From Pleomorphomonas diazotrophica (GTDB taxonomy: Bacteria > Pseudomonadota > Alphaproteobacteria > Rhizobiales > Pleomorphomonadaceae): a DNA stretch of 64,000 bases. The notes beneath the pieces were generated by a model. That model saw nothing but the letters and a program-made list of their open reading frames with translations, ran no database searches and was not told the origin of the DNA. The stretch covers positions 62,001 to 126,000 of the forward strand of contig NZ_PJNW01000003.1 of NCBI RefSeq assembly GCF_002844595.1. Reading direction: 5' to 3'. The position numbers were made by a program, and so were the translations under genes. Positions 1 through 64,000 of this stretch are shown in pieces. The stretch's first letter is position 1. Each line of letters begins with the position of its first letter.

Positions 1-144
1 GACCGCGTCATATCCGCCTTGGCGGGAGGGATAAGTCTCGAAGCCCGCGACGACAGCGACACGGCTTTGACCGATGGCGGCATCGGTCTCGTCATCCATG
101 AAGGTGCGCTGTCGACAGACTATGTCAGCGTGTCGGCCGCCTGA
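1..144 (+). CDS. C-terminal end of an unidentified protein (cut by window edge)
   Basis: An open frame runs from the first base to a TGA at 142-144, giving the last 47 residues of a protein that starts outside the window. The tail GGIGLVIHEG followed by TDYVSV looks like the last strands of a beta-sandwich of the kind found at the end of some glycoside hydrolases, but that is only a resemblance. It ends 21 bases before the start of the ABC ATPase and probably shares its transcript, so it is likely part of a sugar-use operon. Its function cannot be given from this fragment. Confidence 0.6.
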   Translation, partial: DRVISALAGGISLEARDDSDTALTDGGIGLVIHEGALSTDYVSVSAA

Positions 145-165
145 GACCGGACAAGGAGAAACAGC

Positions 166-1227
166 ATGGCTTCGGTCTCGATCCGCGACGTGATGAAAGC
201 CTTTGGCGCCGCCAAGGTGATCCACGGCGTGTCCGTCGACATCGCCGACGGTGAGTTCGTGGTGCTGGTCGGACCATCCGGCTGCGGCAAGTCGACGCTG
301 CTCCGGATGATCGCCGGCCTCGAGGATATCTCGGGCGGCACCATCTCCATTGGCGGCCAGGTGGTCAACGACCTGCCGCCCAAGGCGCGCGACATATCCA
401 TGGTGTTCCAGAACTATGCGCTCTATCCGCATATGACGGTGGCGCAGAACATGGCCTTCTCGCTGACGCTGGCCGGAGCGCCAGCGGCTGAGAAGGAGCA
501 GAAGGTCAATGCGGCGGCGGAAATCCTCGGCCTCACCCCGCTGCTCGACCGCTATCCGCGCCAACTGTCCGGCGGCCAGCGGCAGCGTGTCGCCATGGGC
601 CGGTCGATCGTCCGCAACCCCCAGGTCTTCCTGTTCGACGAGCCGCTCTCCAACCTCGACGCCAAGCTGCGCGTCTCCATGCGCGCCGAGATCAAGGCGC
701 TGCACCGGCGTCTCGGCACCACCACGGTCTATGTGACGCATGACCAGGTGGAGGCGATGACACTGGCCGACCGCATCGTGGTCATGCAGGCCGGCCGCGT
801 CGAACAGGCGGGGGCGCCGATCGAACTCTACGATCGTCCGGAGAACACCTTCGTCGCCCAGTTCATCGGCTCCCCCTCGATGAACATCCTCCCGGGGCGG
901 CGCCAGGGAAGCGGCATCATGCTCGAAAACGGCGGCATGGTCGCCGCTTCCCTCCCCTCACACATCGAGGAAGGGCGACGCATACTGGTCGGCAAGCGCC
1001 CCGAGAACATCCGCCTCGCGGACACCGGCGGCCTTTCGGCCACCGTCAAGGTGGTCGAGCCGACGGGGTCGGAGACCTATGCCGTGTTCGATATCGGCGG
1101 CGAGGAGGTGGTCGGCCTGTTCCGGGAACGTGTCGAGCTTCACGAGCAGCAGACGGTGCGCCTGTCGTTCGACGATGGCCCGCTCCATCTGTTCGATGCG
1201 GAGACGAAACGCCGTCTGCCCGATTGA
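166..1227 (+). CDS. sugar ABC transporter ATP-binding protein (UgpC/MsmK/MalK type)
   Basis: The 353-residue protein powers a CUT1-type sugar importer at the cytoplasmic face of the inner membrane. Visible motifs in order are Walker A GPSGCGKST (about residues 36-44), the signature LSGGQRQR, Walker B LFDEPLSNLDAK and the switch histidine in VYVTHDQ. A C-terminal TOBE/regulatory region of about 110 residues is typical of the MalK/UgpC group. The ATG at 166 has AAGGAG upstream. Its partner permeases are not next to it: the next genes are convergent and carry their own ATPase. It therefore belongs either to an operon entering from the left or acts as a shared ATPase. The substrate is unknown. 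Confidence 0.93.
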   Translation: MASVSIRDVMKAFGAAKVIHGVSVDIADGEFVVLVGPSGCGKSTLLRMIAGLEDISGGTISIGGQVVNDLPPKARDISMVFQNYALYPHMTVAQNMAFSLTLAGAPAAEKEQKVNAAAEILGLTPLLDRYPRQLSGGQRQRVAMGRSIVRNPQVFLFDEPLSNLDAKLRVSMRAEIKALHRRLGTTTVYVTHDQVEAMTLADRIVVMQAGRVEQAGAPIELYDRPENTFVAQFIGSPSMNILPGRRQGSGIMLENGGMVAASLPSHIEEGRRILVGKRPENIRLADTGGLSATVKVVEPTGSETYAVFDIGGEEVVGLFRERVELHEQQTVRLSFDDGPLHLFDAETKRRLPD

Positions 1228-1270
1228 GCGAATGCCGGAGGACCGCGCCGATCCACCGGCAGAGTCCCGC

Positions 1271-2350
1271 CTAAAGCCGCCAGCCGGTGCCGACGTCGAA
1301 GAAGGACGCCTTCTGGATGTCGATGGTGACCGGGAAGGTGCTGTCCGCCTCGCAGCCGTCGTCCTGCCCCACGAGATGCGACAGGCTGATGCCGTCGAAG
1401 GTGGACCAGGCGAGAATGCTGCTGCCCATGGGCTCGATCAGCGACACCTTTCCTTCGATGGCCTGCGCCTCTCCCTTGGCGGGGAGGATGTGTTCCGGGC
1501 GGAGGCCGAGCACGGCTGGCCGGCCGCTCTCGATCTTCTGGGCGAAGGGATAACGGCTGACATCCAGACGGAAGTCGCCGGCCACAAAGACCAGACGATC
1601 GCCATCGGCGACGATCTTCCCCTCGACCTTGTTCATCGCCGGCGAGCCGAGGAAGCTGCCGACGAACTCGTTGGCCGGCTTGTTGTAGACGTTGAGCGGC
1701 GTGTCGAGCTGCTGGATGATGCCATCCTTCATGACCGCGATGCGATCGGCGAGCGTCAGCGCCTCGATCTGGTCGTGGGTCACGTAGATCATGGTCGACT
1801 TCAGCGTCTTGTGCAGTTTCTTGATCTCAAGGCGCAGCTCGGCGCGGAGCTTGGCGTCGAGATTGGACAGTGGCTCGTCGAACAGGAAGATGTCGGCATC
1901 GCGCACCAGGGCGCGGCCGATGGCGACGCGCTGACGCTGGCCGCCGGAAAGAGCCGACGGCTTGCGGTCGAGCAGATGGGTGATCTGCAACAGGTCGGCC
2001 GCCCATTTCACCTTCTTCTCGATGATCGCCCGGTCGATGCCGGCGATGCGCAGGCCGAAAGAGAGGTTCCGCTCGACGCTCATGGTCGGATAGAGCGCGT
2101 AGGACTGGAACACCATGCCGATGCCGCGGTCCTTGGGATCGGTCCAGGTGACGTCCTTGTCGTTGAACAGGATGCGGCCGCCGCTGACGTCGGCGAGGCC
2201 GCCGATGGCGCTCAGAAGCGTCGACTTGCCGCAGCCGGACGGCCCGAGCAGCACGAGGAACTCGCCGTCCTCAATCGTCAGGTCGAGGTTCTTGACGATC
2301 GGCACATTGCCGTAGCTGATCTCGAGGTTTTGCAGGGAAACTGAACTCAT
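1271..2350 (-). CDS. sugar ABC transporter ATP-binding protein of the divergent importer operon
   Basis: A 359-residue MalK/UgpC-type ATPase with Walker A GPSGCGKST, signature LSGGQRQR, LFDEPLSNLDAK and VTHDQIEALT, followed by a TOBE-type regulatory domain. It is the last gene of the minus-strand operon binding protein - permease - permease - ATPase (5445 to 1271) and starts 3 bases after the stop of the second permease, so translation is probably coupled. It would energise import of the sugar or sugar acid handled by the phosphorylase genes on the other side of the LacI regulator. It is similar to the ATPase at 166 but clearly a separate gene in the opposite direction. Confidence 0.93.
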   Translation of the reverse strand: MSSVSLQNLEISYGNVPIVKNLDLTIEDGEFLVLLGPSGCGKSTLLSAIGGLADVSGGRILFNDKDVTWTDPKDRGIGMVFQSYALYPTMSVERNLSFGLRIAGIDRAIIEKKVKWAADLLQITHLLDRKPSALSGGQRQRVAIGRALVRDADIFLFDEPLSNLDAKLRAELRLEIKKLHKTLKSTMIYVTHDQIEALTLADRIAVMKDGIIQQLDTPLNVYNKPANEFVGSFLGSPAMNKVEGKIVADGDRLVFVAGDFRLDVSRYPFAQKIESGRPAVLGLRPEHILPAKGEAQAIEGKVSLIEPMGSSILAWSTFDGISLSHLVGQDDGCEADSTFPVTIDIQKASFFDVGTGWRL

Positions 2351-2353
2351 GGC

Positions 2354-3244
2354 TTAACCCTTCACGGCACCGGAGGCGATGCCGCGCACGAACCAACGGC
2401 CGGACACCAGATAGACGGTGAGTGGCACCAGCGAGGTGAGCACGGTTGCCGCCATGTTGACGTTGTAGGCGCGCTCGCCGGTGGTGGTGTTGACGATGTT
2501 GTTGAGCTGGACGGTCATCGGCAGGTTCTCGCGTCCCGCAAAGACGAGGCCGAGCAGGAAGTCGTTCCAGATGGCCGTCACCTGCATGATCACCGCGACG
2601 ATGGCGATCGGCACCGACATCGGCAGGATGATCGAGATGAAGATCTTCCAGAAGCCGGCGCCGTCGATGCGCGCCGCCTTGAACAGCTCGACCGGCAGGC
2701 CCGAGTAGTAGTTGCGGAACAAGAGCGTCATCACCGGCATGCCGAAGATGATGTGTGTAATGACGATGGCGGGCAGCGAACCGTAGATGCCGGTCTGGGC
2801 GTAGAAGCGCACCAGCGGGTAGATGAATACCTGGTAGGGAACGAACGAACCGAGCAGCAGGCAGGCAAACAGCACGTTGGCGCCCTTCACCTTCCAGAAG
2901 GACAATGCATAGCCGTTGATGGCACCGAGCAGGATGGAGAAGATGACGCTCGGCACCAGGATCTTCACGGAGTTGCCGAAGCCAACCTGAAGCCCTGTGC
3001 ATTCGAGCCCAGTGCAGGCCGACGTCCAGGCCTTTATCCAGGCATCGATGCTGAACTGTTGCGGCAGCGAGAAGATCAGGCCGAGGCGGATCTCATCCAT
3101 GCTCTTGAACGATGTGACGAGCATCACGTAGAGCGGCAGCAGGAAGAACAGCGCAAGGACGCCGAGGAAGGCGTAGATGCCGATGCGCCCCCAGACCTCC
3201 TGATAGGTGAGCGGACGCTTGGTGGCGGTGGACCGTTTGGACAT
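2354..3244 (-). CDS. sugar ABC transporter permease (MalG/UgpE type)
   Basis: A 296-residue inner-membrane permease of the MalG branch with about six membrane segments. The EAA-type loop that docks on the ATPase reads ELFKAARIDGAGFWKIF, followed by ILPMSVP. The start at 3244 (MSKRSTATKRPL) is chosen because its ATG overlaps the TGA of the first permease by one base (TGATG). The open frame extends further upstream, but only as a shadow of the first permease. An unusual insertion with two cysteines (about residues 81-86, TSACTGLECTGL) lies in the first periplasmic loop. It works with the permease at 3244-4140. Confidence 0.92.
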   Translation of the reverse strand: MSKRSTATKRPLTYQEVWGRIGIYAFLGVLALFFLLPLYVMLVTSFKSMDEIRLGLIFSLPQQFSIDAWIKAWTSACTGLECTGLQVGFGNSVKILVPSVIFSILLGAINGYALSFWKVKGANVLFACLLLGSFVPYQVFIYPLVRFYAQTGIYGSLPAIVITHIIFGMPVMTLLFRNYYSGLPVELFKAARIDGAGFWKIFISIILPMSVPIAIVAVIMQVTAIWNDFLLGLVFAGRENLPMTVQLNNIVNTTTGERAYNVNMAATVLTSLVPLTVYLVSGRWFVRGIASGAVKG

Positions 3245-4140
3245 CACGACGCCCTCCCGCTCTTCCGGAAATACTGAGAGTAGATGACGGGCGCCATGAC
3301 CAAGAGAACGGTGACGAGCATCACCGTCGATGCCGCCGTGGCGAGGCCGATGTTGGCGCGCTCGAACAGATTGTCCATGATGAACTTGGCCGGTACTTCG
3401 CTGGCCGTACCGGGGCCGCCGTTGGTCATGGCGACGACCACGTCGTACATCTTGACGATGCTGATCGACAGCAGGACGAGCGAGGTGATGATCATCGGCC
3501 GGAGCATCGGCAGGACGATCGAGAGGTAGACGCGCCAGGTCGGGATGCCGTCGATCCGCGTCGCCCGCCAGATTTCGGTGTCGACGCCGCGCAGGCCGGC
3601 AAGGATCAGCGCCATGACGAGGCCGGAGCCGTGCCAGACTGTGGCGACAATGACGGCGTAGAGCACCATCTTCGGGTTGACCACCCAGTCGAGGACGAAG
3701 CCGGTGAACCCAAGCCCATGCATGGTGTGCTGGATCCCGAGATCCGGGTTGAGGACCCACTGCCAGACGAGGCCGGCCACCACGAAGGACATGGCATAGG
3801 GATAAAGGAACACGGTGCGGAACAGGCTTTCGCCGCGCACGTTCTGATCGATGAAGATCGCCAACAGGCAGCCGAGCGCAAAGCAGATCAGCAGGAAGAA
3901 GAAGGCGATTATGACGAGGTTGCCGAGCGAGGTCAGCCAGCGCGGCGTATCGAACAGGGTGAAGTACTGGGTGAGGCCGACGAAATCGTTCTTGGGAAGC
4001 AGCTTCGAGCTCGAGAACGACAACCGGACCGACCAGGCCATGGTGCCGAGATAGGCGAAGATGACGACGACGGCCATCGGTAACAGGGCTATGTAGGCAA
4101 CGAGGTTGCGCTTCACATGCCGGGTAAGTTCGGCTCCCAC
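3244..4140 (-). CDS. sugar ABC transporter permease (MalF/UgpA type)
   Basis: A 298-residue permease with six predicted membrane segments, beginning with a basic stretch (RHVKRN) and a first hydrophobic segment near residues 12-35. The EAA-type docking loop is ATRIDGIPTWRVYLSIVLPMLRP. It forms the heterodimeric channel with the downstream permease and overlaps it by one base. It lies 63 bases downstream of the binding-protein gene, and that gap holds a stem-loop. The family is CUT1; the substrate is inferred from the neighbouring phosphorylase genes. Confidence 0.92.
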   Translation of the reverse strand: MGAELTRHVKRNLVAYIALLPMAVVVIFAYLGTMAWSVRLSFSSSKLLPKNDFVGLTQYFTLFDTPRWLTSLGNLVIIAFFFLLICFALGCLLAIFIDQNVRGESLFRTVFLYPYAMSFVVAGLVWQWVLNPDLGIQHTMHGLGFTGFVLDWVVNPKMVLYAVIVATVWHGSGLVMALILAGLRGVDTEIWRATRIDGIPTWRVYLSIVLPMLRPMIITSLVLLSISIVKMYDVVVAMTNGGPGTASEVPAKFIMDNLFERANIGLATAASTVMLVTVLLVMAPVIYSQYFRKSGRAS

Positions 4141-4162
4141 ATGCTCCTCCCTATGTGAATGA

Positions 4163-4188
4163 CGGGAAGACGGTAACCCGCCTTCCCG
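4163..4188 (-). other. stem-loop between binding-protein and permease genes
   Basis: Read on the minus strand, an 11-base arm CGGGAAGGCGG, the loop GTTA and the arm CCGTCTTCCCG form a stem with a single G-U pair. No T-run follows, so it is not a standard terminator. Its position directly after the binding-protein stop fits an mRNA-stabilising or partial-termination element, which would let the binding protein be made in excess over the permeases. Confidence 0.5.
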
Positions 4189-4203
4189 CGTCTTGAAGCA
4201 GGA

Positions 4204-5445
4204 TCAGCCCTTGAGGGCCTTCTCGAACCGCTCGACTGCCTGATCGACGGTCATCGGCGTGTTCCACAGCTCGGTGACGATGTCCTGCACGGAACCATAG
4301 ACCGACTCTTCCATCATCTGGGACGCATCGGGCGCCTGACGGGCCGGATCGGACATGATCTTCATGCCGAGCTGGGCGCAGGCGTCGAGGCTCGCCACGT
4401 CGACGTCAGAGCGGATCGGGATCGAGCCCTTCAGGTTGTTGAACTTCACCTGGACATCAGGCTGGGTCATGATCTCGACCAGCAGGTTCTGGGCCTTGAC
4501 CTTCTCGGCATCATCGGTCTTCGGGAAGACGAAGACGTCGCCGCCGAGGACGTAGGGGGAGTCAGGGCGAAGGCCGGGAATGCAGCCATAGTCCTTGCCG
4601 ATTTCCTTGTTGGCCTGCTTGAACTCACCCTTGGCCCAGTCGCCCATCACCTGGAAGCCGGCCTCGTTCTTGATCAGGAGCGCCGTGGTGTCGTTCCAGT
4701 TGCGTCCGGGCGAGGCCTGATCGACATAGGGCTTCAGGCTGATGAAGGTCTCGATGACCTTGCGGAACTCCGGCGAGCGGATCGCCGCCTCGTCCTTGTC
4801 GCCGTAGACGGACTTCCAGAGCGTGCCACCGCCGACATTGGTGAGCATGGCCGAGAACAGCGAGTTCTCCTGCCAGCGCTGACCGCCGAGGGCGAGCGGG
4901 GTGATGCCGGCCGCCTTGAGCTTGTCGAGGGCGGCAAAGAACTCGTCCATGGTTTCCGGCGGCTTCTCGACGCCGGCCTTGCTGAGGGCGGCGTTGGAGT
5001 ACCAGATCCACAGGGGCATGTGGATGTTCACCGGCGCGGCGTAATACTTGCCGTCGACCTTGACCGCCTTGGCGATCGGCGCCGGCAGAACCTTGTCCCA
5101 GTTGTTCTTGGTGGCGACTTCATCAATGTCGTTGAGCAGTCCCTCGCCAATGATCTCGTGATACTGGCGCGAGGTGTTGAACAGCGCGGCCGTCGAGGGA
5201 TCGCCCCCGACGATGCGGTTGATGGCGGCGCTACGGGCAGCCGAGCCACCGGCGACCGCGTTGTCCACCCACTTGCCGCCTGCCGCGTTGAAGGCGTCAG
5301 CGAAGACCTTGATGGCAGCGGATTCGCCACCCGACGTCCACCAATGGATGACCTCGGCGTTCAGCGGCTCCTGCGCCTTGGCAACGCCGGTTGCAGCCAT
5401 AAGGGCGATCGCCGACACGGCGACCATCTGTTTCATTCCGATCAT
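4204..5445 (-). CDS. sugar ABC transporter substrate-binding protein
   Basis: A 413-residue periplasmic binding protein of the CUT1 type (SBP_bac_1). It starts with a signal peptide (MIGMKQMVAVSAIALMAATG, likely cut after AKAQ). The next segment, NAEVIHWWTSGGESAAIKVF, is the family's hallmark N-terminus. The ATG at 5445 is preferred because GGGAG lies 5 bases upstream; an in-frame TTG at 5457 would swallow that ribosome site. It is the first gene of the minus-strand importer operon, divergent from the LacI regulator with the operator between them. Given the phosphorylase, gluconokinase and dehydratase opposite, the ligand is inferred to be a cello-oligosaccharide or cellobionate; this is not shown by the sequence itself. 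Confidence 0.92.
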   Translation of the reverse strand: MIGMKQMVAVSAIALMAATGVAKAQEPLNAEVIHWWTSGGESAAIKVFADAFNAAGGKWVDNAVAGGSAARSAAINRIVGGDPSTAALFNTSRQYHEIIGEGLLNDIDEVATKNNWDKVLPAPIAKAVKVDGKYYAAPVNIHMPLWIWYSNAALSKAGVEKPPETMDEFFAALDKLKAAGITPLALGGQRWQENSLFSAMLTNVGGGTLWKSVYGDKDEAAIRSPEFRKVIETFISLKPYVDQASPGRNWNDTTALLIKNEAGFQVMGDWAKGEFKQANKEIGKDYGCIPGLRPDSPYVLGGDVFVFPKTDDAEKVKAQNLLVEIMTQPDVQVKFNNLKGSIPIRSDVDVASLDACAQLGMKIMSDPARQAPDASQMMEESVYGSVQDIVTELWNTPMTVDQAVERFEKALKG

Positions 5446-5513
5446 GGTTCCTCCCAAACGGATTAGCCAAGGCGCCCATAGGGCAAACTTGGATGTCCAA
5501 CGGCTCCCGATCC

Positions 5514-5537
5514 AAAAGTGGGATCGGTTCCATTTTT
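5514..5537. promoter_or_regulatory. LacI-family operator in the divergent importer/regulator region
   Basis: The core TGGGATCGGTTCCA (5519-5532) is an imperfect dyad with a central CG, as LacI-family proteins require. The symmetry continues outward into AAAA (5514-5517) and TTTT (5534-5537), making a 24-base dyad. The core matches the TGGGA-nCGn-TCCCA pattern known for CelR/CebR-type cellobiose regulators. It lies 69 bases upstream of the binding-protein start and about 150 bases upstream of the regulator start, so it could control both directions. Within this gap nothing else palindromic of this quality was seen except the looser repeat at 5606-5625. Confidence 0.6.
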
Positions 5538-5605
5538 GAACTTAAAGTCTTGATTTTGTCAATGCCGCTTGCGAGAAAAGCTGTGTCGGGAAAACACGCA
5601 ATCGG

Positions 5606-5625
5606 TGGGATTTTGATTTCTCCCA
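5606..5625. promoter_or_regulatory. possible second half-site pair upstream of the LacI gene
   Basis: TGGGA (5606-5610) and TCCCA (5621-5625) form an inverted repeat with 10 bases between, just upstream of the regulator gene. The half-sites equal those of the operator at 5514-5537 but the spacing is wider than a standard LacI site, so it may be a weak or auxiliary site, or chance. Confidence 0.3.
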
Positions 5626-5684
5626 TTTAAAAACAAAAGGGTAAATGATAGCGTGCTGGCTGTTCGGGTGATCGGAGTTGCGTG

Positions 5685-6728
5685 ATGGCGACCGTTAAGG
5701 ATGTGGCAAAGCTGGCTGGAGTGGGGTCAGGAACCGTCTCTCGATATATTTCTGGAACCGGTTCCGTCTCGCGCAAATCGGGCGAGAAGATCGCCCGCGC
5801 CATCGAACAGCTCAATTACCGTCCCAACAGCATGGCCCGATCGCTTTCTTCGCGCCGCTCGGATCTCATCGGCGTGTGGGTGCCGTCGCTGGAAGGCCCC
5901 TACTACCACATGATGATCCGGACGATCGAAAGCGCGCTTCGCTTGCAGGGCAAGCACATGATCCTTGCCAACGCCGAGGACGCGCAATCGAACGAGGATC
6001 GCCTCGCCCACCTCGACTACCTGATCAACCGCGACTGCGACGGCATCCTGATTTCGAGTTCGCTACAGAGCGAGTTTGAACTGGCGCGCTATGCCGAGAA
6101 ATTTTCCAATCTCGTCGTCATGAACCATCATACGGACGAGCTGGCCGGGCGCTGCTTTTCCATTGATCATGATCTCGGCGGCCGGTTGGCAGCCCGGCAT
6201 CTTGTCGAACTGGGCCACACTCGGGTTGCGACGATCACCGGCCGGCTTTCCGCGCTGGACGCCCGCCAGCGCCATGTCGCCTTTCTCGACGAGATGGCGA
6301 AACTCGGTCACCCGGTGGTTCCGGAACGCATCGTCGAAGGCGCGTTCTCCTATGCCGGCGGCGAACAGGCCGTTGCGGCGCTGCTTGCCTCAAGCGCCGA
6401 CTATTCGGCCGTGTTCTGCGGCAATGACAAGGTGGCGATGGTGCTGATCGCCGAACTGCACAAGCGCAGTATCTCGGTGCCGGGCGACGTGTCGGTCATC
6501 GGCTACGACGACGTCGAGTTTACGCCCTACACCGCCCCTGCCCTCAGCACGATCCACGCGCCGATCGAAGAGATGAGTCAGTCGGCCTGTCATCAGCTTC
6601 TCAACCTCACCTACGGCCTCGAACTCCCTTACCAGGAGCACTTCGAGCCGTCGCTTTCGGTGCGGCAATCAACAGGATCGTGCAGCCTCCAGCTCGCCCA
6701 GTGCCCCGACGGGCGCATGGCGGTCTAG
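5685..6728 (+). CDS. LacI-family transcriptional regulator
   Basis: A 347-residue repressor with an N-terminal LacI helix-turn-helix (MATVKDVAKLAGVGSGTVSR) and a hinge helix at YRPNSMARSLSSRRSDLIG. A periplasmic-binding-protein-like ligand domain follows (GDVSVIGYDDVEF near the C-terminus). The ATG at 5685 has GGAG 8 bases upstream; a GTG three bases earlier is the alternative. It stands between the importer operon and the phosphorylase operon and is the likely local repressor of both. The inducer is inferred to be the imported disaccharide acid or a breakdown product. A further palindrome GGAACCGGTTCC (5754-5765) lies inside its own coding sequence. Confidence 0.92.
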   Translation: MATVKDVAKLAGVGSGTVSRYISGTGSVSRKSGEKIARAIEQLNYRPNSMARSLSSRRSDLIGVWVPSLEGPYYHMMIRTIESALRLQGKHMILANAEDAQSNEDRLAHLDYLINRDCDGILISSSLQSEFELARYAEKFSNLVVMNHHTDELAGRCFSIDHDLGGRLAARHLVELGHTRVATITGRLSALDARQRHVAFLDEMAKLGHPVVPERIVEGAFSYAGGEQAVAALLASSADYSAVFCGNDKVAMVLIAELHKRSISVPGDVSVIGYDDVEFTPYTAPALSTIHAPIEEMSQSACHQLLNLTYGLELPYQEHFEPSLSVRQSTGSCSLQLAQCPDGRMAV

Positions 6729-6816
6729 TCATTTGTATCGCATCGGATGATCCGAAAGCCGAAGGCACCTTTGGGTCCGATGCTCCAGCCGAATAGTCCC
6801 CTTCCGAGAGACAACG

Positions 6817-9180
6817 ATGCCCTCCTTCATCGAAAACGGAACCCGGTTCCATCTGGACGATCCCAAGCTGGCTCCCAACTCCGCCGCCTATCTCTGGAAC
6901 CGGCGGATGATGATCCAGATGAACTGCCGCGGATACGCGGTGAGCCAATACATGGACCCGGAGCCGCGCAAATACGCCCATCCGCCGATCATGCCCGGGC
7001 AGATCTTCATGCTGCCGGAGCAGGGCTATTACCCCAACCATCCCGGCCGCTTCTTCTACCTTCGCGACAACGACTCGGGCGCCCTGTTCTCAGCCCCGTA
7101 TGAGCCGGTACGAGCCGACCTCGACCGTTTCGCCTTCGAGCCGGGCCTGTCCGACATCCGCTGGCTGATCGAGAAGGACGGCGTCAGGGTCGAGCTTTGC
7201 CTCGTCCTGCCGGTGGACGACGTCGCCGAGCTCTGGACGGTGAAGATCACCAACACCACGGCCAAACGGAAGAGCCTGTCCTTCGTGCCGTTCTTCCCGG
7301 TCGGCTTCATGTCCTGGATGAACCTGGGCGGACATTTCGACCCGGCTCTCAACGCGGTGGTCTGCACCTCCGTCACGCCCTATCAGAAGATCGAGCAGTA
7401 TTTCAAAAACCAGCACCTCAAGGACATTACCTTCCTCACTGCCGACCGCCGCCCTGATCATTTCGAGGTGGCCCAACAGGCCTTCGAGGGCGAAGGCGGG
7501 CTGCATGCCCCCTCGGCGCTGGCCGACGGCGGTCACCTCCGCGGCGGCGAGGCCTATTACGAGATTCCGGCCTGCGTCATGCAGTGGGATCTCACCATCG
7601 CAGGCGGCGCGAGCGAAGACTTCCGCTTCGTGTTCGGGCCGGCAAAGGACAAGGCCGAGATCGCCGACCTCCGGGCGAAGTATATCGACGGCGACGTCGA
7701 ACAGGTCCGCCGGGACGCCCACGCCTACGTGACCGAGGGGGGTCGCAGCTGCCTGGAGATCCAGTCACCCGACGACACCTTCAACCATTTCATCAATCAC
7801 TGGCTGCCTCGTCAGGTGTTCTACCACGGCGACACCAACCGCCTCACCACCGACCCGCAGACCCGCAACTATCTGCAAGACGCGCTCGGTGTACTGTTCA
7901 TCCGGCCGCAGACGACGCGTGAGGTGATCCTGCATGCCGTGAGCCAGCAGCATGTCAGCGGCAAGATGCCGGACGGCATTCTGCTGCGGCCCGATGCCGA
8001 GCTCAAGTACATCAACCAGGTGCCGCATACCGATCACGGCGTCTGGCTGGCGATCACCGTCAAGGCCTATCTCGACGAGACTGGCGACCATTCCATCCTG
8101 GATGAACAGGTTGCCTGGACCGACGACCCGACGCCGGCCACCATCCGCGAGCATGTGACGCGCGCCCTGCGCTTCCTGGCGGCGGCCGTCGACGAGCGGG
8201 GCCTGCCCTATATCGAGCAGGGCGACTGGTGCGACCCGATGAACATGGTCGGCTACAAGGGCAAGGGCGTTTCCGGCTGGCTGGCCGAGGCGTCGAGCTA
8301 TGCCATGTCGCTGTGGTCGAAGGTTTGCGCCGCCGAGGGTGACGAGGAGACGGCAAGCTGGCTGAAGTCGGAAGCCGCTGCGTTGGTCGACAGCATCAAC
8401 CGCCATCTCTGGGACGGCGACTGGTATGGCCGCGGCATTACCGACGATGGCGTGGTCTTCGGCATTTCGACCGACAAGGAGGGCCGCATCTTCCTGAACG
8501 CCCAGAGCTGGGCGCTTCTCTGCGGGGCGGCCGACGACGACCGCAAGGCACGCATGTTGACGGCGATCGACGAACAGCTGGTGACGCCGTTTGGGGTGGA
8601 AATTCATGCGCCGTCGTTCACGGCCATGCGGGAGGATATCGGCCGCCTGACCCAGAAGTGGCCCGGCGCTGCCGAGAACGGCGCCGTCTACAACCACGCC
8701 GCCGCCTTCTATGCCGCCTCGCTCTACCATGTCGGTGAAGGCGACAGAGGCTTCCAAGTGCTGCGCGCCATGCTGACCGACCCGGAGCGGGCGGACATCG
8801 CCACGCGCGGGCAGCTGCCGCTCTACATCCCGAACTATTATCGCGGCGCCTATCGGCAGTTCCCGCGCACCGCCGGCCGTTCCAGCAACCTGTTCAACAC
8901 CGGCACGGTCGCCTGGGTTTATCGGGCAGTGATCGAGCAGCTCTGCGGCGTGCGTGGCGAAGGTGACGGAGCGGTGATCGCCCCGCAGGTTCCCTCGTCC
9001 TGGCAGACCCTCAACTTCACCCGCCGCCTGCGCGGCGCGACCTTCAACGTCGTCTTCTCGCGCGAGGATGGCCTTGCCAAGCAGATCGTCGAGATCGACG
9101 GCCAATGCGTCGAGAGTGGACGGCTTGCCGCAATCGAAGCCGGCCGTATCTATGAGGTAAGGGTGAGAAGCCCTCGCTGA
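6817..9180 (+). CDS. GH94 phosphorylase, probable cellobionic acid phosphorylase
   Basis: A 787-residue cytoplasmic enzyme (no signal peptide) of the GH94 (former GT36) phosphorylase family. It has an N-terminal beta-sandwich and an (alpha/alpha)6 barrel. The catalytic-acid motif of the family is seen as GDWCDPMNMVG with Asp near residue 470, in place of the DWND of cellobiose and chitobiose phosphorylases. GH94 enzymes split beta-glucosides with phosphate to sugar 1-phosphate. The length (about 790) and the genes directly downstream (gluconokinase, 6-phosphogluconate dehydratase) point to cellobionic acid phosphorylase, which gives glucose 1-phosphate and gluconate. Cellobiose or another beta-glucoside is the main alternative; neither would explain the gluconate genes as well. 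Confidence 0.75.
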   Translation: MPSFIENGTRFHLDDPKLAPNSAAYLWNRRMMIQMNCRGYAVSQYMDPEPRKYAHPPIMPGQIFMLPEQGYYPNHPGRFFYLRDNDSGALFSAPYEPVRADLDRFAFEPGLSDIRWLIEKDGVRVELCLVLPVDDVAELWTVKITNTTAKRKSLSFVPFFPVGFMSWMNLGGHFDPALNAVVCTSVTPYQKIEQYFKNQHLKDITFLTADRRPDHFEVAQQAFEGEGGLHAPSALADGGHLRGGEAYYEIPACVMQWDLTIAGGASEDFRFVFGPAKDKAEIADLRAKYIDGDVEQVRRDAHAYVTEGGRSCLEIQSPDDTFNHFINHWLPRQVFYHGDTNRLTTDPQTRNYLQDALGVLFIRPQTTREVILHAVSQQHVSGKMPDGILLRPDAELKYINQVPHTDHGVWLAITVKAYLDETGDHSILDEQVAWTDDPTPATIREHVTRALRFLAAAVDERGLPYIEQGDWCDPMNMVGYKGKGVSGWLAEASSYAMSLWSKVCAAEGDEETASWLKSEAAALVDSINRHLWDGDWYGRGITDDGVVFGISTDKEGRIFLNAQSWALLCGAADDDRKARMLTAIDEQLVTPFGVEIHAPSFTAMREDIGRLTQKWPGAAENGAVYNHAAAFYAASLYHVGEGDRGFQVLRAMLTDPERADIATRGQLPLYIPNYYRGAYRQFPRTAGRSSNLFNTGTVAWVYRAVIEQLCGVRGEGDGAVIAPQVPSSWQTLNFTRRLRGATFNVVFSREDGLAKQIVEIDGQCVESGRLAAIEAGRIYEVRVRSPR

Positions 9181-9199
9181 GATAGGCCGGGAGGAACCG

Positions 9200-9712
9200 A
9201 TGATCGTTATCGTCATGGGGGTATCGGGGGCGGGAAAGACCACCGTCGGCGAGTTGCTCGCCGATCGGATGGGCTGCGGCTTCTCCGACGCCGACGATTT
9301 CCACCCCGCCGCCAATGTCGAGAAGATGCGGGCAGGGATTGCGCTTACCGACGACGATCGCTGGCCGTGGCTGAAGGCGCTCCGGCAGGCCATCGAAGAC
9401 TGGCAGGCTGCCGGAGAAAGCCGTGTCATCGCCTGTTCGGCCTTGAAAGATGCCTATCGGGACGTGCTCTCGCCGCGTGACGACGTTGTCTTCGTCTACC
9501 TCAAGGGCGATACCGAGACGATTGCCTCCCGGCTCAAAGCCCGCAAGGGCCACTATATGAACCCCAACTTGCTGACGAGCCAGTTCGCCGCTTTGGAAGA
9601 GCCTGCCGACGCCGTCGTAGTTGACATTGCCCCGCCGCCGGCGACTGTTGTCGACAACATCACGGCCCAGCTCGACGCACGCGGATTTCATCAGGAAAAG
9701 AGACCGACATGA
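9200..9712 (+). CDS. gntK: gluconokinase
   Basis: A 170-residue kinase that phosphorylates gluconate to 6-phosphogluconate with ATP in the cytoplasm. Walker [10 protein letters not shown] is at residues 7-15, followed by the family motifs [25 protein letters not shown] and the lid region [10 protein letters not shown]. Length and motifs match the GntK family closely. It starts 19 bases after the GH94 phosphorylase and overlaps the dehydratase start by four bases (ATGA). The gluconate it uses is therefore most simply the product of that phosphorylase. Confidence 0.94.
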
Positions 9713-11529
9713 CCGTTCGCTCCATCGTCGCCGACGTCACCGAGCGCATAGAGCGACGCAGCCGAGCAAGCCGCACCGCCTATCTCGATGATATCGAAAG
9801 GGCGCGCGAGGCGATCCGCGCCGCCGGCCCGGCGCGCCACCGTCTGCCCTGCTCCAACCTGGCGCATGGTTTCGCCGCCTGTCCGGCCGACGACAAGCAG
9901 CGTCTGACCGGCACCGAGGCCATCAACCTCGGCATCGTCACCACCTACAACGACATGCTCTCGGCGCACCGGCCTTATGAGCGCTATCCGGAGCTGATCC
10001 GCGAGGAAGCCCGCCGGCTCGGCGCAGTCGCCGAGGTGGCCGGTGGAGCGCCCGCCATGTGCGACGGAATCACGCAGGGCCGTACCGGCATGGAGTTCAG
10101 CCTGTTCTCGCGGGACGTCATCGCCATGTCGACGGGAATCGCCCTGTCGCATGACATGTTCGATGCCGCGCTGATGCTGGGCATCTGCGACAAGATCGTT
10201 CCCGGCCTGGTCCTGGGTGCGCTGGCCTTCGGTCACCTGCCAACCGTGTTCGTCCCCTCCGGCCCCATGCCGACCGGCCTCGGCAATGCCGAGAAGAACG
10301 CCGTCCGTCAGGCCTATGCCGCCGGCACCGCCACCGAGGCCGATCTTCTGGAGGCAGAGGCGAAATCCTATCATTCGCCGGGCACCTGCACCTTCTTCGG
10401 GACGGCCAACACCAACCAGATGCTGATGGAGATCATGGGGCTGATGCTGCCTGGTTCGGCCTTCGTGGCACCCGACACGCCGCTGCGCGACGCACTGACC
10501 CGCGCCGCCGTGGCTCAGGCCGTCGCCATCGCCGGAACGGGCGACAACAGCCTGCCGATCGGCCGGTTGCTCGACGCACGCAGCTTCGTCAATGGCATCG
10601 TCGGCCTCAGCGCCACCGGCGGTTCGACGAATCTCACCATCCACCTGATCGCCATGGCGCGCGCCGCCGGCCTCATCGTCGATTGGGACGATTTCTCGGC
10701 GCTGTCGGCCGCAACGCCGCTGCTGGTCCGCGCTTATCCCAACGGCAAGGCCGACGTCAACGGCTTCCGAGACGCCGGCGGCGTCCCCTTCCTGGTGCGC
10801 GAGCTGAGGCGGGCCGGCCTATTGCACGACGACGCCCAGACCATTCTGGGTACCGGCCTCGCGCCCTACGAGTGCACGCCCGAGCTCGACGCCACGGGCA
10901 CCCTGGTGTTCGCCGAAACGCCGCTTGTGAGCGCCGACGACAGCGTGGTTCGTTCGATCGATACTCCCTTCCAGCCGACCGGCGGCATCAACCTTCTGAC
11001 CGGCAATCTCGGACGCGCGGTGATCAAGTCGTCGGCCGTCGCCGTCGAGCATCAGACGGTCGAGGCACCGGCGCGCGTCTTCGCCTCGCAGGAGGCGTTC
11101 TTGTCGGCTTTCAAGGCCGGGCTCGACGAGGATTTCGTCGCCATCGTCCGCTTCCAGGGACCGCAGGCCAACGGCATGCCGGAACTTCACAAGCTGACGC
11201 CGGCGCTCGGCCTGCTGCAGGACCGAGGGCGCAAGGTGGCTCTCGTCACCGACGGCCGCATGTCCGGCGCCTCCGGCAAGGTGCCGGCCGCCATCCACGT
11301 GACGCCGGAAGCGGCGCGCGGCGGGCCGATCGGCCGTGTTCAGGATGGCGACATCGTCAGGCTCGACGTGGCGACCGGTCGCTTGGATGTGCTGTTGCCG
11401 CAGGACGAGTGGGACAGCCGGCGCCAAGCCGTTGCGGAACCCGGCATCGAAGGCAGTGACCGTCGCTTGTTCGGCGTATTGCGGCGAGCAGTTGGCACGG
11501 CCGAGGAAGGGGCGACGGCTCTCGGCTGA
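9709..11529 (+). CDS. edd: 6-phosphogluconate dehydratase (Entner-Doudoroff)
   Basis: A 606-residue IlvD/Edd-family dehydratase that converts 6-phosphogluconate to 2-keto-3-deoxy-6-phosphogluconate. Iron-sulfur cysteine motifs are visible in [21 protein letters not shown] and [16 protein letters not shown], and [15 protein letters not shown] is the conserved C-terminal motif. The start overlaps gntK by ATGA, so the two are translated together. The matching KDPG aldolase (eda) is not in the window and must lie elsewhere. This gene closes the module from disaccharide acid to the Entner-Doudoroff intermediate. Confidence 0.94.
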
Positions 11530-11570
11530 CGAAGACGGTCGCCCATTTCCGAGCGAAGCAGGAGGCGGCT

Positions 11571-11957
11571 ATGAGCGCGGATGAGATCGTACAGTCCTAT
11601 CGGGACTACATCGCCTGCCTGAACTGCCGGGACTGGGCCGGATTGGACCTCTTCGTGCACGAGGATGTTCGACACAACGGCCGTTTGCTGGGCCTGTCCG
11701 GCTATTCAGCGATGCTACAGGGAAATGTCCGCGACATTCCTGACCTAACCTTCGAGATCGGGACGCTGGTCTCCAACCCGCCTCAAATAGCAGCTCGCCT
11801 CCTGTTCGACTGCACGCCGACGGGCGTTTTCATGGGCCTGCCGGTCAATGGCCGAAGGGTCGCCTTCGCCGAGCATGCTTTCTATGAGTATCGCGACGGC
11901 AAGATCTGGGATGTGACGTCGGTGATCGACAAGGCAGCCGTCGAAGCACAGCTCTGA
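11571..11957 (+). CDS. SnoaL-like ester-cyclase-family protein (NTF2 fold)
   Basis: A 128-residue cytoplasmic protein of the SnoaL/ester-cyclase branch of the NTF2-like fold. Family features are the N-terminal helix (IVQSYRDYIACLNCRDW), PDLTFEIGTLV, the TGVFMGLPVNGRRVAFAEHAFYEY segment and the terminal WDVTSVIDKAAVEAQL. GGAGG precedes the ATG. It begins 41 bases after edd and could be the end of that operon or stand alone. Members of this family act on varied small molecules and many have no known substrate, so no reaction is assigned. Confidence 0.85.
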   Translation: MSADEIVQSYRDYIACLNCRDWAGLDLFVHEDVRHNGRLLGLSGYSAMLQGNVRDIPDLTFEIGTLVSNPPQIAARLLFDCTPTGVFMGLPVNGRRVAFAEHAFYEYRDGKIWDVTSVIDKAAVEAQL

Positions 11958-11966
11958 ACTCAGTCG

Positions 11967-12344
11967 TTATCCGTCTTTCTGTTCGGCAAAGGCAGTGCGG
12001 GCCGCGTCGATACGCGCCGCGTTCGTCACAACCCATTCGGCGAGCGATCGCACCGGTATCAGGAAATCCCGGCCGAGATCGGTGAGCGCATATTCCACCT
12101 GAGGCGGCTTGGTTGGCGTCACGGTACGGGACACAAGGCCGCTTTCTTCGAGATCCTTCAGCGTGGACGTCAGCACCTTCTGGCTGATCTCGCCCACCTC
12201 TCGCCGTAGCGCGTTGAAGCGGAGCGGTCCGCGTCCCAGTACCCGCACGACCAGCACCGTCCACTTGCCAGCAAACTGCGACAGCATATGGCTGATGAGT
12301 ACGCATCGGTCAGTTTCAGCCTGATGGCGTGATGTGTCCAACAT
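11967..12344 (-). CDS. HxlR-family transcriptional regulator
   Basis: A 125-residue winged-helix regulator: GKWTVLVVRVLGRGPLRFNALRR, then ISQKVLTSTLKDLEESGLVSRTV and the wing with VEYALTDLG. The start at 12344 is set by GGAGGT six bases upstream; the longer open frame reads through the control region. A cysteine sits early (residue 14, ETDRCVLI), the position at which several HxlR regulators sense electrophiles or disulfide stress. The gene is divergent from the FMN reductase, which is its probable target. It converges with the SnoaL-like gene, leaving 9 bases between stops. Confidence 0.9.
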   Translation of the reverse strand: MLDTSRHQAETDRCVLISHMLSQFAGKWTVLVVRVLGRGPLRFNALRREVGEISQKVLTSTLKDLEESGLVSRTVTPTKPPQVEYALTDLGRDFLIPVRSLAEWVVTNAARIDAARTAFAEQKDG

Positions 12345-12533
12345 GCACCTACCTCCTCTCACCCGATTGCAGCCGAACCTCCTTCGGAACCTATTGGGCA
12401 GAACGTGGTTCGTGGTCCGAGTAAGTTGGGCGGTATCTGCCGGGTGACCTGGTGCCCCGAAGGTGCCTCCTTGCCAAGCTGCAAACAAGTCGCAATCTAG
12501 TTACCTATTGATACCAGCCAGCGAGACACCACC

Positions 12534-13121
12534 ATGACGTTCATTCCTCGGATTGCCCTCATCGTCGGCTCTACCCGGCCGACCCGCTTTGCCGACAAGC
12601 CAGCGCAGTGGATGCTGAAGCAAGCTCAGGCTCGCGATGACATGGAGGTCGAACTGGTCGACCTGCGCGATTTCTCGCTGCCCTTCTTCGCCGAGAAGGC
12701 CTCGAACATGTGGGCGCCCAGCCAGTCCCCCGAAGCCGTCCGGTGGCAGCAGACGATCGGCCGCTTCGATGGCTATATCTTCGTTGTCGCCGAGTACAAT
12801 CGGTCCATCACCGGTGCGCTCAAGAACGCCCTCGACCAGGCTTATGTCGAGTGGATACGCAAGCCGTTCACGGCCATCGGCTACGGGAGTGTCGGTGGTG
12901 CCCGCGCCGTCGAACATTTGCGTCTGATCGGAATCGAGTTGCAGATGGTCCCCACCCGCAGCGCCGTCCACATTGGCGGCGTCGACTTCATGTCCGTGTC
13001 GCCGATGGGCGCGAACAAGCCGATCGAGGATATCGAAGCCAACCTATTGCCATCCGCGAAGGCGGCGCTCGACGATCTGGTCTGGTGGGCCAGGGCGACG
13101 AAGGCCGCAAAAGCCGGCTGA
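12534..13121 (+). CDS. NADPH-dependent FMN reductase family protein
   Basis: A 195-residue flavodoxin-fold reductase (NADPH_dep_red, PF03358). The FMN phosphate loop is GSTRPTRFADKPAQW, followed by VAEYNRSITGALKNALDQ, which is strongly conserved in this family, and by YGSVGGARA. These enzymes reduce FMN, quinones or azo compounds in the cytoplasm. Divergent transcription from the HxlR regulator suggests induction by an electrophile or quinone, which is the common arrangement for this pair. The gene ends at a strong rho-independent terminator, so it is probably monocistronic. Confidence 0.9.
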   Translation: MTFIPRIALIVGSTRPTRFADKPAQWMLKQAQARDDMEVELVDLRDFSLPFFAEKASNMWAPSQSPEAVRWQQTIGRFDGYIFVVAEYNRSITGALKNALDQAYVEWIRKPFTAIGYGSVGGARAVEHLRLIGIELQMVPTRSAVHIGGVDFMSVSPMGANKPIEDIEANLLPSAKAALDDLVWWARATKAAKAG

Positions 13122-13164
13122 CGGCAGACCGTCGGCAGAGAAGATCCTGACGTAGCCAACACGG

Positions 13165-13204
13165 AAAGCCATCGGTCGCAAAGAAAACGCGACCGGTGGC
13201 TTTT
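13165..13204 (+). terminator. rho-independent terminator after the FMN reductase
   Basis: AAAGCCATCGGTCGC (13165-13179) pairs with GCGACCGGTGGCTTT (13189-13203) with one G-U pair, around a 9-base A-rich loop, and runs into TTTT. It separates the reductase from the next gene. Confidence 0.85.
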
Positions 13205-13231
13205 CGGCCCTGAGCGAAAGGAGCTCCCTCC

Positions 13232-13696
13232 ATGGCATCTTTTCCACCAAACACCGGCACCGCTCGGACGACCGACACTGCCGAGACGAACAAGGCCATC
13301 GTGCGCCGTGCCTTTGAGGAATGGGCCAACGGCGGCACCCGCTTCTTCGACATTCTCGATGACAAAGCCAAATGGACGATCGCCGGGTCCGGGACGTCCG
13401 CACAGACCTTTCACGACCGCAATGCTTTCCTGGCCGGCGGATACGGACCGATCGCCGATCGGTTCGCCACGCCGATGAAGCCGGAAGTGTTGGGCATCTA
13501 TGCCGACGGCGACGAGGTGATCATCCGCTGGGACGGTGCGGCCGAAATGAAGGATGGCCAGACCTATCGCAACAGCTACGCCTGGTTCTTCCGCATGCGG
13601 AGCGGGAAGGTCATCGAAGCCACCGCCTTCCTCGACCTGCCAACCTACGACGCTGCGCTGGATGGCAAGCCCTTGCCACCCTGGCCGACCATCTGA
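13232..13696 (+). CDS. SnoaL-like nuclear transport factor 2 family protein
   Basis: A 154-residue protein with the NTF2-like fold: NKAIVRRAFEEWANGG forms the first helix, followed by FFDILDDKAKWTIAGSG, VLGIYADGDEVIIRWDGAA and NSYAWFFRMRSGKVIEATAFLDL. AGGAG lies before the ATG. It sits 29 bases upstream of the signal-less ligand-binding protein and is probably co-transcribed with it. Homologues are small-molecule isomerases, cyclases or binding proteins of mostly unknown substrate. It is not obviously a duplicate of the protein at 11571. Confidence 0.85.
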   Translation: MASFPPNTGTARTTDTAETNKAIVRRAFEEWANGGTRFFDILDDKAKWTIAGSGTSAQTFHDRNAFLAGGYGPIADRFATPMKPEVLGIYADGDEVIIRWDGAAEMKDGQTYRNSYAWFFRMRSGKVIEATAFLDLPTYDAALDGKPLPPWPTI

Positions 13697-13725
13697 CCTC
13701 ACATAACGTCTGGAGGAACGAAACG

Positions 13726-14829
13726 ATGAGTAACGTCCCCATACGCATCGGTCTCGCGACCGACCTTACCGGTCCCTATCAGTCCGTGGACGGCCCTGCC
13801 GGAGCCGACGCGATCCGCATGGCGATCGAGGACATCGGTGAAGTCGCCGGCCGCTCCGTTGAACTCGTGCTCGGCGATCATCGCAATGACGAGGCCGAAG
13901 CCGCCCGGATCGCCCGGCAATGGTATGGCGAAGATGGCGTCGACATGGTGATCAGCGGCGTCAACTCCGACACCAGCCTTGCCATGACCACCGTGGCCGC
14001 CGAACATGGCAAGCCGATCTTCGTTGTCGGCGCGGGCACGTCGGTGCAAACCCGCGAACGCGCCGCGCCATCCATCATTCAATATGCCTACAGCACGGTG
14101 GCGCTCGGCACGGTGCCTGGGCTGGCGCTGACCCGGCAGGGCCTGAAGCGCTGGTTCTTCATCACTGCCGAGTATCCTTTCGGTCTTGAGCTCGAAGCGC
14201 ACGGCTCCCAAGCGATCAAGGCCGCCGGCGGCACCGTGGTCGGATCTGTTCACAATCCGCATGGAGCGGACGATTTCACACCCTATATCGAAGCTGCCCG
14301 CGATAGCCAGGCCGACGTTCTCGGTCTCGCCAATGGCCACGCGGAACTTCTGAAGGCTATGGCGGCAATGGACCGGATGGGCCTTGGCGACAAAATGAAA
14401 CTTGTCGGCCTGCTGACCTTCATCGACGACATCCACGAGATGGGTCTCGAGCGGGCTCAAGGCCTCTATTTTGCCGACAGCTGGTTCTGGACACGTGACG
14501 CAGACTCCCGCGCCTGGGCCGAGCGCTTCCACGCCCGGCAGGGGCGGATGCCTTCGTCCCTGCAAGCCGCCGACTATTCGGCTGCCTTTCAATATCTGAA
14601 GGCCGTGGCTGCCGTTGGGAATACGGATCCCCAAGCAGTCGTCCTGCAGCTCCGCCGTACGACGCTCAACGACATATATGTGAAGGATGGTCGCATTCGG
14701 GAAGACGGTAGCATGCTCCACGACATTTACCTGCTGCGTGCCAAAGCACCAGGGGCATCGCAAGGAGAATGGGACGTCTACGATCTCGTCGCGACGGTTC
14801 CAGGCGAGGAAGCCTTTCCTGAGGAATGA
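13726..14829 (+). CDS. Leu/Ile/Val-type ligand-binding protein lacking a signal peptide
   Basis: A 367-residue protein of the Peripl_BP_6 type: IRIGLATDLTGPYQSVDGPAG at the start, then VDMVISGVNSDTSLAMTTVAAE, YPFGLELEAHGSQAIKAAGG and LQAADYSAAFQYLKAV. The ATG at 13726 follows GGAGG with good spacing. The binding domain begins at residue 5, so there is no room for a signal peptide and none is seen upstream in frame. No permease or ATPase of this class is nearby. It may be a cytoplasmic sensor like AmiC, or an importer component exported in an unknown way. Annotation pipelines would call it an ABC transporter binding protein. Confidence 0.8.
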   Translation: MSNVPIRIGLATDLTGPYQSVDGPAGADAIRMAIEDIGEVAGRSVELVLGDHRNDEAEAARIARQWYGEDGVDMVISGVNSDTSLAMTTVAAEHGKPIFVVGAGTSVQTRERAAPSIIQYAYSTVALGTVPGLALTRQGLKRWFFITAEYPFGLELEAHGSQAIKAAGGTVVGSVHNPHGADDFTPYIEAARDSQADVLGLANGHAELLKAMAAMDRMGLGDKMKLVGLLTFIDDIHEMGLERAQGLYFADSWFWTRDADSRAWAERFHARQGRMPSSLQAADYSAAFQYLKAVAAVGNTDPQAVVLQLRRTTLNDIYVKDGRIREDGSMLHDIYLLRAKAPGASQGEWDVYDLVATVPGEEAFPEE

Positions 14830-14848
14830 TCATGCAGCGTCTCGCCGG

Positions 14849-15601
14849 TCAGTAGCCGAGTTCGTGCGAGACGCTGGCGCCGATCGTTTTCAGCTGTTCG
14901 ATGAATGACTTGAACTCGTCCATCGATACATTCTCGACCACGGTCGAGATGGAGATGGCAGCAACGAGTTTGCGGTCATGCCCCCAGACGGGAACGGCCG
15001 CGCAGCGGCAACCCCGGACATTTTCCTGCTCGTCGACGGCGAAGCCGTCCGAGCGCACCTTGGCGAGCGCCGCCTCGTACACGGCGCACTCCGTGATGGT
15101 GTTTTCGGTCGAGCTGGCAAAATCATAGCCATCGAGGGTCTTGCCGATGACGGCAGGCGACTGGAAGGCCAGCAGCACTTTGCCGATGGCCGTCGTGTGG
15201 ATCGGCATGCGCCGGCCAATGCGAGAGTAGACAATGATCGATCGCGTCCCCTCGACCTTGTCGACGTAGACGCCCGACTTGCCATCGAGTACGCCTAGAT
15301 GGACCGTCTGGCCGGTTTCCTCTGACAGTTTCTCCAGATAGGGCCTGGCGACGGCGATAAAGTCGCGCGAGCGCTGGACGAGATAGCCCCGCTCAAGCAG
15401 CTTCACGCCGAGACGATACGGGGCATTGGCCTCCGTCTGCTCGATATAGCCCTGGGCCTGCAAGGTCTTCAGGAGCGAATGCAGGGTGCTCTTGTGCAGC
15501 CCCGTCTGCTGGCTGATCTCGGCCAGGTTGAGCTCGACCTTCTGCTCATTGAAGAGCTCGAGGATGTTAAGGGCGCGCTCCACAGCCTGAATCAGCGGCA
15601 T
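14849..15601 (-). CDS. IclR-family transcriptional regulator (YjhI-like position)
   Basis: A 250-residue regulator with an N-terminal winged helix (LNLAEISQQTGLHKSTLHSLLKTLQAQGYIEQ) and the IclR effector domain. The latter has GKSGVYVDKVEG, RIGRRMPIHTTAIGKVLLAF and DEQENVRGCRCAAVPVWG. It is divergent from the aldolase - dehydratase - permease operon and is the likely regulator of it, as YjhI is in E. coli. The effector is expected to be a sugar acid or its 2-keto-3-deoxy derivative. It converges with the gene before it, leaving a 19-base gap. Confidence 0.92.
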   Translation of the reverse strand: MPLIQAVERALNILELFNEQKVELNLAEISQQTGLHKSTLHSLLKTLQAQGYIEQTEANAPYRLGVKLLERGYLVQRSRDFIAVARPYLEKLSEETGQTVHLGVLDGKSGVYVDKVEGTRSIIVYSRIGRRMPIHTTAIGKVLLAFQSPAVIGKTLDGYDFASSTENTITECAVYEAALAKVRSDGFAVDEQENVRGCRCAAVPVWGHDRKLVAAISISTVVENVSMDEFKSFIEQLKTIGASVSHELGY

Positions 15602-15939
15602 TTCTCAACATCTCCAATGGCGGGATACGACCCTGCGATTCCCAGTTTCAGTTCGATTAGTGCGCCGGCGAGCGCAATCCAAGATCGGAAAGAAGACGAG
15701 GGCACCAGCCAGAGAGGCAAGGCCGACGTCGTCCCTCGTGCGGAGCCTTCCAGATTCCCATTTTCCGGCAGAGACATAGCCAACTCCCTCAATAGCCTCA
15801 TCGCGGGAACCTCGTGATGCGTGTCTTTGCCTACACAGCATCCCGGATTTACCAACCCTTGTGCCGCCGTTAACGTACGACATTATAAAACATCGTTCTA
15901 TAATGTAGAACGCCTAGGCATAAGGTTCAGGAGCTTCCG
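15602..15939. other. intergenic control region between IclR gene and aldolase operon
   Basis: About 340 bases without a credible gene; the short open frames here have no family features and no ribosome site. The right-hand end holds the nested palindromes at 15881-15911. The rest shows no repeat, terminator or clear promoter to the eye. Confidence 0.6.
15881..15911. promoter_or_regulatory. nested inverted repeats, probable IclR operator
   Basis: GTTCTA-TAATG-TAGAAC (15895-15911) is an inverted repeat with perfect 6-base arms. CATTATA (15881-15887) and TATAATG (15899-15905) form a second, overlapping repeat with 7-base arms. The block lies 29-59 bases before the aldolase start. Such short AT-rich dyads are typical IclR-family sites. 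The TATAAT inside could also serve as a -10 box, so bound regulator would cover the promoter. Confidence 0.55.
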
Positions 15940-16848
15940 ATGGTAGCAACGCGTTTCGAGGGCATCATTCCGCCGGTATCGACCATCTTCACCGAGGCGG
16001 GCGCTTTCGACCCGAAGGGTCAGGCTCTGGTGATCGAGAAGCTGGTCGCCGCCGGAGTGGATGGCCTCTTCATCTGCGGCACCGGCGGAGAATTCTCCCA
16101 GATGACCACCGCCGAGCGAAAGACGGTGGCCGAATTCGCGGTGAAGCAGGCGGCCGGCCGCACCAAGGTGCTGATCGGTGTCGGCTCCAACAACCCGCGC
16201 GAAGCCATCGAACTCACCGTCCACGCGGAAGCGATCGGCGCCGACGGCATCGTTGCGGTCAATCCTTCCTACTGGAAAGTCACCGAGCCCCGCCTTCTCA
16301 AGTACTTCACCGACATCGCCGCCGCGACCAAGCTGCCGGTACTGGTCTACAACATCCCCTTCCTGACCGGCCAGGACCTCACTCCCGCCTTTGTGAAATC
16401 GGTGGTCGAGGCGGCGCCCAATGTCGTGGGCATCAAGGAGACGGTCGACTCCATCGGCCACATCCGCGAGATGATCAATGTGGTCGGCGCCGTTCGGCCT
16501 GACTTCCAGGTATTTGCCGGCTATGACGACCATCTGCTGACCACCATGATGCTGGGTGGTGTCGGAGCCATCTCGGCGAGCGGCAACTTCGCGCCGGAAC
16601 TCTCCATCGGTATCTTCAAGGCTTTCCGCGCCGGCGACTTCGCCAAGGCGGTGGAACTGCACAGCCGCCTGATCCGCCTTCCGTCGATGTACGGTCTCGA
16701 CACGCCCTTCGTGAACGTGGTCAAGGAGGCGATGCGCCTCACCGGCGTCGACATCTCCACCTATTGCCTGCCGCCCGCCGGTCCGCTGGCCGCCGACAAG
16801 CTGGCCCGCCTTGCCGATCTGCTGAAGCAGGCCGGTCTCGCCAAATAA
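15940..16848 (+). CDS. DapA-family sugar-acid aldolase (YjhH/YagE-like)
   Basis: A 302-residue class I aldolase of the dihydrodipicolinate synthase superfamily. The Schiff-base lysine is K166 in VGIKET and the catalytic tyrosine Y137 in [17 protein letters not shown] replaces the GTTGE of true DapA, as in the 2-keto-3-deoxy sugar-acid aldolases. It would cleave the keto-deoxy acid made by the next gene to pyruvate plus an aldehyde (glycolaldehyde from a pentonate, glyceraldehyde from a hexonate). The operon order aldolase - dehydratase - GntP permease copies E. coli yjhHGF. A role in lysine synthesis is unlikely in this context. Confidence 0.88.
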
Positions 16849-16873
16849 TCAGAACCGTCGGAGGGAGGCCCCC

Positions 16874-18850
16874 ATGTCCATCAAGGAAATCTACGACGAG
16901 AGCAACGAGGCCGTCTACGTCGCGGCGACCAATGCTCCCGGCCCCGCCGGCAAGCTGCCGCTGACGCCGGACATGCTGATCAACCGCCCGAGCGGCGACA
17001 TCTTCGGCATGACGCTCAACGCCGGCATGGGCTGGGAGCCGGAGAAGCTCAACGGCAAGGAAGTGCTGATCATCGGCATCACCGGCGGCATCCGCGGCGC
17101 CGATGGCAAGCCGGTCGCCCTCGGCCTCCACACCGGCCATTACGAGACGCCGCTTCAGTTCGAGGCGGCGGCGCGTGAGGTCGCCAAGGCCGGCGGCGTT
17201 CCCTACGCTGCCTACGTCAGCGATCCCTGCGACGGACGCACGCAGGGCACCACGGGCATGTTCGACTCCCTGCCCTACCGCAATGATGCCGCCATCGTCT
17301 TCCGCCGGCTGATCCGCTCGACGCCGGTGCGTAAGGCGGTGATCGGTCTTGCAGCCTGCGACAAGGGCCTGCCGGCCCTTATGATGGCGCTAGCCGCCCA
17401 GCGCGATCTGCCGACCATTCTCGTTCCCGGCGGCGCCACGCTGATGCCGACCAAGGGCGAGGATGCCGGCAAGGTGCAGACTATCGGCGCCCGCTTCGCC
17501 AACGGCGAACTGACACTGGACGAAGCGAGCGAGCTCGGCTGCCGCGCCTGTGCCTCCGCCGGTGGCGGTTGCCAGTTCCTCGGCACGGCCGGCACGTCGC
17601 AGGTGATCTCCGAAGGTCTCGGCCTCGCTCTGCCGCACTCGGCGCTGTCGCCGTCCGGCCAGCCGGTCTGGCTGGAAGTCGCCCGCCAGTCGGCGCGGGC
17701 GGTGCTCCAGCTCGAAGAGCGTGGCATCACGACCAAGGACATCGTGACGTCGAAGGCCATCGAGAACGCCATGGTGGTGCATGCCGCCTTCGGTGGCTCG
17801 ACCAACCTGCTGCTGCACCTGCCGGCCATCGCCCATGCGGCTGGGCTGCCGATGCCTTCAGTCGACGACTGGACGGCGGTGAACCGGCGCGTGCCGCGCC
17901 TCGTCAGCGTCATTCCCAACGGGCCGGTCTATCACCCGACCGTTCGCGCCTTCATGGCCGGCGGCGTGCCTGAGGTGATGCTGCATCTCAGGGCGCTGGG
18001 GCTTCTCAACCTCGACGTTCTCACCGTGACCGGTGAGACGCTCGGCGCCAACCTCGATTGGTGGGAAACCTCAGAACGCCGCCGCCGCTTCCGCGACATG
18101 CTCGAGAAGCAGGATGGCGTCAGCCCCGATGACGTGATCATGCCGCCCGCCAAGGCGGCGGCGCGCGGCCTCACCTCCACCATCACCTTCCCGGTCGGCA
18201 ACATCGCGCCGGAAGGCTCCGTCATCAAGTCGACGGCCATCGATCCGTCGGTGATCGGCGAGGACGGCGTCTATCGCCACAAGGCCAAGGCCAAGGTGTT
18301 CGTGTCCGAGGTCGATGCCATTCATGCCATCAAGACCGGCAAGATCGTCGCCGGCGATCTGATGGTGCTGATCGGCGCCGGGCCGTCCGGCACTGGCATG
18401 GAAGAGACCTACCAGGTCACCTCCGCGCTGAAGCATCTCTCCTACGGCAAGCACGTGGCTCTGATCACCGACGCGCGCTTCTCCGGCGTGTCCACCGGCG
18501 CCTGCGTCGGTCACGTCGGACCGGAAGCGCTGGCCGGTGGTCCGATCGGCAAACTGCGCGACGGCGACGTCGTCGAGATGGTGGTCGATTGCCGCAAGCT
18601 GACGGGGTCGCTCAACTTCCTCGGCTCCGAGGAAAAGCCCGTCAGCCCCGAGGAAGGCGCCGCCATTCTGGCCGCCCGTCCGCCGCACCCCGATCTGGCG
18701 CCGCAAGACGAACTGCCCGACGACACCCGCCTCTGGGCGGCGTTGCAGGCGGCGAGCGGCGGTACCTGGCAGGGCTGCGTCTACGACGCCGACCGGATCA
18801 TCGAAGTGCTGGAAGCCGGTCGCGCTGCGCTGGCCGCCAAGAAGAACTGA
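16874..18850 (+). CDS. YjhG/YagF-type sugar-acid dehydratase (D-xylonate class)
   Basis: A 658-residue IlvD/Edd-superfamily dehydratase of the YjhG/YagF subfamily, longer than Edd or IlvD (about 600 and 560). Cluster-ligand motifs are [25 protein letters not shown] and [15 protein letters not shown]; the C-terminal [19 protein letters not shown] motif is intact. The E. coli members dehydrate D-xylonate to 2-keto-3-deoxyxylonate. GGAGG precedes the ATG and the gene follows the aldolase by 25 bases. The substrate is most likely a pentonate such as xylonate, but related aldonates cannot be excluded by sequence. Confidence 0.88.
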
Positions 18851-19067
18851 CCAAGACCGGAGAAGAGGCAGCAACGCCCCTTCTCCAATAAAACTGCCGG
18901 CGCTCAGAGCTGGCATGTGGAGGGCACGGCGGCCGAGGGGGCCGGTCGTCCATCCGAACAACGCGGCAGGCCATAGGCACCGGAGCGGCACCCACCGATC
19001 CGGCGTGGGCGGTCTGTTGTCTTCGCCGGCCGCGCCGGCAACGCTAGCCAAATCAAGGGATGAGGAA

Positions 19068-20417
19068 ATGCCTTTAGTTATCGTCGTGGCCGGCATCGTG
19101 CTGCTGCTGCTGTTGATCATGAAGCTGAAACTGAACACGTTCGTTTCATTGATCATCGTCTCCTTCTGCGTCGCGCTGGCCCTTGGTCTGCCGCTCGACA
19201 AGGTGGTGAAATCCATCGAGAGCGGCCTCGGCGGCACGCTCGGCCACATCGCCCTGATCTTCGGCCTCGGCGCCATGCTGGGCCGCCTGATCTCCGACGC
19301 CGGCGGCGCCCAGCGCATTGCCGTCACGCTGATTGAGAAGTTCGGCGAGAAGAACGTGCAGTGGGCGGTGGTCGTCGCCTCGTTCATCATCGGCATCGCG
19401 CTGTTCTTTGAAGTCGGCCTGGTGCTGCTGGTGCCGATCGTCCTGACCATGGCCAAGCAGATGAAGCTGTCGCCGCTGCATCTCGGCGTGCCGATGTGCG
19501 CCGCGCTCCTGGCCACCCACGCCTTCCTGCCGCCGCACCCCGGCCCGACGGTCATCGCCGGCGAATATGGTGCCGATATCGGCCAGGTGCTGGTCTATGG
19601 CATTCTCATCGCCATACCGGCGGTGATCATCGGCGGCCCGATCTACAATGCCATCGCCAAGCGGATCGTACCGTCGGGCTTTGCCAAGAAGGCCGATCTC
19701 GATGCCATCGGCTCCTTCAAGACCTTCGACCTCGACAAGACGCCGGCCTTCGGCATTTCGGTGCTCACCGCCATGCTGCCGGTGATCATGATGTCGGCTG
19801 CCGCCATCATCGCGGTGATCCGCAGCGAAGCGGGCATCGCCGACAACACCGGTTTTGCCGTCATCCGCCTGGTCGGTGACGCCTCGGTGTCGATGGTGGT
19901 GTCGCTGTTGTTCGCCATGTGGACCATGGGCGTCAAGCGCAACATCCCGGTCAAGGACATCATGGCGTCCTGCACGTCGGCGGCGAGCCATATCGGCATG
20001 ATGCTGCTGATCATCGGTGGCGGCGGCGCCTTCAAGCAGGTGCTGATCGACGGCGGCGTCGGCAAGTATGTCGCCGAGCTGTTCGCCGGCACCAACGCCT
20101 CGCCGCTGATCTTCGCCTGGGGTGTCGCCGCTCTCTTGCGCATCTCGCTCGGTTCGGCGACGGTGGCTGCCATCTCGACGGCTGGTCTGGTCATTCCCAT
20201 GCTGGCGACGCACAACGTCAACCTTGCCCTGGTGACGCTGGCCACCGGCGCCGGTTCGGCGATCTGCAGCCACGTCAACGACGCCGGCTTCTGGATGTTC
20301 AAGGAGTATTTCGGGCTGTCGATGAAGGAGACCTTCGGCACCTGGACGGTTCTCTCGACGATCGTCTCGGTGCTCGGCCTGATCGGCGTTCTGGTTCTTG
20401 AAGGCTTCGTCGGCTGA
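19068..20417 (+). CDS. GntP-family sugar-acid:H+ symporter (YjhF-like)
   Basis: A 449-residue inner-membrane transporter of the gluconate permease family. It is almost wholly hydrophobic, with family motifs FGLGAMLGRLISDAGGAQRIA near residue 65, CAALLATHAFLPPHPGPTVIA, and the C-terminal SLGSATVAAISTAGL with ICSHVNDAGFWMFKEYFGLS. The start at 19068 follows a purine-rich ribosome site; the longer frame from 18915 reads through a non-coding stretch. A 217-base gap separates it from the dehydratase, so a separate promoter or attenuator is possible. It would import the aldonate used by the two enzymes before it. Confidence 0.93.
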   Translation: MPLVIVVAGIVLLLLLIMKLKLNTFVSLIIVSFCVALALGLPLDKVVKSIESGLGGTLGHIALIFGLGAMLGRLISDAGGAQRIAVTLIEKFGEKNVQWAVVVASFIIGIALFFEVGLVLLVPIVLTMAKQMKLSPLHLGVPMCAALLATHAFLPPHPGPTVIAGEYGADIGQVLVYGILIAIPAVIIGGPIYNAIAKRIVPSGFAKKADLDAIGSFKTFDLDKTPAFGISVLTAMLPVIMMSAAAIIAVIRSEAGIADNTGFAVIRLVGDASVSMVVSLLFAMWTMGVKRNIPVKDIMASCTSAASHIGMMLLIIGGGGAFKQVLIDGGVGKYVAELFAGTNASPLIFAWGVAALLRISLGSATVAAISTAGLVIPMLATHNVNLALVTLATGAGSAICSHVNDAGFWMFKEYFGLSMKETFGTWTVLSTIVSVLGLIGVLVLEGFVG

Positions 20418-20440
20418 TCACGAGCCAAACCGTAAGTATC

Positions 20441-20473
20441 GGCGGTCGCGACAAATGTCGCGGCCGCCTTTTT
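20441..20473 (+). terminator. rho-independent terminator after the GntP permease
   Basis: GGCGG-T-CGCGAC pairs with GTCGCG-G-CCGCC around the loop AAAT and is followed by TTTTT. It closes the aldolase - dehydratase - permease operon and also separates it from the convergent oxidoreductase. Confidence 0.92.
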
Positions 20474-20489
20474 CATTCGAATGCCTTGC

Positions 20490-21485
20490 TCAGACTGACG
20501 TCTTCTCGCTGGGATAGACGACGCCGATCTGCCGTCTGATGTCGTCGAGCGTTTCCATGATCGCCACGCTCTGCTCAAGCGGCAGGATGGGACTGCTTCG
20601 TTCGCCGGCGGCAACCAGTCGCTCCAGTTCGACGGCTTCGAAGTGCAGGCCGTGCCCCTTCATGGTCGCCGGCTTGAACTCCTCGAGCAGGTTCTTCTGG
20701 CTGTCGTAGATCCGGAAGGTCGTTGGCGTATACCAGACGCCATCGATCTCGACGTGGCCTTCGGTGCCGTTGATTTCGGCGCGATTGCTGCCGGGCGCGT
20801 CGCTAGCCGACACCGTTACCGCACTGGCGCCATTGGCATAGCGGAACAGGGTAGACACTTCGGCATCGGCGCCGGTCGCCTTCAGGCGGCCCGAGGCGAG
20901 CACTTCGGTCGGCCGCCCCAGAATGTCAAAGGTGAAGGAAATCGGATAGATGGCCAGATCCAGCAGGGCGCCACCGCCCAGTTCCAGTGCGTTCAAGCGA
21001 TGGTTCGGATCGTCGGGCAGATCCTGGGTATGGGTCGCCAGGAGGGTGCGGATCTCGCCGATCATGCCGCTGGCCAGCGCCTCACGCAGCCGGACCATAT
21101 GCGGCAGGAAGCGCGTCCACATGGCCTCAAGAACGACGACGTCATGTATTCGCGAAAACTCCTGCAAATGCCGAGCTTCCGCACCGGTCAGCGTGAAGGA
21201 CTTTTCGACGAGGACGTGCTTGCCTTCGAGAATACACAGTTCGGCCGCGCTGGCATGGAAGGGATGAGGCGTTGCAATGTAAACAACATCGACCTCGGGA
21301 TCAGCCGCAAGGGCCTGATAACTACCGTGCGAGCGGGCGATGCCATGCTTGGTGGCAAAGGCGACTGCCTTTTCGATGGATCGCGATCCTACCGCCGTTA
21401 CCTCGAAGTCGTTTTCGCGGAGATCACGGACAAACTGATCGGCGATCGAGCCTGTCGCCAGAATGCCCCAACGTAACTTGGCCAT
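20490..21485 (-). CDS. Gfo/Idh/MocA-family NAD(P)-dependent oxidoreductase
   Basis: A 331-residue dehydrogenase: N-terminal Rossmann fold with LRWGILATGSIADQF, then DVVYIATPHPFHASAAELCILEGKHVLVEKSF, typical of the family (EKS in place of the usual EKP), and a C-terminal alpha/beta substrate domain. The start at 21485 has GGGAGAG upstream; the longer frame adds 31 residues with no family match. Members oxidise sugars, inositols and sugar acids or act on trans-dihydrodiols. The 119-base gap to the upstream VOC gene leaves co-transcription uncertain. No specific substrate can be assigned. Confidence 0.9.
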   Translation of the reverse strand: MAKLRWGILATGSIADQFVRDLRENDFEVTAVGSRSIEKAVAFATKHGIARSHGSYQALAADPEVDVVYIATPHPFHASAAELCILEGKHVLVEKSFTLTGAEARHLQEFSRIHDVVVLEAMWTRFLPHMVRLREALASGMIGEIRTLLATHTQDLPDDPNHRLNALELGGGALLDLAIYPISFTFDILGRPTEVLASGRLKATGADAEVSTLFRYANGASAVTVSASDAPGSNRAEINGTEGHVEIDGVWYTPTTFRIYDSQKNLLEEFKPATMKGHGLHFEAVELERLVAAGERSSPILPLEQSVAIMETLDDIRRQIGVVYPSEKTSV

Positions 21486-21604
21486 GAACTGTCTCTCCCT
21501 TCGCCCCCCGGGACGTTCGGCCGGGTCGTGGACCAGCCGGCCGAACGCCATCCGGTGAACCTCGCATTTATCTGACAAAAGGTCGAGGCTCAGGAGAGAC
21601 CAAG

Positions 21605-22021
21605 CTAACCTCCGATGTCGATCTCCACCGACGACGCCGAGCGTGGAGCGACGCCGTGGAAGACTGCCTCGACATTGTTGCCGTCGGGGTCGAACAGGAA
21701 GGCGGCGTAGTAGCCGGGATGGTAGGGTCGTTCTCCTGGTCCGCCATTGTCGCGGCCACCAGCGGCAAGTCCGGCCTGATGGAACCGCTTCACAGCTTCC
21801 TCATCCTCCGCCTGGAACGCCAGATGCACGTGCGTTGCCGCATTCGCGTCCTCCCCCAGGGCGTCGATCCAGAGCTCGTCGCAGGCGAGATGCCAGTCGT
21901 CATCGGCGAGAAGCGGGATGCCGAGCGCACCGAGTGCCGCGCGATAGAATGTCGCCGTGGCAGGAAAATCTCGAGCTCTCAATTGGATATGGTCGATAAG
22001 GCGACCTCGATGCAGTATCAC
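21605..22021 (-). CDS. VOC (glyoxalase/dioxygenase-like) family protein
   Basis: A 138-residue single-domain protein with the vicinal-oxygen-chelate fold. The metal-ligand positions appear as DHIQLRARDF near the start and in THVHLAFQAED; FLFDPDGNNVEAVFHG is the C-terminal motif. The start codon is GTG at 22021 with GGGAGAG before it. Members include glyoxalase I, bleomycin-resistance proteins and ring-cleavage dioxygenases; this short form is usually annotated only as VOC family. It follows the BKACE gene by 58 bases on the same strand. Confidence 0.88.
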   Translation of the reverse strand: MILHRGRLIDHIQLRARDFPATATFYRAALGALGIPLLADDDWHLACDELWIDALGEDANAATHVHLAFQAEDEEAVKRFHQAGLAAGGRDNGGPGERPYHPGYYAAFLFDPDGNNVEAVFHGVAPRSASSVEIDIGG

Positions 22022-22079
22022 GCCGCTCTCCCTTGGTTGACGCGCCGTGGGTCACGCACGGCGTTGCTCAACATTCGTG

Positions 22080-22793
22080 TTACCGCATCATCCTGACGGC
22101 ATCCGTCACCAGTTGCGCGTTGTCGCGGGCCACCTCACCCGTGACACGGCGGCAGCCGTCCTCAAGCCCGACGCGGGTGGACCAGCGACGTTGTTGGGCC
22201 AGCCCGACGAAATGCCAGACGGTCGCATCGAAGCCATGCAGAAGGGTCGGCCGGGCAATGCCCGCCTCGCCGAGAACGGACGCAATGCCGTTGACGATAT
22301 CCTCGCCCTTCTGAATGTCCTGCTCGTGGTCGATTTCGATCAGGATGCGGAAGATGCGGCGGCCTTCCTCAAGCGCAACGAACCGTCGCGCATCCTCGAC
22401 TGTTGCCAGCCCCGCCTCGACGCCGACGCCCATGCCATGGAGCAGATCGATGACAGCCGGCGCGTCCGGCTCGGAGAGGTTGACCGACGCATAATCGGGC
22501 AGAACGCGCCAGCCGGCGATGGCCTCGCGCGTCCGGCGCGGCTCTCCTTCGATCCACGCTCCGGTCGATACGCCGACGAGGGTGCCCGGACAGGTGCGCC
22601 GAACGAGCCGGATCGTCTCGTCGACGGCCGAAAGGCTTTCGCGACCATCGGCCGCCCGGGCATGAAGATGAACCTCCGCCGCGCCCGCGGAAATGCAGGC
22701 GGCGCTGTCCCTCGCCATCGCCTCGACCGTCAGCGGCAACGCCGGATGATAGTCGAAGGGGCGCGCGCCATTGATGCAGGCCTGAACAATCAT
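22080..22793 (-). CDS. beta-keto acid cleavage enzyme family protein (BKACE, DUF849)
   Basis: A 237-residue TIM-barrel protein of the BKACE family, whose members use acetyl-CoA to cleave beta-keto acids. The zinc-binding pair is H42 and H44 in EVHLHARAADG; the YASVNLSEPDAP and LLHGFDATVWHFVG segments match the family. At 237 residues it is shorter than the better known members (usually about 270-310), but no frameshift or lost start is apparent. GGGAG precedes the ATG. Its neighbours (aldo-keto reductase, MFS transporter) suggest catabolism of an imported small acid; the substrate is unknown. Confidence 0.88.
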   Translation of the reverse strand: MIVQACINGARPFDYHPALPLTVEAMARDSAACISAGAAEVHLHARAADGRESLSAVDETIRLVRRTCPGTLVGVSTGAWIEGEPRRTREAIAGWRVLPDYASVNLSEPDAPAVIDLLHGMGVGVEAGLATVEDARRFVALEEGRRIFRILIEIDHEQDIQKGEDIVNGIASVLGEAGIARPTLLHGFDATVWHFVGLAQQRRWSTRVGLEDGCRRVTGEVARDNAQLVTDAVRMMR

Positions 22794-22878
22794 CGGGATC
22801 TCCCATCTCGTGAGACAGCACGTCTGTCATTTCAGACAGAGAATGTGGCCTCAAATCGTCAGGAGCATCAAATGTCGT

Positions 22879-23916
22879 TCATCCCGCGATCGGAGGATCG
22901 AGGCGGGCAAAACCCTCCTGCCGTCTGTACGGGAAATGCGGATAGGGGGCGGCAACGGCACTTGCGGCATCCAGTCTGGCGATCTGCTCGGCGGACAGCG
23001 TCCAGCCGACCGCTCCAAGGTTCTGGCGTAGCTGGTCTTCGTTGCGGGCGCCGATGATGACGGACGATACGGTCGGCCGCTGCGTCAGCCAGTTGATGGC
23101 AACCTGCGGCACCGTCTTGTCCACCTCGCCAGCAATCTCCATCAGCGCATCGACGACGCGATAGAGATGCCCGTCTTCCACCGGCGGTCCATAGCTTGCC
23201 GTGTCATGCAGGCGGCTTCCCTCCGGAAGAGGCGCTCCGCGCCGGATCTTGCCGGTCAGCCTGCCCCAGCCGAGCGGGCTCCACACCAAAGCGCCGAGCC
23301 CCTGATCAGCGCCGAGCGGCATCAGATCCCATTCGTAGTCTCGCCCGATCAGCGAGTAATAGACCTGATTGGCGACATAGCGCGGCCAGCCATGGCGGTC
23401 GGCGACCGCGAGCGCCTTCATGATCTGCCAACCGGAGAAGTTGGAGACGCCGACATAGCGGACCTTGCCGGCGCGCACGAGCGTATCGAGCGTCGAAAGC
23501 ACCTCTTCCACGGGCGTTGCCGCGTCGAAGGCGTGCAGTTGCAGGATGTCGATATAGTCGGTGCCCAGCCGTTTCAGGGCGTCCTCGACGGCGCGGATCA
23601 ATCGAAAACGCGAGGAGCCCGCGTCATTCGGACCGTCGCCCATCGGCAGGCTGGTCTTTGTCGAGATGAGAGCTGTTTCACGACGGCCCTTGAGCGCGGC
23701 GCCGAGCACCTCCTCGGACGCTCCGGCCGAGTAGACGTCGGCGGTATCGAACAGGTTGATGCCGGCCTCCAGGCAAATGTCCAGGAGGCGGCGCGCCTCC
23801 TCGACATCGGTATTGCCCCAGGCACCGAACAGCGGCCCGGTGCCGCCAAACGTGCCGGTGCCAAAGCTCAGGACGGGAACCTTGAGACCCGAACGGCCAA
23901 GAAAGCGGTAGTCCAT
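22879..23916 (-). CDS. aldo/keto reductase
   Basis: A 345-residue NADPH-dependent reductase with the AKR barrel. The catalytic set is visible as FDTADVYSAG (Asp, Tyr), ISTKTSL (Lys) and LQLHAFD (His); VRYVGVSNFSGWQIMKAL and SVIIGARNEDQLRQNL line the cofactor site. AAGGA precedes the ATG. It starts 28 bases after the MFS gene on the minus strand, so the two are probably one transcript divergent from the LysR regulator. The family acts on aldehydes and sugars; the exact substrate is not visible. Confidence 0.93.
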   Translation of the reverse strand: MDYRFLGRSGLKVPVLSFGTGTFGGTGPLFGAWGNTDVEEARRLLDICLEAGINLFDTADVYSAGASEEVLGAALKGRRETALISTKTSLPMGDGPNDAGSSRFRLIRAVEDALKRLGTDYIDILQLHAFDAATPVEEVLSTLDTLVRAGKVRYVGVSNFSGWQIMKALAVADRHGWPRYVANQVYYSLIGRDYEWDLMPLGADQGLGALVWSPLGWGRLTGKIRRGAPLPEGSRLHDTASYGPPVEDGHLYRVVDALMEIAGEVDKTVPQVAINWLTQRPTVSSVIIGARNEDQLRQNLGAVGWTLSAEQIARLDAASAVAAPYPHFPYRRQEGFARLDPPIAG

Positions 23917-23943
23917 CGAGTAATCCTTTCGGAGATTGGGGCG

Positions 23944-25116
23944 TCAGGTTGAGCGGCAAAGCTGGGCTGCGCGACGGTCGGTTGTCGCAGCCATGAAAGC
24001 GACGACGACGGCCGCCAAGGGGAACAGGCTGGCGACCAGCGGCACGAAGACGAGGCCAGGACCGTGGTCGATCGTCACGCCACCGACCCAGGCGCCGATG
24101 GCATTGCCAAGATTGAAGGCAGCTATGTTGAGAGAGGAGGCCAAGCTCTGGCCCGCTCCTTCGACCTTGGACAGCACCCACATCTGAAGAGGGGCGACGG
24201 TGGCAAAGCCGGCGGCGCCGAGCAGTCCGACGAGCAACACGGTCGCGATGGGGGATGTCAGACCGGGCGTCATCAGCGCCAGCACTAGGGCCAGTGCGAT
24301 GAGCGTTCCGAACACGGCAGCAAGGACGCCACGATCTCCCAACCTGCCGCCGACCAGATTGCCAATCACCAGGCCGCCACCGAAGACCAGCAGAATGGGA
24401 GAAACCGCCGCTTCGCCAAAGCCGCTGATGCGGGTCAGCATCGGGGCGATGTAGGTGAAGACGGCAAAGACGCCCGCATAACCCAAAACCGTCGTGACAA
24501 GTCCGAGCAGCACGGGCGCGCGGAGGATGGCGGCAAGGTCGGCACGCCAGTCCTCGGCATCATCAGGCCGACCGTCCTTGGGAACGAACAGAGCGATGAC
24601 GGCGAAGGCAACCAATCCAACCAGGGTGACGGCACTGAAGGTCGCCCGCCAGCCGAACTGCTGGCCGATAAGCGTTCCCAGCGGCACGCCCAGGATGTTG
24701 GCAACCGTCAGACCGGTGAACATGACGGCGATGGCCGATGCCTTGCGATTGGGAGGAACGAGGCCGGTCGCCACCACCGATCCGACGCCGAAGAAGGTGC
24801 CGTGGGCAAGCGCCGTGAGCACCCTTGCAGCCATCAGAAGTCCATAGTTGGGCGCCAGCGCACAGGCGGCGTTGCCGGCTATGAAGACGGCCATCAGGAC
24901 GAGCAGCACGGTCTTGCGCGGCCAACGCGCGGTGAGCACTGTTAACACCGGTGCACCGACGACGACGCCCAGCGCGTAACCGGAAATCAGAAGACCTGCC
25001 GTGGCGATCGACACACCGAAATCGGCGCCGACCTCCAAGAGCAATCCCATGATGACGAACTCCGTGACGCCGATACCGAAGGCACCGGCGGTCAGGGCAA
25101 AGAGAGCCAAAGGCAT
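23944..25116 (-). CDS. MFS transporter of the DHA1 (drug/sugar efflux) type
   Basis: A 390-residue inner-membrane protein with twelve expected membrane segments. It begins MPLALFALTAGAFGIGVTEF, the N-terminus typical of the AraJ/YdhP/PbuE-like DHA1 group, and has the loop-2-3 motif TARWPRKTVLL. The start at 25116 is chosen because the longer frame would run into the LysR promoter region. It is likely an exporter of a sugar, drug or metabolite. The gene is divergent from the LysR regulator with 101 bases between starts. Confidence 0.9.
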   Translation of the reverse strand: MPLALFALTAGAFGIGVTEFVIMGLLLEVGADFGVSIATAGLLISGYALGVVVGAPVLTVLTARWPRKTVLLVLMAVFIAGNAACALAPNYGLLMAARVLTALAHGTFFGVGSVVATGLVPPNRKASAIAVMFTGLTVANILGVPLGTLIGQQFGWRATFSAVTLVGLVAFAVIALFVPKDGRPDDAEDWRADLAAILRAPVLLGLVTTVLGYAGVFAVFTYIAPMLTRISGFGEAAVSPILLVFGGGLVIGNLVGGRLGDRGVLAAVFGTLIALALVLALMTPGLTSPIATVLLVGLLGAAGFATVAPLQMWVLSKVEGAGQSLASSLNIAAFNLGNAIGAWVGGVTIDHGPGLVFVPLVASLFPLAAVVVAFMAATTDRRAAQLCRST

Positions 25117-25217
25117 GTTCTGTCCCACAAGGTTGATATCAGGGGGACGAAGATAGGCCTGACGAAGAAAGCGATATAGAATGCCGGATGGCACATCATT
25201 TGTGAAATGAAGGACCA

Positions 25218-26123
25218 ATGGCACGTTCTGAAATCAATCGGTCGGGCGAAATGGAAGTCTTCGTCCGCGTTGTCGAGCAAGGTGGCTTTTCAGCCGCCGC
25301 CCGCGCCTGTCGGATGACGCCATCGGCCGTCAGCAAGCTGATCGCCCGGCTCGAAACGCGCCTCGGAACCCGTCTCGTCAATCGCTCGACGCGTGCCCTT
25401 CAGCTGACGCCGGAAGGATGCGCCTTTTATGAACGGGCAACGCGCATTCTGGCTGACATCGAAGACGCCGAACGGCTTGCCGGAGCCGGCGAGCAGCCAG
25501 TGGGCCGTATCCGGCTGAACACCAGCGCCTCCTATGCCACCCATGTCCTGGCGCCGATCCTGCCGGAATTCCTCGAGCGCCATCCCGGGGTAACGCTCGA
25601 CCTGATCCAGACCGACTTGGTCGTCGACCTCTTGGCCGAACGCACCGACGTGGCGGTTCGCGCCGGCCCACTCAAGAGTTCCAGCTTGATCGCCCGCAAG
25701 CTCGGCGACACCGCGATGGTCGTCGTGGGTGCCCCCAGCTACCTTGCGCGTTTCGGCGAACCGAAGGCCATCGAAGAGCTCGACCGCCATAACCGCCTCG
25801 GCTTCGGTTACGCCCGCTCGGTCGACGGCTGGCCCATGAGGGTGAATGGCGGGACGGTGATCGTCCCCACCGTGGGGCGGGTGACGGCAAGTGATGGCGA
25901 AGCCCTGCGGCGTCTGGCGCTCGGGGGGGCCGGGCTGGCGCGCCTTGCCAGCTTCACGGTTCGCGACGATATCGCCGCCGGGCGGCTTGTGCCGGTGCTG
26001 GAAGACTTCAACCCCGACGATCGGGAGGCTTTCCACGCCATCCACACCGGCCAGGGCGGTCCCCTTCCCTCGCGGGTGCGCGCCCTTCTGGATTTTCTCG
26101 CGGAGAGGGGAAAGGTTTCCTGA
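25218..26123 (+). CDS. LysR-family transcriptional regulator
   Basis: A 301-residue regulator with the N-terminal LysR helix-turn-helix (MEVFVRVVEQGGFSAAARACRMTPSAVSKLIARLE) and a two-lobed effector domain (GRIRLNTSASYATHVLAPILPEFL, DVAVRAGPL). AAGGA lies just before the ATG. It is divergent from the MFS - aldo/keto reductase run and presumably activates it. It converges with cueR, with 15 bases between the stops. Confidence 0.93.
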   Translation: MARSEINRSGEMEVFVRVVEQGGFSAAARACRMTPSAVSKLIARLETRLGTRLVNRSTRALQLTPEGCAFYERATRILADIEDAERLAGAGEQPVGRIRLNTSASYATHVLAPILPEFLERHPGVTLDLIQTDLVVDLLAERTDVAVRAGPLKSSSLIARKLGDTAMVVVGAPSYLARFGEPKAIEELDRHNRLGFGYARSVDGWPMRVNGGTVIVPTVGRVTASDGEALRRLALGGAGLARLASFTVRDDIAAGRLVPVLEDFNPDDREAFHAIHTGQGGPLPSRVRALLDFLAERGKVS

Positions 26124-26138
26124 CTGCCCTCACGTGTG

Positions 26139-26567
26139 CTAGCGGCGCTTGGCGCGCTCGAGCGGCTGGCCCGTGTCGATGCCGCCGCCGAGATCGGAGA
26201 GAATCGGGCAATCCGGCCGGCCGTCGCCGTGGCAGCAGGCAACCAGCGTCGACAGGGTGTCGACCATGCCCTTCAGCTCGGCGATACGGGTCTGAAGAAC
26301 GTCGATATGGCCGCTCGCTACCCGGTGCACATCGCGGCTGGCCCGGTCGCGGTCGCGCCAGAGCGACAGGAGCTCGGCGATCTCTGCCATGTCGAAGCCC
26401 AGTCCACGCGCGCGCCGAATGAAGCGCAGTTCGTGGACATCGACGGCCCCATAGTCACGATAGCCGTTGCTCCGCCGCACGGCCGGCCGCAGGAGACCAG
26501 TGGATTCATAGTAGCGGATCATCTTGGCCGTGACGCCGGACGCCTTGGCCGCCTCGCCAATGTTCAT
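26139..26567 (-). CDS. cueR: copper-responsive MerR-family regulator CueR
   Basis: A 142-residue MerR-type activator. The helix-turn-helix is MNIGEAAKASGVTAKMIRYYESTGLL, followed by YRDYGAVDVHELRFIRRARGLGFDM and a long dimer helix. The metal loop reads CCHGDGRPDCPIL, giving the two cysteines eight residues apart that bind Cu(I) in CueR. It is divergent from the copper ATPase, and the gap holds a CueR-type promoter for that gene. The C-terminus (GGGIDTGQPLERAKRR) is slightly longer than in E. coli CueR. It acts as activator of copA and probably its own regulator. Confidence 0.93.
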   Translation of the reverse strand: MNIGEAAKASGVTAKMIRYYESTGLLRPAVRRSNGYRDYGAVDVHELRFIRRARGLGFDMAEIAELLSLWRDRDRASRDVHRVASGHIDVLQTRIAELKGMVDTLSTLVACCHGDGRPDCPILSDLGGGIDTGQPLERAKRR

Positions 26568-26657
26568 GAGTGAGTTCCTTTCCGCCGTGAACTCGGAACC
26601 TCGCGGTCCCCGCCCGGATTGAACGATAGGACCTTCGGTGAGCTCGCCACTATACGC

Positions 26658-26688
26658 TTGACCTTACCATAGTGGGAAGGTCCATCCT
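26658..26688 (+). promoter_or_regulatory. CueR-dependent copA promoter
   Basis: The -35 box TTGACC (26658-26663) and a -10-like CATCCT (26683-26688) are separated by 19 bases, the overlong spacing typical of MerR-family promoters. The spacer holds the CueR dyad ACCTTACCATAGTGGGAAGG (26661-26680), very close to the known copA operator with its ACCTT...AAGGT arms. Confidence 0.85.
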
Positions 26689-26743
26689 CGGTTCGATATC
26701 AAACTGCGCCGCCTGCGGGCAGCGAACCGATAGGGAGCGCGAC

Positions 26744-29167
26744 ATGTCGCACGAACATCATCATGGATCCTCTCCGCATGATCATGGCGGGAAGTCGTCA
26801 GGGCACGAAGCCCACGGTCACGGATGTTGTGGCCACGGCCACGATCATCACCATGCCGAGCCAGCCAGCGACGCCCTGACGGTCAAGGACCCGGTCTGCG
26901 GCATGACGGTGGATCCGGCAACCGCCAAGTACCGAACCGAACATGGCGGTCATACCTATTATTTCTGCTCGGAGGGCTGCCTCAAGAAGTTCACGGCCGA
27001 TCCCCAGCGCTATCTCGCCCCCGTTGCCGTCGAGGTGCCCGATAACCTCCCCAAGGGCACGATCTACACCTGCCCCATGCATCCGAAGATCCGCCAAATC
27101 GGGCCGGGGACCTGCCCGATCTGCGGAATGGCGCTGGAGCCGGAGGTGGCGTCCATCAGCGACGAGCCGAACCCCGAACTGATCGACATGACCCGTCGGT
27201 TCAAGGTTGGCCTCGCCATTTCGATCCCGGTCGTGGTGCTGGAAATGGGCGGGCATTTCCTGGGGCTCGATCATGTCATCGGACCGCGCCTGTCGGCCGT
27301 CCTGCAGTTCCTCTTGGCAACGCCGATGGTTCTCTGGGCCGGTTGGCCCTTCTTCGTGCGCGGCTGGATGTCGGTGGTCAACCGCTCGCTCAACATGTTC
27401 ACGCTGATTGCCATGGGCACCGGCATTGCCTGGGTCTACAGCGTCGTCGCCACGTTCGCGCCGGGTCTGTTCCCGGCTGCCTTCCGGAACGCCGACGGCG
27501 CGGTGGCCGTCTACTTCGAGGCGGCAGCCGTCATTACCGTGCTGGTGCTGCTTGGGCAGGTGCTCGAACTCAGGGCGCGTGAACGGACGTCCGGCGCCAT
27601 CAGGGCACTGCTCGACCTCGCGCCGGCAACGGCCCGCCGGATCGCGGCGGACGGCAGTGAGACGGATACCGATCTTGCCGACATCATGGTCGGCGACCGC
27701 TTGCGGGTTCGCCCAGGCGACAAGGTGCCGCTCGACGGCGAGGTGCTGGACGGCCGATCCAACGTCGATGAATCGATGATCACCGGCGAGCCGCTGCCGG
27801 TGACCAAGACCGCCGGCGCCAAGGTGATCGGCGGCACGCTCAACGGACAGGGCACCTTCGTCATGCGCGCCGAGCGCGTCGGGGCCGACACCATGCTGGC
27901 GCAGATCGTCGACACCGTAGCGAAGGCGCAGCGGTCGCGCGCGCCCATCCAGCGGCTTGCCGATCAGGTGTCCGCCTGGTTCGTGCCGGCAGTTCTCGCG
28001 GTCGCCGCCGTCGCCTTCACCGCCTGGGCGATCTTCGGTCCGTCACCGGCCCTTACCTACGGCCTCGTCGCGGCCGTCAGCGTGCTGATCATCGCCTGTC
28101 CCTGTGCGCTGGGTCTCGCCACGCCGATGTCGATCATGGTCGGCGTGGGCCGGGGCGCCGGACAGGGCGTGCTGATCCGCGACGCGGAGGCGCTTGAGCG
28201 CATGGAGAAGGTCGATGTGCTGGTCGTCGACAAGACGGGAACGCTGACCGAAGGCAAGCCGAAGGTCACGGCCATCAAGCCCATGCCGGGCGTTGATGAA
28301 ACCGAGCTGCTCGCACTCGCCGCCAGCCTTGAGCGAGCAAGCGAACATCCGCTGGCAGCCGCCATCGTCAAGGCAGCCGAGGAGCTGGGATTGCAGCTTC
28401 AGTCGGCCGACGAGTTCGACGCCCCCTCGGGTAAAGGCGTTACCGGCACAGTCGCGGGCCGGCGGGTCCTGCTTGGCAACAAGCGGCTGCTGGAGGAAGC
28501 GGGGATCGACGCGAGCGAGGTCGAAGCCGCAGCCGCCTCGTTGAGAGCCGAGGGCGCGACGGCCATTCTGGTCGCGGTCGACGGCCGAGCCATTGGCGCC
28601 ATCGCCATCGCCGATCCGGTGAAGGCGTCGACGCCGGAGGCGCTGCGCGCCTTGCAGGCCGAGGGCATCCGCGTCGTCATGCTGACCGGCGACAACCGCG
28701 CCACGGCGGACGCGGTCGCCCGACGCCTGGGCATCAATGAGGTGAAGGCGGAGGTGTTGCCCGCCGAGAAGGGCGATGTGGTCGCGAGCCTGCGCCGGGA
28801 CGGCAAGATCGTCGCCATGGCAGGCGACGGCGTCAACGACGCGCCGGCCCTTGCGGCTGCCGACGTCGGCATCGCCATGGGCACGGGTACCGACGTCGCC
28901 ATCGAGAGCGCCGGCGTGACGCTTTTGCGCGGCGATCTCGGCGGCATCGTCGCGGCGCGCCGGCTGAGCCGGGCGACCATGCGCAACATCCGGCAGAACC
29001 TGTTGCTGGCCTTCGTCTACAATGTCGCCGGTATCCCGATTGCCGCCGGCGTGCTCTATCCGGTCTTCGGGTTGATGCTATCGCCGGTGATAGCGGCCGC
29101 CGCGATGGCCCTGTCGTCGGTCAGCGTCATCGCCAATGCCTTGAGGTTGCGCCAGACGGCATCCTGA
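26744..29167 (+). CDS. copA: Cu(I)-exporting P1B-type ATPase CopA
   Basis: An 807-residue copper pump of the inner membrane. The N-terminus is unusual: a His-rich tail (residues 1-40), then a YHS domain (about 47-91, VCGMTVDP and [12 protein letters not shown]), then a YTCPMHP-type heavy-metal-binding domain (about 108-133). There is no classical GMTCxxC metal domain. The core has the CPC transport motif (452-454), phosphorylated Asp 496 in [17 protein letters not shown] and [17 protein letters not shown] and MALSSVSV in the last helices are Cu(I)-ATPase signatures. The start at 26744 has AGGGA upstream. It is activated by CueR. Confidence 0.95.
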
Positions 29168-29173
29168 CCAATG

Positions 29174-29199
29174 AAAAAGGGGCGGGAAAAACCCGCCCC
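29174..29199 (-). terminator. rho-independent terminator of the pentitol importer operon
   Basis: On the minus strand GGGGCGGG pairs with CCCGCCCC around a five-T loop and is followed by TTTTT. It lies 24 bases past the binding-protein stop. The same hairpin would also slow transcription coming from copA. Confidence 0.88.
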
Positions 29200-29223
29200 A
29201 AGTGTCATCGGTTACTTCATCAA

Positions 29224-30180
29224 TTACTTGATGGCGCCCGACTTCTTGTGGATTTCGATGAACTGCGCCACGTTGTCCTTGGTCACCAGCGGGCAGTCGA
29301 TGTCGGTGTCGATCTGGGTGATCTTGCCGGTCAGCAGGTCGTGGGCGACGCTGATGTTCTTGGCAGCGAGGTCATAGGCGTTCTGCAGCGCCGTCGACGT
29401 CATCTTGCCGGACTGGATCAGCAGCATGGCTTCGGCCGTGCCGTCAACGCCATAGGCCAGCATCTTCTCGAACTTCGGATCGTCCTTGACGACTTCCAGG
29501 GCGCCAGCGGCCATGTTGTCATTCATGGAGACGACGGCGTCGATCTTGTCGTTGGCCTGGACCCAGTCTTCCATGAAGCGCATGGCTTCTTCTTTGTTCC
29601 AGTGCGCAATCTGCTCGCCGACGATCTTGACGTCCGTACGCTTGTCGAAGAACTCCTTCTGCCAAGCGTCGCGGCGCATGTCGGCGTGCATGTTGCCCGA
29701 GGGGCCGTTCAGCACGACGACGTTGGCGCCCTGCGGAATCTGCGTGAGCGCCAGGCGGGCGTTCACAGCGGCCTGCTCATATGGATCGGCGTCGACCGAC
29801 GACGAGCCGGGGATGTCCTTGATGCGAGCGTTGGTCGTGATGACCTTGACGCCATCCTTGACGGCCTGCTCGACATAGGGACGCTGAGCTTCGCCGTTGT
29901 TCGGCTGCACGATGATGAGGTCGTACTTGTTGGCAACGGCGTTCTCGATGAACGCATTTTCCTTGGCATCGTCGGCCTGGGCGTCCATGACGTCGACGGT
30001 CATGTCCGGGTACTTCTTGACTTCGTCCATGATGCCGTTGGCCAGCCAGGCAGCGAACGAGTCGGCCTGGGCGCGGGCGATGAAGGCAATCTTGTAGTTC
30101 TCAGCCTGAGCAACCGTCGTCGCAGCCAGACAAAGGGCGGCCACGGCCGTAACGGTGCGGATCGATTTCATGAACTTCAT
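29224..30180 (-). CDS. ribose/pentitol-type ABC transporter substrate-binding protein
   Basis: A 318-residue periplasmic binding protein of the RbsB type (Peripl_BP_4). A signal peptide MKFMKSIRTVTAVAALCLAA ends at AQA before ENYKIAFIARAQADSF; NNGEAQRPYVEQAVKDGVKVITTNA and AVVSMNDNMAAGALEV are family motifs. The start at 30180 has GGAGGAG six bases upstream. It is the last gene of the operon xylB - ATPase - permease - binding protein, which is an unusual order (binding protein last). A five-carbon polyol or ketose is the likely ligand. Confidence 0.93.
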   Translation of the reverse strand: MKFMKSIRTVTAVAALCLAATTVAQAENYKIAFIARAQADSFAAWLANGIMDEVKKYPDMTVDVMDAQADDAKENAFIENAVANKYDLIIVQPNNGEAQRPYVEQAVKDGVKVITTNARIKDIPGSSSVDADPYEQAAVNARLALTQIPQGANVVVLNGPSGNMHADMRRDAWQKEFFDKRTDVKIVGEQIAHWNKEEAMRFMEDWVQANDKIDAVVSMNDNMAAGALEVVKDDPKFEKMLAYGVDGTAEAMLLIQSGKMTSTALQNAYDLAAKNISVAHDLLTGKITQIDTDIDCPLVTKDNVAQFIEIHKKSGAIK

Positions 30181-30260
30181 TTGTATCTCCTCCAAGATAT
30201 CTGCTTAAGGGGGCAACTATCGATCGATATGGGCCCCGCGTTTCCTCCAAAGCGAACGCA

Positions 30261-31268
30261 CTAAGCTTTTGCCTCCTTTCGCTCATTCGGGAGCTTCGCA
30301 GCACCAAGCGTCTTCCTGGTGCGATTGACCTTGGCCCACATGTCGTATCCGACGGCCAGAGCGATGATCGCGCCCTTGATGACCTGCTGCAGATACGAGT
30401 CCACGCCTGCCAAATTCATGATGTTGTTGAGGAAGCCGACGATGAAGGCACCGGCAAGGGTGCCACCGGCCGTTCCGAGGCCGCCCGAGAAGCTGGTGCC
30501 GCCGATGATGGCCGCGGTGAGCGCCTCGAACTCGTAGCCCTGGCCCGAGTTGGGGGCGCCGACGTTGGTGCGGGCCATCAGTATGATGCCGGCAAGGCCC
30601 ACGAAGACGCCGTTGATCAGATAGGCGCCAACCTTGATCCGGCCGACGTTGATGCCCGAGGCGCGAGCCGCTTCCTCGTTGCCGCCGACCGCATAGAGCG
30701 AGCGACCGAAGCTGGTGTGGCCGAGGATGTACCAGGTCAGAATGCCGATGATGATCATGAAGATGACGGGGATGGGAACGAACCCGATGCTTCCCTGTCC
30801 GAACCAGACATAATCACCGATCTGGTAGATGTTCTGGCCTTTGGTGAAGAGCAAGGCGATGCCTCGGGCCACTGTCATCATTGCCAGAGTCGCGATGAAC
30901 GCTGGAATATTGAAGCGCCGGACCAGGATGCCGTTGACGAAGTTGCAGAGCACACCGACGATCAGGCCGACGGCGAAGGCGAGAGACAGCGAGCCCGTTT
31001 CCTTGAAGACGTAGACCGACAGCACACCGGCCAGCGCCAGAACCGAGCCGCAGGAAAGATCCAGAAGGCCGCCGATGATGAGGATCGTTTCGCCGAACGC
31101 CAGGATTGTCGTGACGGAGATCTGCGTCGAGATGTTCGACAGGTTCCGCGCCGATAGAAAATTCGGGCTCAGCAGATTGCAGACGATGATCATCGCGATA
31201 AGGACCAAGTAAATGGAGTATCGCGACTTGATGGTCTGCCACTTCTCCCTCGTCATCAGGTTGTTCAT
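30261..31268 (-). CDS. ribose/pentitol-type ABC transporter permease
   Basis: A 335-residue RbsC/AraH-type permease with around eight to ten membrane segments. The N-terminus is cytoplasmic (MNNLMTREKWQTIKSRYS). Family motifs are FAIAL-type stretches replaced here by ILAFGETILIIGGLLDLSCG, plus GGNEEAARASGINV and the C-terminal GGTSFSGGLGTAGGTLAGAF. It pairs as a homodimer with the double ATPase encoded upstream at 31406-32971; the 137-base gap between them shows no clear terminator. Confidence 0.93.
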   Translation of the reverse strand: MNNLMTREKWQTIKSRYSIYLVLIAMIIVCNLLSPNFLSARNLSNISTQISVTTILAFGETILIIGGLLDLSCGSVLALAGVLSVYVFKETGSLSLAFAVGLIVGVLCNFVNGILVRRFNIPAFIATLAMMTVARGIALLFTKGQNIYQIGDYVWFGQGSIGFVPIPVIFMIIIGILTWYILGHTSFGRSLYAVGGNEEAARASGINVGRIKVGAYLINGVFVGLAGIILMARTNVGAPNSGQGYEFEALTAAIIGGTSFSGGLGTAGGTLAGAFIVGFLNNIMNLAGVDSYLQQVIKGAIIALAVGYDMWAKVNRTRKTLGAAKLPNERKEAKA

Positions 31269-31405
31269 TTCCCGCCCCTTTACATCCCGTCATCTGGGCC
31301 ATTTCGGCAAATCCGGTTCACCGAAACCGCTCCAACTGTTTGTTTCACTGCAACTTCGGACGCAAAACTGATTTCCACTTTTGCCGAACTTGCTCTCGTC
31401 AGCGA

Positions 31406-32971
31406 TCAGACCGCTTTCTTGGCCATGTTCATCGCGTAACGCATGATTGCTTCCTGGGAGAACTCGTCTCTGTCGAGTTCGCCCGTTATCCGTCCCTCGG
31501 CCATCACGTACATGCGGTCGCACATGCCGATCAGTTCCGGCAGTTCTGAGGAGACCATGATGATCGACTTCCCCTCTTTGACGAGGTTGGTCATCAGCTT
31601 GTAGATCTCGAACTTCGCGCCGACATCGATACCGCGCGTGGGCTCGTCAAGAATGAGAATGTCCGGGTCCTGAAGCATCCACTTGGACAGGACGACCTTC
31701 TGCTGGTTGCCGCCGCTCAAGGTGCCGACCTGCACATCGATGGACGCCATCTTTACATTGATCTTCTTGCAGATTTCCTCGACCCGGCTTCTTTCCTTGC
31801 CCTTGTCGAGGCGCCCTTTCTGGAAGAACTGATCCATCGAGGCGAGCGTCACGTTTTCCTTGACGTCGCGGATCGGGACGATGCCATAGCGCCGCCGGTC
31901 CTCCGACAGCATTACGACGCCGTTCTTGATGCTGTCCTGGACGTTGCGAACCTCAACGGGGGCACCGTGAACCTTGATGGTTCCGCCGAAGCGCTCATCA
32001 AGCCCGAACAGCGCCCGCATGACCTCCGTCCGTCCGGCACCGACAAGGCCGGCGAAGCCGACGATTTCGCCCTTCTTGACGTTGAAGGAGACATTGCTGA
32101 ACCCGGCCGGCCCGCTGAAGTTCTCTACTTCCAGAACGACCTCACCTCGCGGGACATCCTCCTTGGGGTAGCCTTGCCCTAGCGCGCGGCCGACCATCAG
32201 GGCGATCACCGAGTCGATGTCGAACTGATCCTTCGGCCGCGTTTCGACCACTTTGCCGTCGCGCAGGATCGAGATCTCGTCGGCGATGCGGAAGATCTCG
32301 TCCATCTTGTGCGAAATGTAGACGATGCCTTTGCCGCGAGCACGGAGATCGGCGATCTTCTCGAAGAGGATTTCGATTTCCTTGTTGGTAATCGACGACG
32401 TCGGCTCATCCATGATGATGATGTCGGCATCGCGCGAGATCGCCTTCAGGATCTCGAGCATCTGAAGGTTGGAGATCGACAGATCCTTCAGCTTGGTTTC
32501 CGGATCGTAGGAGAGATTCTCCTGCTTGAGCAGCTCGAGCGTCTTTTCCCGAATGGCCTTCCAGTCGATCTGACCGAACTTCTTCTTCGGCCAGCGACCG
32601 ACAAAAAGGCTCTCCTCGATGGTCATCTCGGGCGTGTAGTTCAGCTCCTGAAAGATCATCGAAATGCCGAGCTCGCCCGCCTTGATCGGCGAGGTGATCT
32701 CGACCTTCTCGCCCTTGATCAGCGTCTCGCCGCCATCGGGCTGGTAGATGCCGTTGATGATCTTCATCAGGGTCGACTTGCCGGCGCCATTCTCGCCGCA
32801 CAGCACGTGGACCGAACCTTCCTTCACAGAAAAGCAGACGTCCTCGAGCGCCTTCACGCCCGGAAACGACTTGCTTATGTTTCTGACCTCAAGAAGATTT
32901 TTCTGCATCGCGTGGGGTCCTTGATCGGCCGGATGGCGAACTATGGGGTCGGCTTGGAGCGCGCTCGTCAT
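31406..32971 (-). CDS. ribose/pentitol-type ABC transporter double ATPase
   Basis: A 521-residue RbsA/XylG-type protein with two fused ABC domains. The first has Walker A GENGAGKST and MDEPTSSI; the second has the degenerate loop GLVGAGRTEVMRALFG, LSGGNQQKVVLSKW and LDEPTRGIDVGAK, as usual for this family. The start at 32971 overlaps the xylulokinase stop as ATGA, suggesting coupling. An internal ATG at 32908 (MQKNLLEVRN) with AAGGA upstream is a real alternative and would give 500 residues, closer to the family norm. Confidence 0.92.
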   Translation of the reverse strand: MTSALQADPIVRHPADQGPHAMQKNLLEVRNISKSFPGVKALEDVCFSVKEGSVHVLCGENGAGKSTLMKIINGIYQPDGGETLIKGEKVEITSPIKAGELGISMIFQELNYTPEMTIEESLFVGRWPKKKFGQIDWKAIREKTLELLKQENLSYDPETKLKDLSISNLQMLEILKAISRDADIIIMDEPTSSITNKEIEILFEKIADLRARGKGIVYISHKMDEIFRIADEISILRDGKVVETRPKDQFDIDSVIALMVGRALGQGYPKEDVPRGEVVLEVENFSGPAGFSNVSFNVKKGEIVGFAGLVGAGRTEVMRALFGLDERFGGTIKVHGAPVEVRNVQDSIKNGVVMLSEDRRRYGIVPIRDVKENVTLASMDQFFQKGRLDKGKERSRVEEICKKINVKMASIDVQVGTLSGGNQQKVVLSKWMLQDPDILILDEPTRGIDVGAKFEIYKLMTNLVKEGKSIIMVSSELPELIGMCDRMYVMAEGRITGELDRDEFSQEAIMRYAMNMAKKAV

Positions 32972-34458
32972 TTCACGCCATGAACCAGGGCAAGCCGGGC
33001 CCGATAGAGGCCGAAGGCGTCGTCATAAGCGGACTTTCGGCTCAAGGCCGGCGTCGTCGTCTTGTCGGCATCCAGGCTGACGCAGCGGTCGGCGATGGCG
33101 GCGATGTCCTCGCCTGCGCCATTCGATCGGCCATAGGCCCAGATCGCCTGAATCGCCGCACCGAGACATCCGGCCTCGTCGCCCGTGGGCACCACGATCT
33201 CGGCGCCGGTCATGTCGGCGACCATCTGCCGCCAGGGCTTGCTGCGCGCGCCGCCGCCGATCATGAACACCCGCTCGGCAGGCTTGTCGCCTCGGATTCG
33301 GTGAAGGCCGGCCAGCACGCCGAAGGTGACGCCCTCGACCATGGCCCGCATCAGGTTCTCCGGCGTCATGTTGACGGCAGAGAGACCGAGGATGGTACCG
33401 CGCGCCGTGGGAAGATCGGGGGTGCGCTCGCCGTTGAGGAACGGCAGCATGGTGATGCCTCCAGCGCCCGGCGCGGTTGCGTCCAGCGCTTCCGAGACGA
33501 AGCCGATGTCTCGGCCGAACAGATGCGCGCCGCCGGAGGTGACGTTGGTGGCGTTCATGGTGCAGACGAGCGGCAGCCAGCCGCCGCTCGACGAGCAGAA
33601 GGGCGCAACGGCGCCGCTCGGGTCGAGGACCGGCGTGTCGGAATAGGAGAACACCGTTGCCGAGGTACCGAGGCTGATGGTGACAACACCTTCGCGCACG
33701 TTTCCGGTGCCGATGGCGCCCATCATGTTGTCGCCGCCGCCGGCCGCCACCAGACAGTTGGTGGTGAGGCCGAGCGCTTCGGCGGCGACCGGCGTCAGCT
33801 TTCCGACGATGGCATCGGGCGCGATGAGCTCCGGCAGGGCGGCGGCAAGACGACCGCTGTTGCGATCGATGATCGACAAGGCCTCGGGCGCCCAGGCCCG
33901 CTTGCGAACGTCGAAGAATCCGGTGCCGGAGGCATCGCCATATTCGGCGACGAAGCGGCCGGTCAGCCAATGGTTCAGATAGTCGTGCGGCAGGAGGATA
34001 TGGGCGATGCGGGCAAAGTTGTCCGGCTCGCGCTCGGCCAGGAAGGCGAGCTTTGAGATGGTGTAGCCGGTAAGCGGGATGATGCCCAGCTTCTCGTACC
34101 AGGCCTTCGGCCCGCCGAGGGCGGCGACGACACGCTCGTTGTCGGGAGCGGTCTCGGTATCGCACCAAAGCTTGGCAGGACGGATCACCGCCCCCTTGTC
34201 GTCGAGCACGGCAAGGCCGTGCTGCTGGCCGGACACGCCGAGGCAGCGGATGGCATCAGCCGGAAGGGCCGCCTCCTTGAGCGCCATGCGCACGGCGGCG
34301 ATCATGGCATCGACCCAGATCGAGGGATGCTGCTCGCGGGCGCCGCTATCGCGCTCGATCAGGCTGTGGGCAGCATGACCGCGACCGCGCACCCGTCCAT
34401 TCTCGTCGATGACGAGCGCCTTGGTACCCTGCGTTCCGCAGTCGACACCGATAAACAT
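32968..34458 (-). CDS. xylB: xylulokinase
   Basis: A 496-residue FGGY kinase that phosphorylates D-xylulose to D-xylulose 5-phosphate. The N-terminus MFIGVDCGTQGTKALVID binds ATP; LGVSGQQHGLAVLD, WCDTETAPDN, GGGDNMMGAIGTG and VFMIGGGARSKPWRQMVADM are typical xylulokinase segments. It is the first gene of the operon that continues into the RbsABC-type importer. With the xylitol-type dehydrogenase just upstream it forms a route from an imported pentitol to the pentose phosphate pathway. No xylose isomerase is present here. Confidence 0.92.
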   Translation of the reverse strand: MFIGVDCGTQGTKALVIDENGRVRGRGHAAHSLIERDSGAREQHPSIWVDAMIAAVRMALKEAALPADAIRCLGVSGQQHGLAVLDDKGAVIRPAKLWCDTETAPDNERVVAALGGPKAWYEKLGIIPLTGYTISKLAFLAEREPDNFARIAHILLPHDYLNHWLTGRFVAEYGDASGTGFFDVRKRAWAPEALSIIDRNSGRLAAALPELIAPDAIVGKLTPVAAEALGLTTNCLVAAGGGDNMMGAIGTGNVREGVVTISLGTSATVFSYSDTPVLDPSGAVAPFCSSSGGWLPLVCTMNATNVTSGGAHLFGRDIGFVSEALDATAPGAGGITMLPFLNGERTPDLPTARGTILGLSAVNMTPENLMRAMVEGVTFGVLAGLHRIRGDKPAERVFMIGGGARSKPWRQMVADMTGAEIVVPTGDEAGCLGAAIQAIWAYGRSNGAGEDIAAIADRCVSLDADKTTTPALSRKSAYDDAFGLYRARLALVHGVK

Positions 34459-34849
34459 GCCATTCCTCCCTCACCCACGTGTGCCTGGCGGGCATCGGTC
34501 CGATCGGCGGGCTTCCTCTGCCCCGCGTGCCGATGGACCTGTCTTCCTCCGAGGGCCATCAGCCCTTCAGAACCGCCGGTGGGTCTCGTATTCAAAGCAA
34601 CTCAACTGGGCGGATCGTTCGATTTGCCCCTCACCCGAATGGTCGATCTTCCCTTCGCCCTCGAGGAGGTGCCTTGCGGCGCGGCAATTTAGAACGATTA
34701 AGGTTCCGCCCGCATCGGTGGGCGAGACCATCCTCCGTGACCGAGATGCGGCAGTACCGCTTGAGGAGCGGGGCACTGCCCGGAGCGAAAGTTTGCATTC
34801 GTCATGCATGCCTCTCAGCTGCCTCCGGGCAACGTCCCGTCGGTCTTCC
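34459..34849. other. intergenic region between dehydrogenase and xylulokinase genes
   Basis: About 390 bases with no supported gene; the open frames here are short or antisense and lack ribosome sites. It should carry the promoter of the xylB operon, but no clear -35/-10 pair, palindrome or T-tailed hairpin was found by eye. Confidence 0.5.
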
Positions 34850-35893
34850 TCAGAAGGTGATCTGCACCTTGACGTCCGTGGGCCTCTGCTCTGCCGCCCG
34901 CTCGAAGGCCTCGATGGACTTGTCGAACGGATAGGTCGCCGAGATCAGCGGCTTGAGGTCGATCTTGCCGGAGCCGAGCAGCGCCAGCGTGCGGTCCCAG
35001 ACGTTGGCGTAGCGGAAGATGCCGGTCAGGCTGATTTCCTTGACTTCCAGCGCCACCACGTCGATCGGCACGCGGTCCTGCGGCATGCCGACCAGAACCA
35101 CCCGGCCGCCCTGCGTCACCACATCCAGCATGTCGTCGAAGGCCTTGGGAGCGCCGCTCGCTTCGAAGAACAGATCGGCGCCCTTGCCGGCCGTCCGCCG
35201 TGCCACGACGTCGGCGAGCTTCTCCTTGGTCAGATCGACGGCGATGACGCCGGGGACCTTGGCGACGATGTCGAGCTTGGCCTTGGCGACGTCGCTGACG
35301 ATCACCTCCGAGCAGCCGGAGGCCAGGGCGGCGAAGGCCACCATCATGCCGATGGTGCCGGCGCCGGCCACGACGGCGATATCGCCCGGACGAATGGCGC
35401 CCTTGGCGGCGGCATAGACGCCGATCGCCAGCGGCTCGACCATGGCGCCTTCGGCAAAGGAGACGCTGTCGGGGAGCTTGTAGGTGAGCGCGGCCGGATG
35501 AACGACTTCCGGCGTCAGGCAGCCGTGGATCGGCGGCGTCGCCCAGAAGCGCACGGCCGGGTCGAGGTTATAGTGACCTTCCAGGGTCTGGCGCGAGCCG
35601 AAGTCGGGGATGCCCGGCTCCATGCAGACGCGATCGCCGACCTTGAGGTGGGAAACCTTGGCGCCAACCGCCGTCACGACGCCCGAGGCCTCGTGGCCGA
35701 GCACCATCGGCTCGTTGACGATGAAGTCGCCGATGCGGCCGTGCTTGTAATAGTGGACGTCGCTGCCGCAGACGCCGACCGCCTTGATAGCGACGCGGAC
35801 CTCATCGGCCGCCGGCTCCAACGTGCCGGGGACTTCGATATCGCGAAGACGAATGTCTCCAATGCCCTCGAGAACGACGGCTTTTACCTTCAT
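34850..35893 (-). CDS. zinc-dependent xylitol/polyol dehydrogenase (MDR family)
   Basis: A 347-residue medium-chain dehydrogenase that would oxidise xylitol to D-xylulose with NAD. The catalytic zinc site is C42 ([11 protein letters not shown]), H67 and E68 (LGHEASG), and the nucleotide fold is [13 protein letters not shown]. The lobe that holds the structural zinc ([20 protein letters not shown]) has none of the four cysteines, so that site is absent, as in several bacterial xylitol dehydrogenases. The start at 35893 follows GGGAGGAAA. It lies upstream of xylB on the same strand. Sorbitol or D-arabitol are alternative substrates. Confidence 0.9.
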
Positions 35894-36500
35894 AGCTTTT
35901 CCTCCCGAGCCGCGGATTTCCATTCTCAGACGGGCTTGCACGGCTCTCGATGGGGAGGAGTATGCGCGTCGGTCGCTAATCCCGCTAAGCCAATTCAACA
36001 AATCTGTGTGCATTATTTTACATTTTGAAACCTAGACGAGTTCCAAGCCGAGATCCCCGACCGATGATTTTCCGGCTTGCGGTCGTAGGCGGCGCCCCGC
36101 TTCTCCAAAAGTCTCAGTACCCGCCCACGCCACCCTGCGCTGTCGCAGCCATCCGCGAGTCGACCGCGCCCCCTGCCACGGGAGGAGACAGGACCAGGGG
36201 AAACCCGCCATTTGCGAGCACACCCCCGCCAATTCTTTCCGTTCGGGCGGCTTTCTTGCCGCCGAAGTCGCGCCCAGCCAAGGGAACCAATCCCGGCGCG
36301 GCAGGTTTCACGAACCACCCGTGTGTTCCAGCTCACCCCGCCGAGATCCTCCGCCAAATGACCATCGTAGCTGAGCGTAGACGGTTTGGTGCCCGCAGCG
36401 ACCGCGACCGAACGTCGCGTCGACGCGTGGGTCGCAAGCTCAAGTTCGATCGGTCGGACGCCCGCGCGGAGTTCCCTTCCCATCGCCCGGAGACAGATGA
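35894..36500. other. divergent intergenic region (dehydrogenase / glgX)
   Basis: About 600 bases. Next to the dehydrogenase start there is an AT-rich patch (about 35998-36032, CATTATTTTACATTTTGAAA) that could hold its promoter or a regulator site. Toward glgX there is a possible EcfG-type promoter at 36283-36307. Open frames across the middle show no ribosome site, domain or codon pattern of a real gene and are rejected. Confidence 0.5.
36283..36307 (+). promoter_or_regulatory. possible EcfG-type stress promoter upstream of glgX
   Basis: GGAAC (36283-36287), 16 bases, then GGTT (36304-36307). This fits the alphaproteobacterial general-stress sigma pattern GGAAC-N16/17-xGTT and has the same -10 form as the KGG-gene promoter in this window. 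The 193-base distance to the glgX start lowers confidence. Confidence 0.35.
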
Positions 36501-38624
36501 ATGCGTAAAGTGATGCCTGGCTCGCCTTTTCCCCTGGGCGTGACGGTCGACGACAAGGGAGCCAACTTCGCCCTCTTCTCTGACAATGCCAGCGGCGTCA
36601 CACTTTGCCTGTTCGATCGCTTCGGCATGACCGAACAGGAGCGCATTCCGGTTCGCGAATGCACCAATGGCGTCTGGCATTGTTATCTGCCGGGCGTCGG
36701 GCGCGGACAGGTCTATGGCTGGCGCGTCCACGGCCCCTGGGCACCCGAGGCCGGCCACCGCTTCAATCCCAACAAGCTACTGCTCGACCCCTACGCCCGC
36801 CAGCTCGTCGGCGAGGTCCGCTGGAATGACACGCTCTATGGCTACGAGATCGGCGCGGGCGAGGATGCCGACCTCACGATCGACGAGCGCGACAGCGCCG
36901 CCTTCATGCCGAAGGCTCGGGTCGTCGCGGGCACGCCGATGGTCACCACCCAGCATCCGCACGTATCCTGGGCGAAGACAGTGATCTACGAAGGCCATGT
37001 GCGCGGCCTCACCATGCTGCACCCTCTCGTGCCCCAGACGATCCGCGGAACCTTCAGTGCACTCGGGCAGCCCGAGTTCGTCGACTATCTGGTCCGCCTC
37101 GGCATCACCTCGCTGGAACTCCTGCCGATCCAATCCTTCCTGCAGGATCGCCATCTGGTCGATAACGGCCTCTCCAACTACTGGGGCTACAACACGCTGG
37201 GCTTCTTCGCGCCAGAGCCACGCTATCTTGGCGACAACGGCCTGGAATCCATCGGCGAGGCCGTCGATCTCCTTCACCAGGCCGGCATCGAGATCATCCT
37301 AGACGTGGTCTACAACCATACCTGCGAAGGCAACCACCTCGGGCCGATGCTGTCCTTCAAGGGCATCGACAACGCCTCCTATTACCGCCTGATGCCGGAT
37401 AACAGGCGCTACTATGACAACCTGACCGGTTGCGGCAACGCGCTGAACACCGATCATCCCCGCGTGTTGCAGATGGTGCTGGACAGCCTGCGCCTTTGGG
37501 CGTCGGTCTACGGCATCGACGGCTTCCGCTTCGACCTTGCCACCACGCTGGGCCGCCGGCCTGAAGGCTTCGACCCCGGGCACGCCTTTTTCAACGCCAT
37601 CCTGCAGGACCCGCTGCTAGGGGGGTTGAAGCTGATCGCCGAACCCTGGGACATCGGCCCCGGCGGCTACCAGCTCGGCTCCTTCCCTCCGGGCTTCTCG
37701 GAGTGGAATGGCGACTACCGCGACAAGGTGCGCGGCTTCTGGTCGGGTGAAGAGGGCTTGCTTCCGAGCTTTACCACCCGCGTCGCCGCGTCGCAGGACT
37801 TTTTTGCCGAAGGACGCCGCCGGCCCTGGTCGAGCGTCAACTTCATCACCGCCCACGACGGCTTCACCCTCCACGACCTCGTCACCTACAACCACAAGCA
37901 CAACGAGGACAATCGCGAGGACAATCGCGACGGCCACGACGACAACAAGAGCTGGAACTGCGGCGAGGAGGGCGAAACCGACGACGAGGCGATCAACGCC
38001 CTGCGCCGCCGGCAGAAGCGCAACCTGCTCGCGACGCTCTTCCTCAGCCAGGGCGTGCCGATGGTGCTGGCCGGCGACGAATGCTCCAACACGCAAGGCG
38101 GCAACAATAACGCCTATTGCCAGGACAATGAAATCGGCTGGGTCAACTGGTCGGATGAGGATCCGGAACTGCCGACATTCGTGGCGCGGCTCGTCAATCT
38201 CAGAAAGAACCACTCCGCCCTGTCGAGGCCGGAGTTCCTGACCGGCGCCCGCAACGAGATGGGGCAACCCGATGTCGTCTGGTTCAACAACCATGGCGAA
38301 CGGATGTCGGAGGAGGACTGGGAAAATCCCCATTCCAAATGCCTCACCCTGCGCCTCGCCCCGGTTCTCGAAAGCGAGGCGCCGCTGCTGATCATGCTCA
38401 ATGCCTCGCATGTCCCAGTCAGCTTCAAGGTGCCGCCGGGGCAGCCGGGCGACTGGGAGGTGATCCTGGCGACGGGCGAGGATTTCGAGGACGTCCGGCT
38501 CGGCAGCGCTGATCATTTCACCATGCCGGCGAGAACCCTCGTTCTTGCCGAGTGGCGGGAACAAAGCCCGGCAACCACCGTTCCCGACGCAACTCCGCCG
38601 GTCGACGAGTTGGAGGACGGTTGA
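36501..38624 (+). CDS. glgX: glycogen debranching enzyme GlgX (GH13 isoamylase type)
   Basis: A 707-residue cytoplasmic alpha-1,6-glucosidase that removes branches from glycogen. It has an N-terminal CBM48-like beta domain (GVTVDDKGANFALFSDNASGVTLCLFD) and a GH13 barrel. The catalytic set is the Asp of GFRFDLATTLG, the Glu of LIAEPWDIGPGGYQ and the Asp of ITAHDGFTLHDLV; the long loop KHNEDNREDNRDGHDDNKSW is the GlgX signature. The ATG at 36501 has GGAG eight bases upstream. It is followed by treZ after 84 bases, suggesting a glycogen-to-trehalose role. Confidence 0.95.
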   Translation: MRKVMPGSPFPLGVTVDDKGANFALFSDNASGVTLCLFDRFGMTEQERIPVRECTNGVWHCYLPGVGRGQVYGWRVHGPWAPEAGHRFNPNKLLLDPYARQLVGEVRWNDTLYGYEIGAGEDADLTIDERDSAAFMPKARVVAGTPMVTTQHPHVSWAKTVIYEGHVRGLTMLHPLVPQTIRGTFSALGQPEFVDYLVRLGITSLELLPIQSFLQDRHLVDNGLSNYWGYNTLGFFAPEPRYLGDNGLESIGEAVDLLHQAGIEIILDVVYNHTCEGNHLGPMLSFKGIDNASYYRLMPDNRRYYDNLTGCGNALNTDHPRVLQMVLDSLRLWASVYGIDGFRFDLATTLGRRPEGFDPGHAFFNAILQDPLLGGLKLIAEPWDIGPGGYQLGSFPPGFSEWNGDYRDKVRGFWSGEEGLLPSFTTRVAASQDFFAEGRRRPWSSVNFITAHDGFTLHDLVTYNHKHNEDNREDNRDGHDDNKSWNCGEEGETDDEAINALRRRQKRNLLATLFLSQGVPMVLAGDECSNTQGGNNNAYCQDNEIGWVNWSDEDPELPTFVARLVNLRKNHSALSRPEFLTGARNEMGQPDVVWFNNHGERMSEEDWENPHSKCLTLRLAPVLESEAPLLIMLNASHVPVSFKVPPGQPGDWEVILATGEDFEDVRLGSADHFTMPARTLVLAEWREQSPATTVPDATPPVDELEDG

Positions 38625-38708
38625 AGGAGGCATGCCCTGGGTCTTTCCGCCTTGGCCCGTCATCGCACCGCATCGCTTCGAGCCGACGCTCTTTCAAGGA
38701 GACCCGCC

Positions 38709-40493
38709 TTGGCAATCCGTACCGTTCGCCGTGAACAGGAAATGAAGTTCGGCACCCAGATGACCCCGGACGGCGTCCGCTTCCGCCTGTGGGCGCCGCT
38801 CGTGCCGTCGGTCGAGCTGGAGGTCGACGGCTGGTCGCTGCCCATGCGGCAGGACGTTCGCGGATGGTATGAAGTGGAGGTGCCCGGCGTGAACCACGGC
38901 AGCCGGTATATGTTCTGCCTGCCGGACGGCAAGAAGGTGCCTGACCCTGCCTCGCGATATCAGCCCGAGGACGTCGACGGCCCGAGCGAGGTGGTCGACC
39001 CGCTCGCCTTCGAATGGACCGATCTCGGTTGGCGCGGTCGCCCTTGGGAGGAATGCGTTTTCTACGAAGTGCATATCGGTGCGTTCACGCCCGAGGGCAC
39101 CTTCCGGGCGGCAGCGGACAAGCTCCAGGACCTCGCGGACCTCGGCATCACCGCCTTGCAGATCATGCCGCTGGCCGATTTCGCTGGCCGCTGGAACTGG
39201 GGCTATGACGGCGTGTCGCTGTTTGCCCCCGACGCGTCCTACGGTCGCCCCGAGGACCTAAAAGCGCTGGTCAATCGGGCCCATGAACTCGGCATGATGG
39301 TCATGCTGGACGTCGTCTACAACCACTTCGGGCCGAAGGGGAACTACATCCCCCTCTATGCTCCCATCCTCAACGACAAGGATACGCCCTGGGGGCCGGG
39401 GCTGAACGTCGACGGCGAGAACGCCACCGTCGTTCGCGACCTGGTGCTTGCCAACGCCAGATTCTGGATTAACGAGTACCGTTTCGATGGCCTGCGCTTC
39501 GACGCGCTGCATGCCATCGAGGACAGCGGCCCCAAGCATCTCATTCAGGATCTCGCCGAACAGACCCGCGCCGCCAGCGACGGCCGTCATATCCATCTCA
39601 TCGCCGAAAACTCCTACAACCAGGCGAGCTGGCTGAGGCGACGCGACGACGGCACGCCCTGGCTCTATACGGCGCAATGGAACGACGATCTCCACCATGG
39701 CCTTCATGCCCTGGTGACCGGCGAGAGCCAGCTCTACTATCAGCCCTACGCCAAGCGCATCGACCTTGTTGCCAAGGCATTTGCCGAGGGTTTTGCCTTT
39801 CAGGGCGAGTATCTTGCCCGAGAAAACCGCATGCAGGGCGAACCGAGCGCCTTCCTGCCGCCGACGGCTTTCGTGTCCTTCATCCAGAACCACGACCACG
39901 CCGGCAACCGACCGGCCGGCGAACGCATCGGGCAACTTGTGCCACGCGAGGCGGCCCGGATGCTCGCGGCACTTTACCTGCTATCGCCGCAGATTCCGAT
40001 GCTGTTCATGGGGGAGGAATGGAATGCCTCGACGCCGTTCTGCTTCTTCTCCGACATCAAGGAACTGGGCGACATCATCCGCAAGAGCCGGGCTGAGGAA
40101 CTCGGCGACTTTCCCGAAGCCCAGAAAGCCCGCCATATCGACCCGATGCACGAGAGCGCCTTCCTCGGATGCAAGCTCGACTGGAACGAGCGATCAACGC
40201 CTGCTTCCGCCGAGATGCTGGATCTCTACAAGGATCTCATCCGCGCAAGAAGCTCCGTTCTGACGCCGCGCCTCGTCGGCATAGAGGGCTACAGCGGAAC
40301 ATCGGAAGTACTCGGCGCCCAAGCTTTCAAGGTTCGCTGGACACTAGCCGACGGCTCCGAGCTCAATCTCGCCGCCAACCTCGGCGCACTGCCGCAAAAG
40401 GGCGACTGGCGGGATATCGTGCCGCTCTGGTGCGAGGGCTCGTTCACGGAGGATACGCTGGGACCGTATACCGCATTGTTCTGGCTGACCTAA
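38709..40493 (+). CDS. treZ: malto-oligosyltrehalose trehalohydrolase TreZ, probable TTG start
   Basis: A 594-residue GH13 enzyme that releases trehalose from maltooligosyltrehalose. After an N-terminal beta domain (DGVRFRLWAPLVPSVELEV) come NWGYDGVSLFAPD, MVMLDVVYNHFGPKGNY, the Asp of GLRFDALHAI, the Glu of LIAENSYN and the Asp of FIQNHDHAGN. The start is set at a TTG (38709) because AAGGAG lies exactly 7 bases upstream; the next ATG (38742) has AGGA only two bases away, too close to work well. Its usual partner TreY, which makes the substrate, is not in the window. Confidence 0.9.
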   Translation: MAIRTVRREQEMKFGTQMTPDGVRFRLWAPLVPSVELEVDGWSLPMRQDVRGWYEVEVPGVNHGSRYMFCLPDGKKVPDPASRYQPEDVDGPSEVVDPLAFEWTDLGWRGRPWEECVFYEVHIGAFTPEGTFRAAADKLQDLADLGITALQIMPLADFAGRWNWGYDGVSLFAPDASYGRPEDLKALVNRAHELGMMVMLDVVYNHFGPKGNYIPLYAPILNDKDTPWGPGLNVDGENATVVRDLVLANARFWINEYRFDGLRFDALHAIEDSGPKHLIQDLAEQTRAASDGRHIHLIAENSYNQASWLRRRDDGTPWLYTAQWNDDLHHGLHALVTGESQLYYQPYAKRIDLVAKAFAEGFAFQGEYLARENRMQGEPSAFLPPTAFVSFIQNHDHAGNRPAGERIGQLVPREAARMLAALYLLSPQIPMLFMGEEWNASTPFCFFSDIKELGDIIRKSRAEELGDFPEAQKARHIDPMHESAFLGCKLDWNERSTPASAEMLDLYKDLIRARSSVLTPRLVGIEGYSGTSEVLGAQAFKVRWTLADGSELNLAANLGALPQKGDWRDIVPLWCEGSFTEDTLGPYTALFWLT

Positions 40494-40758
40494 AGAGACC
40501 GGCGGCGCGTCTCCTCCGGTCACATAAAGCTGTAACCGGATGGGAACTTTTATGACTCGGAGCGATTTAGAAGGTCCGTTGTTCCTTGATTTCAGAGCGG
40601 GATATCCTGGGCATTCCATTGTCATGCCAAGCTAAATCCGCCTCTGATGACCTCCGGAAGCAGTCGGCTCGGTCATTTTCGAGACGTCCTTCAGACTCTT
40701 ACCGGAACTTAAAGCTTGGGGCGTAACCTTGCTTTGCATCTAGCGACGGAGAAACCGG

Positions 40759-41133
40759 ATGCAGGCCAGCATACTGATAGTTGAAGACGAGTGGTTGATC
40801 GCGGAAGACTACGCCTCGACCCTCACTCAGGCTGGCTATTACGTTGTCGGGCCCTGTCCGTCGGTGGATGCTGCCCTTGCGGCGCTGGACCAGGAGTCCA
40901 TCGACGCTGCAGTTCTGGATATACAACTGCACGATGAAACAAGCTTCCCCGTCGCAAAACGACTACAAAGTCTAGGTATTCCGTTCGCATTCCTGAGTGG
41001 GCAAGGCCGAGAGCATCTGCCCTCCGAACTGGCAACCTGCTCGCTTCTGCCGAAGCCGGTTGCCAGAGCAGCCTTGCTGACAGTCGCCAGTCAACTGAGC
41101 TCAGATGCTACTCTACAGAAAAAGCGGCGCTGA
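40759..41133 (+). CDS. single-domain response regulator (CheY-like receiver)
   Basis: A 124-residue protein made only of a receiver domain: acidic residues E9/D10/E11, phospho-acceptor D54 in AVLDIQL and the conserved lysine K99 in LPKPV. The switch residue is Ser in FAFLSGQGRE, a segment that resembles the FATGUY-type receivers of alphaproteobacteria with Thr replaced. There is no output domain and no kinase gene beside it, so it must act through protein contacts. Its closeness to two likely stress genes suggests a part in stress signalling, which is inference only. Confidence 0.9.
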   Translation: MQASILIVEDEWLIAEDYASTLTQAGYYVVGPCPSVDAALAALDQESIDAAVLDIQLHDETSFPVAKRLQSLGIPFAFLSGQGREHLPSELATCSLLPKPVARAALLTVASQLSSDATLQKKRR

Positions 41134-41210
41134 AGAGCACCGCCAACTCAATGTCACGCTGCCTTCAAAGGACTGGAAAGACGGCCGACATACCGGAGGC
41201 CACAAACAAT

Positions 41211-41234
41211 CACGGCCCCTCGAAGGGGGCCGTG
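41211..41234 (-). terminator. hairpin downstream of the KGG-repeat gene
   Basis: CACGGCCCC (41211-41219) pairs with GGGGCCGTG (41226-41234) around a short loop. On the minus strand it lies 19 bases after the stop of the stress-protein gene and is followed by ATTGTTTGTGG, a weak T-rich tail. Confidence 0.6.
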
Positions 41235-41253
41235 AGAGATCCACATGAGTGGC

Positions 41254-41622
41254 TTAGTGCTGACCGCCCTTGCGGCCGGCTTCCGCGGCGCGCTCGGGGT
41301 CGTTCTTGAAGTTGCCGCCGGACTCCTGCCCGCCCTTGCGGCCGGCTTCTGCAGCCCGCTCGGGGTCGTTCTTGAAGTTGCCGCCGGACTCCTGGCCGCC
41401 CTTGCGACCGGCTTCCGCGGCGCGCTCGGGATCGTTCTTGAAGTTGCCGCCCGACTCCTGACCGCCCTTGCGACCGGCTTCGGAAGCGCGTTCCGGATCG
41501 TTCTTGAAGTTCCCGCCGGACTCGCGGCCGCCCTGCGCAGCAATCTCCCGCTGCTTGTCTTCGTCCATAGAGGCAAATCCACGACGGGAGGTGTCGCCAG
41601 TGCTCGTCTGTTGGTTAGGCAT
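41254..41622 (-). CDS. KGG-repeat general stress protein
   Basis: A 122-residue very hydrophilic protein built from the KGG motif (Stress-induced/Con-10 family, PF10685). After FASMDEDKQREIAAQ come four 22-residue repeats of the form GGQESGGNFKNDPERAAEAGRK (residues 31-118) and a short GGQH end. No signal peptide or membrane segment is present. The start at 41622 has AAGGAG seven bases upstream; a longer frame exists but has no ribosome site. An EcfG-type promoter lies 49 bases upstream of the start. Proteins of this family accumulate under stress in many bacteria; the molecular role is not known. Confidence 0.92.
   Translation of the reverse strand: MPNQQTSTGDTSRRGFASMDEDKQREIAAQGGRESGGNFKNDPERASEAGRKGGQESGGNFKNDPERAAEAGRKGGQESGGNFKNDPERAAEAGRKGGQESGGNFKNDPERAAEAGRKGGQH
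41269..41532 (-). repeat. four 66-bp tandem repeats within the stress-protein gene
   Basis: Four in-frame units of 66 bases encode the 22-residue KGG repeats. They are nearly identical at DNA level, apart from a few bases in each copy (for example ASEAGRK in the first and AAEAGRK in the others), so copy number may vary between strains. Confidence 0.95.
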
Positions 41623-41670
41623 TGCTTTTCTCCTTGATGGGGTCGTGCTGCCTTGTTGGTAGCGAGTCAT

Positions 41671-41696
41671 AAACCCATCATCCAACCAATTGTTCC
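41671..41696 (-). promoter_or_regulatory. EcfG-type promoter of the KGG-repeat gene
   Basis: On the minus strand GGAAC (41692-41696), 16 bases, then GGTTT (41671-41675), 49 bases before the ATG. This matches the GGAAC-N16/17-xGTT pattern of the alphaproteobacterial general-stress sigma factor, and the gene behind it is a stress protein. Confidence 0.65.
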
Positions 41697-41951
41697 GCAG
41701 TAAATTCGATTTCACCAATCGAATCCCATAATAAACTCAGCCAGACGCACCGAGCAATACACATAGATAATTTCGACGATGTTCGATTTTACGAAAGTAT
41801 GAGAAAATATACTTTGTAATAACTGCGCGTCACGCTCCGTTTTCACAATAAATGGTTGTTTTTCTCTATCGCTGCTTTTCAGACAAGCCATCCGGGATCA
41901 GATCGGTGCTGGAACGTCCGCTCCGCGGGTTCTTGCCGGCAAGGCACATTG

Positions 41952-41977
41952 GGAACCGTGGGTATGCCGGGACCGTT
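41952..41977 (+). promoter_or_regulatory. EcfG-type promoter of the small protein at 42073
   Basis: GGAAC (41952-41956), 17 bases, then CGTT (41974-41977), an exact match to the EcfG consensus, 95 bases before the ATG. Confidence 0.6.
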
Positions 41978-42072
41978 TCGACGTGGTGGATTGCCGACAT
42001 TCGGCGGCCGCGGTCGTTGCGCATCGAAAGCTCTCCACAGACAGATCCGCCAGACAGCCCGAGGAGGCCGTG

Positions 42073-42423
42073 ATGACGATCAGGGTGAAGGAAATAACGC
42101 CGCTCGAAGACGGCCAATACCGCGTCGAGTTCAGCATGATCGACAATACGGTGGTGACCATCGCATTGCCGCCGGCCGAGCAAGGCTCGCCGAGCCAAGA
42201 TCCGACCGAACGCGCCAGAGACGCGATGAAAGCGGTCTGCGAGGCTGTGTCCTCCGGACTTCGGGAAGAAATTCCGACCACCAATGACGCGCGCGAAAAC
42301 CAGGACCGCGACGTGATGGAAGAGCAACTGGAGGAAGGGCTTGAGGACAGTTTCCCGGCCAGCGACCCGGTGTCGATCAGCGTGCCGTCGACGTTGCCAA
42401 AGAAGACCGCAGGGAAAAGCTGA
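42073..42423 (+). CDS. small acidic protein with C-terminal SFPASDP motif, function unknown
   Basis: A 116-residue soluble protein, rich in acidic residues. The first half (MTIRVKEITPLEDGQYRVEFSM) reads as a small beta-rich domain. The end, LEEGLEDSFPASDPVSISVPS, is a motif that recurs at the ends of otherwise unrelated small alphaproteobacterial proteins, with no known function. GAGGAGG lies 5 bases before the ATG. A perfect-consensus EcfG promoter upstream suggests general-stress control. No enzyme motif is seen. Confidence 0.8.
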   Translation: MTIRVKEITPLEDGQYRVEFSMIDNTVVTIALPPAEQGSPSQDPTERARDAMKAVCEAVSSGLREEIPTTNDARENQDRDVMEEQLEEGLEDSFPASDPVSISVPSTLPKKTAGKS

Positions 42424-42439
42424 GCGCATTGCTGACGCC

Positions 42440-43468
42440 TTAACCGGCGACGAGAAGAAAAACGGCGCCCGGCACAGCGAGATCCGGTCCCGGCGACAAG
42501 GTGCCATCGGATTGGATAGCGAAGGCGGCGATATTGCCGCCTTCTTCGTTGGCAAGAAGAAGTTGTCGTTCGGCCTCGAGAAGCACGAAGGAGCGCGGCG
42601 AAGCGCCACGGCTCGATATGTGCTGAAGGCACTCGAGCGTACCATCTTCCGCCCAGGCGAAGACGGCGACGCTGTCATGCCCGCGGTTGGTGACGTAGAC
42701 CCTGTCGCCCGAGCTGTTGAGCGACAGATGTCCGCCGAGGTTCTCGCCGGCAAACTCCAGCGGAAGCGTTGTGACGACCTCTTTGGCGGATAAGCAGCCG
42801 CCTTCGTCCACCTCAAGTGCGGTCAATGTGCTGGCAAGCTCGCTTACCAGCAGGGCAAGCGGCCGGCTTGGGTGGAAGACGAGATGTCGCGGCCCTGACC
42901 CAGCGGGAGCACGGAAAGCCACCGCTCGCTCGCCGACCCTTCCGCTGCCCGGATCGACTGAATAGGAGAGGACTTCGTCCGTGCCGAGATCGACATGGTA
43001 GAGCCAACGCTGATCGGGACCGAAGCAGATGCAATGGGCATGCGGGCTGTCCTGCCGCTCGCTGACAGGGCCGCCGCCGGCGTTCTGGCGCACCACCGGC
43101 GGCTCGACCGGCAGGCCGGTTGCCTGGTCGAGCGGGAACAGGACAATGCTGCCGCTGTCGTAGTTGGCGACCGCCAGAGAACTCTCGTCCTTGTTCAGAG
43201 CGACATGGCAGGGGCCGCCGCCGCGCGTTTCAACGCATGCCAGCCGCTCCCAGCCACCTTCCTTGGCACGGAAGGCGCCCAGCGCGCCTTCGGCCTGCTC
43301 GTTCACGAAGTAAAAGAGGTCGTGGCGAGCCGAGTACGTGCCGAAGGACGCGTTCTGCGCGCCGGGATAGGCCTCTCCCAGCGTCCAGCCATTGTCTTCC
43401 CGGGATAACGAGTGAAGGCCTGCCCCGCCGTTGCGCGCATAGGTCCCGATGAGAAGGCGCGCGCTCAT
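42440..43468 (-). CDS. seven-bladed beta-propeller lactonase (YbhE/6-phosphogluconolactonase type)
   Basis: A 342-residue protein of the lactonase family PF10282. Repeated blades are seen (LLIGTYARNGGAGLHSL, GPCHVALNKDESSLAVANYDSGSI, SPHAHCICFGPDQRWLYHVDLGTDEVLSY, SGPRHLVFHPSRPLALLVSEL). HVALNKD and AHCICF-like segments line the active site in relatives that hydrolyse sugar lactones. It is the last gene of the four-gene operon and its start overlaps the dehydrogenase stop as ATGA. It would hydrolyse the lactone produced by the dehydrogenases before it; the specific lactone is unknown. There is no signal peptide. Confidence 0.9.
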   Translation of the reverse strand: MSARLLIGTYARNGGAGLHSLSREDNGWTLGEAYPGAQNASFGTYSARHDLFYFVNEQAEGALGAFRAKEGGWERLACVETRGGGPCHVALNKDESSLAVANYDSGSIVLFPLDQATGLPVEPPVVRQNAGGGPVSERQDSPHAHCICFGPDQRWLYHVDLGTDEVLSYSVDPGSGRVGERAVAFRAPAGSGPRHLVFHPSRPLALLVSELASTLTALEVDEGGCLSAKEVVTTLPLEFAGENLGGHLSLNSSGDRVYVTNRGHDSVAVFAWAEDGTLECLQHISSRGASPRSFVLLEAERQLLLANEEGGNIAAFAIQSDGTLSPGPDLAVPGAVFLLVAG

Positions 43469-44520
43469 GAGATGTTGATCGCCACGAAGACCGCGCCCGT
43501 CTTTTCCTTGGCCTCGGCCGCCTCGAATGCTTCGTTGATCTCATCGAGATCGAAGCGATGGGTGATCAGCTTGCTGGCGTTGAGCTTGCCTCGGGATAGG
43601 AGCTCGAGCACCATGCCCTGCTCGGGGTAGATGTCGTGATAGGCGAAGCTGGCGCTCGGGAGGATCTGGATCTCCGACATCTGGATGCGCTGCCATTCGA
43701 GTGGGATGGTCACTTCTCCCTGGTCAAAGCCGCCGACCAGCACCACCTTGCCGCCTCGCCGCACCACTTTGGTGGCGAGCGGCAGCGTCTTGGGCATGGA
43801 ATGGCCGCCGGCGCATTCAAAGCAGATGTCGGCGCCGCGCCCACCGGCAAACTCCATCGCCCGCGCCACCAGGTCTTCACGGCTGCCGTTGACGACGACA
43901 TCGGCGCCGAGTTCCTTTGCAAGGTCCAGCGAACTGTCCACCAGATCGGCGATCAGCACGTCCGCTCCCGCCGACTTGGCAAGTTGAAGCTGACCGAGGC
44001 CGATCGGCCCGGCGCCGATGACCACGACCTTCTGGTTGACGCTGACTTGTCCGATGTGATGGGCGTGCAGGCAGACCGAGAAGGTGTCGATCAGTGCAGC
44101 CTCCTCGAAGCTGACGTGATCGGGCAGCTTGTAGAACTTGTCTTCCGGGCCGCAGACGAACTCGCCATAGGCGCGCGAGACGAACTTGGTGCGCACGTCA
44201 TAGAGATGTTCGCAGATGTTGTAGCGCTGGACCTTGCAATAGTCGCAGACGCCGTCGCCCATCACCGTTTCGATGACGACCCGATCGCCCGGTTTGAAAC
44301 GGGTGACATCGTCGCCGACCTCGATCACTTCGCCGGACAGCTCATGGCCCACGATGTGATGTTCGAGTTCGGGCTCGGCCTTGTTCCAATGCCGAAGATC
44401 GGTTCCGCAGATTCCGGCGACACGCACGCGCGCCAGCACGAAATCGCCGGAGGGAATGACGGGCATCTCGACGTCGGTGATTTCAAACCGGCCGTCGGCA
44501 GTCTTCAGAGCGGCCTTCAT
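43465..44520 (-). CDS. zinc-dependent sugar/polyol dehydrogenase (MDR family)
   Basis: A 351-residue medium-chain dehydrogenase. The catalytic zinc site is C38 (AGICGTDLRHW), H59 and E60 (VGHELSGE). The structural lobe has C92, C95 and C103 but Asp 89 in the place of the first cysteine, so the site may be weak. The nucleotide fold is VIGAGPIGLGQLQLAKSAG, and D191 in the following VLIADLV suggests NAD rather than NADP. AGGAGGG precedes the ATG. It sits third in the operon of unknown substrate and feeds the lactonase. Confidence 0.9.
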   Translation of the reverse strand: MKAALKTADGRFEITDVEMPVIPSGDFVLARVRVAGICGTDLRHWNKAEPELEHHIVGHELSGEVIEVGDDVTRFKPGDRVVIETVMGDGVCDYCKVQRYNICEHLYDVRTKFVSRAYGEFVCGPEDKFYKLPDHVSFEEAALIDTFSVCLHAHHIGQVSVNQKVVVIGAGPIGLGQLQLAKSAGADVLIADLVDSSLDLAKELGADVVVNGSREDLVARAMEFAGGRGADICFECAGGHSMPKTLPLATKVVRRGGKVVLVGGFDQGEVTIPLEWQRIQMSEIQILPSASFAYHDIYPEQGMVLELLSRGKLNASKLITHRFDLDEINEAFEAAEAKEKTGAVFVAINIS

Positions 44521-44559
44521 GGGGCGCGACCCTCCTGATGGTCAACAAGACGGGATTGC

Positions 44560-45300
44560 TTAACCGGTGGCCTGAATCTGCGGCTCGATCCGAAGATTGA
44601 CGACATCGGCCTGTTGCGACCGGGTCAGCGCGAAATGAATGGCCTCGGCAATTTCGTCGGCGTAGAGCATCTCGCGGTTGGCCAAGGCCTCCTGCATCTC
44701 TTCGTCCGTTCTCGGTTGCATGGGGGTTGCGACCGAGCCAGGCTGAATGACGGTGACCTTGATGTTCTTGTCGGCAACTTCCTTGCGGAGCGTTTCGGCG
44801 AATGCCTGAAGGCCGGCCTTGGTCGCCGAGTAGACGCTCTCGCCCACCGCCTTGATCTCGGCGCTGATCGAGCCGACGAACAGAAGGTGACCACCGCCCT
44901 GCGACTGCATGCGAAGAATGGCCTGTCGAGCGCAGGCCATCGCGCCGACGAGGTTGGTTTCGACAACATAACGCCACTCGTCCTCTTCCATTTCATAGAT
45001 GGGTTCGGCGCCGAGCGCGGCACAGGTGATCAGCATGTCGATGCCACCCAGCGTCTCATCCACTGCGGCAAACACCGCCTGGACACCGTCTTTGGTTGCG
45101 GCATCGGCCGTCAGCCCCTCGACGCTGCCCCGGTTGCCGTGCGCGGCCGCAATCGCCTCGTCCAGCTCCGGCTGATGCCGACCGAAAGTGAGAATGCTGC
45201 CCCCCTCGCGAGCGAGAAGCGCGACGGTGGCGCGCCCGATGCCGGTTGTCCCACCGGTCACCAGGATGCGTTTGCCGTCAAGGCTGGTGTGGTTGCCCAT
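44560..45300 (-). CDS. short-chain dehydrogenase/reductase
   Basis: A 246-residue classical SDR. The cofactor loop is TGGTTGIGRA, with FGRHQPEL after the second strand suggesting NADP (basic residue). ITCAALGAEP stands for the usual NNAG; the catalytic triad is Ser in VGSISAE, then YSATK (Tyr, Lys). It starts 3 bases after the stop of the 741-residue gene, its ribosome site lying in that gene's end. Second gene of the operon. The substrate is probably a sugar-related alcohol or ketone. Confidence 0.92.
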   Translation of the reverse strand: MGNHTSLDGKRILVTGGTTGIGRATVALLAREGGSILTFGRHQPELDEAIAAAHGNRGSVEGLTADAATKDGVQAVFAAVDETLGGIDMLITCAALGAEPIYEMEEDEWRYVVETNLVGAMACARQAILRMQSQGGGHLLFVGSISAEIKAVGESVYSATKAGLQAFAETLRKEVADKNIKVTVIQPGSVATPMQPRTDEEMQEALANREMLYADEIAEAIHFALTRSQQADVVNLRIEPQIQATG

Positions 45301-45303
45301 AAA

Positions 45304-47529
45304 TCACTCCCAGATCAGCTGGATTTGGCCCTTTGCCGGTACGTGATAGGTGATGAAATCTGCCGAGCTGACATGCGGGCGAAGATCCTTGCCCTCCTCG
45401 GTCGTCACCTTGATCGTGCCGAGCTTGCGGCGCTTGAGGCGCACCAGGGTGAGACCTGCGACGCAGGTTTCCCCCCCGTTCAGCGTGATGGTGACGGCAC
45501 GCTCGCTCACCGGCTCGAACACCGGCACGAGCATGTCGCAATACAGCCGGAACGGCGCTCCACCGATATGATGAAAGGCGCGGGTGGCGAAGATGAAGGC
45601 CGCGCCGGCCCCATAGACCTCCTGGCCGACCTGCCCGGCCGGCTGCCCGTCGGCGTAGAGATCCTCAACCGGGAAGGATAGCTTGCGGTCGATATGCCCG
45701 TTGTTCTCGCGTTGAGTTGGCGACAACACGTCGGATGGCAAAGCGTCGGGATAGTAGAACCAAGCACGATCCAGCGCGTACTTGCAGTATTCCGTCACCA
45801 GCATGCGCGCCGCGGGATCGACATTCGAACCGCCGTCGGACAGATAGCGCTCGAAAGCCGCAAAGGAATCGAAACACTCGTAGATCGCCATGTAGGGCGC
45901 ATCCTGAAGGCAGGTCGCCGCCATGAAGTTCTTGTAATGCTTGGCGAACTCGATGTTGCTCTCCCAGAACTGGCTGTTGTGGAAGAAGCCGGCGAGATAG
46001 ACATAGCTTTGCTCGAGATAGACCGGTTTGTTGGTGATCCGCCACAAACGCATGCAGGCGGCGGCGCCCCATGCTGTGAGATTGGCTTGATAATTGAGGT
46101 CGAAGCCGAGGCCGGTCGCCGTGTCGATTGCCGCCCGTGCTTCGTCCAGGAAGCGTTTGTCGTCGGTGAGCTCGAAGGCTTGCAGCATCACCCAGGCATA
46201 GACGCCGCCGACATCCGTCTGACCACGACCATCGGCTTCGGCGTTCTCGGTAATGACGCTGAAGTCGGTGATCTTGTACTGGACCGGCCACTTGTACTTG
46301 AAATGATGCGCCACCTTGATGCCGAAATCGATCGACTTCATCAGCAGGTCGCGCGCTTCGTCATTGCCATCGAGCGCGAGGATGCCGAGGTTCAGCATGG
46401 GATGATAGAGATACCAGCTGTCGACCGCGTCGGCGTCCTTGTCGTCGCCTACGTTGGGCAGATAGCGGCGCAAAGACCTGAGTTTCGGATCGTAGAACTT
46501 CTTCAGTCCAGCCTTGAACTGGGCCTCGAGCGGATGCGGCTCGCCGCACCATGTCCCCCAGGCGTGGATCGCCTCAACGATGGACATCTGCACCATGATG
46601 TCGGGATATTCGGCACCAGTGTAGGGATGAACGTAACGGTATCCGTAGTGCTTGATCGTCGCCTCCGGCGCCTCGTCGAGGTCGCGCAAGGTCCGCTCGG
46701 CGCGCGCCACCCAGTCGCGGTATTCGGAGTCGGGGCGCTCGATCACCTTGTAGGCGATGGCTAGCATCTGAAGGAACTGTCGAGCGAACTGCCTCTCGTG
46801 TGGCGGAGCGTCGTAGCGGAAGACGAGGATGGCATCCGAAAGCGTGATTTGAACACCGGCCTTCAACGGATCGGTAGGCGGATTCACGCTTTGAACGGGA
46901 GCGGGCGGAAGATAGCCGAGCTCCGGCCACACGCCGCCGACGGCCCGGTCGGGCTTCGTCTTGGTCGCGCCGAAATAGTCATTGATGGCTGTCAGATTTT
47001 GAAAATACAGGATGTTCCCAAAATCGGGCTCATCGATGTGGAAATACATCAGGCCGCTGTTGAGCCCGCGCTGGATCGCCTCGACGTTGCCTTTGGCGCC
47101 CATCGGATCGTCGTTTTCCTCGAGTGGATAGACGTCGCGTGGCATGAATGGAACGAGCATGGGGACAGCGGGCGTGAAGTGCGCGGTCACCCGCAGATGC
47201 TCCAGGGCGCCTTCGCCGGTCTTGAAGACAATAAGGTGTTCGCCCAGCGCGCTTTTGACCTTCAGCCTCGCGATTTCGTCGGCCTTGCACCGCTCGGCGA
47301 TGCAATCGAACTCACCGGCCAGATATGCAGCGCGCAAGGCAATGCCTCCCTTGCCCTTCCGGCGAATAAACGCCCACACTGAATCCCCGAGAGCCCGCAC
47401 TTCCATCTGCAAGGCACCGAGCTGAAAACTGGCGACGGGATCGCTCTGCTTTTCCTGAAGCGCTTGCCGTAGCGCGAGCACAAAGGAACTGACCCCAACC
47501 ACATCAGGATTCAGCGTACGAGTGGACAT
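45304..47529 (-). CDS. uncharacterised 741-residue protein, (alpha/alpha)-toroid-like, possible sugar-active enzyme
   Basis: A large cytoplasmic protein (no signal peptide, no membrane segment) that I do not recognise as a named family. Residues 1-250 look like a beta-rich N-terminal domain. From about 250 to 640 there is a long run of helices rich in aromatic residues in the pattern of a glycosidase toroid: WGTWCGEPHPLEAQFKAGLKKFYD, DSWYLYHPMLNLGILALDG, GGVYAWVMLQAFELTDDKRFLDEARAAID, LTAWGAAACMRLWRITNKPVYLEQS. A beta domain closes it. GAGGAG precedes the ATG. As first gene of an operon with two dehydrogenases and a lactonase it may release or modify the sugar they oxidise. Confidence 0.7.
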   Translation of the reverse strand: MSTRTLNPDVVGVSSFVLALRQALQEKQSDPVASFQLGALQMEVRALGDSVWAFIRRKGKGGIALRAAYLAGEFDCIAERCKADEIARLKVKSALGEHLIVFKTGEGALEHLRVTAHFTPAVPMLVPFMPRDVYPLEENDDPMGAKGNVEAIQRGLNSGLMYFHIDEPDFGNILYFQNLTAINDYFGATKTKPDRAVGGVWPELGYLPPAPVQSVNPPTDPLKAGVQITLSDAILVFRYDAPPHERQFARQFLQMLAIAYKVIERPDSEYRDWVARAERTLRDLDEAPEATIKHYGYRYVHPYTGAEYPDIMVQMSIVEAIHAWGTWCGEPHPLEAQFKAGLKKFYDPKLRSLRRYLPNVGDDKDADAVDSWYLYHPMLNLGILALDGNDEARDLLMKSIDFGIKVAHHFKYKWPVQYKITDFSVITENAEADGRGQTDVGGVYAWVMLQAFELTDDKRFLDEARAAIDTATGLGFDLNYQANLTAWGAAACMRLWRITNKPVYLEQSYVYLAGFFHNSQFWESNIEFAKHYKNFMAATCLQDAPYMAIYECFDSFAAFERYLSDGGSNVDPAARMLVTEYCKYALDRAWFYYPDALPSDVLSPTQRENNGHIDRKLSFPVEDLYADGQPAGQVGQEVYGAGAAFIFATRAFHHIGGAPFRLYCDMLVPVFEPVSERAVTITLNGGETCVAGLTLVRLKRRKLGTIKVTTEEGKDLRPHVSSADFITYHVPAKGQIQLIWE

Positions 47530-47639
47530 TGGCGATCTCCTCTCACTCTCTACCAGAAGCAGGAGCAGTCAAAACGGAGTGCCAAGGCATATGTTCCCCT
47601 TCGGTGAGTGTGTTTTTGGAGATCAGCATGTTTCGACGA

Positions 47640-47655
47640 GCGCAACATGTTGCGC
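47640..47655. promoter_or_regulatory. perfect 16-bp palindrome upstream of the four-gene operon
   Basis: GCGCAACATGTTGCGC is an exact dyad, located 110 bases before the start of the 741-residue gene, in the only non-coding gap of that operon. It is a good candidate operator for an unlinked dimeric repressor, as no regulator gene lies next to the operon. It could also be a chance palindrome. Confidence 0.5.
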
Positions 47656-47728
47656 AATCAGGAAGACCAGCCGCGGAACTCCGGCAAGACCAGGGGGCTC
47701 GCTTCGTTTGAAGACGTTGAGCTTCACA

Positions 47729-48325
47729 TCAGTTTGTTTGCCCGATCTCACGAGCCAGTTTGAGATCGTCGACGAATGCCTCGAAGGCGGCCTGTTTGGC
47801 GCCGGCGTCCGGGATGCGCAGCAGATAGGATGGATGGACGGTCAGGAGGCCGCGACGGTTGCCGAATGACATCGGCCCGCGTTCGCGCGTGACGGCGACG
47901 GAGCGCTCGGCAAGCGCCAACCCCGCCGTGCTCCCGAGCGCAACAATGACCTTCGGACGCACCAGATCGATCTCGCGCCACAGCCACCAGCGCTGATGGA
48001 CGATCTCACCCGTTCTGGGCTTGCGGTGGAGCCGTCGCTTACCGCGCTCGGTGAAGTGAAACTGCTTCACGGCATTGGTCATGTAGGCCTTGTCACGATC
48101 GATATCCGCCTCGGCGAGGGCGCGATCGAGCAGGCGGCCGGCCGGGCCGACGAAGGGCCGGCCCTCGCGGTCCTCGGCGTCTCCCGGCTGCTCGCCGACA
48201 AAGGCAATGGCTGCAAGCATGGGGCCTTCGCCCGGCACGACGCGACCAACGCCGGCCGCAGGCGGAAACTCCCGCCGCATGGCGTGATTGAGGTCGTCGA
48301 GCGAGGCGAAGTCCTGTTCGGTCAT
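47729..48325 (-). CDS. UdgX-like uracil-DNA glycosylase without iron-sulfur cysteines
   Basis: A 198-residue protein of the family 4/UdgX uracil-DNA glycosylases. GEQPGDAED (residues 44-52) is the UdgX version of motif 1 and TVHPSYLLR that of motif 2. The loop KRRLHRKP (96-103) is the UdgX hallmark, with H100 at the place of the histidine that forms a covalent bond to the uracil site. The protein has no cysteine at all, so the [4Fe-4S] cluster of known UdgX and family 4 enzymes cannot be bound. No strong ribosome site precedes the ATG. It lies beside a DUF72 gene on the same strand. Confidence 0.85.
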   Translation of the reverse strand: MTEQDFASLDDLNHAMRREFPPAAGVGRVVPGEGPMLAAIAFVGEQPGDAEDREGRPFVGPAGRLLDRALAEADIDRDKAYMTNAVKQFHFTERGKRRLHRKPRTGEIVHQRWWLWREIDLVRPKVIVALGSTAGLALAERSVAVTRERGPMSFGNRRGLLTVHPSYLLRIPDAGAKQAAFEAFVDDLKLAREIGQTN

Positions 48326-48405
48326 GGCAGGCCTCGGAAGCGCCGCACCAAATGCGGGAAGCTCGGCCGGCTCTTTCGCAACTCACCGCTCGCCGAGCGG
48401 TTCCC

Positions 48406-49308
48406 TCAGAACAGCCGTCGGGCATCGACCGGCCGCCATTCCACGCCCAGCTCGCGCATGATCGCAAGCGCATCATCGGGGGCACGGAAGCCGTCCGTGT
48501 TGTCGAAGAACAGGAAGACGTCGCGCGGTCGATCCGGCGCCTTCACAGTGCCGGCAAACTCGCCGTCCTCGACCGGTTCACCCCGGGCCCAAGCGGCAAT
48601 TCGGCGCGCCCAACGCTGCCGCTCGGGCGCGTCATAGCCTGACCGGTAGAGGTCGCGCGAGCCGTGCAGGCGGCAATAGACGAAGTCCGCCGTCACATCC
48701 ATCAGGCGGGGCCATTCGACAGTGTCGGCGCAAACCAGCGCGACATTCTGCTCGCGCAGCAGCTCGATGAAGGACGGATGGCGAAAACTGTCGTGGCGGA
48801 TTTCCAGCGCATGGCGAAGGGGCTGGTTGGCAGGGCGCGTTTCGTCCGGGTTCCGGATGTGATCGTCGTGCTGGCGGGCCATGTCGGCGGCGGCGTCGGT
48901 GTCTCTCGGCAGCAGCGCCAGAAAGTCGCGCATCCGCTCGATGTCCAAGGCGAGGCTTGGTGGGAACTGCCAGAGAATAGGGCCAAGCTTCGCGCCGAGC
49001 CGCAACGGGCCCGAGGCGAAAAAGTTGGCGAGCGGCGCCTCGACCTCCTTCAGCCGCTTCACGTGGGTGATGAAGCGCGGCCCCTTGACGGCGAACAGGA
49101 AGTTGTCCGGGGTCTCCTGGAACCAGCGATCGAAGGTGCGCGGCTTCTGCAAGCCGTAGAAGGTGCCGTTGATTTCCAACGACGGAAAGCGGGAGGCGGC
49201 ATAGGCGAGTTCCTGGCTTTGCCGGAGCCGCTCCGGATAGAAGCGGCCGCGCCAGGGCGAATAGGTCCAACCGGATATGCCGATGCGAATGACGCCGACC
49301 TCTGACAT
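48406..49308 (-). CDS. DUF72 (YecE-like) family protein
   Basis: A 300-residue TIM-barrel-like protein of the DUF72 family: IRIGISGWTYSPWRGRFYPE at the N-terminus, FPSLEINGTFYGLQKPRTFDRWFQETPDNFLFAVKGPRFITH, LGPILWQFPPSL and VYCRLHGSRDLYRSGYDAPE are the conserved segments. The function of DUF72 is not established; links with iron-sulfur or DNA repair genes have been proposed from gene order. GGAGG precedes the ATG. It lies upstream of the UdgX-like gene with an 80-base gap and may be co-transcribed. Confidence 0.93.
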   Translation of the reverse strand: MSEVGVIRIGISGWTYSPWRGRFYPERLRQSQELAYAASRFPSLEINGTFYGLQKPRTFDRWFQETPDNFLFAVKGPRFITHVKRLKEVEAPLANFFASGPLRLGAKLGPILWQFPPSLALDIERMRDFLALLPRDTDAAADMARQHDDHIRNPDETRPANQPLRHALEIRHDSFRHPSFIELLREQNVALVCADTVEWPRLMDVTADFVYCRLHGSRDLYRSGYDAPERQRWARRIAAWARGEPVEDGEFAGTVKAPDRPRDVFLFFDNTDGFRAPDDALAIMRELGVEWRPVDARRLF

Positions 49309-49376
49309 GCCGCCTCCGGGAGTCTACCCGGTGAGAACGTCGCGTTCAGGGGGCGGTTCCTTCCTCGCGAGGCATT

Positions 49377-49402
49377 CCAAGGGGGCGCAAACGCCCCCTT
49401 GG
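49377..49402 (-). terminator. terminator after the PhoX-type phosphatase gene
   Basis: CCAAGGGGGCG (49377-49387) pairs perfectly with CGCCCCCTTGG (49392-49402) around CAAA, 14 bases past the stop of the phosphatase. The T-run is weak on the minus side, so termination may need Rho as well. Confidence 0.7.
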
Positions 49403-49416
49403 CTTTCGTGAGGCCG

Positions 49417-51327
49417 TCAGCCGACGCGCGCTTCGTCGTCACGCCGGATCGCCACGATGGTCGAGCGGGGCAGCGCGCCCTCGCCATCCGGGAAGGGAGC
49501 GTCGGGGTGCTGGATGCCGACGAACAGGGTCCGCTTGTCGGCCGACCAAGTCATGCCGGTAACCTCGGAGCCCTTCGGCCCGGTCAGGAAACGCTCAACG
49601 CGGCCGGTCGCCGGGTCGCCAGCGAGCATCTGGTTGTTGCCCTGGCCGAGGAAGTCGCCCTCGTTGCTGTCCTCACCGTCCGTCTGGATCCACAGAAGGC
49701 CGGTCGAGTCGAACATCATGCCATCAGGCGAGTTGAACATGTTGCCGGAGTTGATGTTCGACGAGCCGGCATAGGTATCCTTATGGACATCCGGATTGCC
49801 GGCCATGAGGAACAGGTCCCACTTGAACTTGCCGTCGGCGTGGTCGTCGTTTTCCGGATACCAGCGGACGATCTGGCCGTATTCGTTCTTCTCACGCGGG
49901 TTGACGGCGCTGAGCGCCATTTCATCGCCGCCGGCGTTGGCGCGCATCTTCCCGTCCTTCAGGACACCGCGATGACTGTTGTTGGTCAGCGCGCAGTAGG
50001 CCTCGATGGCGATCGGATTGATGGCGACCCACTCGGGACGGTCCATTGTGGTGGCGCCAACCTTGGACGCGGCCTGGCGGGTGAAGACGGCGATCTCGTC
50101 CGCCTTCATGCCGGTGGTCTCCGGCGTCAGCGCCAGCCACTCGCCATTGCCGTCGTCGGAGAACTTGGCGACGTAGAGCGTGCCCTCGTCGAGCAGCTTG
50201 GACGTGTCGCCGCCCGGCACGTAGATGCCGTTCGACACGTATTTGTAGAGGAACTCTCCGCGCTCATCGTCGCCCATGTAGACGACCACGCGACCGTCGC
50301 GGGCGACCGCGACAGCGGCGTTCTCGTGCTTGATGCGGCCGAGGGCGGAGCGCTTGATCGGCGTCGACGAGGCGTCCGACGGATCGATCTCCACGATATA
50401 GCCGGCGCGGCGCGGTTCGTTGGGATTCTTGGAAACGTCGAAGCGAGGATCGAAGGCCTCATAGCCATAGCGCGTTTCGGCGACGATACCGTAGCGCTTG
50501 TAGTCATCGGGCATGGCGAAGTTCGGATCGGTGGAACCGAAGTAGCCGTTGAAGTTTTCCTCGCAGGTCAGGTAGGTGCCCCACGGCGTCTTGCCGGCGC
50601 CGCAGTTGTTGAAGGTGCCGAGGCTGTCGGTGCCGTTGGGATCGGCAGCGGTCTTGATGAGATCGGAGCCGGCGGCGGGGCCGGAGATCTTCATCGGCGT
50701 CAGATGGGTGATGCGGCGGTTGAACGGGCTATCCAGCACGATCTCCCAGCCATCCTTGCCCTCGGCGACTTCCATGACGGTGACGCCCTGCAGGTTCTGC
50801 AGGATCTTCACGTCGTCGGCGCTCTTCGGCATGCCCTTTTCGTTATGCGGAAGGTTGGTCTCGTTGTTGACATACTCATGGTTGACGGCGATCACCTGAC
50901 GGCCGCCGATCACGAACAGTTCCATGCCGTCAGTGTTCTCGCCGAAGACCTTGTCGGAGGCCTCGAGGCTGACGCCGTTGGCGGGATCGATGTCGGGAAC
51001 ATTGGAAAACAGCGGTTGGCCCCACTTCGCGAGCGGCTTCCAGGCGTAGCCCTCGGGCACATGCACCGTGTTGTCGGTGAAGACCGGGATCGGCTTGAAG
51101 GCGAAGCGGCCGGACGCGCCCTGGGCATGGGCGGCCGTGGAGCTCATCAGGTTGCCGAGCGTGCCCATGGCAGCGGCGGCCGAGCCGAAGGCCAGCACGC
51201 CACCCAGAAAGCCACGGCGCGACACAGCCCTTCCGACGACGCGATCGAAATCGGTGACGGCCGGTGGCGGGTTCTGCAACTCGTCCCACTCATCCCAAGA
51301 CAACTTGTTGGTGTCGACATCGGCCAT
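49417..51327 (-). CDS. PhoX-family (DUF839) alkaline phosphatase-like protein, Tat-exported
   Basis: A 636-residue protein of the PhoX/DUF839 family. The N-terminus carries a twin-arginine signal (R37 R38 in SRRGFLGGVLAF) ending at AHA near residue 68, after a 30-residue cytoplasmic lead. Family segments include GTYLTCEENFNGYFGS, INPIAIEAYCALTNNSHRG, NMFNSPDGMMFDSTGLLWIQTDGE and GSEVTGMTWSADKRTLFVGIQHPD. PhoX enzymes are calcium/iron-dependent phosphomonoesterases of the periplasm. The Tat route fits cofactor loading before export. GGGGAG precedes the ATG; no Pho box was recognised upstream. Confidence 0.9.
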   Translation of the reverse strand: MADVDTNKLSWDEWDELQNPPPAVTDFDRVVGRAVSRRGFLGGVLAFGSAAAAMGTLGNLMSSTAAHAQGASGRFAFKPIPVFTDNTVHVPEGYAWKPLAKWGQPLFSNVPDIDPANGVSLEASDKVFGENTDGMELFVIGGRQVIAVNHEYVNNETNLPHNEKGMPKSADDVKILQNLQGVTVMEVAEGKDGWEIVLDSPFNRRITHLTPMKISGPAAGSDLIKTAADPNGTDSLGTFNNCGAGKTPWGTYLTCEENFNGYFGSTDPNFAMPDDYKRYGIVAETRYGYEAFDPRFDVSKNPNEPRRAGYIVEIDPSDASSTPIKRSALGRIKHENAAVAVARDGRVVVYMGDDERGEFLYKYVSNGIYVPGGDTSKLLDEGTLYVAKFSDDGNGEWLALTPETTGMKADEIAVFTRQAASKVGATTMDRPEWVAINPIAIEAYCALTNNSHRGVLKDGKMRANAGGDEMALSAVNPREKNEYGQIVRWYPENDDHADGKFKWDLFLMAGNPDVHKDTYAGSSNINSGNMFNSPDGMMFDSTGLLWIQTDGEDSNEGDFLGQGNNQMLAGDPATGRVERFLTGPKGSEVTGMTWSADKRTLFVGIQHPDAPFPDGEGALPRSTIVAIRRDDEARVG

Positions 51328-51419
51328 AATGGCTCTCCCCTGTTTGGAACAATTCCAGCAAGGGGATGTACATCTGTAAAAATACAGATCGATGACAGCG
51401 GGCGATTTACGAAACCGGC

Positions 51420-52385
51420 TTAGTCCGAAAGGCCCAGGTCGCTGAGGTCAGGGCCGAGCGGCACGATCCGCTGAGGATTGAGACTCTTCATCGAGTAATA
51501 GCCGCGCTTGATATGGTCGATGCTCACCGTCTCCTGAATGCCGGGCAGGCCAAGGACGCGCTTCAGGTAGCCGCCGAGGCCGGGATAATCGGCGATGCGG
51601 CGGAGATTGCATTTGAAGAGGCCGTGGTAGGCGGCATCAAAGCGGATCAGCGTGACGAACAGGCGGACGTCGGTCTCGGTGAAGCGATCGCCGTGCAAGT
51701 AGGACCGGCCATCGGCGAGCCGGGCCTCCAGCTCATCGAGCATGTCGAAGACGTCGGCGAAGGCCTCCTCATAGGCGATCTGGGTGGTGGCGAAGCCGGC
51801 GCGATAGACGCCGTTGTTGAGGCGGGGATAGATGCGGTCGTTGAGTGCATCGATCTCGGTCGCGAGATCGGCGGGATAGAGATCGATATCCGAACGCGCA
51901 AGACCTCCGAAGCCGGAGTTGAGCATCCTCAGGATGTCGGCCGACTCGTTGTTGACGATGGTGCCGAGCGTCTTGTCCCATAGCACCGGCACGGTGGCGC
52001 GGCCGGTGAAATGGGGATCGGCCTTGGTATAGATCTGGTGCAGATAGGTGGCGCCGTTGACCGCATCGGCAGTAGCACCTGGATAGTCGCCGAAGCGCCA
52101 GCCTTCGTCTGAAATCGCCGGCTCGACGATCGACAGGGATATGGCGTCCTCAAGGCCCTTCAGCTTGCGGCCGATCAGGGTTCGCGACGCCCAGGGGCAG
52201 ATCAGCGCGACGTAGAGATGGTAGCGATCCGCCTCGGCGGCAAATCCGCTCCGACCGGTCGGCCCGGCAGCGCCGTCGGGCGTCACCCAATTGCGGAAGC
52301 TTGAGACTTGCCGGACGAAGCCGCCCTTTTCGTCGGTCTTTTGAACCGGCTTCCACTCCGCGGTCCATTTGCCGTCAACGAGCAT
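51420..52385 (-). CDS. glutathionyl-hydroquinone reductase (YqjG/ECM4-type GST)
   Basis: A 321-residue Xi-class glutathione transferase. The catalytic cysteine is C63 in LICPWASRT, the hallmark of this class; TVPVLWDKTLGTIVNNESADILRML is the glutathione-binding segment, and a helical C-terminal domain follows (RLFVTLIRFDAAYHGLFKCN). These enzymes remove glutathione from glutathionyl-hydroquinones in the cytoplasm. AGGAG precedes the ATG. The TetR regulator lies 97 bases upstream on the same strand. The neighbourhood (aromatic-aldehyde dehydrogenase) hints at aromatic or lignin-derived compounds. Confidence 0.93.
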   Translation of the reverse strand: MLVDGKWTAEWKPVQKTDEKGGFVRQVSSFRNWVTPDGAAGPTGRSGFAAEADRYHLYVALICPWASRTLIGRKLKGLEDAISLSIVEPAISDEGWRFGDYPGATADAVNGATYLHQIYTKADPHFTGRATVPVLWDKTLGTIVNNESADILRMLNSGFGGLARSDIDLYPADLATEIDALNDRIYPRLNNGVYRAGFATTQIAYEEAFADVFDMLDELEARLADGRSYLHGDRFTETDVRLFVTLIRFDAAYHGLFKCNLRRIADYPGLGGYLKRVLGLPGIQETVSIDHIKRGYYSMKSLNPQRIVPLGPDLSDLGLSD

Positions 52386-52482
52386 GGCGATCTCCTGTCA
52401 GGTCATCAATGGGCGGCTCCGGCCAGCCCGGATACTGGGCGCGATATGGTAACGAGGACCAGCGACCGCAACCAAGACGTCG

Positions 52483-53136
52483 TCAGGCCGTTGGAGCGAT
52501 GCCGTCCAGCAGCGCCGTCAGAGCATCGGCCAGCTCGGACTCGAAATCGAGTCGCCGTGCCAGGAGCTCCGGCCTCGACTCAAGAACCCGCTGCATGCGC
52601 GGCCGCGGATTGGCAATTTGGTGAACGCCGACGATCATGGCGAAGACCCACTGGCTGAGGCGGGCGCCCTGCCCTTGAGCGATCGGTCCTAGAGCTCTCT
52701 CGAGGCAGGCACCAAAGGCATCGGTACGTCTTACGGTGCGCAGGCGAAAGGCGAGTGCCACGTCGTCGGGAAGATTGCCCTCGAGAACCGCCGGCAATCG
52801 AGCGAACAACTGCGTCATGAGCGGCCGTTCGATAAGTCCGGCCGCAATGAACTTGGCCAGCGCGCGATGATCGGAAGGCAGCGCTTCGGCAAAAGCCGCT
52901 TCCACAGAGGCGAGCCACCCCTCCATGTCCTGCTCGAGCAAGGCGAGGAATAACTCCTCCTTGGTCTGGAAGTAGAGATAGAGGGTTCCCTTTGCGAGCC
53001 CCGCCTCGCGCGCAATAGCATCCATCGACAGCGCCGACATGTCGCTGCCGATACAAAGCCGGCGCGCCGCGTCGAGCACGTCGTCGCGTCGGCGCTCCTT
53101 CTGTCCGGCGTTCATCGCCCGGCGGATCTGCGGCAT
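52483..53136 (-). CDS. TetR/AcrR-family transcriptional regulator
   Basis: A 217-residue repressor. The helix-turn-helix is RRDDVLDAARRLCIGSDMSALSMDAIAREAGLAKGTLYLYFQTKEELFLALLEQ (about residues 15-68), followed by an all-helical ligand domain. The start at 53136 (MPQIRRAMN) has GGGGA upstream; longer frames run into the operator region. It is divergent from the small membrane protein and the aldehyde dehydrogenase, and a 19-base palindrome lies between them. It is the likely repressor of both directions. Confidence 0.92.
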   Translation of the reverse strand: MPQIRRAMNAGQKERRRDDVLDAARRLCIGSDMSALSMDAIAREAGLAKGTLYLYFQTKEELFLALLEQDMEGWLASVEAAFAEALPSDHRALAKFIAAGLIERPLMTQLFARLPAVLEGNLPDDVALAFRLRTVRRTDAFGACLERALGPIAQGQGARLSQWVFAMIVGVHQIANPRPRMQRVLESRPELLARRLDFESELADALTALLDGIAPTA

Positions 53137-53250
53137 GTGGCTGTCCCCATTCGTGACCACCATAAACCAAGGCGCTTTCGAGTTTGAAGACCCACCGCGC
53201 TCTTGTGCGCTTGGCACCCCTGGTATTGGCCTCCCACCATGCCACTTGAC

Positions 53251-53269
53251 AAATGACCGGCGGTCATTT
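53251..53269. promoter_or_regulatory. TetR operator overlapping a -35 box
   Basis: AAATGACCGGCGGTCATTT is a perfect 9+1+9 palindrome in the gap between the TetR gene and the membrane protein. It begins on the last base of TTGACA (53246-53251), so the bound repressor would cover the plus-strand promoter. ATGACCG-type half-sites are common in TetR-family operators. Confidence 0.8.
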
Positions 53270-53321
53270 ATTGACACACACAGGATGGCCGGCGACCCAA
53301 CTCGCCTATGGAGTTGCCATC

Positions 53322-53750
53322 ATGCGGCTTTTATTCCGTCTCGCCTTTGTGGGTTACGCCCTCGCCATCCTGCAGTTCGCCGGGATCGGCATCGTTTTCC
53401 TCATGTCCGATCGGCTGATGCCATATCATCTCGCCGCCATGGGGACGCAATGGGAAGCGATGGCTCCGGGCATGCAGACCATGTCGCTCGATTTCATGAA
53501 GTCGGCCGGGGCAGGTTTCCTGATGGTGGCGGTCGCCGCCACCTTCCTGCTGATCATTCCCTACCGTCGCGGTGAGGCCTGGGCCAACTGGGCGCTGGCT
53601 GCGATCCTGCTAGGCGAGTTCGGTCTCATCCTCTCGCGCATGATCGACGTTGCCACCAATACCCCGGGGCGACCGGTGTTCGGGCCGTTCGTGGCGCTGG
53701 GCGCCATCACGCTGGCAAGCTTCCTTCTGTCACTTGTCTCACGCCGCTGA
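53322..53750 (+). CDS. small four-helix inner-membrane protein
   Basis: A 142-residue protein with four predicted membrane segments: about residues 5-27 (FRLAFVGYALAILQFAGIGIVF), 55-80 (AGAGFLMVAVAATFLLIIP), 86-105 (WANWALAAILLGEFGLIL) and 115-138 (VFGPFVALGAITLASFLLSL). GGAG lies 8 bases before the ATG. It is the first gene after the TetR operator and ahead of the aldehyde dehydrogenase. I do not recognise a named family; it could be a small transport accessory or membrane stress protein. Confidence 0.82.
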   Translation: MRLLFRLAFVGYALAILQFAGIGIVFLMSDRLMPYHLAAMGTQWEAMAPGMQTMSLDFMKSAGAGFLMVAVAATFLLIIPYRRGEAWANWALAAILLGEFGLILSRMIDVATNTPGRPVFGPFVALGAITLASFLLSLVSRR

Positions 53751-53843
53751 GGGACAAGGTCGAGCCACCCGCTCTCGCGCGGAAAACCCGACGCATGTAT
53801 CGCTCCGCCGGATTGTTCCCCAACCAACCGCCAGTTAGCTGAA

Positions 53844-55265
53844 ATGTCCGCCACTTCCACTCCCACAGCCGACCTCGATGCCCTACTTGCCGCCCAGCGG
53901 GCCGCCTTCCTTGCCGAGGAAGCCCCCGACCGGAGTGCACGTCGCGCCTCACTCGATCGATTGCGGGGCGCCGTCCTTGCCCATCGCGGTGCGCTGGAAA
54001 GCGCCGCCGCCGCCGATTTCGGGCATCGCTCGCCGCACGAAACGGCTTTGATGGAACTGGCGTCCATCGTTCAGACCATCGACTATCTGAAGCGCCGGCT
54101 TCGGTCTCTGATGGCGCCCGAGCGGCGGCGTGTCGCTGCCAGTTTTCGCTTTGGTCGTGCCTATGTCACCTATCAGCCGCTCGGCGTGGTCGGCATCATC
54201 TCGCCGTGGAACTATCCGTTTGCCCTGGCGCTCGTTCCGTTGGCCACGGCGCTCGCCGCCGGAAACCGCGCCATGCTGAAGCCGTCGGAGCATACGCCGC
54301 ATAGCAGCGCCCTGCTGAAGGACCTGATCGGCGAGGCGTTCGATCCCGCAGAAGTGGCCGTGGTCACCGGCGACAGCCGCGTCGGCATCGCCTTCGCCGA
54401 GCTGCCGTTCGATCATCTCTTCTTCACCGGAAGCACTGCCATTGGCCGCGAGGTCATGCGGGCCGCCAGCAACCATCTCGTGCCCGTGACTCTGGAGCTC
54501 GGCGGCAAAAGCCCAGTCGTCGTCGCGCGCGGCGCCGTCGATGATCGCACGGTATCGCGCATCGTCTATGGCAAGCTCGCCAACGCCGGCCAGACCTGCG
54601 TTGCGCCCGACTATGCCTTCGTCCACGAGGACGATATCGATGCCTTCATTGCCGCTTTCGACCGGGTGGTAAAACGGCAGTTTCCCGGCGGTCCGACCAG
54701 CACCGACTACACCTCGGTCATCGACGATCGACAGTTCGACCGTCTGCTGCATCTGCTTGAAGACGCTCTTCTCAAGGGCGCACGCATTGTGCCCGTCGGC
54801 CATCAGCCAGAAAGGGCGGCCAGCCGCCCGCGCACGCTTGCTCCCAGCCTGGTTGTCGACGTCCGCGAGGACATGCGCCTTCTCAGCGAGGAAATCTTCG
54901 GTCCGCTGCTGCCGATTCTGCCCTACCGAGACTCCGAAGAGGTCATCGCCTATATCAATGCCCGGCCGCGGCCGCTTGCCCTCTATTACTTTGGCAAGGA
55001 AGACGCCACATGCCGCCGGCTGCTGGCATCAACCACCTCCGGCAATGTCGGGATCAACAACACCATCCTTCATGTCGCGATCGACGACCTGCCATTCGGA
55101 GGCGTCGGCGCCAGTGGTATGGGCGCCTATCACGGCATCGAGGGCTTCCGGACGATGAGCCACGCTCGCGGCATCTACTCGCAGGGCCGCTTCAGCCTGG
55201 CCAGTCTGGCCCGCCCGCCCTACGGTCGGGTGATCGAGCACATACTGGGCACCGTGCTGCGATAA
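53844..55265 (+). CDS. coniferyl-aldehyde-type aldehyde dehydrogenase
   Basis: A 473-residue NAD(P)-dependent aldehyde dehydrogenase. It carries ISPWNYPFALALVPL, FFTGSTAIGREVM, the active-site Glu of LELGGKSP and the catalytic Cys of NAGQTCVAPDY. NNTILHVAIDDLPFGGVGASGMGAYHG is the pattern of the coniferyl aldehyde dehydrogenase (CalB) branch, which also has the short 470-residue length. It oxidises aromatic or long-chain aldehydes to acids in the cytoplasm. It follows the membrane protein by 93 bases under likely TetR control. Coniferyl aldehyde itself is not proven as substrate. Confidence 0.9.
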   Translation: MSATSTPTADLDALLAAQRAAFLAEEAPDRSARRASLDRLRGAVLAHRGALESAAAADFGHRSPHETALMELASIVQTIDYLKRRLRSLMAPERRRVAASFRFGRAYVTYQPLGVVGIISPWNYPFALALVPLATALAAGNRAMLKPSEHTPHSSALLKDLIGEAFDPAEVAVVTGDSRVGIAFAELPFDHLFFTGSTAIGREVMRAASNHLVPVTLELGGKSPVVVARGAVDDRTVSRIVYGKLANAGQTCVAPDYAFVHEDDIDAFIAAFDRVVKRQFPGGPTSTDYTSVIDDRQFDRLLHLLEDALLKGARIVPVGHQPERAASRPRTLAPSLVVDVREDMRLLSEEIFGPLLPILPYRDSEEVIAYINARPRPLALYYFGKEDATCRRLLASTTSGNVGINNTILHVAIDDLPFGGVGASGMGAYHGIEGFRTMSHARGIYSQGRFSLASLARPPYGRVIEHILGTVLR

Positions 55266-55567
55266 CGACCGTGTCGCCTTTACCTTGCCGGCTTCCCGTT
55301 GGCTAGCGCTGCTATCGTCAACTGCGTGGCCATTCTCACGCGCGGATCCTTGGCCGGCTGCTTTGCTCATGAGCCCGCCATTTCCGACCGCGGGCATCCG
55401 ATTTCATCGACGGACAGGAACAAAGCCGACACCCCAGGGCTGGGCTCGCGCCGGCGCATGCCAGCCGAGGCAGCCTCCGTCATCGACCTGTAACGATCGC
55501 ACTATATCGGAGTCCACCAGGATAAAGTGAGTTGCGGGGGGTGTTTGCACAGCTGTGCAACACAGAA
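55266..55567. other. intergenic region upstream of the ABC/phosphodiesterase operon
   Basis: About 300 bases. No supported gene; short open frames lack ribosome sites and family features. The right end carries the perfect palindrome at 55545-55560, immediately before the ATPase start. A TAAAGT box (55523-55528) could be a -10 element but no matching -35 was seen. Confidence 0.5.
55545..55560. promoter_or_regulatory. LacI-type operator just before the ATPase start codon
   Basis: TTGCACAGCTGTGCAA is a perfect 16-base palindrome with the form of LacI-family operators. It ends 8 bases before the ATG at 55568 and occupies the space where the ribosome site would be. The operon it precedes encodes a LacI-family protein (59653-60699), its likely reader. 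Confidence 0.75.
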
Positions 55568-56722
55568 ATGATGCCTTACGATGCTTACCTCACCCTCCGC
55601 TCCCTTGATGCCGGCTATGGCCGAACCCGGGTGCTCGAGGGTGTCGATCTTTCTATCGGCAAGGGCGAGTTCGTTGCACTGCTCGGTGCCTCGGGTTGCG
55701 GCAAGACGACGCTGCTGCGGACCATCGCCGGCTTCGCCCTGCCGAGCGCCGGCAGCATCTGCGTCGGCGATCGCGATCTCACACGTCTACCGCCGGACAA
55801 GCGCGGCATGGCGATGGTTTTCCAGTCCTACGCGCTCTGGCCGCACATGACGGCAGCGCGCAACATCGGCTACGGCCTGCGCCTCAAGGGATGGCGGCGT
55901 GAGGCGATCGCAGCCCGTGTCGCCGAGATGGAAGCGCTGCTCGGTCTCGAAGGGCTCGGCGGACGCAAGCCGTCGGAGCTGTCGGGCGGCCAGCGGCAGC
56001 GCGTCGCGCTTGGTCGGGCGCTGGCCGTCGATCCGGACATCCTGCTGCTCGACGAGCCGCTGTCCAATCTCGACGCCCGCATCCGACTCACCGTGCGCCA
56101 TGAGATCCGCGCCCTCCAGCAGCGGCTCGGCATCACCACCATTCACGTGACGCATGATCGCGAGGAAGCCATGGTGATGGCCGACCGCATCGTCATCCTC
56201 AACAAGGGGCGCATCGCCCAGCTCGGCACGCCCCAGGCGATCTATACCCGGCCGGCCTCCGCCTTCGTGGCCGCCTTCATGGGCGCCGAAAACGTCGTTC
56301 AACTCAACGCCACCTGCTCCGCCAATCGGGTCGATATCGCGGAAGGGCCGCACAACCGAGCAGCCAGTCTCACGCTCGGCCTGCCGGCACCGCGCAGCGG
56401 CCGACTTGAGGCCCGCTTCCGCTCGGAGCAGTTGCAGCTCAGTCGCCTTGGCGACGAAGCGACCGATGACACGAGCTGCGTTGAGTTGATCGGCCGCGTC
56501 GAGGCCGTCGTCTATCCGGGCGGCCAGTGGCGCCACACTGTCCGCATCGGCAAAGGCTCCGTGCTTGTCGATGCGGCGGAAGCGCTGCCGCCCGGCAGCG
56601 ACGTGCTCGTCCGGGTTCCCACCAGTGGCCTTTTCCTGTTCGCCGCGCCGGCCGATACGCCGAGCGGCCCGCCATCCGCAGCCGACGGCCCCTCGCCGGT
56701 TCGGGACAGACTGACCGCCTGA
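55568..56722 (+). CDS. ABC transporter ATP-binding protein (FbpC/PotA type)
   Basis: A 384-residue ATPase with Walker A GASGCGKTT, signature LSGGQRQRVALGRAL, Walker B LLLDEPLSNLDARIR and THDREEAMVMADR, followed by a TOBE-type domain. This is the group that drives import of iron(III), putrescine, thiamine and phosphonates. The ATG at 55568 (or 55571) is chosen from family length; it has no good ribosome site because the operator lies there. An in-frame TTG at 55532 with AGGA upstream is possible and would place the operator inside the coding region. First gene of an operon of six. Confidence 0.9.
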   Translation: MMPYDAYLTLRSLDAGYGRTRVLEGVDLSIGKGEFVALLGASGCGKTTLLRTIAGFALPSAGSICVGDRDLTRLPPDKRGMAMVFQSYALWPHMTAARNIGYGLRLKGWRREAIAARVAEMEALLGLEGLGGRKPSELSGGQRQRVALGRALAVDPDILLLDEPLSNLDARIRLTVRHEIRALQQRLGITTIHVTHDREEAMVMADRIVILNKGRIAQLGTPQAIYTRPASAFVAAFMGAENVVQLNATCSANRVDIAEGPHNRAASLTLGLPAPRSGRLEARFRSEQLQLSRLGDEATDDTSCVELIGRVEAVVYPGGQWRHTVRIGKGSVLVDAAEALPPGSDVLVRVPTSGLFLFAAPADTPSGPPSAADGPSPVRDRLTA

Positions 56723-56758
56723 CAACCAAAATCTGACAATCGAGATCGGAGACGCGTC

Positions 56759-57898
56759 ATGAACAAGCTGTTGCTCAACTCAGCGATGGTGCTGGCCATC
56801 GCTGCCTCGCCGGCCGGCGCCGCCGAGTTGACCGTGATCACCGCCGGCGACCAGAATATGGTCGACTACATCAACAACTACCTCGGCCCGCTGTTCGAAC
56901 AGCAGAATCCAGGCAACACGGTGCGCGCGGTTGGCACCGGCCCAGGCGACGCCGGCTCGCAGAAGATCGTCGAGCGCTTCGACGCACAGGCCAAGGCCGG
57001 CGCAGCCACCTGGGACACCGACGTGGCCGTCGTCCACGAAAAGTTTGCCGGCCCGATGGTGCAGGCCGGCTACCTCGAGGCCTATCGCGACAAGATCGCC
57101 ACCGGCAAGCTGGTGACCCGTGCCAATGCCGATAATGCCCTGGGTACCGAGGTCAAGGGCTACGTCATGCCGATGTTCAACAGCCAGACGGCTATCGCCT
57201 ACAATCCGGCGCTCGTTCCCAATCCGCCCAAGAGCTATGCCGAAATCGCCGAGTGGGCGAAGGCTCACCCCGGCCAGTTCGGCTACAACGGCATCAAGGG
57301 CGGCGCGTCGGGCGTCAGCTTCGTGATGGGCTGGGTCTATGCCTTCTCCGGCAGCGACGCACACAAGCTGATGTATGGCCCCTTCGACAAGGCCGAAACG
57401 GCCAAATGGGATGGCGCCCTTCAGAGCCTCAAGGACTTCACCAAGTCGGCCACGCTGACGCCGGGCAACGCTGGCACGCTCGATCTTCTGTCGCGCGGCG
57501 AAATCGCCCTGGGCCCCGTGTGGGTCGACATGTTCTACTCCTGGCAGGCCGACGGCCGTCTGCCGCCCGACCTCAAGCTGCTGCTACCCGCCCCCGGGAT
57601 GCCCGGCCAGCCGATGCACTATGTCGTTCCCGCCAAGGCGCCGAACAAGGAACTCGCCGAGAAGTTCGTCGAGCTGGCCACCTCGCCGAAGGTGCAGGCC
57701 GAGGGCATCGTCAAGAAGTTCAACTGGTATCCTGGCATCGACGCCGACAAGGTCAAGGCCGAGCTCGACGACGCCACCTGGAACAAGCTGTTCGTCGACA
57801 TCACCCCGGCCGATCTCGCCGAGAAGGGCAAGCCCTTCCCGCTCGCCCCGTATAACACGGCCATTCTCGAGGCCTACGAGGCCAAGGTCGCCAACTGA
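56759..57898 (+). CDS. ABC transporter substrate-binding protein of the phosphodiester-linked importer
   Basis: A 379-residue periplasmic protein with a signal peptide (MNKLLLNSAMVLAIAASPAG, cut after AGAA). The mature part starts ELTVITAGDQNMVDYINNYLGPLFEQQNPG and has the fold of the iron/putrescine/phosphonate binding proteins. GGAG precedes the ATG. It lies second in the operon, between ATPase and permeases, and is followed by a stem-loop. A GpdQ-like phosphodiesterase at the end of the cluster suggests that the ligand is a phosphodiester such as a glycerophosphodiester; this is inference. Confidence 0.9.
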   Translation: MNKLLLNSAMVLAIAASPAGAAELTVITAGDQNMVDYINNYLGPLFEQQNPGNTVRAVGTGPGDAGSQKIVERFDAQAKAGAATWDTDVAVVHEKFAGPMVQAGYLEAYRDKIATGKLVTRANADNALGTEVKGYVMPMFNSQTAIAYNPALVPNPPKSYAEIAEWAKAHPGQFGYNGIKGGASGVSFVMGWVYAFSGSDAHKLMYGPFDKAETAKWDGALQSLKDFTKSATLTPGNAGTLDLLSRGEIALGPVWVDMFYSWQADGRLPPDLKLLLPAPGMPGQPMHYVVPAKAPNKELAEKFVELATSPKVQAEGIVKKFNWYPGIDADKVKAELDDATWNKLFVDITPADLAEKGKPFPLAPYNTAILEAYEAKVAN

Positions 57899-57915
57899 TC
57901 GCCGAGTGCCATGGG

Positions 57916-57940
57916 GACCGTCCAGCCTCGCCGGGCGGTC
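57916..57940 (+). other. stem-loop after the binding-protein gene
   Basis: GACCGTCC (57916-57923) pairs with GGGCGGTC (57933-57940) with one G-U pair and is followed by TCTTTCATCC. It resembles a leaky terminator that would let the binding protein be made in excess of the permeases. It also argues against starting the permease at the ATG at 57911. Confidence 0.5.
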
Positions 57941-57964
57941 TCTTTCATCCTGCAATTTTCGGAT

Positions 57965-58789
57965 ATGCCGATGGCACGCCTTCTCGGCCCGCTACTCGTC
58001 TCGCCGGCGCTGATCGTCATCCTGCTTCTCTTCATGGTGCCGCTCGCCGCCTCGGTGATCGGCGCCTTCGAGGTCGAAGGGACCGTTGGTCTCGGCAACT
58101 TCACCAAGGCCTATGATTTCTACAGGCAGGACATCGTCTTCACGGCGGTGATCGTCGGCCTCTCGACCATGTTGACCGGCCTTCTCGCCATTGCCATCGG
58201 CGGCTATCTGACGCTCGGCGAGAACGCTGCTGCCGTCGCCATCCTGCGCTGGCTCTACCGCTGGCCGATGTTCATTCCGTTCATCGTCGTTGGCCAGATA
58301 CTGCGCACCTTTCTCGCCAAGAGCGGCCTCTTCAACTCGACGCTGGTCGCCCTTGGCTTTCTCGACCCGCTGACCGCCACGAGCTACCTCGACTGGCGCG
58401 GCGTTGTCGTCGCCTTCGTCTGGAAACAGACGCCCTTCGTGGCGCTGATGGTGGCCGGCGCCATGGCGTCGCTCGATCGCGGCACCATCGAGGCAGCGCG
58501 CAACCTCGGCGCCTCACGGCTTCGCATCCTCATCGAGATCGTCGTACCGCAGGTCACCACCACGCTGCTGGTCGGCCTCGTGTTGTCCTTCGTCACCATG
58601 ATGGGCGTTCTGTCGGTGCCGCTGATGATCAATGCGCAGGCGCCGACCATGATCACCGCCGACATCGCCTTCCGCCTCAGCACCTATCGCGACTACGGTG
58701 TCGCCAACGCGCTCGGCCTGATCTCGCTGGCCATCAGCGCTGTCGCCGCCTGGTTCTATCTCCGCGTCAACATGAGGCAGAGCCGATGA
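57965..58789 (+). CDS. ABC transporter permease (PotB type)
   Basis: A 274-residue inner-membrane permease with six membrane segments starting at LLGPLLVSPALIVILLLFMVPLAASVIG. The EAA-type docking loop is GTIEAARNLGASRLRILIEIVVPQ. The start is set at 57965 (MPMARLLG) because the earlier in-frame ATG at 57911 sits at the foot of the stem-loop and would add 18 non-family residues; neither has a strong ribosome site. It overlaps the second permease by ATGA. Confidence 0.88.
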   Translation: MPMARLLGPLLVSPALIVILLLFMVPLAASVIGAFEVEGTVGLGNFTKAYDFYRQDIVFTAVIVGLSTMLTGLLAIAIGGYLTLGENAAAVAILRWLYRWPMFIPFIVVGQILRTFLAKSGLFNSTLVALGFLDPLTATSYLDWRGVVVAFVWKQTPFVALMVAGAMASLDRGTIEAARNLGASRLRILIEIVVPQVTTTLLVGLVLSFVTMMGVLSVPLMINAQAPTMITADIAFRLSTYRDYGVANALGLISLAISAVAAWFYLRVNMRQSR

Positions 58790-59643
58790 GCGCGCCCTCC
58801 GCTTTCTTCGCCGCGCCGCACAGCGGGTTCGATTCCCTCCGTGGCTTCCTCTGGTGGGTGCCCCGCGCAGCCGTTCTCGGAACGCTGGCCTTCGTCATCT
58901 TCGGCCCGCTCGCCAACCTGCTGATCTGGACGGTCGCCGAGCGCTGGTACTTTCCGCATGCGCTGCCAATCGATTACGGCTTCAGCTACTGGGGCCGTGT
59001 GTTCGCACCGCGCGGCAACGCCGTGCAATCGCTGATCGCCTCGATCAGCATCGCACTGTTCACCGTGGCAGGTTCGCTGGCGCTCGCCATTCCCGCCGGG
59101 TATGCCCTCGCGCGGTTGAAGCTGCCCCTCAGGGGCCTGGTGCTTCTCGCCTTCCTCTTGCCGCAGGCGTTTCCCAACCTACCCGTCTACGTCAACATCG
59201 CCAGGCTGTTCTACGAGATCGGGCTCAATGGTACCGTCCTCGGCGTCGTGCTGGTGCACGTGACGCATGGCCTCGTCTATGCCGTCTGGATTGCCTCCGC
59301 CGCCTTCTCCGCAGTCGACCGGGATCTGGAACTGGCCGCCCGCAACCTCGGCGCCTCCGGCCTCAAGGGCTTCGCCGACGTGACGCTGCCGCTGGCCGCG
59401 CCCGGCCTGATGGCCAGCGCCATCTTCGTCTTTCTGGAGTCGCTCGACGAGTTCACGGGCAGCTATTTTGTCGGCGCGCCAGATGTGACGACGCTGCCGC
59501 TGCTGCTCTACTCGGCCGGAGCCGGCGGCAACTATCAGATCGCCTCGATCACCGCGCTCTTGCTGCTCGTTCCGTCGATCGCCTTCATGCTGGTGGTGGA
59601 AAAGTTCCTGCGCGCCGATGTGCTCGCCAAGGTTGGACAGTAG
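58786..59643 (+). CDS. ABC transporter permease (PotC type)
   Basis: A 285-residue permease with six membrane segments. The ATG overlaps the stop of the first permease (ATGA). The docking loop is DLELAARNLGASGLKGFADVTLPLAAPG. The N-terminus carries a longer than usual cytoplasmic lead (MSAPSAFFAAPHSGFDSLRG) before the first membrane segment. It completes the importer with the ATPase at 55568 and the binding protein at 56759. Confidence 0.92.
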   Translation: MSAPSAFFAAPHSGFDSLRGFLWWVPRAAVLGTLAFVIFGPLANLLIWTVAERWYFPHALPIDYGFSYWGRVFAPRGNAVQSLIASISIALFTVAGSLALAIPAGYALARLKLPLRGLVLLAFLLPQAFPNLPVYVNIARLFYEIGLNGTVLGVVLVHVTHGLVYAVWIASAAFSAVDRDLELAARNLGASGLKGFADVTLPLAAPGLMASAIFVFLESLDEFTGSYFVGAPDVTTLPLLLYSAGAGGNYQIASITALLLLVPSIAFMLVVEKFLRADVLAKVGQ

Positions 59644-59652
59644 GCTTCATCG

Positions 59653-60699
59653 ATGACCGAACTGGGCAAGCCTCGATCCTCCCCCCGCTTCGTCAGCGCC
59701 CGCGACGTTGCCAAGCTTGCCGGCGTGTCGCGATCCGCCGTTTCGCGCGCCTTTACGCCTGGCGCCTCCGTGGCACCGGAGACACGCGAGAAGATCATGG
59801 TCGCCGCCACCCGCCTCGGCTACCAAGTGAACGATCTTGCGCGCGGCCTCCTCGCCCATCGTAGTCGGATCGTCGGATTGGTCGCCACCAAGCCGGAGTT
59901 GGGCTTCCGCGCCCACCTTACCGCTGCGCTTGCTGCCGTGCTGATCAGGCGCGGTTCGGTGCCGGTACTCATCAACGCCGGCGAGACGGCCGAGGATACC
60001 GACGCGGCGCAGCGGACGCTGTTTGGCCATCGGGCCGAGGCGGTGATCGTGCTGTCGGGATCGCCGCCGTCGTCCTTCATCGAGCTGGCCAAATCCAACG
60101 GCCTGCCCATTGTCGCCATCGGCCGGGAGGCGCCGGAGATCGACATCGTCCAGACTGACAACGCAGAGGCTGCGCGCCGCATCGCGGCTGCCTTTGCCTC
60201 TGCCGGTCACAAACGCCTCGCCTTTGCCGGCTCGGAAAGCGGCACGCCGTCCATCGTCGAACGCGAGCGCGCCTTCCTCGCCGAAGCAGGCCGCCTTGGG
60301 ATAGCCGTGACGGTGGCGCGCGGCCCCGATACCGATTATGTGGGTGGACTTCTGGCGGCTGAACGACTGTTCGCGGCGGTTGAGAAGCCGACCGCCGTCT
60401 TCGCCGTCAACGATCTCGTCGCCTTCGCGCTGACCGATCACCTGAAGATCCGTCTCGGCCTGCGTGTTCCCGAGGATGTGGCGGTAGTCGGCTTCGACGA
60501 CCTGCCGGAGGCCGCCTGGCTCGGTTACCGGCTCACCACCTTTCGGCAGGATCCGATGAAGATGGCCGAGCGGGCCGTGGCGCTGCTGGAAGAGAGAGCC
60601 ACCACTCCTTCGACCGCGCCGGTGCGCCTCCGCATCGCCGCGCAACTGATGGTGCGCGACACGTTCAGCCCGCCGAATGACGGCGCGTTTGGTCCATGA
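59653..60699 (+). CDS. LacI-family transcriptional regulator of the importer operon
   Basis: A 348-residue repressor: helix-turn-helix SARDVAKLAGVSRSAVSRAFTPGASVAPETREKI near residues 15-48, hinge VNDLARGLLAHRSRIVGLV, and a sugar-binding-protein-like effector domain (EDVAVVGFDDLPEA). It starts 9 bases after the second permease without a clear ribosome site and so is probably made by re-initiation within the operon. It would bind the TTGCACAGCTGTGCAA site at the front of the operon and so control its own synthesis. Confidence 0.92.
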   Translation: MTELGKPRSSPRFVSARDVAKLAGVSRSAVSRAFTPGASVAPETREKIMVAATRLGYQVNDLARGLLAHRSRIVGLVATKPELGFRAHLTAALAAVLIRRGSVPVLINAGETAEDTDAAQRTLFGHRAEAVIVLSGSPPSSFIELAKSNGLPIVAIGREAPEIDIVQTDNAEAARRIAAAFASAGHKRLAFAGSESGTPSIVERERAFLAEAGRLGIAVTVARGPDTDYVGGLLAAERLFAAVEKPTAVFAVNDLVAFALTDHLKIRLGLRVPEDVAVVGFDDLPEAAWLGYRLTTFRQDPMKMAERAVALLEERATTPSTAPVRLRIAAQLMVRDTFSPPNDGAFGP

Positions 60700-60780
60700 G
60701 GCCTGCGGGCGTCCGTCGCATCGGTGTCGCCCAACTTCGGTTTGATCGATGCCGGCCAGCGGTGCTCGTGAGGAGACAGC

Positions 60781-61530
60781 ATGAAACTGATACAGGTCAC
60801 CGATATCCACCTCCGAGAGCGCGGCGAGCCGGTGTGCGGGCTCGATCCGGCGGCAAATCTCGCAGCGACGATCGCCGACATCAACCGCCACCATGCCGAC
60901 GCCGATCTCGTAGTGTTCACCGGCGACCTTTCGGACGACGGTTCACCTGCCTCCTACCGGTTGTTCGCCGACCTCCTGGAATCCCTGATCCCACCGCATC
61001 GCCTGCTGCTCGGCAACCATGACGACCGCACGGCCTTCCGCGCCATGTTCCCGGACGCGCCGGCCGAGGACGATTTCATCCAGTCCGTCCTGGACACCGA
61101 CGCTGGCAGGCTGGTGTTTCTCGACACGCTCGACGAAGGTGCCGTCGGAGGGCTGCTGTGCGACCGCCGTCTCACCTGGCTCGACCGCCGGCTTTCCGAG
61201 GCTTCCGGCCCGGCGATCGTCTTCATGCACCACCCACCGTTCGACATCGGCATGCCGCCGCTCGATGGGGTGAAACTCGCCAACCCTTCCACCCTCGGCG
61301 CCGTTTTCCGGCGCCATGGCAACGTGCGTCACATCTTTGCGGGGCATGTGCACCGCCTCTGTTCCGGGATTTGGAACGGCACGGCCTTCAACACGGGACG
61401 TGGCACCAGTCACCAGACGGCGCCGCTGTTCGGTGCCAAGACCTTCGCGGTTGGCTTCGAGATGCCAGCCTACAACGTCATCCTGACCGACGGGGCGAGC
61501 ATGGTCGTCCATGCGCAGGAGGTCGGCTGA
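60781..61530 (+). CDS. GpdQ/CpdA-like metallophosphoesterase (phosphodiesterase)
   Basis: A 249-residue calcineurin-type phosphodiesterase with all five metal-binding motifs: QVTDIHL (residues 5-11), TGDLSDDG, LLGNHDDR, FMHHPPF and FAGHVHR. Such enzymes (class III phosphodiesterases) hydrolyse glycerophosphodiesters or cyclic nucleotides with two metal ions. No signal peptide, so it acts in the cytoplasm, on an imported substrate. GAGGAG precedes the ATG, and the 81-base gap from the LacI gene shows no terminator. Its place at the end of the operon suggests that it opens the phosphodiester brought in by the transporter. Confidence 0.92.
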   Translation: MKLIQVTDIHLRERGEPVCGLDPAANLAATIADINRHHADADLVVFTGDLSDDGSPASYRLFADLLESLIPPHRLLLGNHDDRTAFRAMFPDAPAEDDFIQSVLDTDAGRLVFLDTLDEGAVGGLLCDRRLTWLDRRLSEASGPAIVFMHHPPFDIGMPPLDGVKLANPSTLGAVFRRHGNVRHIFAGHVHRLCSGIWNGTAFNTGRGTSHQTAPLFGAKTFAVGFEMPAYNVILTDGASMVVHAQEVG

Positions 61531-61989
61531 CACTCGGCGAGCTCGCTTCTTCCGGACCGGTCACACCCGGTTTCACCGCGGCCATGGCGCAGCGCTGGCC
61601 GGCGAGCGAATGCGACAGGCGCCGCGCTATCTTGCGCGGGATTTCGACCGTATCCGCACCGCCGCGAGACGGACGCTATGTGCGCAGCGCGGCTAGGGTT
61701 GATAACGGCGACACCTATGGCTCGCCGTCGTTCAAAGACCATAAAGCCCACGCCCACCCGCCGCTACCGGCTCACCGGTCCGCGGTTGAAGTCGCTTGGG
61801 GAACCACCATCCGCGTCCGAAGGATGACAGGCCGCTGCAAACCTCTCCTTGCCCATTGCGAGATATCGATTTGAAAAGGCTAGGTAATTCTCCTCGGATT
61901 CGGAAACGATCATTATCGTATCAAAATTCTGATTGACATTGATCGTTATCAGGATCCTAATCCAACTTACGATCATAAAGGATCAAAGC
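61531..61989. other. intergenic region before the deoR-type gene
   Basis: About 460 bases. The first 330 hold only short open frames in GC-rich sequence with no ribosome site or domain. The last 90 are AT-rich and contain a promoter and three copies of the motif ACGATCA (see 61904-61978). Confidence 0.6.
61904..61978 (+). promoter_or_regulatory. DeoR-type operators with embedded promoter
   Basis: The motif ACGATCA occurs at 61906-61912, inverted as TGATCGT at 61940-61946, and again at 61969-61975. Their centres are about 33 and 30 bases apart, close to three helix turns, so all lie on one face of the DNA. TTGACA (61933-61938) and CCTAAT (61956-61961) with 17 bases between make a good promoter, and the second motif lies in the spacer. 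This fits autorepression by the DeoR-type protein encoded next. Confidence 0.7.
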
Positions 61990-62796
61990 ATGAAGGACGA
62001 TCGGCTGTCGGCCATTCGGCACTATCTGTTTGAAAAGACATCCGCCTCGATCCACGAGATCGCGGAAGCGGTCGGCGCCTCGCTTCCGACCGTGCGGCGC
62101 GATCTTCTCACACTCGAAACCGAAGGCGCCGTCCACCGTACCCATGGTGGTGCCCGCATTGCCGATTCCGCCGGTATCGAGGCGGCCTTCGAGGTACGGG
62201 AGCAGACCTGCATTGCCGCCAAGCGGGCGATCGGCCTTACCGCCTATGCCGACCTCAGGCCCGACATGTCGGTGTTTCTCGATGCCGGCACCACCGTGCT
62301 GCAGGTTGCCCGCCGCATCCGAATGAATCCGCTGCCGATTTCCGTGTTCACCAACTGCCTGGCCGTGGCGCAGGTGCTGACCGACATCCGCGATGTCCAG
62401 GTGACGCTGCTGGGTGGCCGCCTTCGCTCGCGGAACGCCTCGGTGCTGGGCGCCCTGGCCGAAAGCATGCTGGACCGGCTGTGGTTCGACCAGTTGTTTC
62501 TCGGTGCCAGCACGGTGGGCGACGACGGCTGCACCTACACGATGGACGAGGACGAGGCGCGGCTCAACGAGAAGATGATCACCCGGGCAGCGCGCACCAC
62601 CGTGCTCGCCGACGCCAGCAAGTTCGGACAGCGCGCAACCTATCAGGTGACGCGGCTCGACGACCGGCTCGATCTCATCACCGACGACAGCCTGGCGTCC
62701 CATTGGCTCGACAAGCTGGCACAGGCCGGTTGCCGGACGCGAACGGTCGGCTTCGATGCCGACGAAAGCGCGGAACTCGACGGAGACGCGGCATGA
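61990..62796 (+). CDS. DeoR-family transcriptional regulator
   Basis: A 268-residue repressor: helix-turn-helix MKDDRLSAIRHYLFEKTSASIHEIAEAVGASLPTVRRDLLTLE with the family's THGGAR motif after it, then the DeoR sensor domain (SVFLDAGTTVLQVARRI, VFTNCLAVAQVL, LGGRLRSRNASVLG, FLGASTVGDDG). The start at 61990 has AAAGGA seven bases upstream. Effectors of this group are phosphorylated sugars. The kinase encoded right after it, overlapping by ATGA, would produce such an effector. Confidence 0.93.
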   Translation: MKDDRLSAIRHYLFEKTSASIHEIAEAVGASLPTVRRDLLTLETEGAVHRTHGGARIADSAGIEAAFEVREQTCIAAKRAIGLTAYADLRPDMSVFLDAGTTVLQVARRIRMNPLPISVFTNCLAVAQVLTDIRDVQVTLLGGRLRSRNASVLGALAESMLDRLWFDQLFLGASTVGDDGCTYTMDEDEARLNEKMITRAARTTVLADASKFGQRATYQVTRLDDRLDLITDDSLASHWLDKLAQAGCRTRTVGFDADESAELDGDAA

Positions 62797-63728
62797 CCGT
62801 GCTTGGCGTCGATAGCGGTGGCACCAAGACCGTCGCCGCCGTTGTGGCTCCAGACGCCAGCGTCGTGTCGCTGCGCCATCTGCCGAGCCTCGACCCCACG
62901 GCCGATAGTGACTGGGCCGCCGAGATCGCCGCACTTGCGGCGGCCGCTGGCGACGCCGACCTCCAGGCCTCGGCCTTCGGCCTGCCCTTTCATGGCGAAG
63001 TCGATGAGTACACCGAGGCGCAGATCGCCGCCGTCCGGCTGCACTTCCCTCAGAAGCCCATCGTCGAGAACGACGTCCGCATCGCCTTCGATGGCGCCTT
63101 TGCCTGTGGCGCTGGCGCCCTCATCCTGGCCGGTACCGGCTCGATGGCCTGGGCGAGCCTCGGCGAAATCGACAGCCCCCATGTCCGGATTGGCGGCTGG
63201 GGCGACATTTTCGGCGACGAGGGCAGTGCCTACTGGCTCGGCCGCGAAGCGCTGACACTGCTGTCGCGCCATGTCGACGGCCGCCAACCGTCGCCTGCCT
63301 TCGCAGGGCGGATGTTCGCCGCCATGGGCATACATCAAGACGGCCTGATGGCTTGGTGTTATGGGCTCGAAAGCCGCCGCTCGGGCATCGCCGGCCTCGC
63401 CCGGCATGTGACGTCTGTCGCCAAGGATGGCGATCCTGTGGCGGGCCACCTCATTGAGCGCGCTTCGGCCGAACTCTCCGAACAGCTGCTTGTCGCCTGG
63501 CGCCGCTGCGGCGGCAGCGCCCCCATCCGTTGGAGCTACGCCGGTGGTCTGTTCAACGCCAAGGCCGTGCTGGACCAGATGACGGCGCACCTCGGAACAC
63601 CGCCGTCATCGCCGCGCCTGCCGCCCGTCGGCGGCGCGGCGCTCAGGGCAGCCCGGCTCGCCGGCTGGGCCGTCGATGATGCCTGGGTCGACCGGTTGGG
63701 CGAAAGCCTCCGGACGGCTCTGGCCTGA
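62793..63728 (+). CDS. BadF/BadG-type sugar kinase (N-acetylglucosamine kinase-like)
   Basis: A 311-residue ASKHA-fold kinase of the BadF/BadG/BcrA/BcrD family in its N-acetylglucosamine-kinase branch. The phosphate-1 loop is LGVDSGGTKTVAAVV, GALILAGTGSMAW is phosphate 2, and IGGWGDIFGDEGSAYWLGREAL is the conserved sugar-binding segment of these kinases. The start at 62793 overlaps the DeoR stop as ATGA. It likely phosphorylates an amino sugar brought in by the transporter whose binding protein starts 30 bases on. Confidence 0.88.
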   Translation: MTVLGVDSGGTKTVAAVVAPDASVVSLRHLPSLDPTADSDWAAEIAALAAAAGDADLQASAFGLPFHGEVDEYTEAQIAAVRLHFPQKPIVENDVRIAFDGAFACGAGALILAGTGSMAWASLGEIDSPHVRIGGWGDIFGDEGSAYWLGREALTLLSRHVDGRQPSPAFAGRMFAAMGIHQDGLMAWCYGLESRRSGIAGLARHVTSVAKDGDPVAGHLIERASAELSEQLLVAWRRCGGSAPIRWSYAGGLFNAKAVLDQMTAHLGTPPSSPRLPPVGGAALRAARLAGWAVDDAWVDRLGESLRTALA

Positions 63729-63758
63729 AAGGCAATCTGACCAAGAAGGGGAACGATA

Positions 63759-64000
63759 ATGAAAAGACGTGTTTTTCTTGCTTCAGCGCTGACCTTGCCA
63801 CTCCTCGCCACGTTCGCCGGCAGCGCCTTCGCCGCCGATGGGCTCACGGTGCTGTTGCCGCCCTGGGGAACGCTGCCCAAGGAGATGACCGATCGCTTCG
63901 CCAAGGACGCCGGCGTGACGCTCGATGCGCAGACGCTCGGCTGGGACGACATTCGCACCAAGATCATCACGTCGATGGTGGCGGGCACGGCGCCTGCCGA
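63759..64000 (+). CDS. sugar ABC transporter substrate-binding protein, N-terminal part (cut by window edge)
   Basis: The first 80 residues of a periplasmic binding protein. Signal peptide MKRRVFLASALTLPLLATFA ends at AFA before ADGLTVLLPPWGTLPKEMTDRFAKDAG, which is the N-terminal pattern of a family 1 sugar-binding protein. It starts 30 bases after the kinase with GGGGAA upstream. The permease and ATPase genes of this importer must follow beyond the window. Confidence 0.85.
   Translation, partial: MKRRVFLASALTLPLLATFAGSAFAADGLTVLLPPWGTLPKEMTDRFAKDAGVTLDAQTLGWDDIRTKIITSMVAGTAPA

Follow-up and report, generated by a model that had tools for sequence, protein, structure and literature searches.

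A route for cellobionate utilization is known from Neurospora crassa, in which the transporter CBT-1, a phosphorylase and gluconokinase have been shown experimentally to act together (PMC4537572). Intact import, phosphorolysis and phosphorylation of gluconate are common to that pathway and to the one proposed below, but the fungus relies on CBT-1, and an ABC importer and Edd are not described in the available part of that paper. An ABC importer that supplies intracellular GH94 phosphorylases is known from the cua cluster of Ruminiclostridium cellulolyticum, which, according to the accessible portion of the report (PMC6720390), differs from our locus in handling neutral cellodextrins rather than aldobionic acids and in containing other GH94 types. 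E. coli shares growth on cellobionate but differs in that the phospho-β-glucosidase AscB has been proposed to act; in the available text of that work, the entry route was termed unknown as of 2015 (PMC4403981).

At the enzyme level, SdCBAP (Sde_0906), XCC4077 and NCU09425 resemble the GH94 protein studied here in subfamily, acceptor residues and predicted reaction, the alignments having been made with SdCBAP and Xanthomonas homologues. In all four Xanthomonas cellobionic acid phosphorylase (CBAP) loci that were fetched, an MFS_2/GPH-like permease lies beside the enzyme, whereas our locus has a CUT1 importer at this place. The papers found on cellobionate and its uptake contain, in their accessible parts, no description of a CUT1-CBAP module, which agrees with the view expressed in an earlier note on this DNA. 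The enzyme type is known, but there appears to be no earlier description of it together with an ATP-driven importer dedicated to the same substrate and a genetic switch of the module's own.

The window, a 64,000-nucleotide stretch of a Pleomorphomonas diazotrophica contig, carries between positions 1271 and 11529 the gene set that the earlier note had read there: an importer, a divergent lacI, a GH94 gene, gntK and edd. The features are as follows:

1271..2350, minus strand: CUT1 ATPase of the UgpC/MalK type, 359 amino acids (NCBIfam match and orthologues)
2354..3244, minus strand: CUT1 inner-membrane permease of the MalG type, 296 amino acids from the ATG at 3244 (matches below the curated cut-offs of named models)
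3244..4140, minus strand: CUT1 inner-membrane permease of the MalF type, 298 amino acids, GTG start (matches below the curated cut-offs of named models)
4204..5445, minus strand: periplasmic sugar-binding protein, candidate for cellobionate (SBP_bac_1, 92.2 bits)
5519..5532: putative operator O1, TGGGATCGGTTCCA, in the interval that separates lacI from the gene of the binding protein (conserved across importer loci)
5685..6728, plus strand: LacI-family regulator of the module (family domains, orthologues)
5753..5766: operator-like TGGAACCGGTTCCG at the 5′ end of lacI, a possible second operator (conserved site)
6817..9180, plus strand: predicted GH94 cellobionic acid phosphorylase, 787 amino acids (domains, identity, tree, residues)
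9200..9712, plus strand: gluconokinase of the GntK/IdnK type (TIGR01313)
9709..11529, plus strand: 6-phosphogluconate dehydratase Edd (TIGR01196; 736.6 bits to 2gp4)

The open reading frame of lacI opens at a GTG at position 5682, and the gene is given as 5685-6728. The binding-protein gene likely starts at the ATG at 5445, which is preceded by GGAGG. As judged by eye, the binding protein has a signal peptide and the 787-residue GH94 protein does not, the latter as had been stated earlier, and the four-base overlap of gntK and edd, also noted before, is the ATGA at 9709-9712.

A CUT1 architecture is present (an SBP_bac_1-type binding protein, two MalF/MalG-type permeases and a MalK/UgpC-type ATPase), the binding protein scoring above its Pfam cut-off and the permeases and the ATPase being assigned by best NCBIfam matches below equivalog cut-offs; for the ATPase, the top model, NF008653, gave 422.5 bits, slightly below its cut-off of 432. 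Both the LacI HTH and the sugar-binding domain were detected above Pfam cut-offs in the lacI product. The gluconate branch of the Entner-Doudoroff path is complete, with GntK (173.5 bits, where TIGR01313 requires 113.75) and Edd (898.5 bits, where TIGR01196 requires 708.25) above curated cut-offs and Eda encoded on contig C37. A second gntK is present in the genome, and phosphoglucomutase-family proteins are encoded outside the module.

We consider it likely that the cluster is a LacI-controlled catabolic module for cellobionate. In the proposed scheme, the binding protein would capture periplasmic cellobionate and the CUT1 transporter would carry it intact into the cell, where the GH94 enzyme is predicted to cleave it with phosphate to α-glucose 1-phosphate and gluconate. 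Gluconokinase would then convert gluconate to 6-phosphogluconate, with Edd and Eda completing the Entner-Doudoroff path, and glucose 1-phosphate would be taken up by the phosphoglucomutase-family proteins. LacI would bind in the region from which the two transcription units diverge and would probably repress both until cellobionate or a product of it is present. Intact import and intracellular splitting had been suggested earlier, and the grouping of the enzyme with CBAPs, its co-occurrence with the importer within the genus and the conserved putative operator all support this suggestion. The earlier note had also mentioned an ATP-free phosphorolysis. Phosphorolysis indeed spares one ATP at the splitting step, but ABC import and gluconokinase consume ATP, so the route as a whole is not ATP-free.

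The GH94 protein contains the catalytic and supersandwich domains of the family (234.3 and 81.4 bits, above Pfam cut-offs). Its match to 4zle, which is the characterised SdCBAP, scored 1007.5 bits, and that to any other GH94 chain at most 215.6 bits. Identity is 53.6% to SdCBAP and 55.0% to a Xanthomonas homologue, compared with 25-28% to other GH94 types. The earlier note had named clustering with cellobiose or other phosphorylases as the outcome that would speak against its reading; in our tree, the protein instead groups with SdCBAP among the CBAPs, at a distance from chitobiose phosphorylase, the GH94 domain of cyclic glucan synthase and the cellobiose phosphorylase of the same genome (this being a quick tree with SH-aLRT values only and long outgroup branches, in which the paralogue alone represents the cellobiose type). 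Gln190, Arg609 and Lys613 of SdCBAP, which we take to be the acceptor residues, and Asp472, presumably catalytic (roles as reportedly assigned in Nam 2015), are retained in the window protein and in 80/80 relatives; at the three acceptor positions, the cellobiose phosphorylase of the same genome has H, E and Y. We conclude that the protein is a member of the cellobionic acid phosphorylase subfamily, and its characterised homologues suggest that it converts cellobionate and phosphate to α-glucose 1-phosphate and gluconate.

The surroundings of the enzyme were compared across 80 fetched GH94 relatives and their loci. The same importer-lacI-GH94 layout recurs in 19 of them, which indicates that the cluster is more than a chance arrangement. 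These loci belong to Pleomorphomonas (one being assigned just to Proteobacteria), Martelella, Palleronia, Paracoccus, Vibrio and Marinomonas; contigs L005 and L006 break off within the importer. An orthologue of lacI is present in all 19 loci and one of the ATPase gene in 17, the remaining two contigs stopping before its position. Overall, 19 of the 80 loci have the importer, 43 an MFS_2/GPH-like permease, one has both and 17 have neither. Twelve of the 19 importer loci have gntK, and eight have edd, no farther than 7.5 kb from the enzyme; the eight with edd are the Pleomorphomonas-type loci. The conserved core across the six genera is thus importer-lacI-GH94, and gntK and edd form the variable part. 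This distribution argues against an ordinary gluconate/Entner-Doudoroff operon that has captured a GH94 gene, a reading that we regard as very improbable. In its favor, the Edd of the module is the only protein in the genome to exceed the Edd cut-off, and the operon may therefore also serve general gluconate use.

Several observations count against the cellobionate module. SdCBAP and the Xanthomonas homologues fall outside the clade formed by the enzymes of the importer loci; five of the 25 rows of this clade have no importer within reach, some of them on short contigs; and there is a weak conflict between the importer tree and the GH94 tree over the placement of Marinomonas. The separate clade, together with the lack of gntK near the enzyme in 7/19 and of edd in 11/19 importer loci, would fit a CBAP-like enzyme that, with its importer, serves another acidic disaccharide, such as a lactobionate-like compound or a β-glucosyl-glucuronate released from a polysaccharide; glucuronate is also accepted by SdCBAP as an acceptor. 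However, at the 95% level the 25 rows of the importer clade are set apart from the 57 rows of other CBAPs by just three columns, all conservative, while 171 columns are invariant across both, and the presence of gntK and edd 3′ of the enzyme in Pleomorphomonas fits gluconate as a product. We therefore consider a different acidic substrate rather unlikely.

The nearest solved relatives of the binding protein are glucose-binding proteins of the Pseudomonas type, which also speaks against a cellobionate module and raises the alternative that the importer carries glucose, or hexoses in general, and is no more than a neighbour of the phosphorylase, with cellobionate entering in another way. Twelve glucose contacts are listed for GltB of P. 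putida CSV86 in the available part of its description (PMC7927077). The window protein keeps eight of them and differs at four: among the module proteins, K92 and N301 are replaced in 20/20, Q90 in 19/20 and H379 in 20/20, the last in one alignment, its column being a gap in a second one. These replacements argue against a glucose importer, yet a 43% paralogue from the same genome likewise differs from GltB at K92 and N301. Since two differences are common to the paralogue and H379 depends on the alignment, the contact differences are weak evidence, and the comparison was downgraded as proof of a new ligand. R75 was rejected as a carboxylate anchor because the paralogue has it as well. At H100, K/R221 and K242, which could lie inside or outside the pocket, each of the 20 module proteins has a basic residue where the P. 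putida protein has none.

Unlike the GltB-type proteins, the window protein is encoded alongside CBAP and LacI genes, and the genomic context bears on the same question. In a sample of 14 Pleomorphomonas genomes, CBAP and the binding-protein orthologue are both present in 12 (P. diazotrophica included) and both absent in two, so the pairing proposed earlier holds throughout the sample; moreover, 43 of the 44 loci with an MFS_2/GPH-like permease by the enzyme are without the importer. An independent hexose importer thus appears unlikely, and we treat the protein as a candidate cellobionate-binding protein and cellobionate as the probable substrate of the importer.

A site at the position of O1 is found upstream of lacI in all 19 importer loci, from which the consensus was itself derived. 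Five of the seven O1 pairs are palindromic by eye, and several relatives have the full palindrome; an initial palindrome scan of the window did not flag O1. The single zero-mismatch match to TGGRAYCGRTTCCA in the genome is O1, a partial source of the pattern. At up to one mismatch, there were 10 strand matches, which do not exceed the 16 obtained with the reversed-pattern control, and a wider LacI regulon was therefore rejected. The TGGAACCGGTTCCG site within lacI, 234 bp from O1, has a counterpart in 18/19 importer loci. As read from coordinates, this site falls on HTH codons in the gammaproteobacterial loci and may thus reflect coding constraint. We regard O1 as a candidate LacI operator.

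Oxidised cellulose fragments are produced by LPMOs, cellobiose dehydrogenases and quinoprotein dehydrogenases. A search of the P. diazotrophica genome for AA10 and GH5 families returned no AA10 LPMO and one weak GH5 match, and LPMO supply from the same genome was rejected on the AA10 result. Given this result and the presence of a PQQ glucose dehydrogenase, the cell may either scavenge cellobionate or form it in its own periplasm. One tentative possibility is that this dehydrogenase converts periplasmic cellobiose to cellobionate, which the CUT1 importer, CBAP, GntK and Edd then consume, alongside the neutral cellobiose phosphorylase. If true, no cellobionate importer would have been identified in a bacterium before this one, as far as the literature that we found shows. 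The cluster supplies a concrete candidate for such an importer and a regulator with a likely operator, and it reveals a comparative pattern in which one enzyme type is accompanied by either an ABC importer or an MFS_2/GPH-like permease. Its components could also be used to engineer organisms that grow on oxidised biomass.

The ORF listing and family scans bore out the gene content proposed in the earlier note, namely eight genes (CUT1 importer genes on the minus strand, divergent lacI, and GH94, gntK and edd on the plus strand), with gntK and edd overlapping at ATGA. The window is located on contig C22 of a 4.53 Mb genome, and ARAGORN found no tRNA genes in it. The ATPase gene of a different CUT1 importer (window 166-1227; NF008653, 494.8 bits, over the cut-off) converges on the last gene of the module, with 43 bases between the ends.

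The GH94 protein (787 amino acids) was compared with solved structures and scored 1007.5 bits against 4zle and at most 215.6 bits against any other GH94 chain. A review table lists 4zle as the cellobionic acid phosphorylase (CBAP) Sde_0906 of Saccharophagus degradans, SdCBAP (PMC8950772). The window protein is 53.6% identical to SdCBAP and 55.0% to a Xanthomonas arboricola homologue; identities to the other GH94 protein of the same genome, a Rhodanobacter paralogue, chitobiose phosphorylase and a cyclic glucan synthase domain are 25.2%, 26.4%, 26.6% and 27.8%, respectively. A search for related loci confirmed 476 stretches, the best 80 of which, biased towards the window's own kin, were analyzed. 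The closest by GH94 protein among these 80 are eight loci (84-90% identity) from genomes of Pleomorphomonas and a MAG whose title says only Proteobacteria. Gln190, Arg609, Lys613 and Asp472 of SdCBAP, which we take to be its acceptor and catalytic residues (roles reportedly described by Nam et al. in 2015), are conserved in the window protein and in 80/80 of these best relatives. His, Glu, Tyr and Asp occupy these positions in the genome's own paralogue, whose best solved match (3qde, 1154.3 bits) marks it as a cellobiose phosphorylase. Since this neutral enzyme is also encoded (C40:160850-162133; also L001:1270-3999), cellobiose and cellobionate would be handled by separate phosphorylases.

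A quick tree of 86 rows, with SH-aLRT support only, placed a long branch with full support between the whole set of 82 CBAP rows and the four remaining GH94 rows, so that the window protein groups with CBAPs, as had been proposed. A 120-aa Maribacter fragment (L070:15117-15479), which shares 48.3% identity with the window protein, was excluded; it appears to be an incomplete CBAP copy close to the full-length gene. CBAPs of the importer type form one clade of 25 rows (support 95), with the importer present in 20 (the window and 19 loci) and absent in five.

The order was surveyed using 397 sampled genomes, not an exhaustive set, at a CBAP threshold of E <= 1e-150. CBAP was found in 12 genomes, all of this genus (12 of its 14 sampled members), the match in one being restricted to residues 1-361. 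Martelella, which we believe to belong to the same order, has CBAP carriers among the fetched loci and none among the survey hits. A binding-protein orthologue (91-96% identity) lies on the same contig, ~2.5 kb away, in 11/11 other CBAP-positive genomes; it is missing from both sampled CBAP-negative genus members (one has a best match of 45%, the other no match at E <= 1e-60), and six sampled sister-genus genomes have matches of at most 53%. Judged by matching positions, survey genomes overlap with the fetched loci and so do not count as independent support. When rows are compared in pairs, the importer proteins and LacI show distances that correlate with the GH94 distances (r 0.845 to 0.980; 18 rows, L005 and L006 being left out for missing genes), much of which comes from shared descent alone. 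Marinomonas falls within Vibrio by GH94 and outside it by importer, with modest support both ways.

The best solved matches of the binding protein are Pseudomonas glucose-type sugar-binding proteins. Twelve glucose contacts have been listed for its P. putida counterpart (PMC7927077); the window protein retains eight of them (W35, W36, E41, G68, W250, W270, D303 and K339) and differs at four (Q90, K92, N301 and H379). All 20 module proteins share this pattern, except for one W35F and one with Q90 retained. The genome's own 43% paralogue retains nine contacts and differs at K92 and N301; in this alignment, the paralogue and the module proteins shown all have a gap at the H379 column. The comparison would fit a retained glucosyl subsite next to an altered one, which is weak evidence and no proof of a glucosyl-gluconate ligand.

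In several relatives, the region upstream of lacI gave TGGAACCGGTTCCA or TGGAATCGATTCCA in a scan for CG-centred palindromes; the scan flagged no site in the window, where O1 was picked out by its likeness to the relatives' palindromes. Two operator-like sites are considered in the window:

5519-5532, O1, between the binding-protein gene and lacI
5753-5766, second operator-like site, 5′ end of lacI, 234 bp from O1

With the consensus TGGAANCGNTTCCA and at most one mismatch, a site is present upstream of lacI in 19/19 importer loci, the loci from which the consensus was derived, and in three loci with lacI and CBAP and no importer nearby (L017, L018 and L021). Close relatives' sites are not independent; the informative comparison is between alpha- and gammaproteobacterial sites. 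Outside lacI, the 80 loci (1.67 Mb) contain only two further hits, one in L069 and one in L059, where it lies a short way upstream of the importer. Within the genome that holds the window, O1 is the sole zero-mismatch match to TGGRAYCGRTTCCA; with one mismatch, this pattern gives 10 hits versus 16 for a reversed control. A second similar site lies inside lacI, 230-254 bp downstream of the first, in 18/19 importer loci. The site at 5753-5766 might permit DNA looping or be a coincidence of the coding sequence; because, on our reading of the coordinates, the second site coincides with HTH codons in gammaproteobacterial loci, we make no operator claim for it.

Both gntK and edd score over curated cut-offs. 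No second Edd in the genome passes the cut-off; the genome also carries a second gntK (C12), eda (C37) and three PGM-family proteins. No AA10 LPMO match was found in this genome, GH5 gave one weak match (35.3 bits, cut-off 23.5), and a membrane PQQ glucose dehydrogenase is encoded (1173.8 bits, cut-off 832.65). In Pseudomonas taetrolens, the quinoprotein glucose dehydrogenase converts cellobiose to cellobionate (PMC10239384). Cellobionate may therefore originate from LPMOs and dehydrogenases of other organisms, or the cell may make it by oxidation in its own periplasm.

The CBAP enzyme type (PMC8950772), a fungal transporter-phosphorylase-gluconokinase route and an ABC importer supplying neutral cellodextrin phosphorylases (PMC6720390) have been published, and for E. 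coli the authors call the cellobionate entry mechanism still unknown (PMC4403981). The suggestion that no module joining such an importer to CBAP had been described agrees with the open-access literature searched for cellobionate and its uptake, subscription papers lying mostly outside it, in which we found no bacterial ABC importer for cellobionate.

Genes with midpoints within 7.5 kb of CBAP were counted as neighbours. Among the best 80 of 476 loci, the importer is found in 19, an MFS_2/GPH-like permease in 43, both in one (Massilia L059) and neither in 17, ten of them Bacillota and some others on short contigs. The permease was scored by three query proteins, a Pfam scan (MFS_2) covering that of L039 only. 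The L059 importer (1468-5716) is a divergent copy, and its operator-like site lies 50 bases past the 5′ end of the binding-protein ORF. A Gfo/Idh/MocA-like oxidoreductase gene, whose product might act on an oxidised sugar, is near CBAP in 16 of the 80 loci (e.g., L013:8087-9100, L017:7727-8713, L022:3308-4303, the one scanned with Pfam, and L039:12373-13395). The permease, a candidate second class of cellobionate transporter, accompanies CBAP in 44/80 of these loci (L025 to L080, L059 included), from Xanthomonas, Pseudoxanthomonas, Oxalobacteraceae, Rheinheimera, Cellvibrionaceae, Maribacter and others. Only three alignment columns, all conservative, separate the importer clade (25 rows) from other CBAPs (57 rows) at 95%, versus 171 columns invariant across all 82 CBAP rows. 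We read these columns and the transporter counts as suggesting that two transporter classes serve one reaction.
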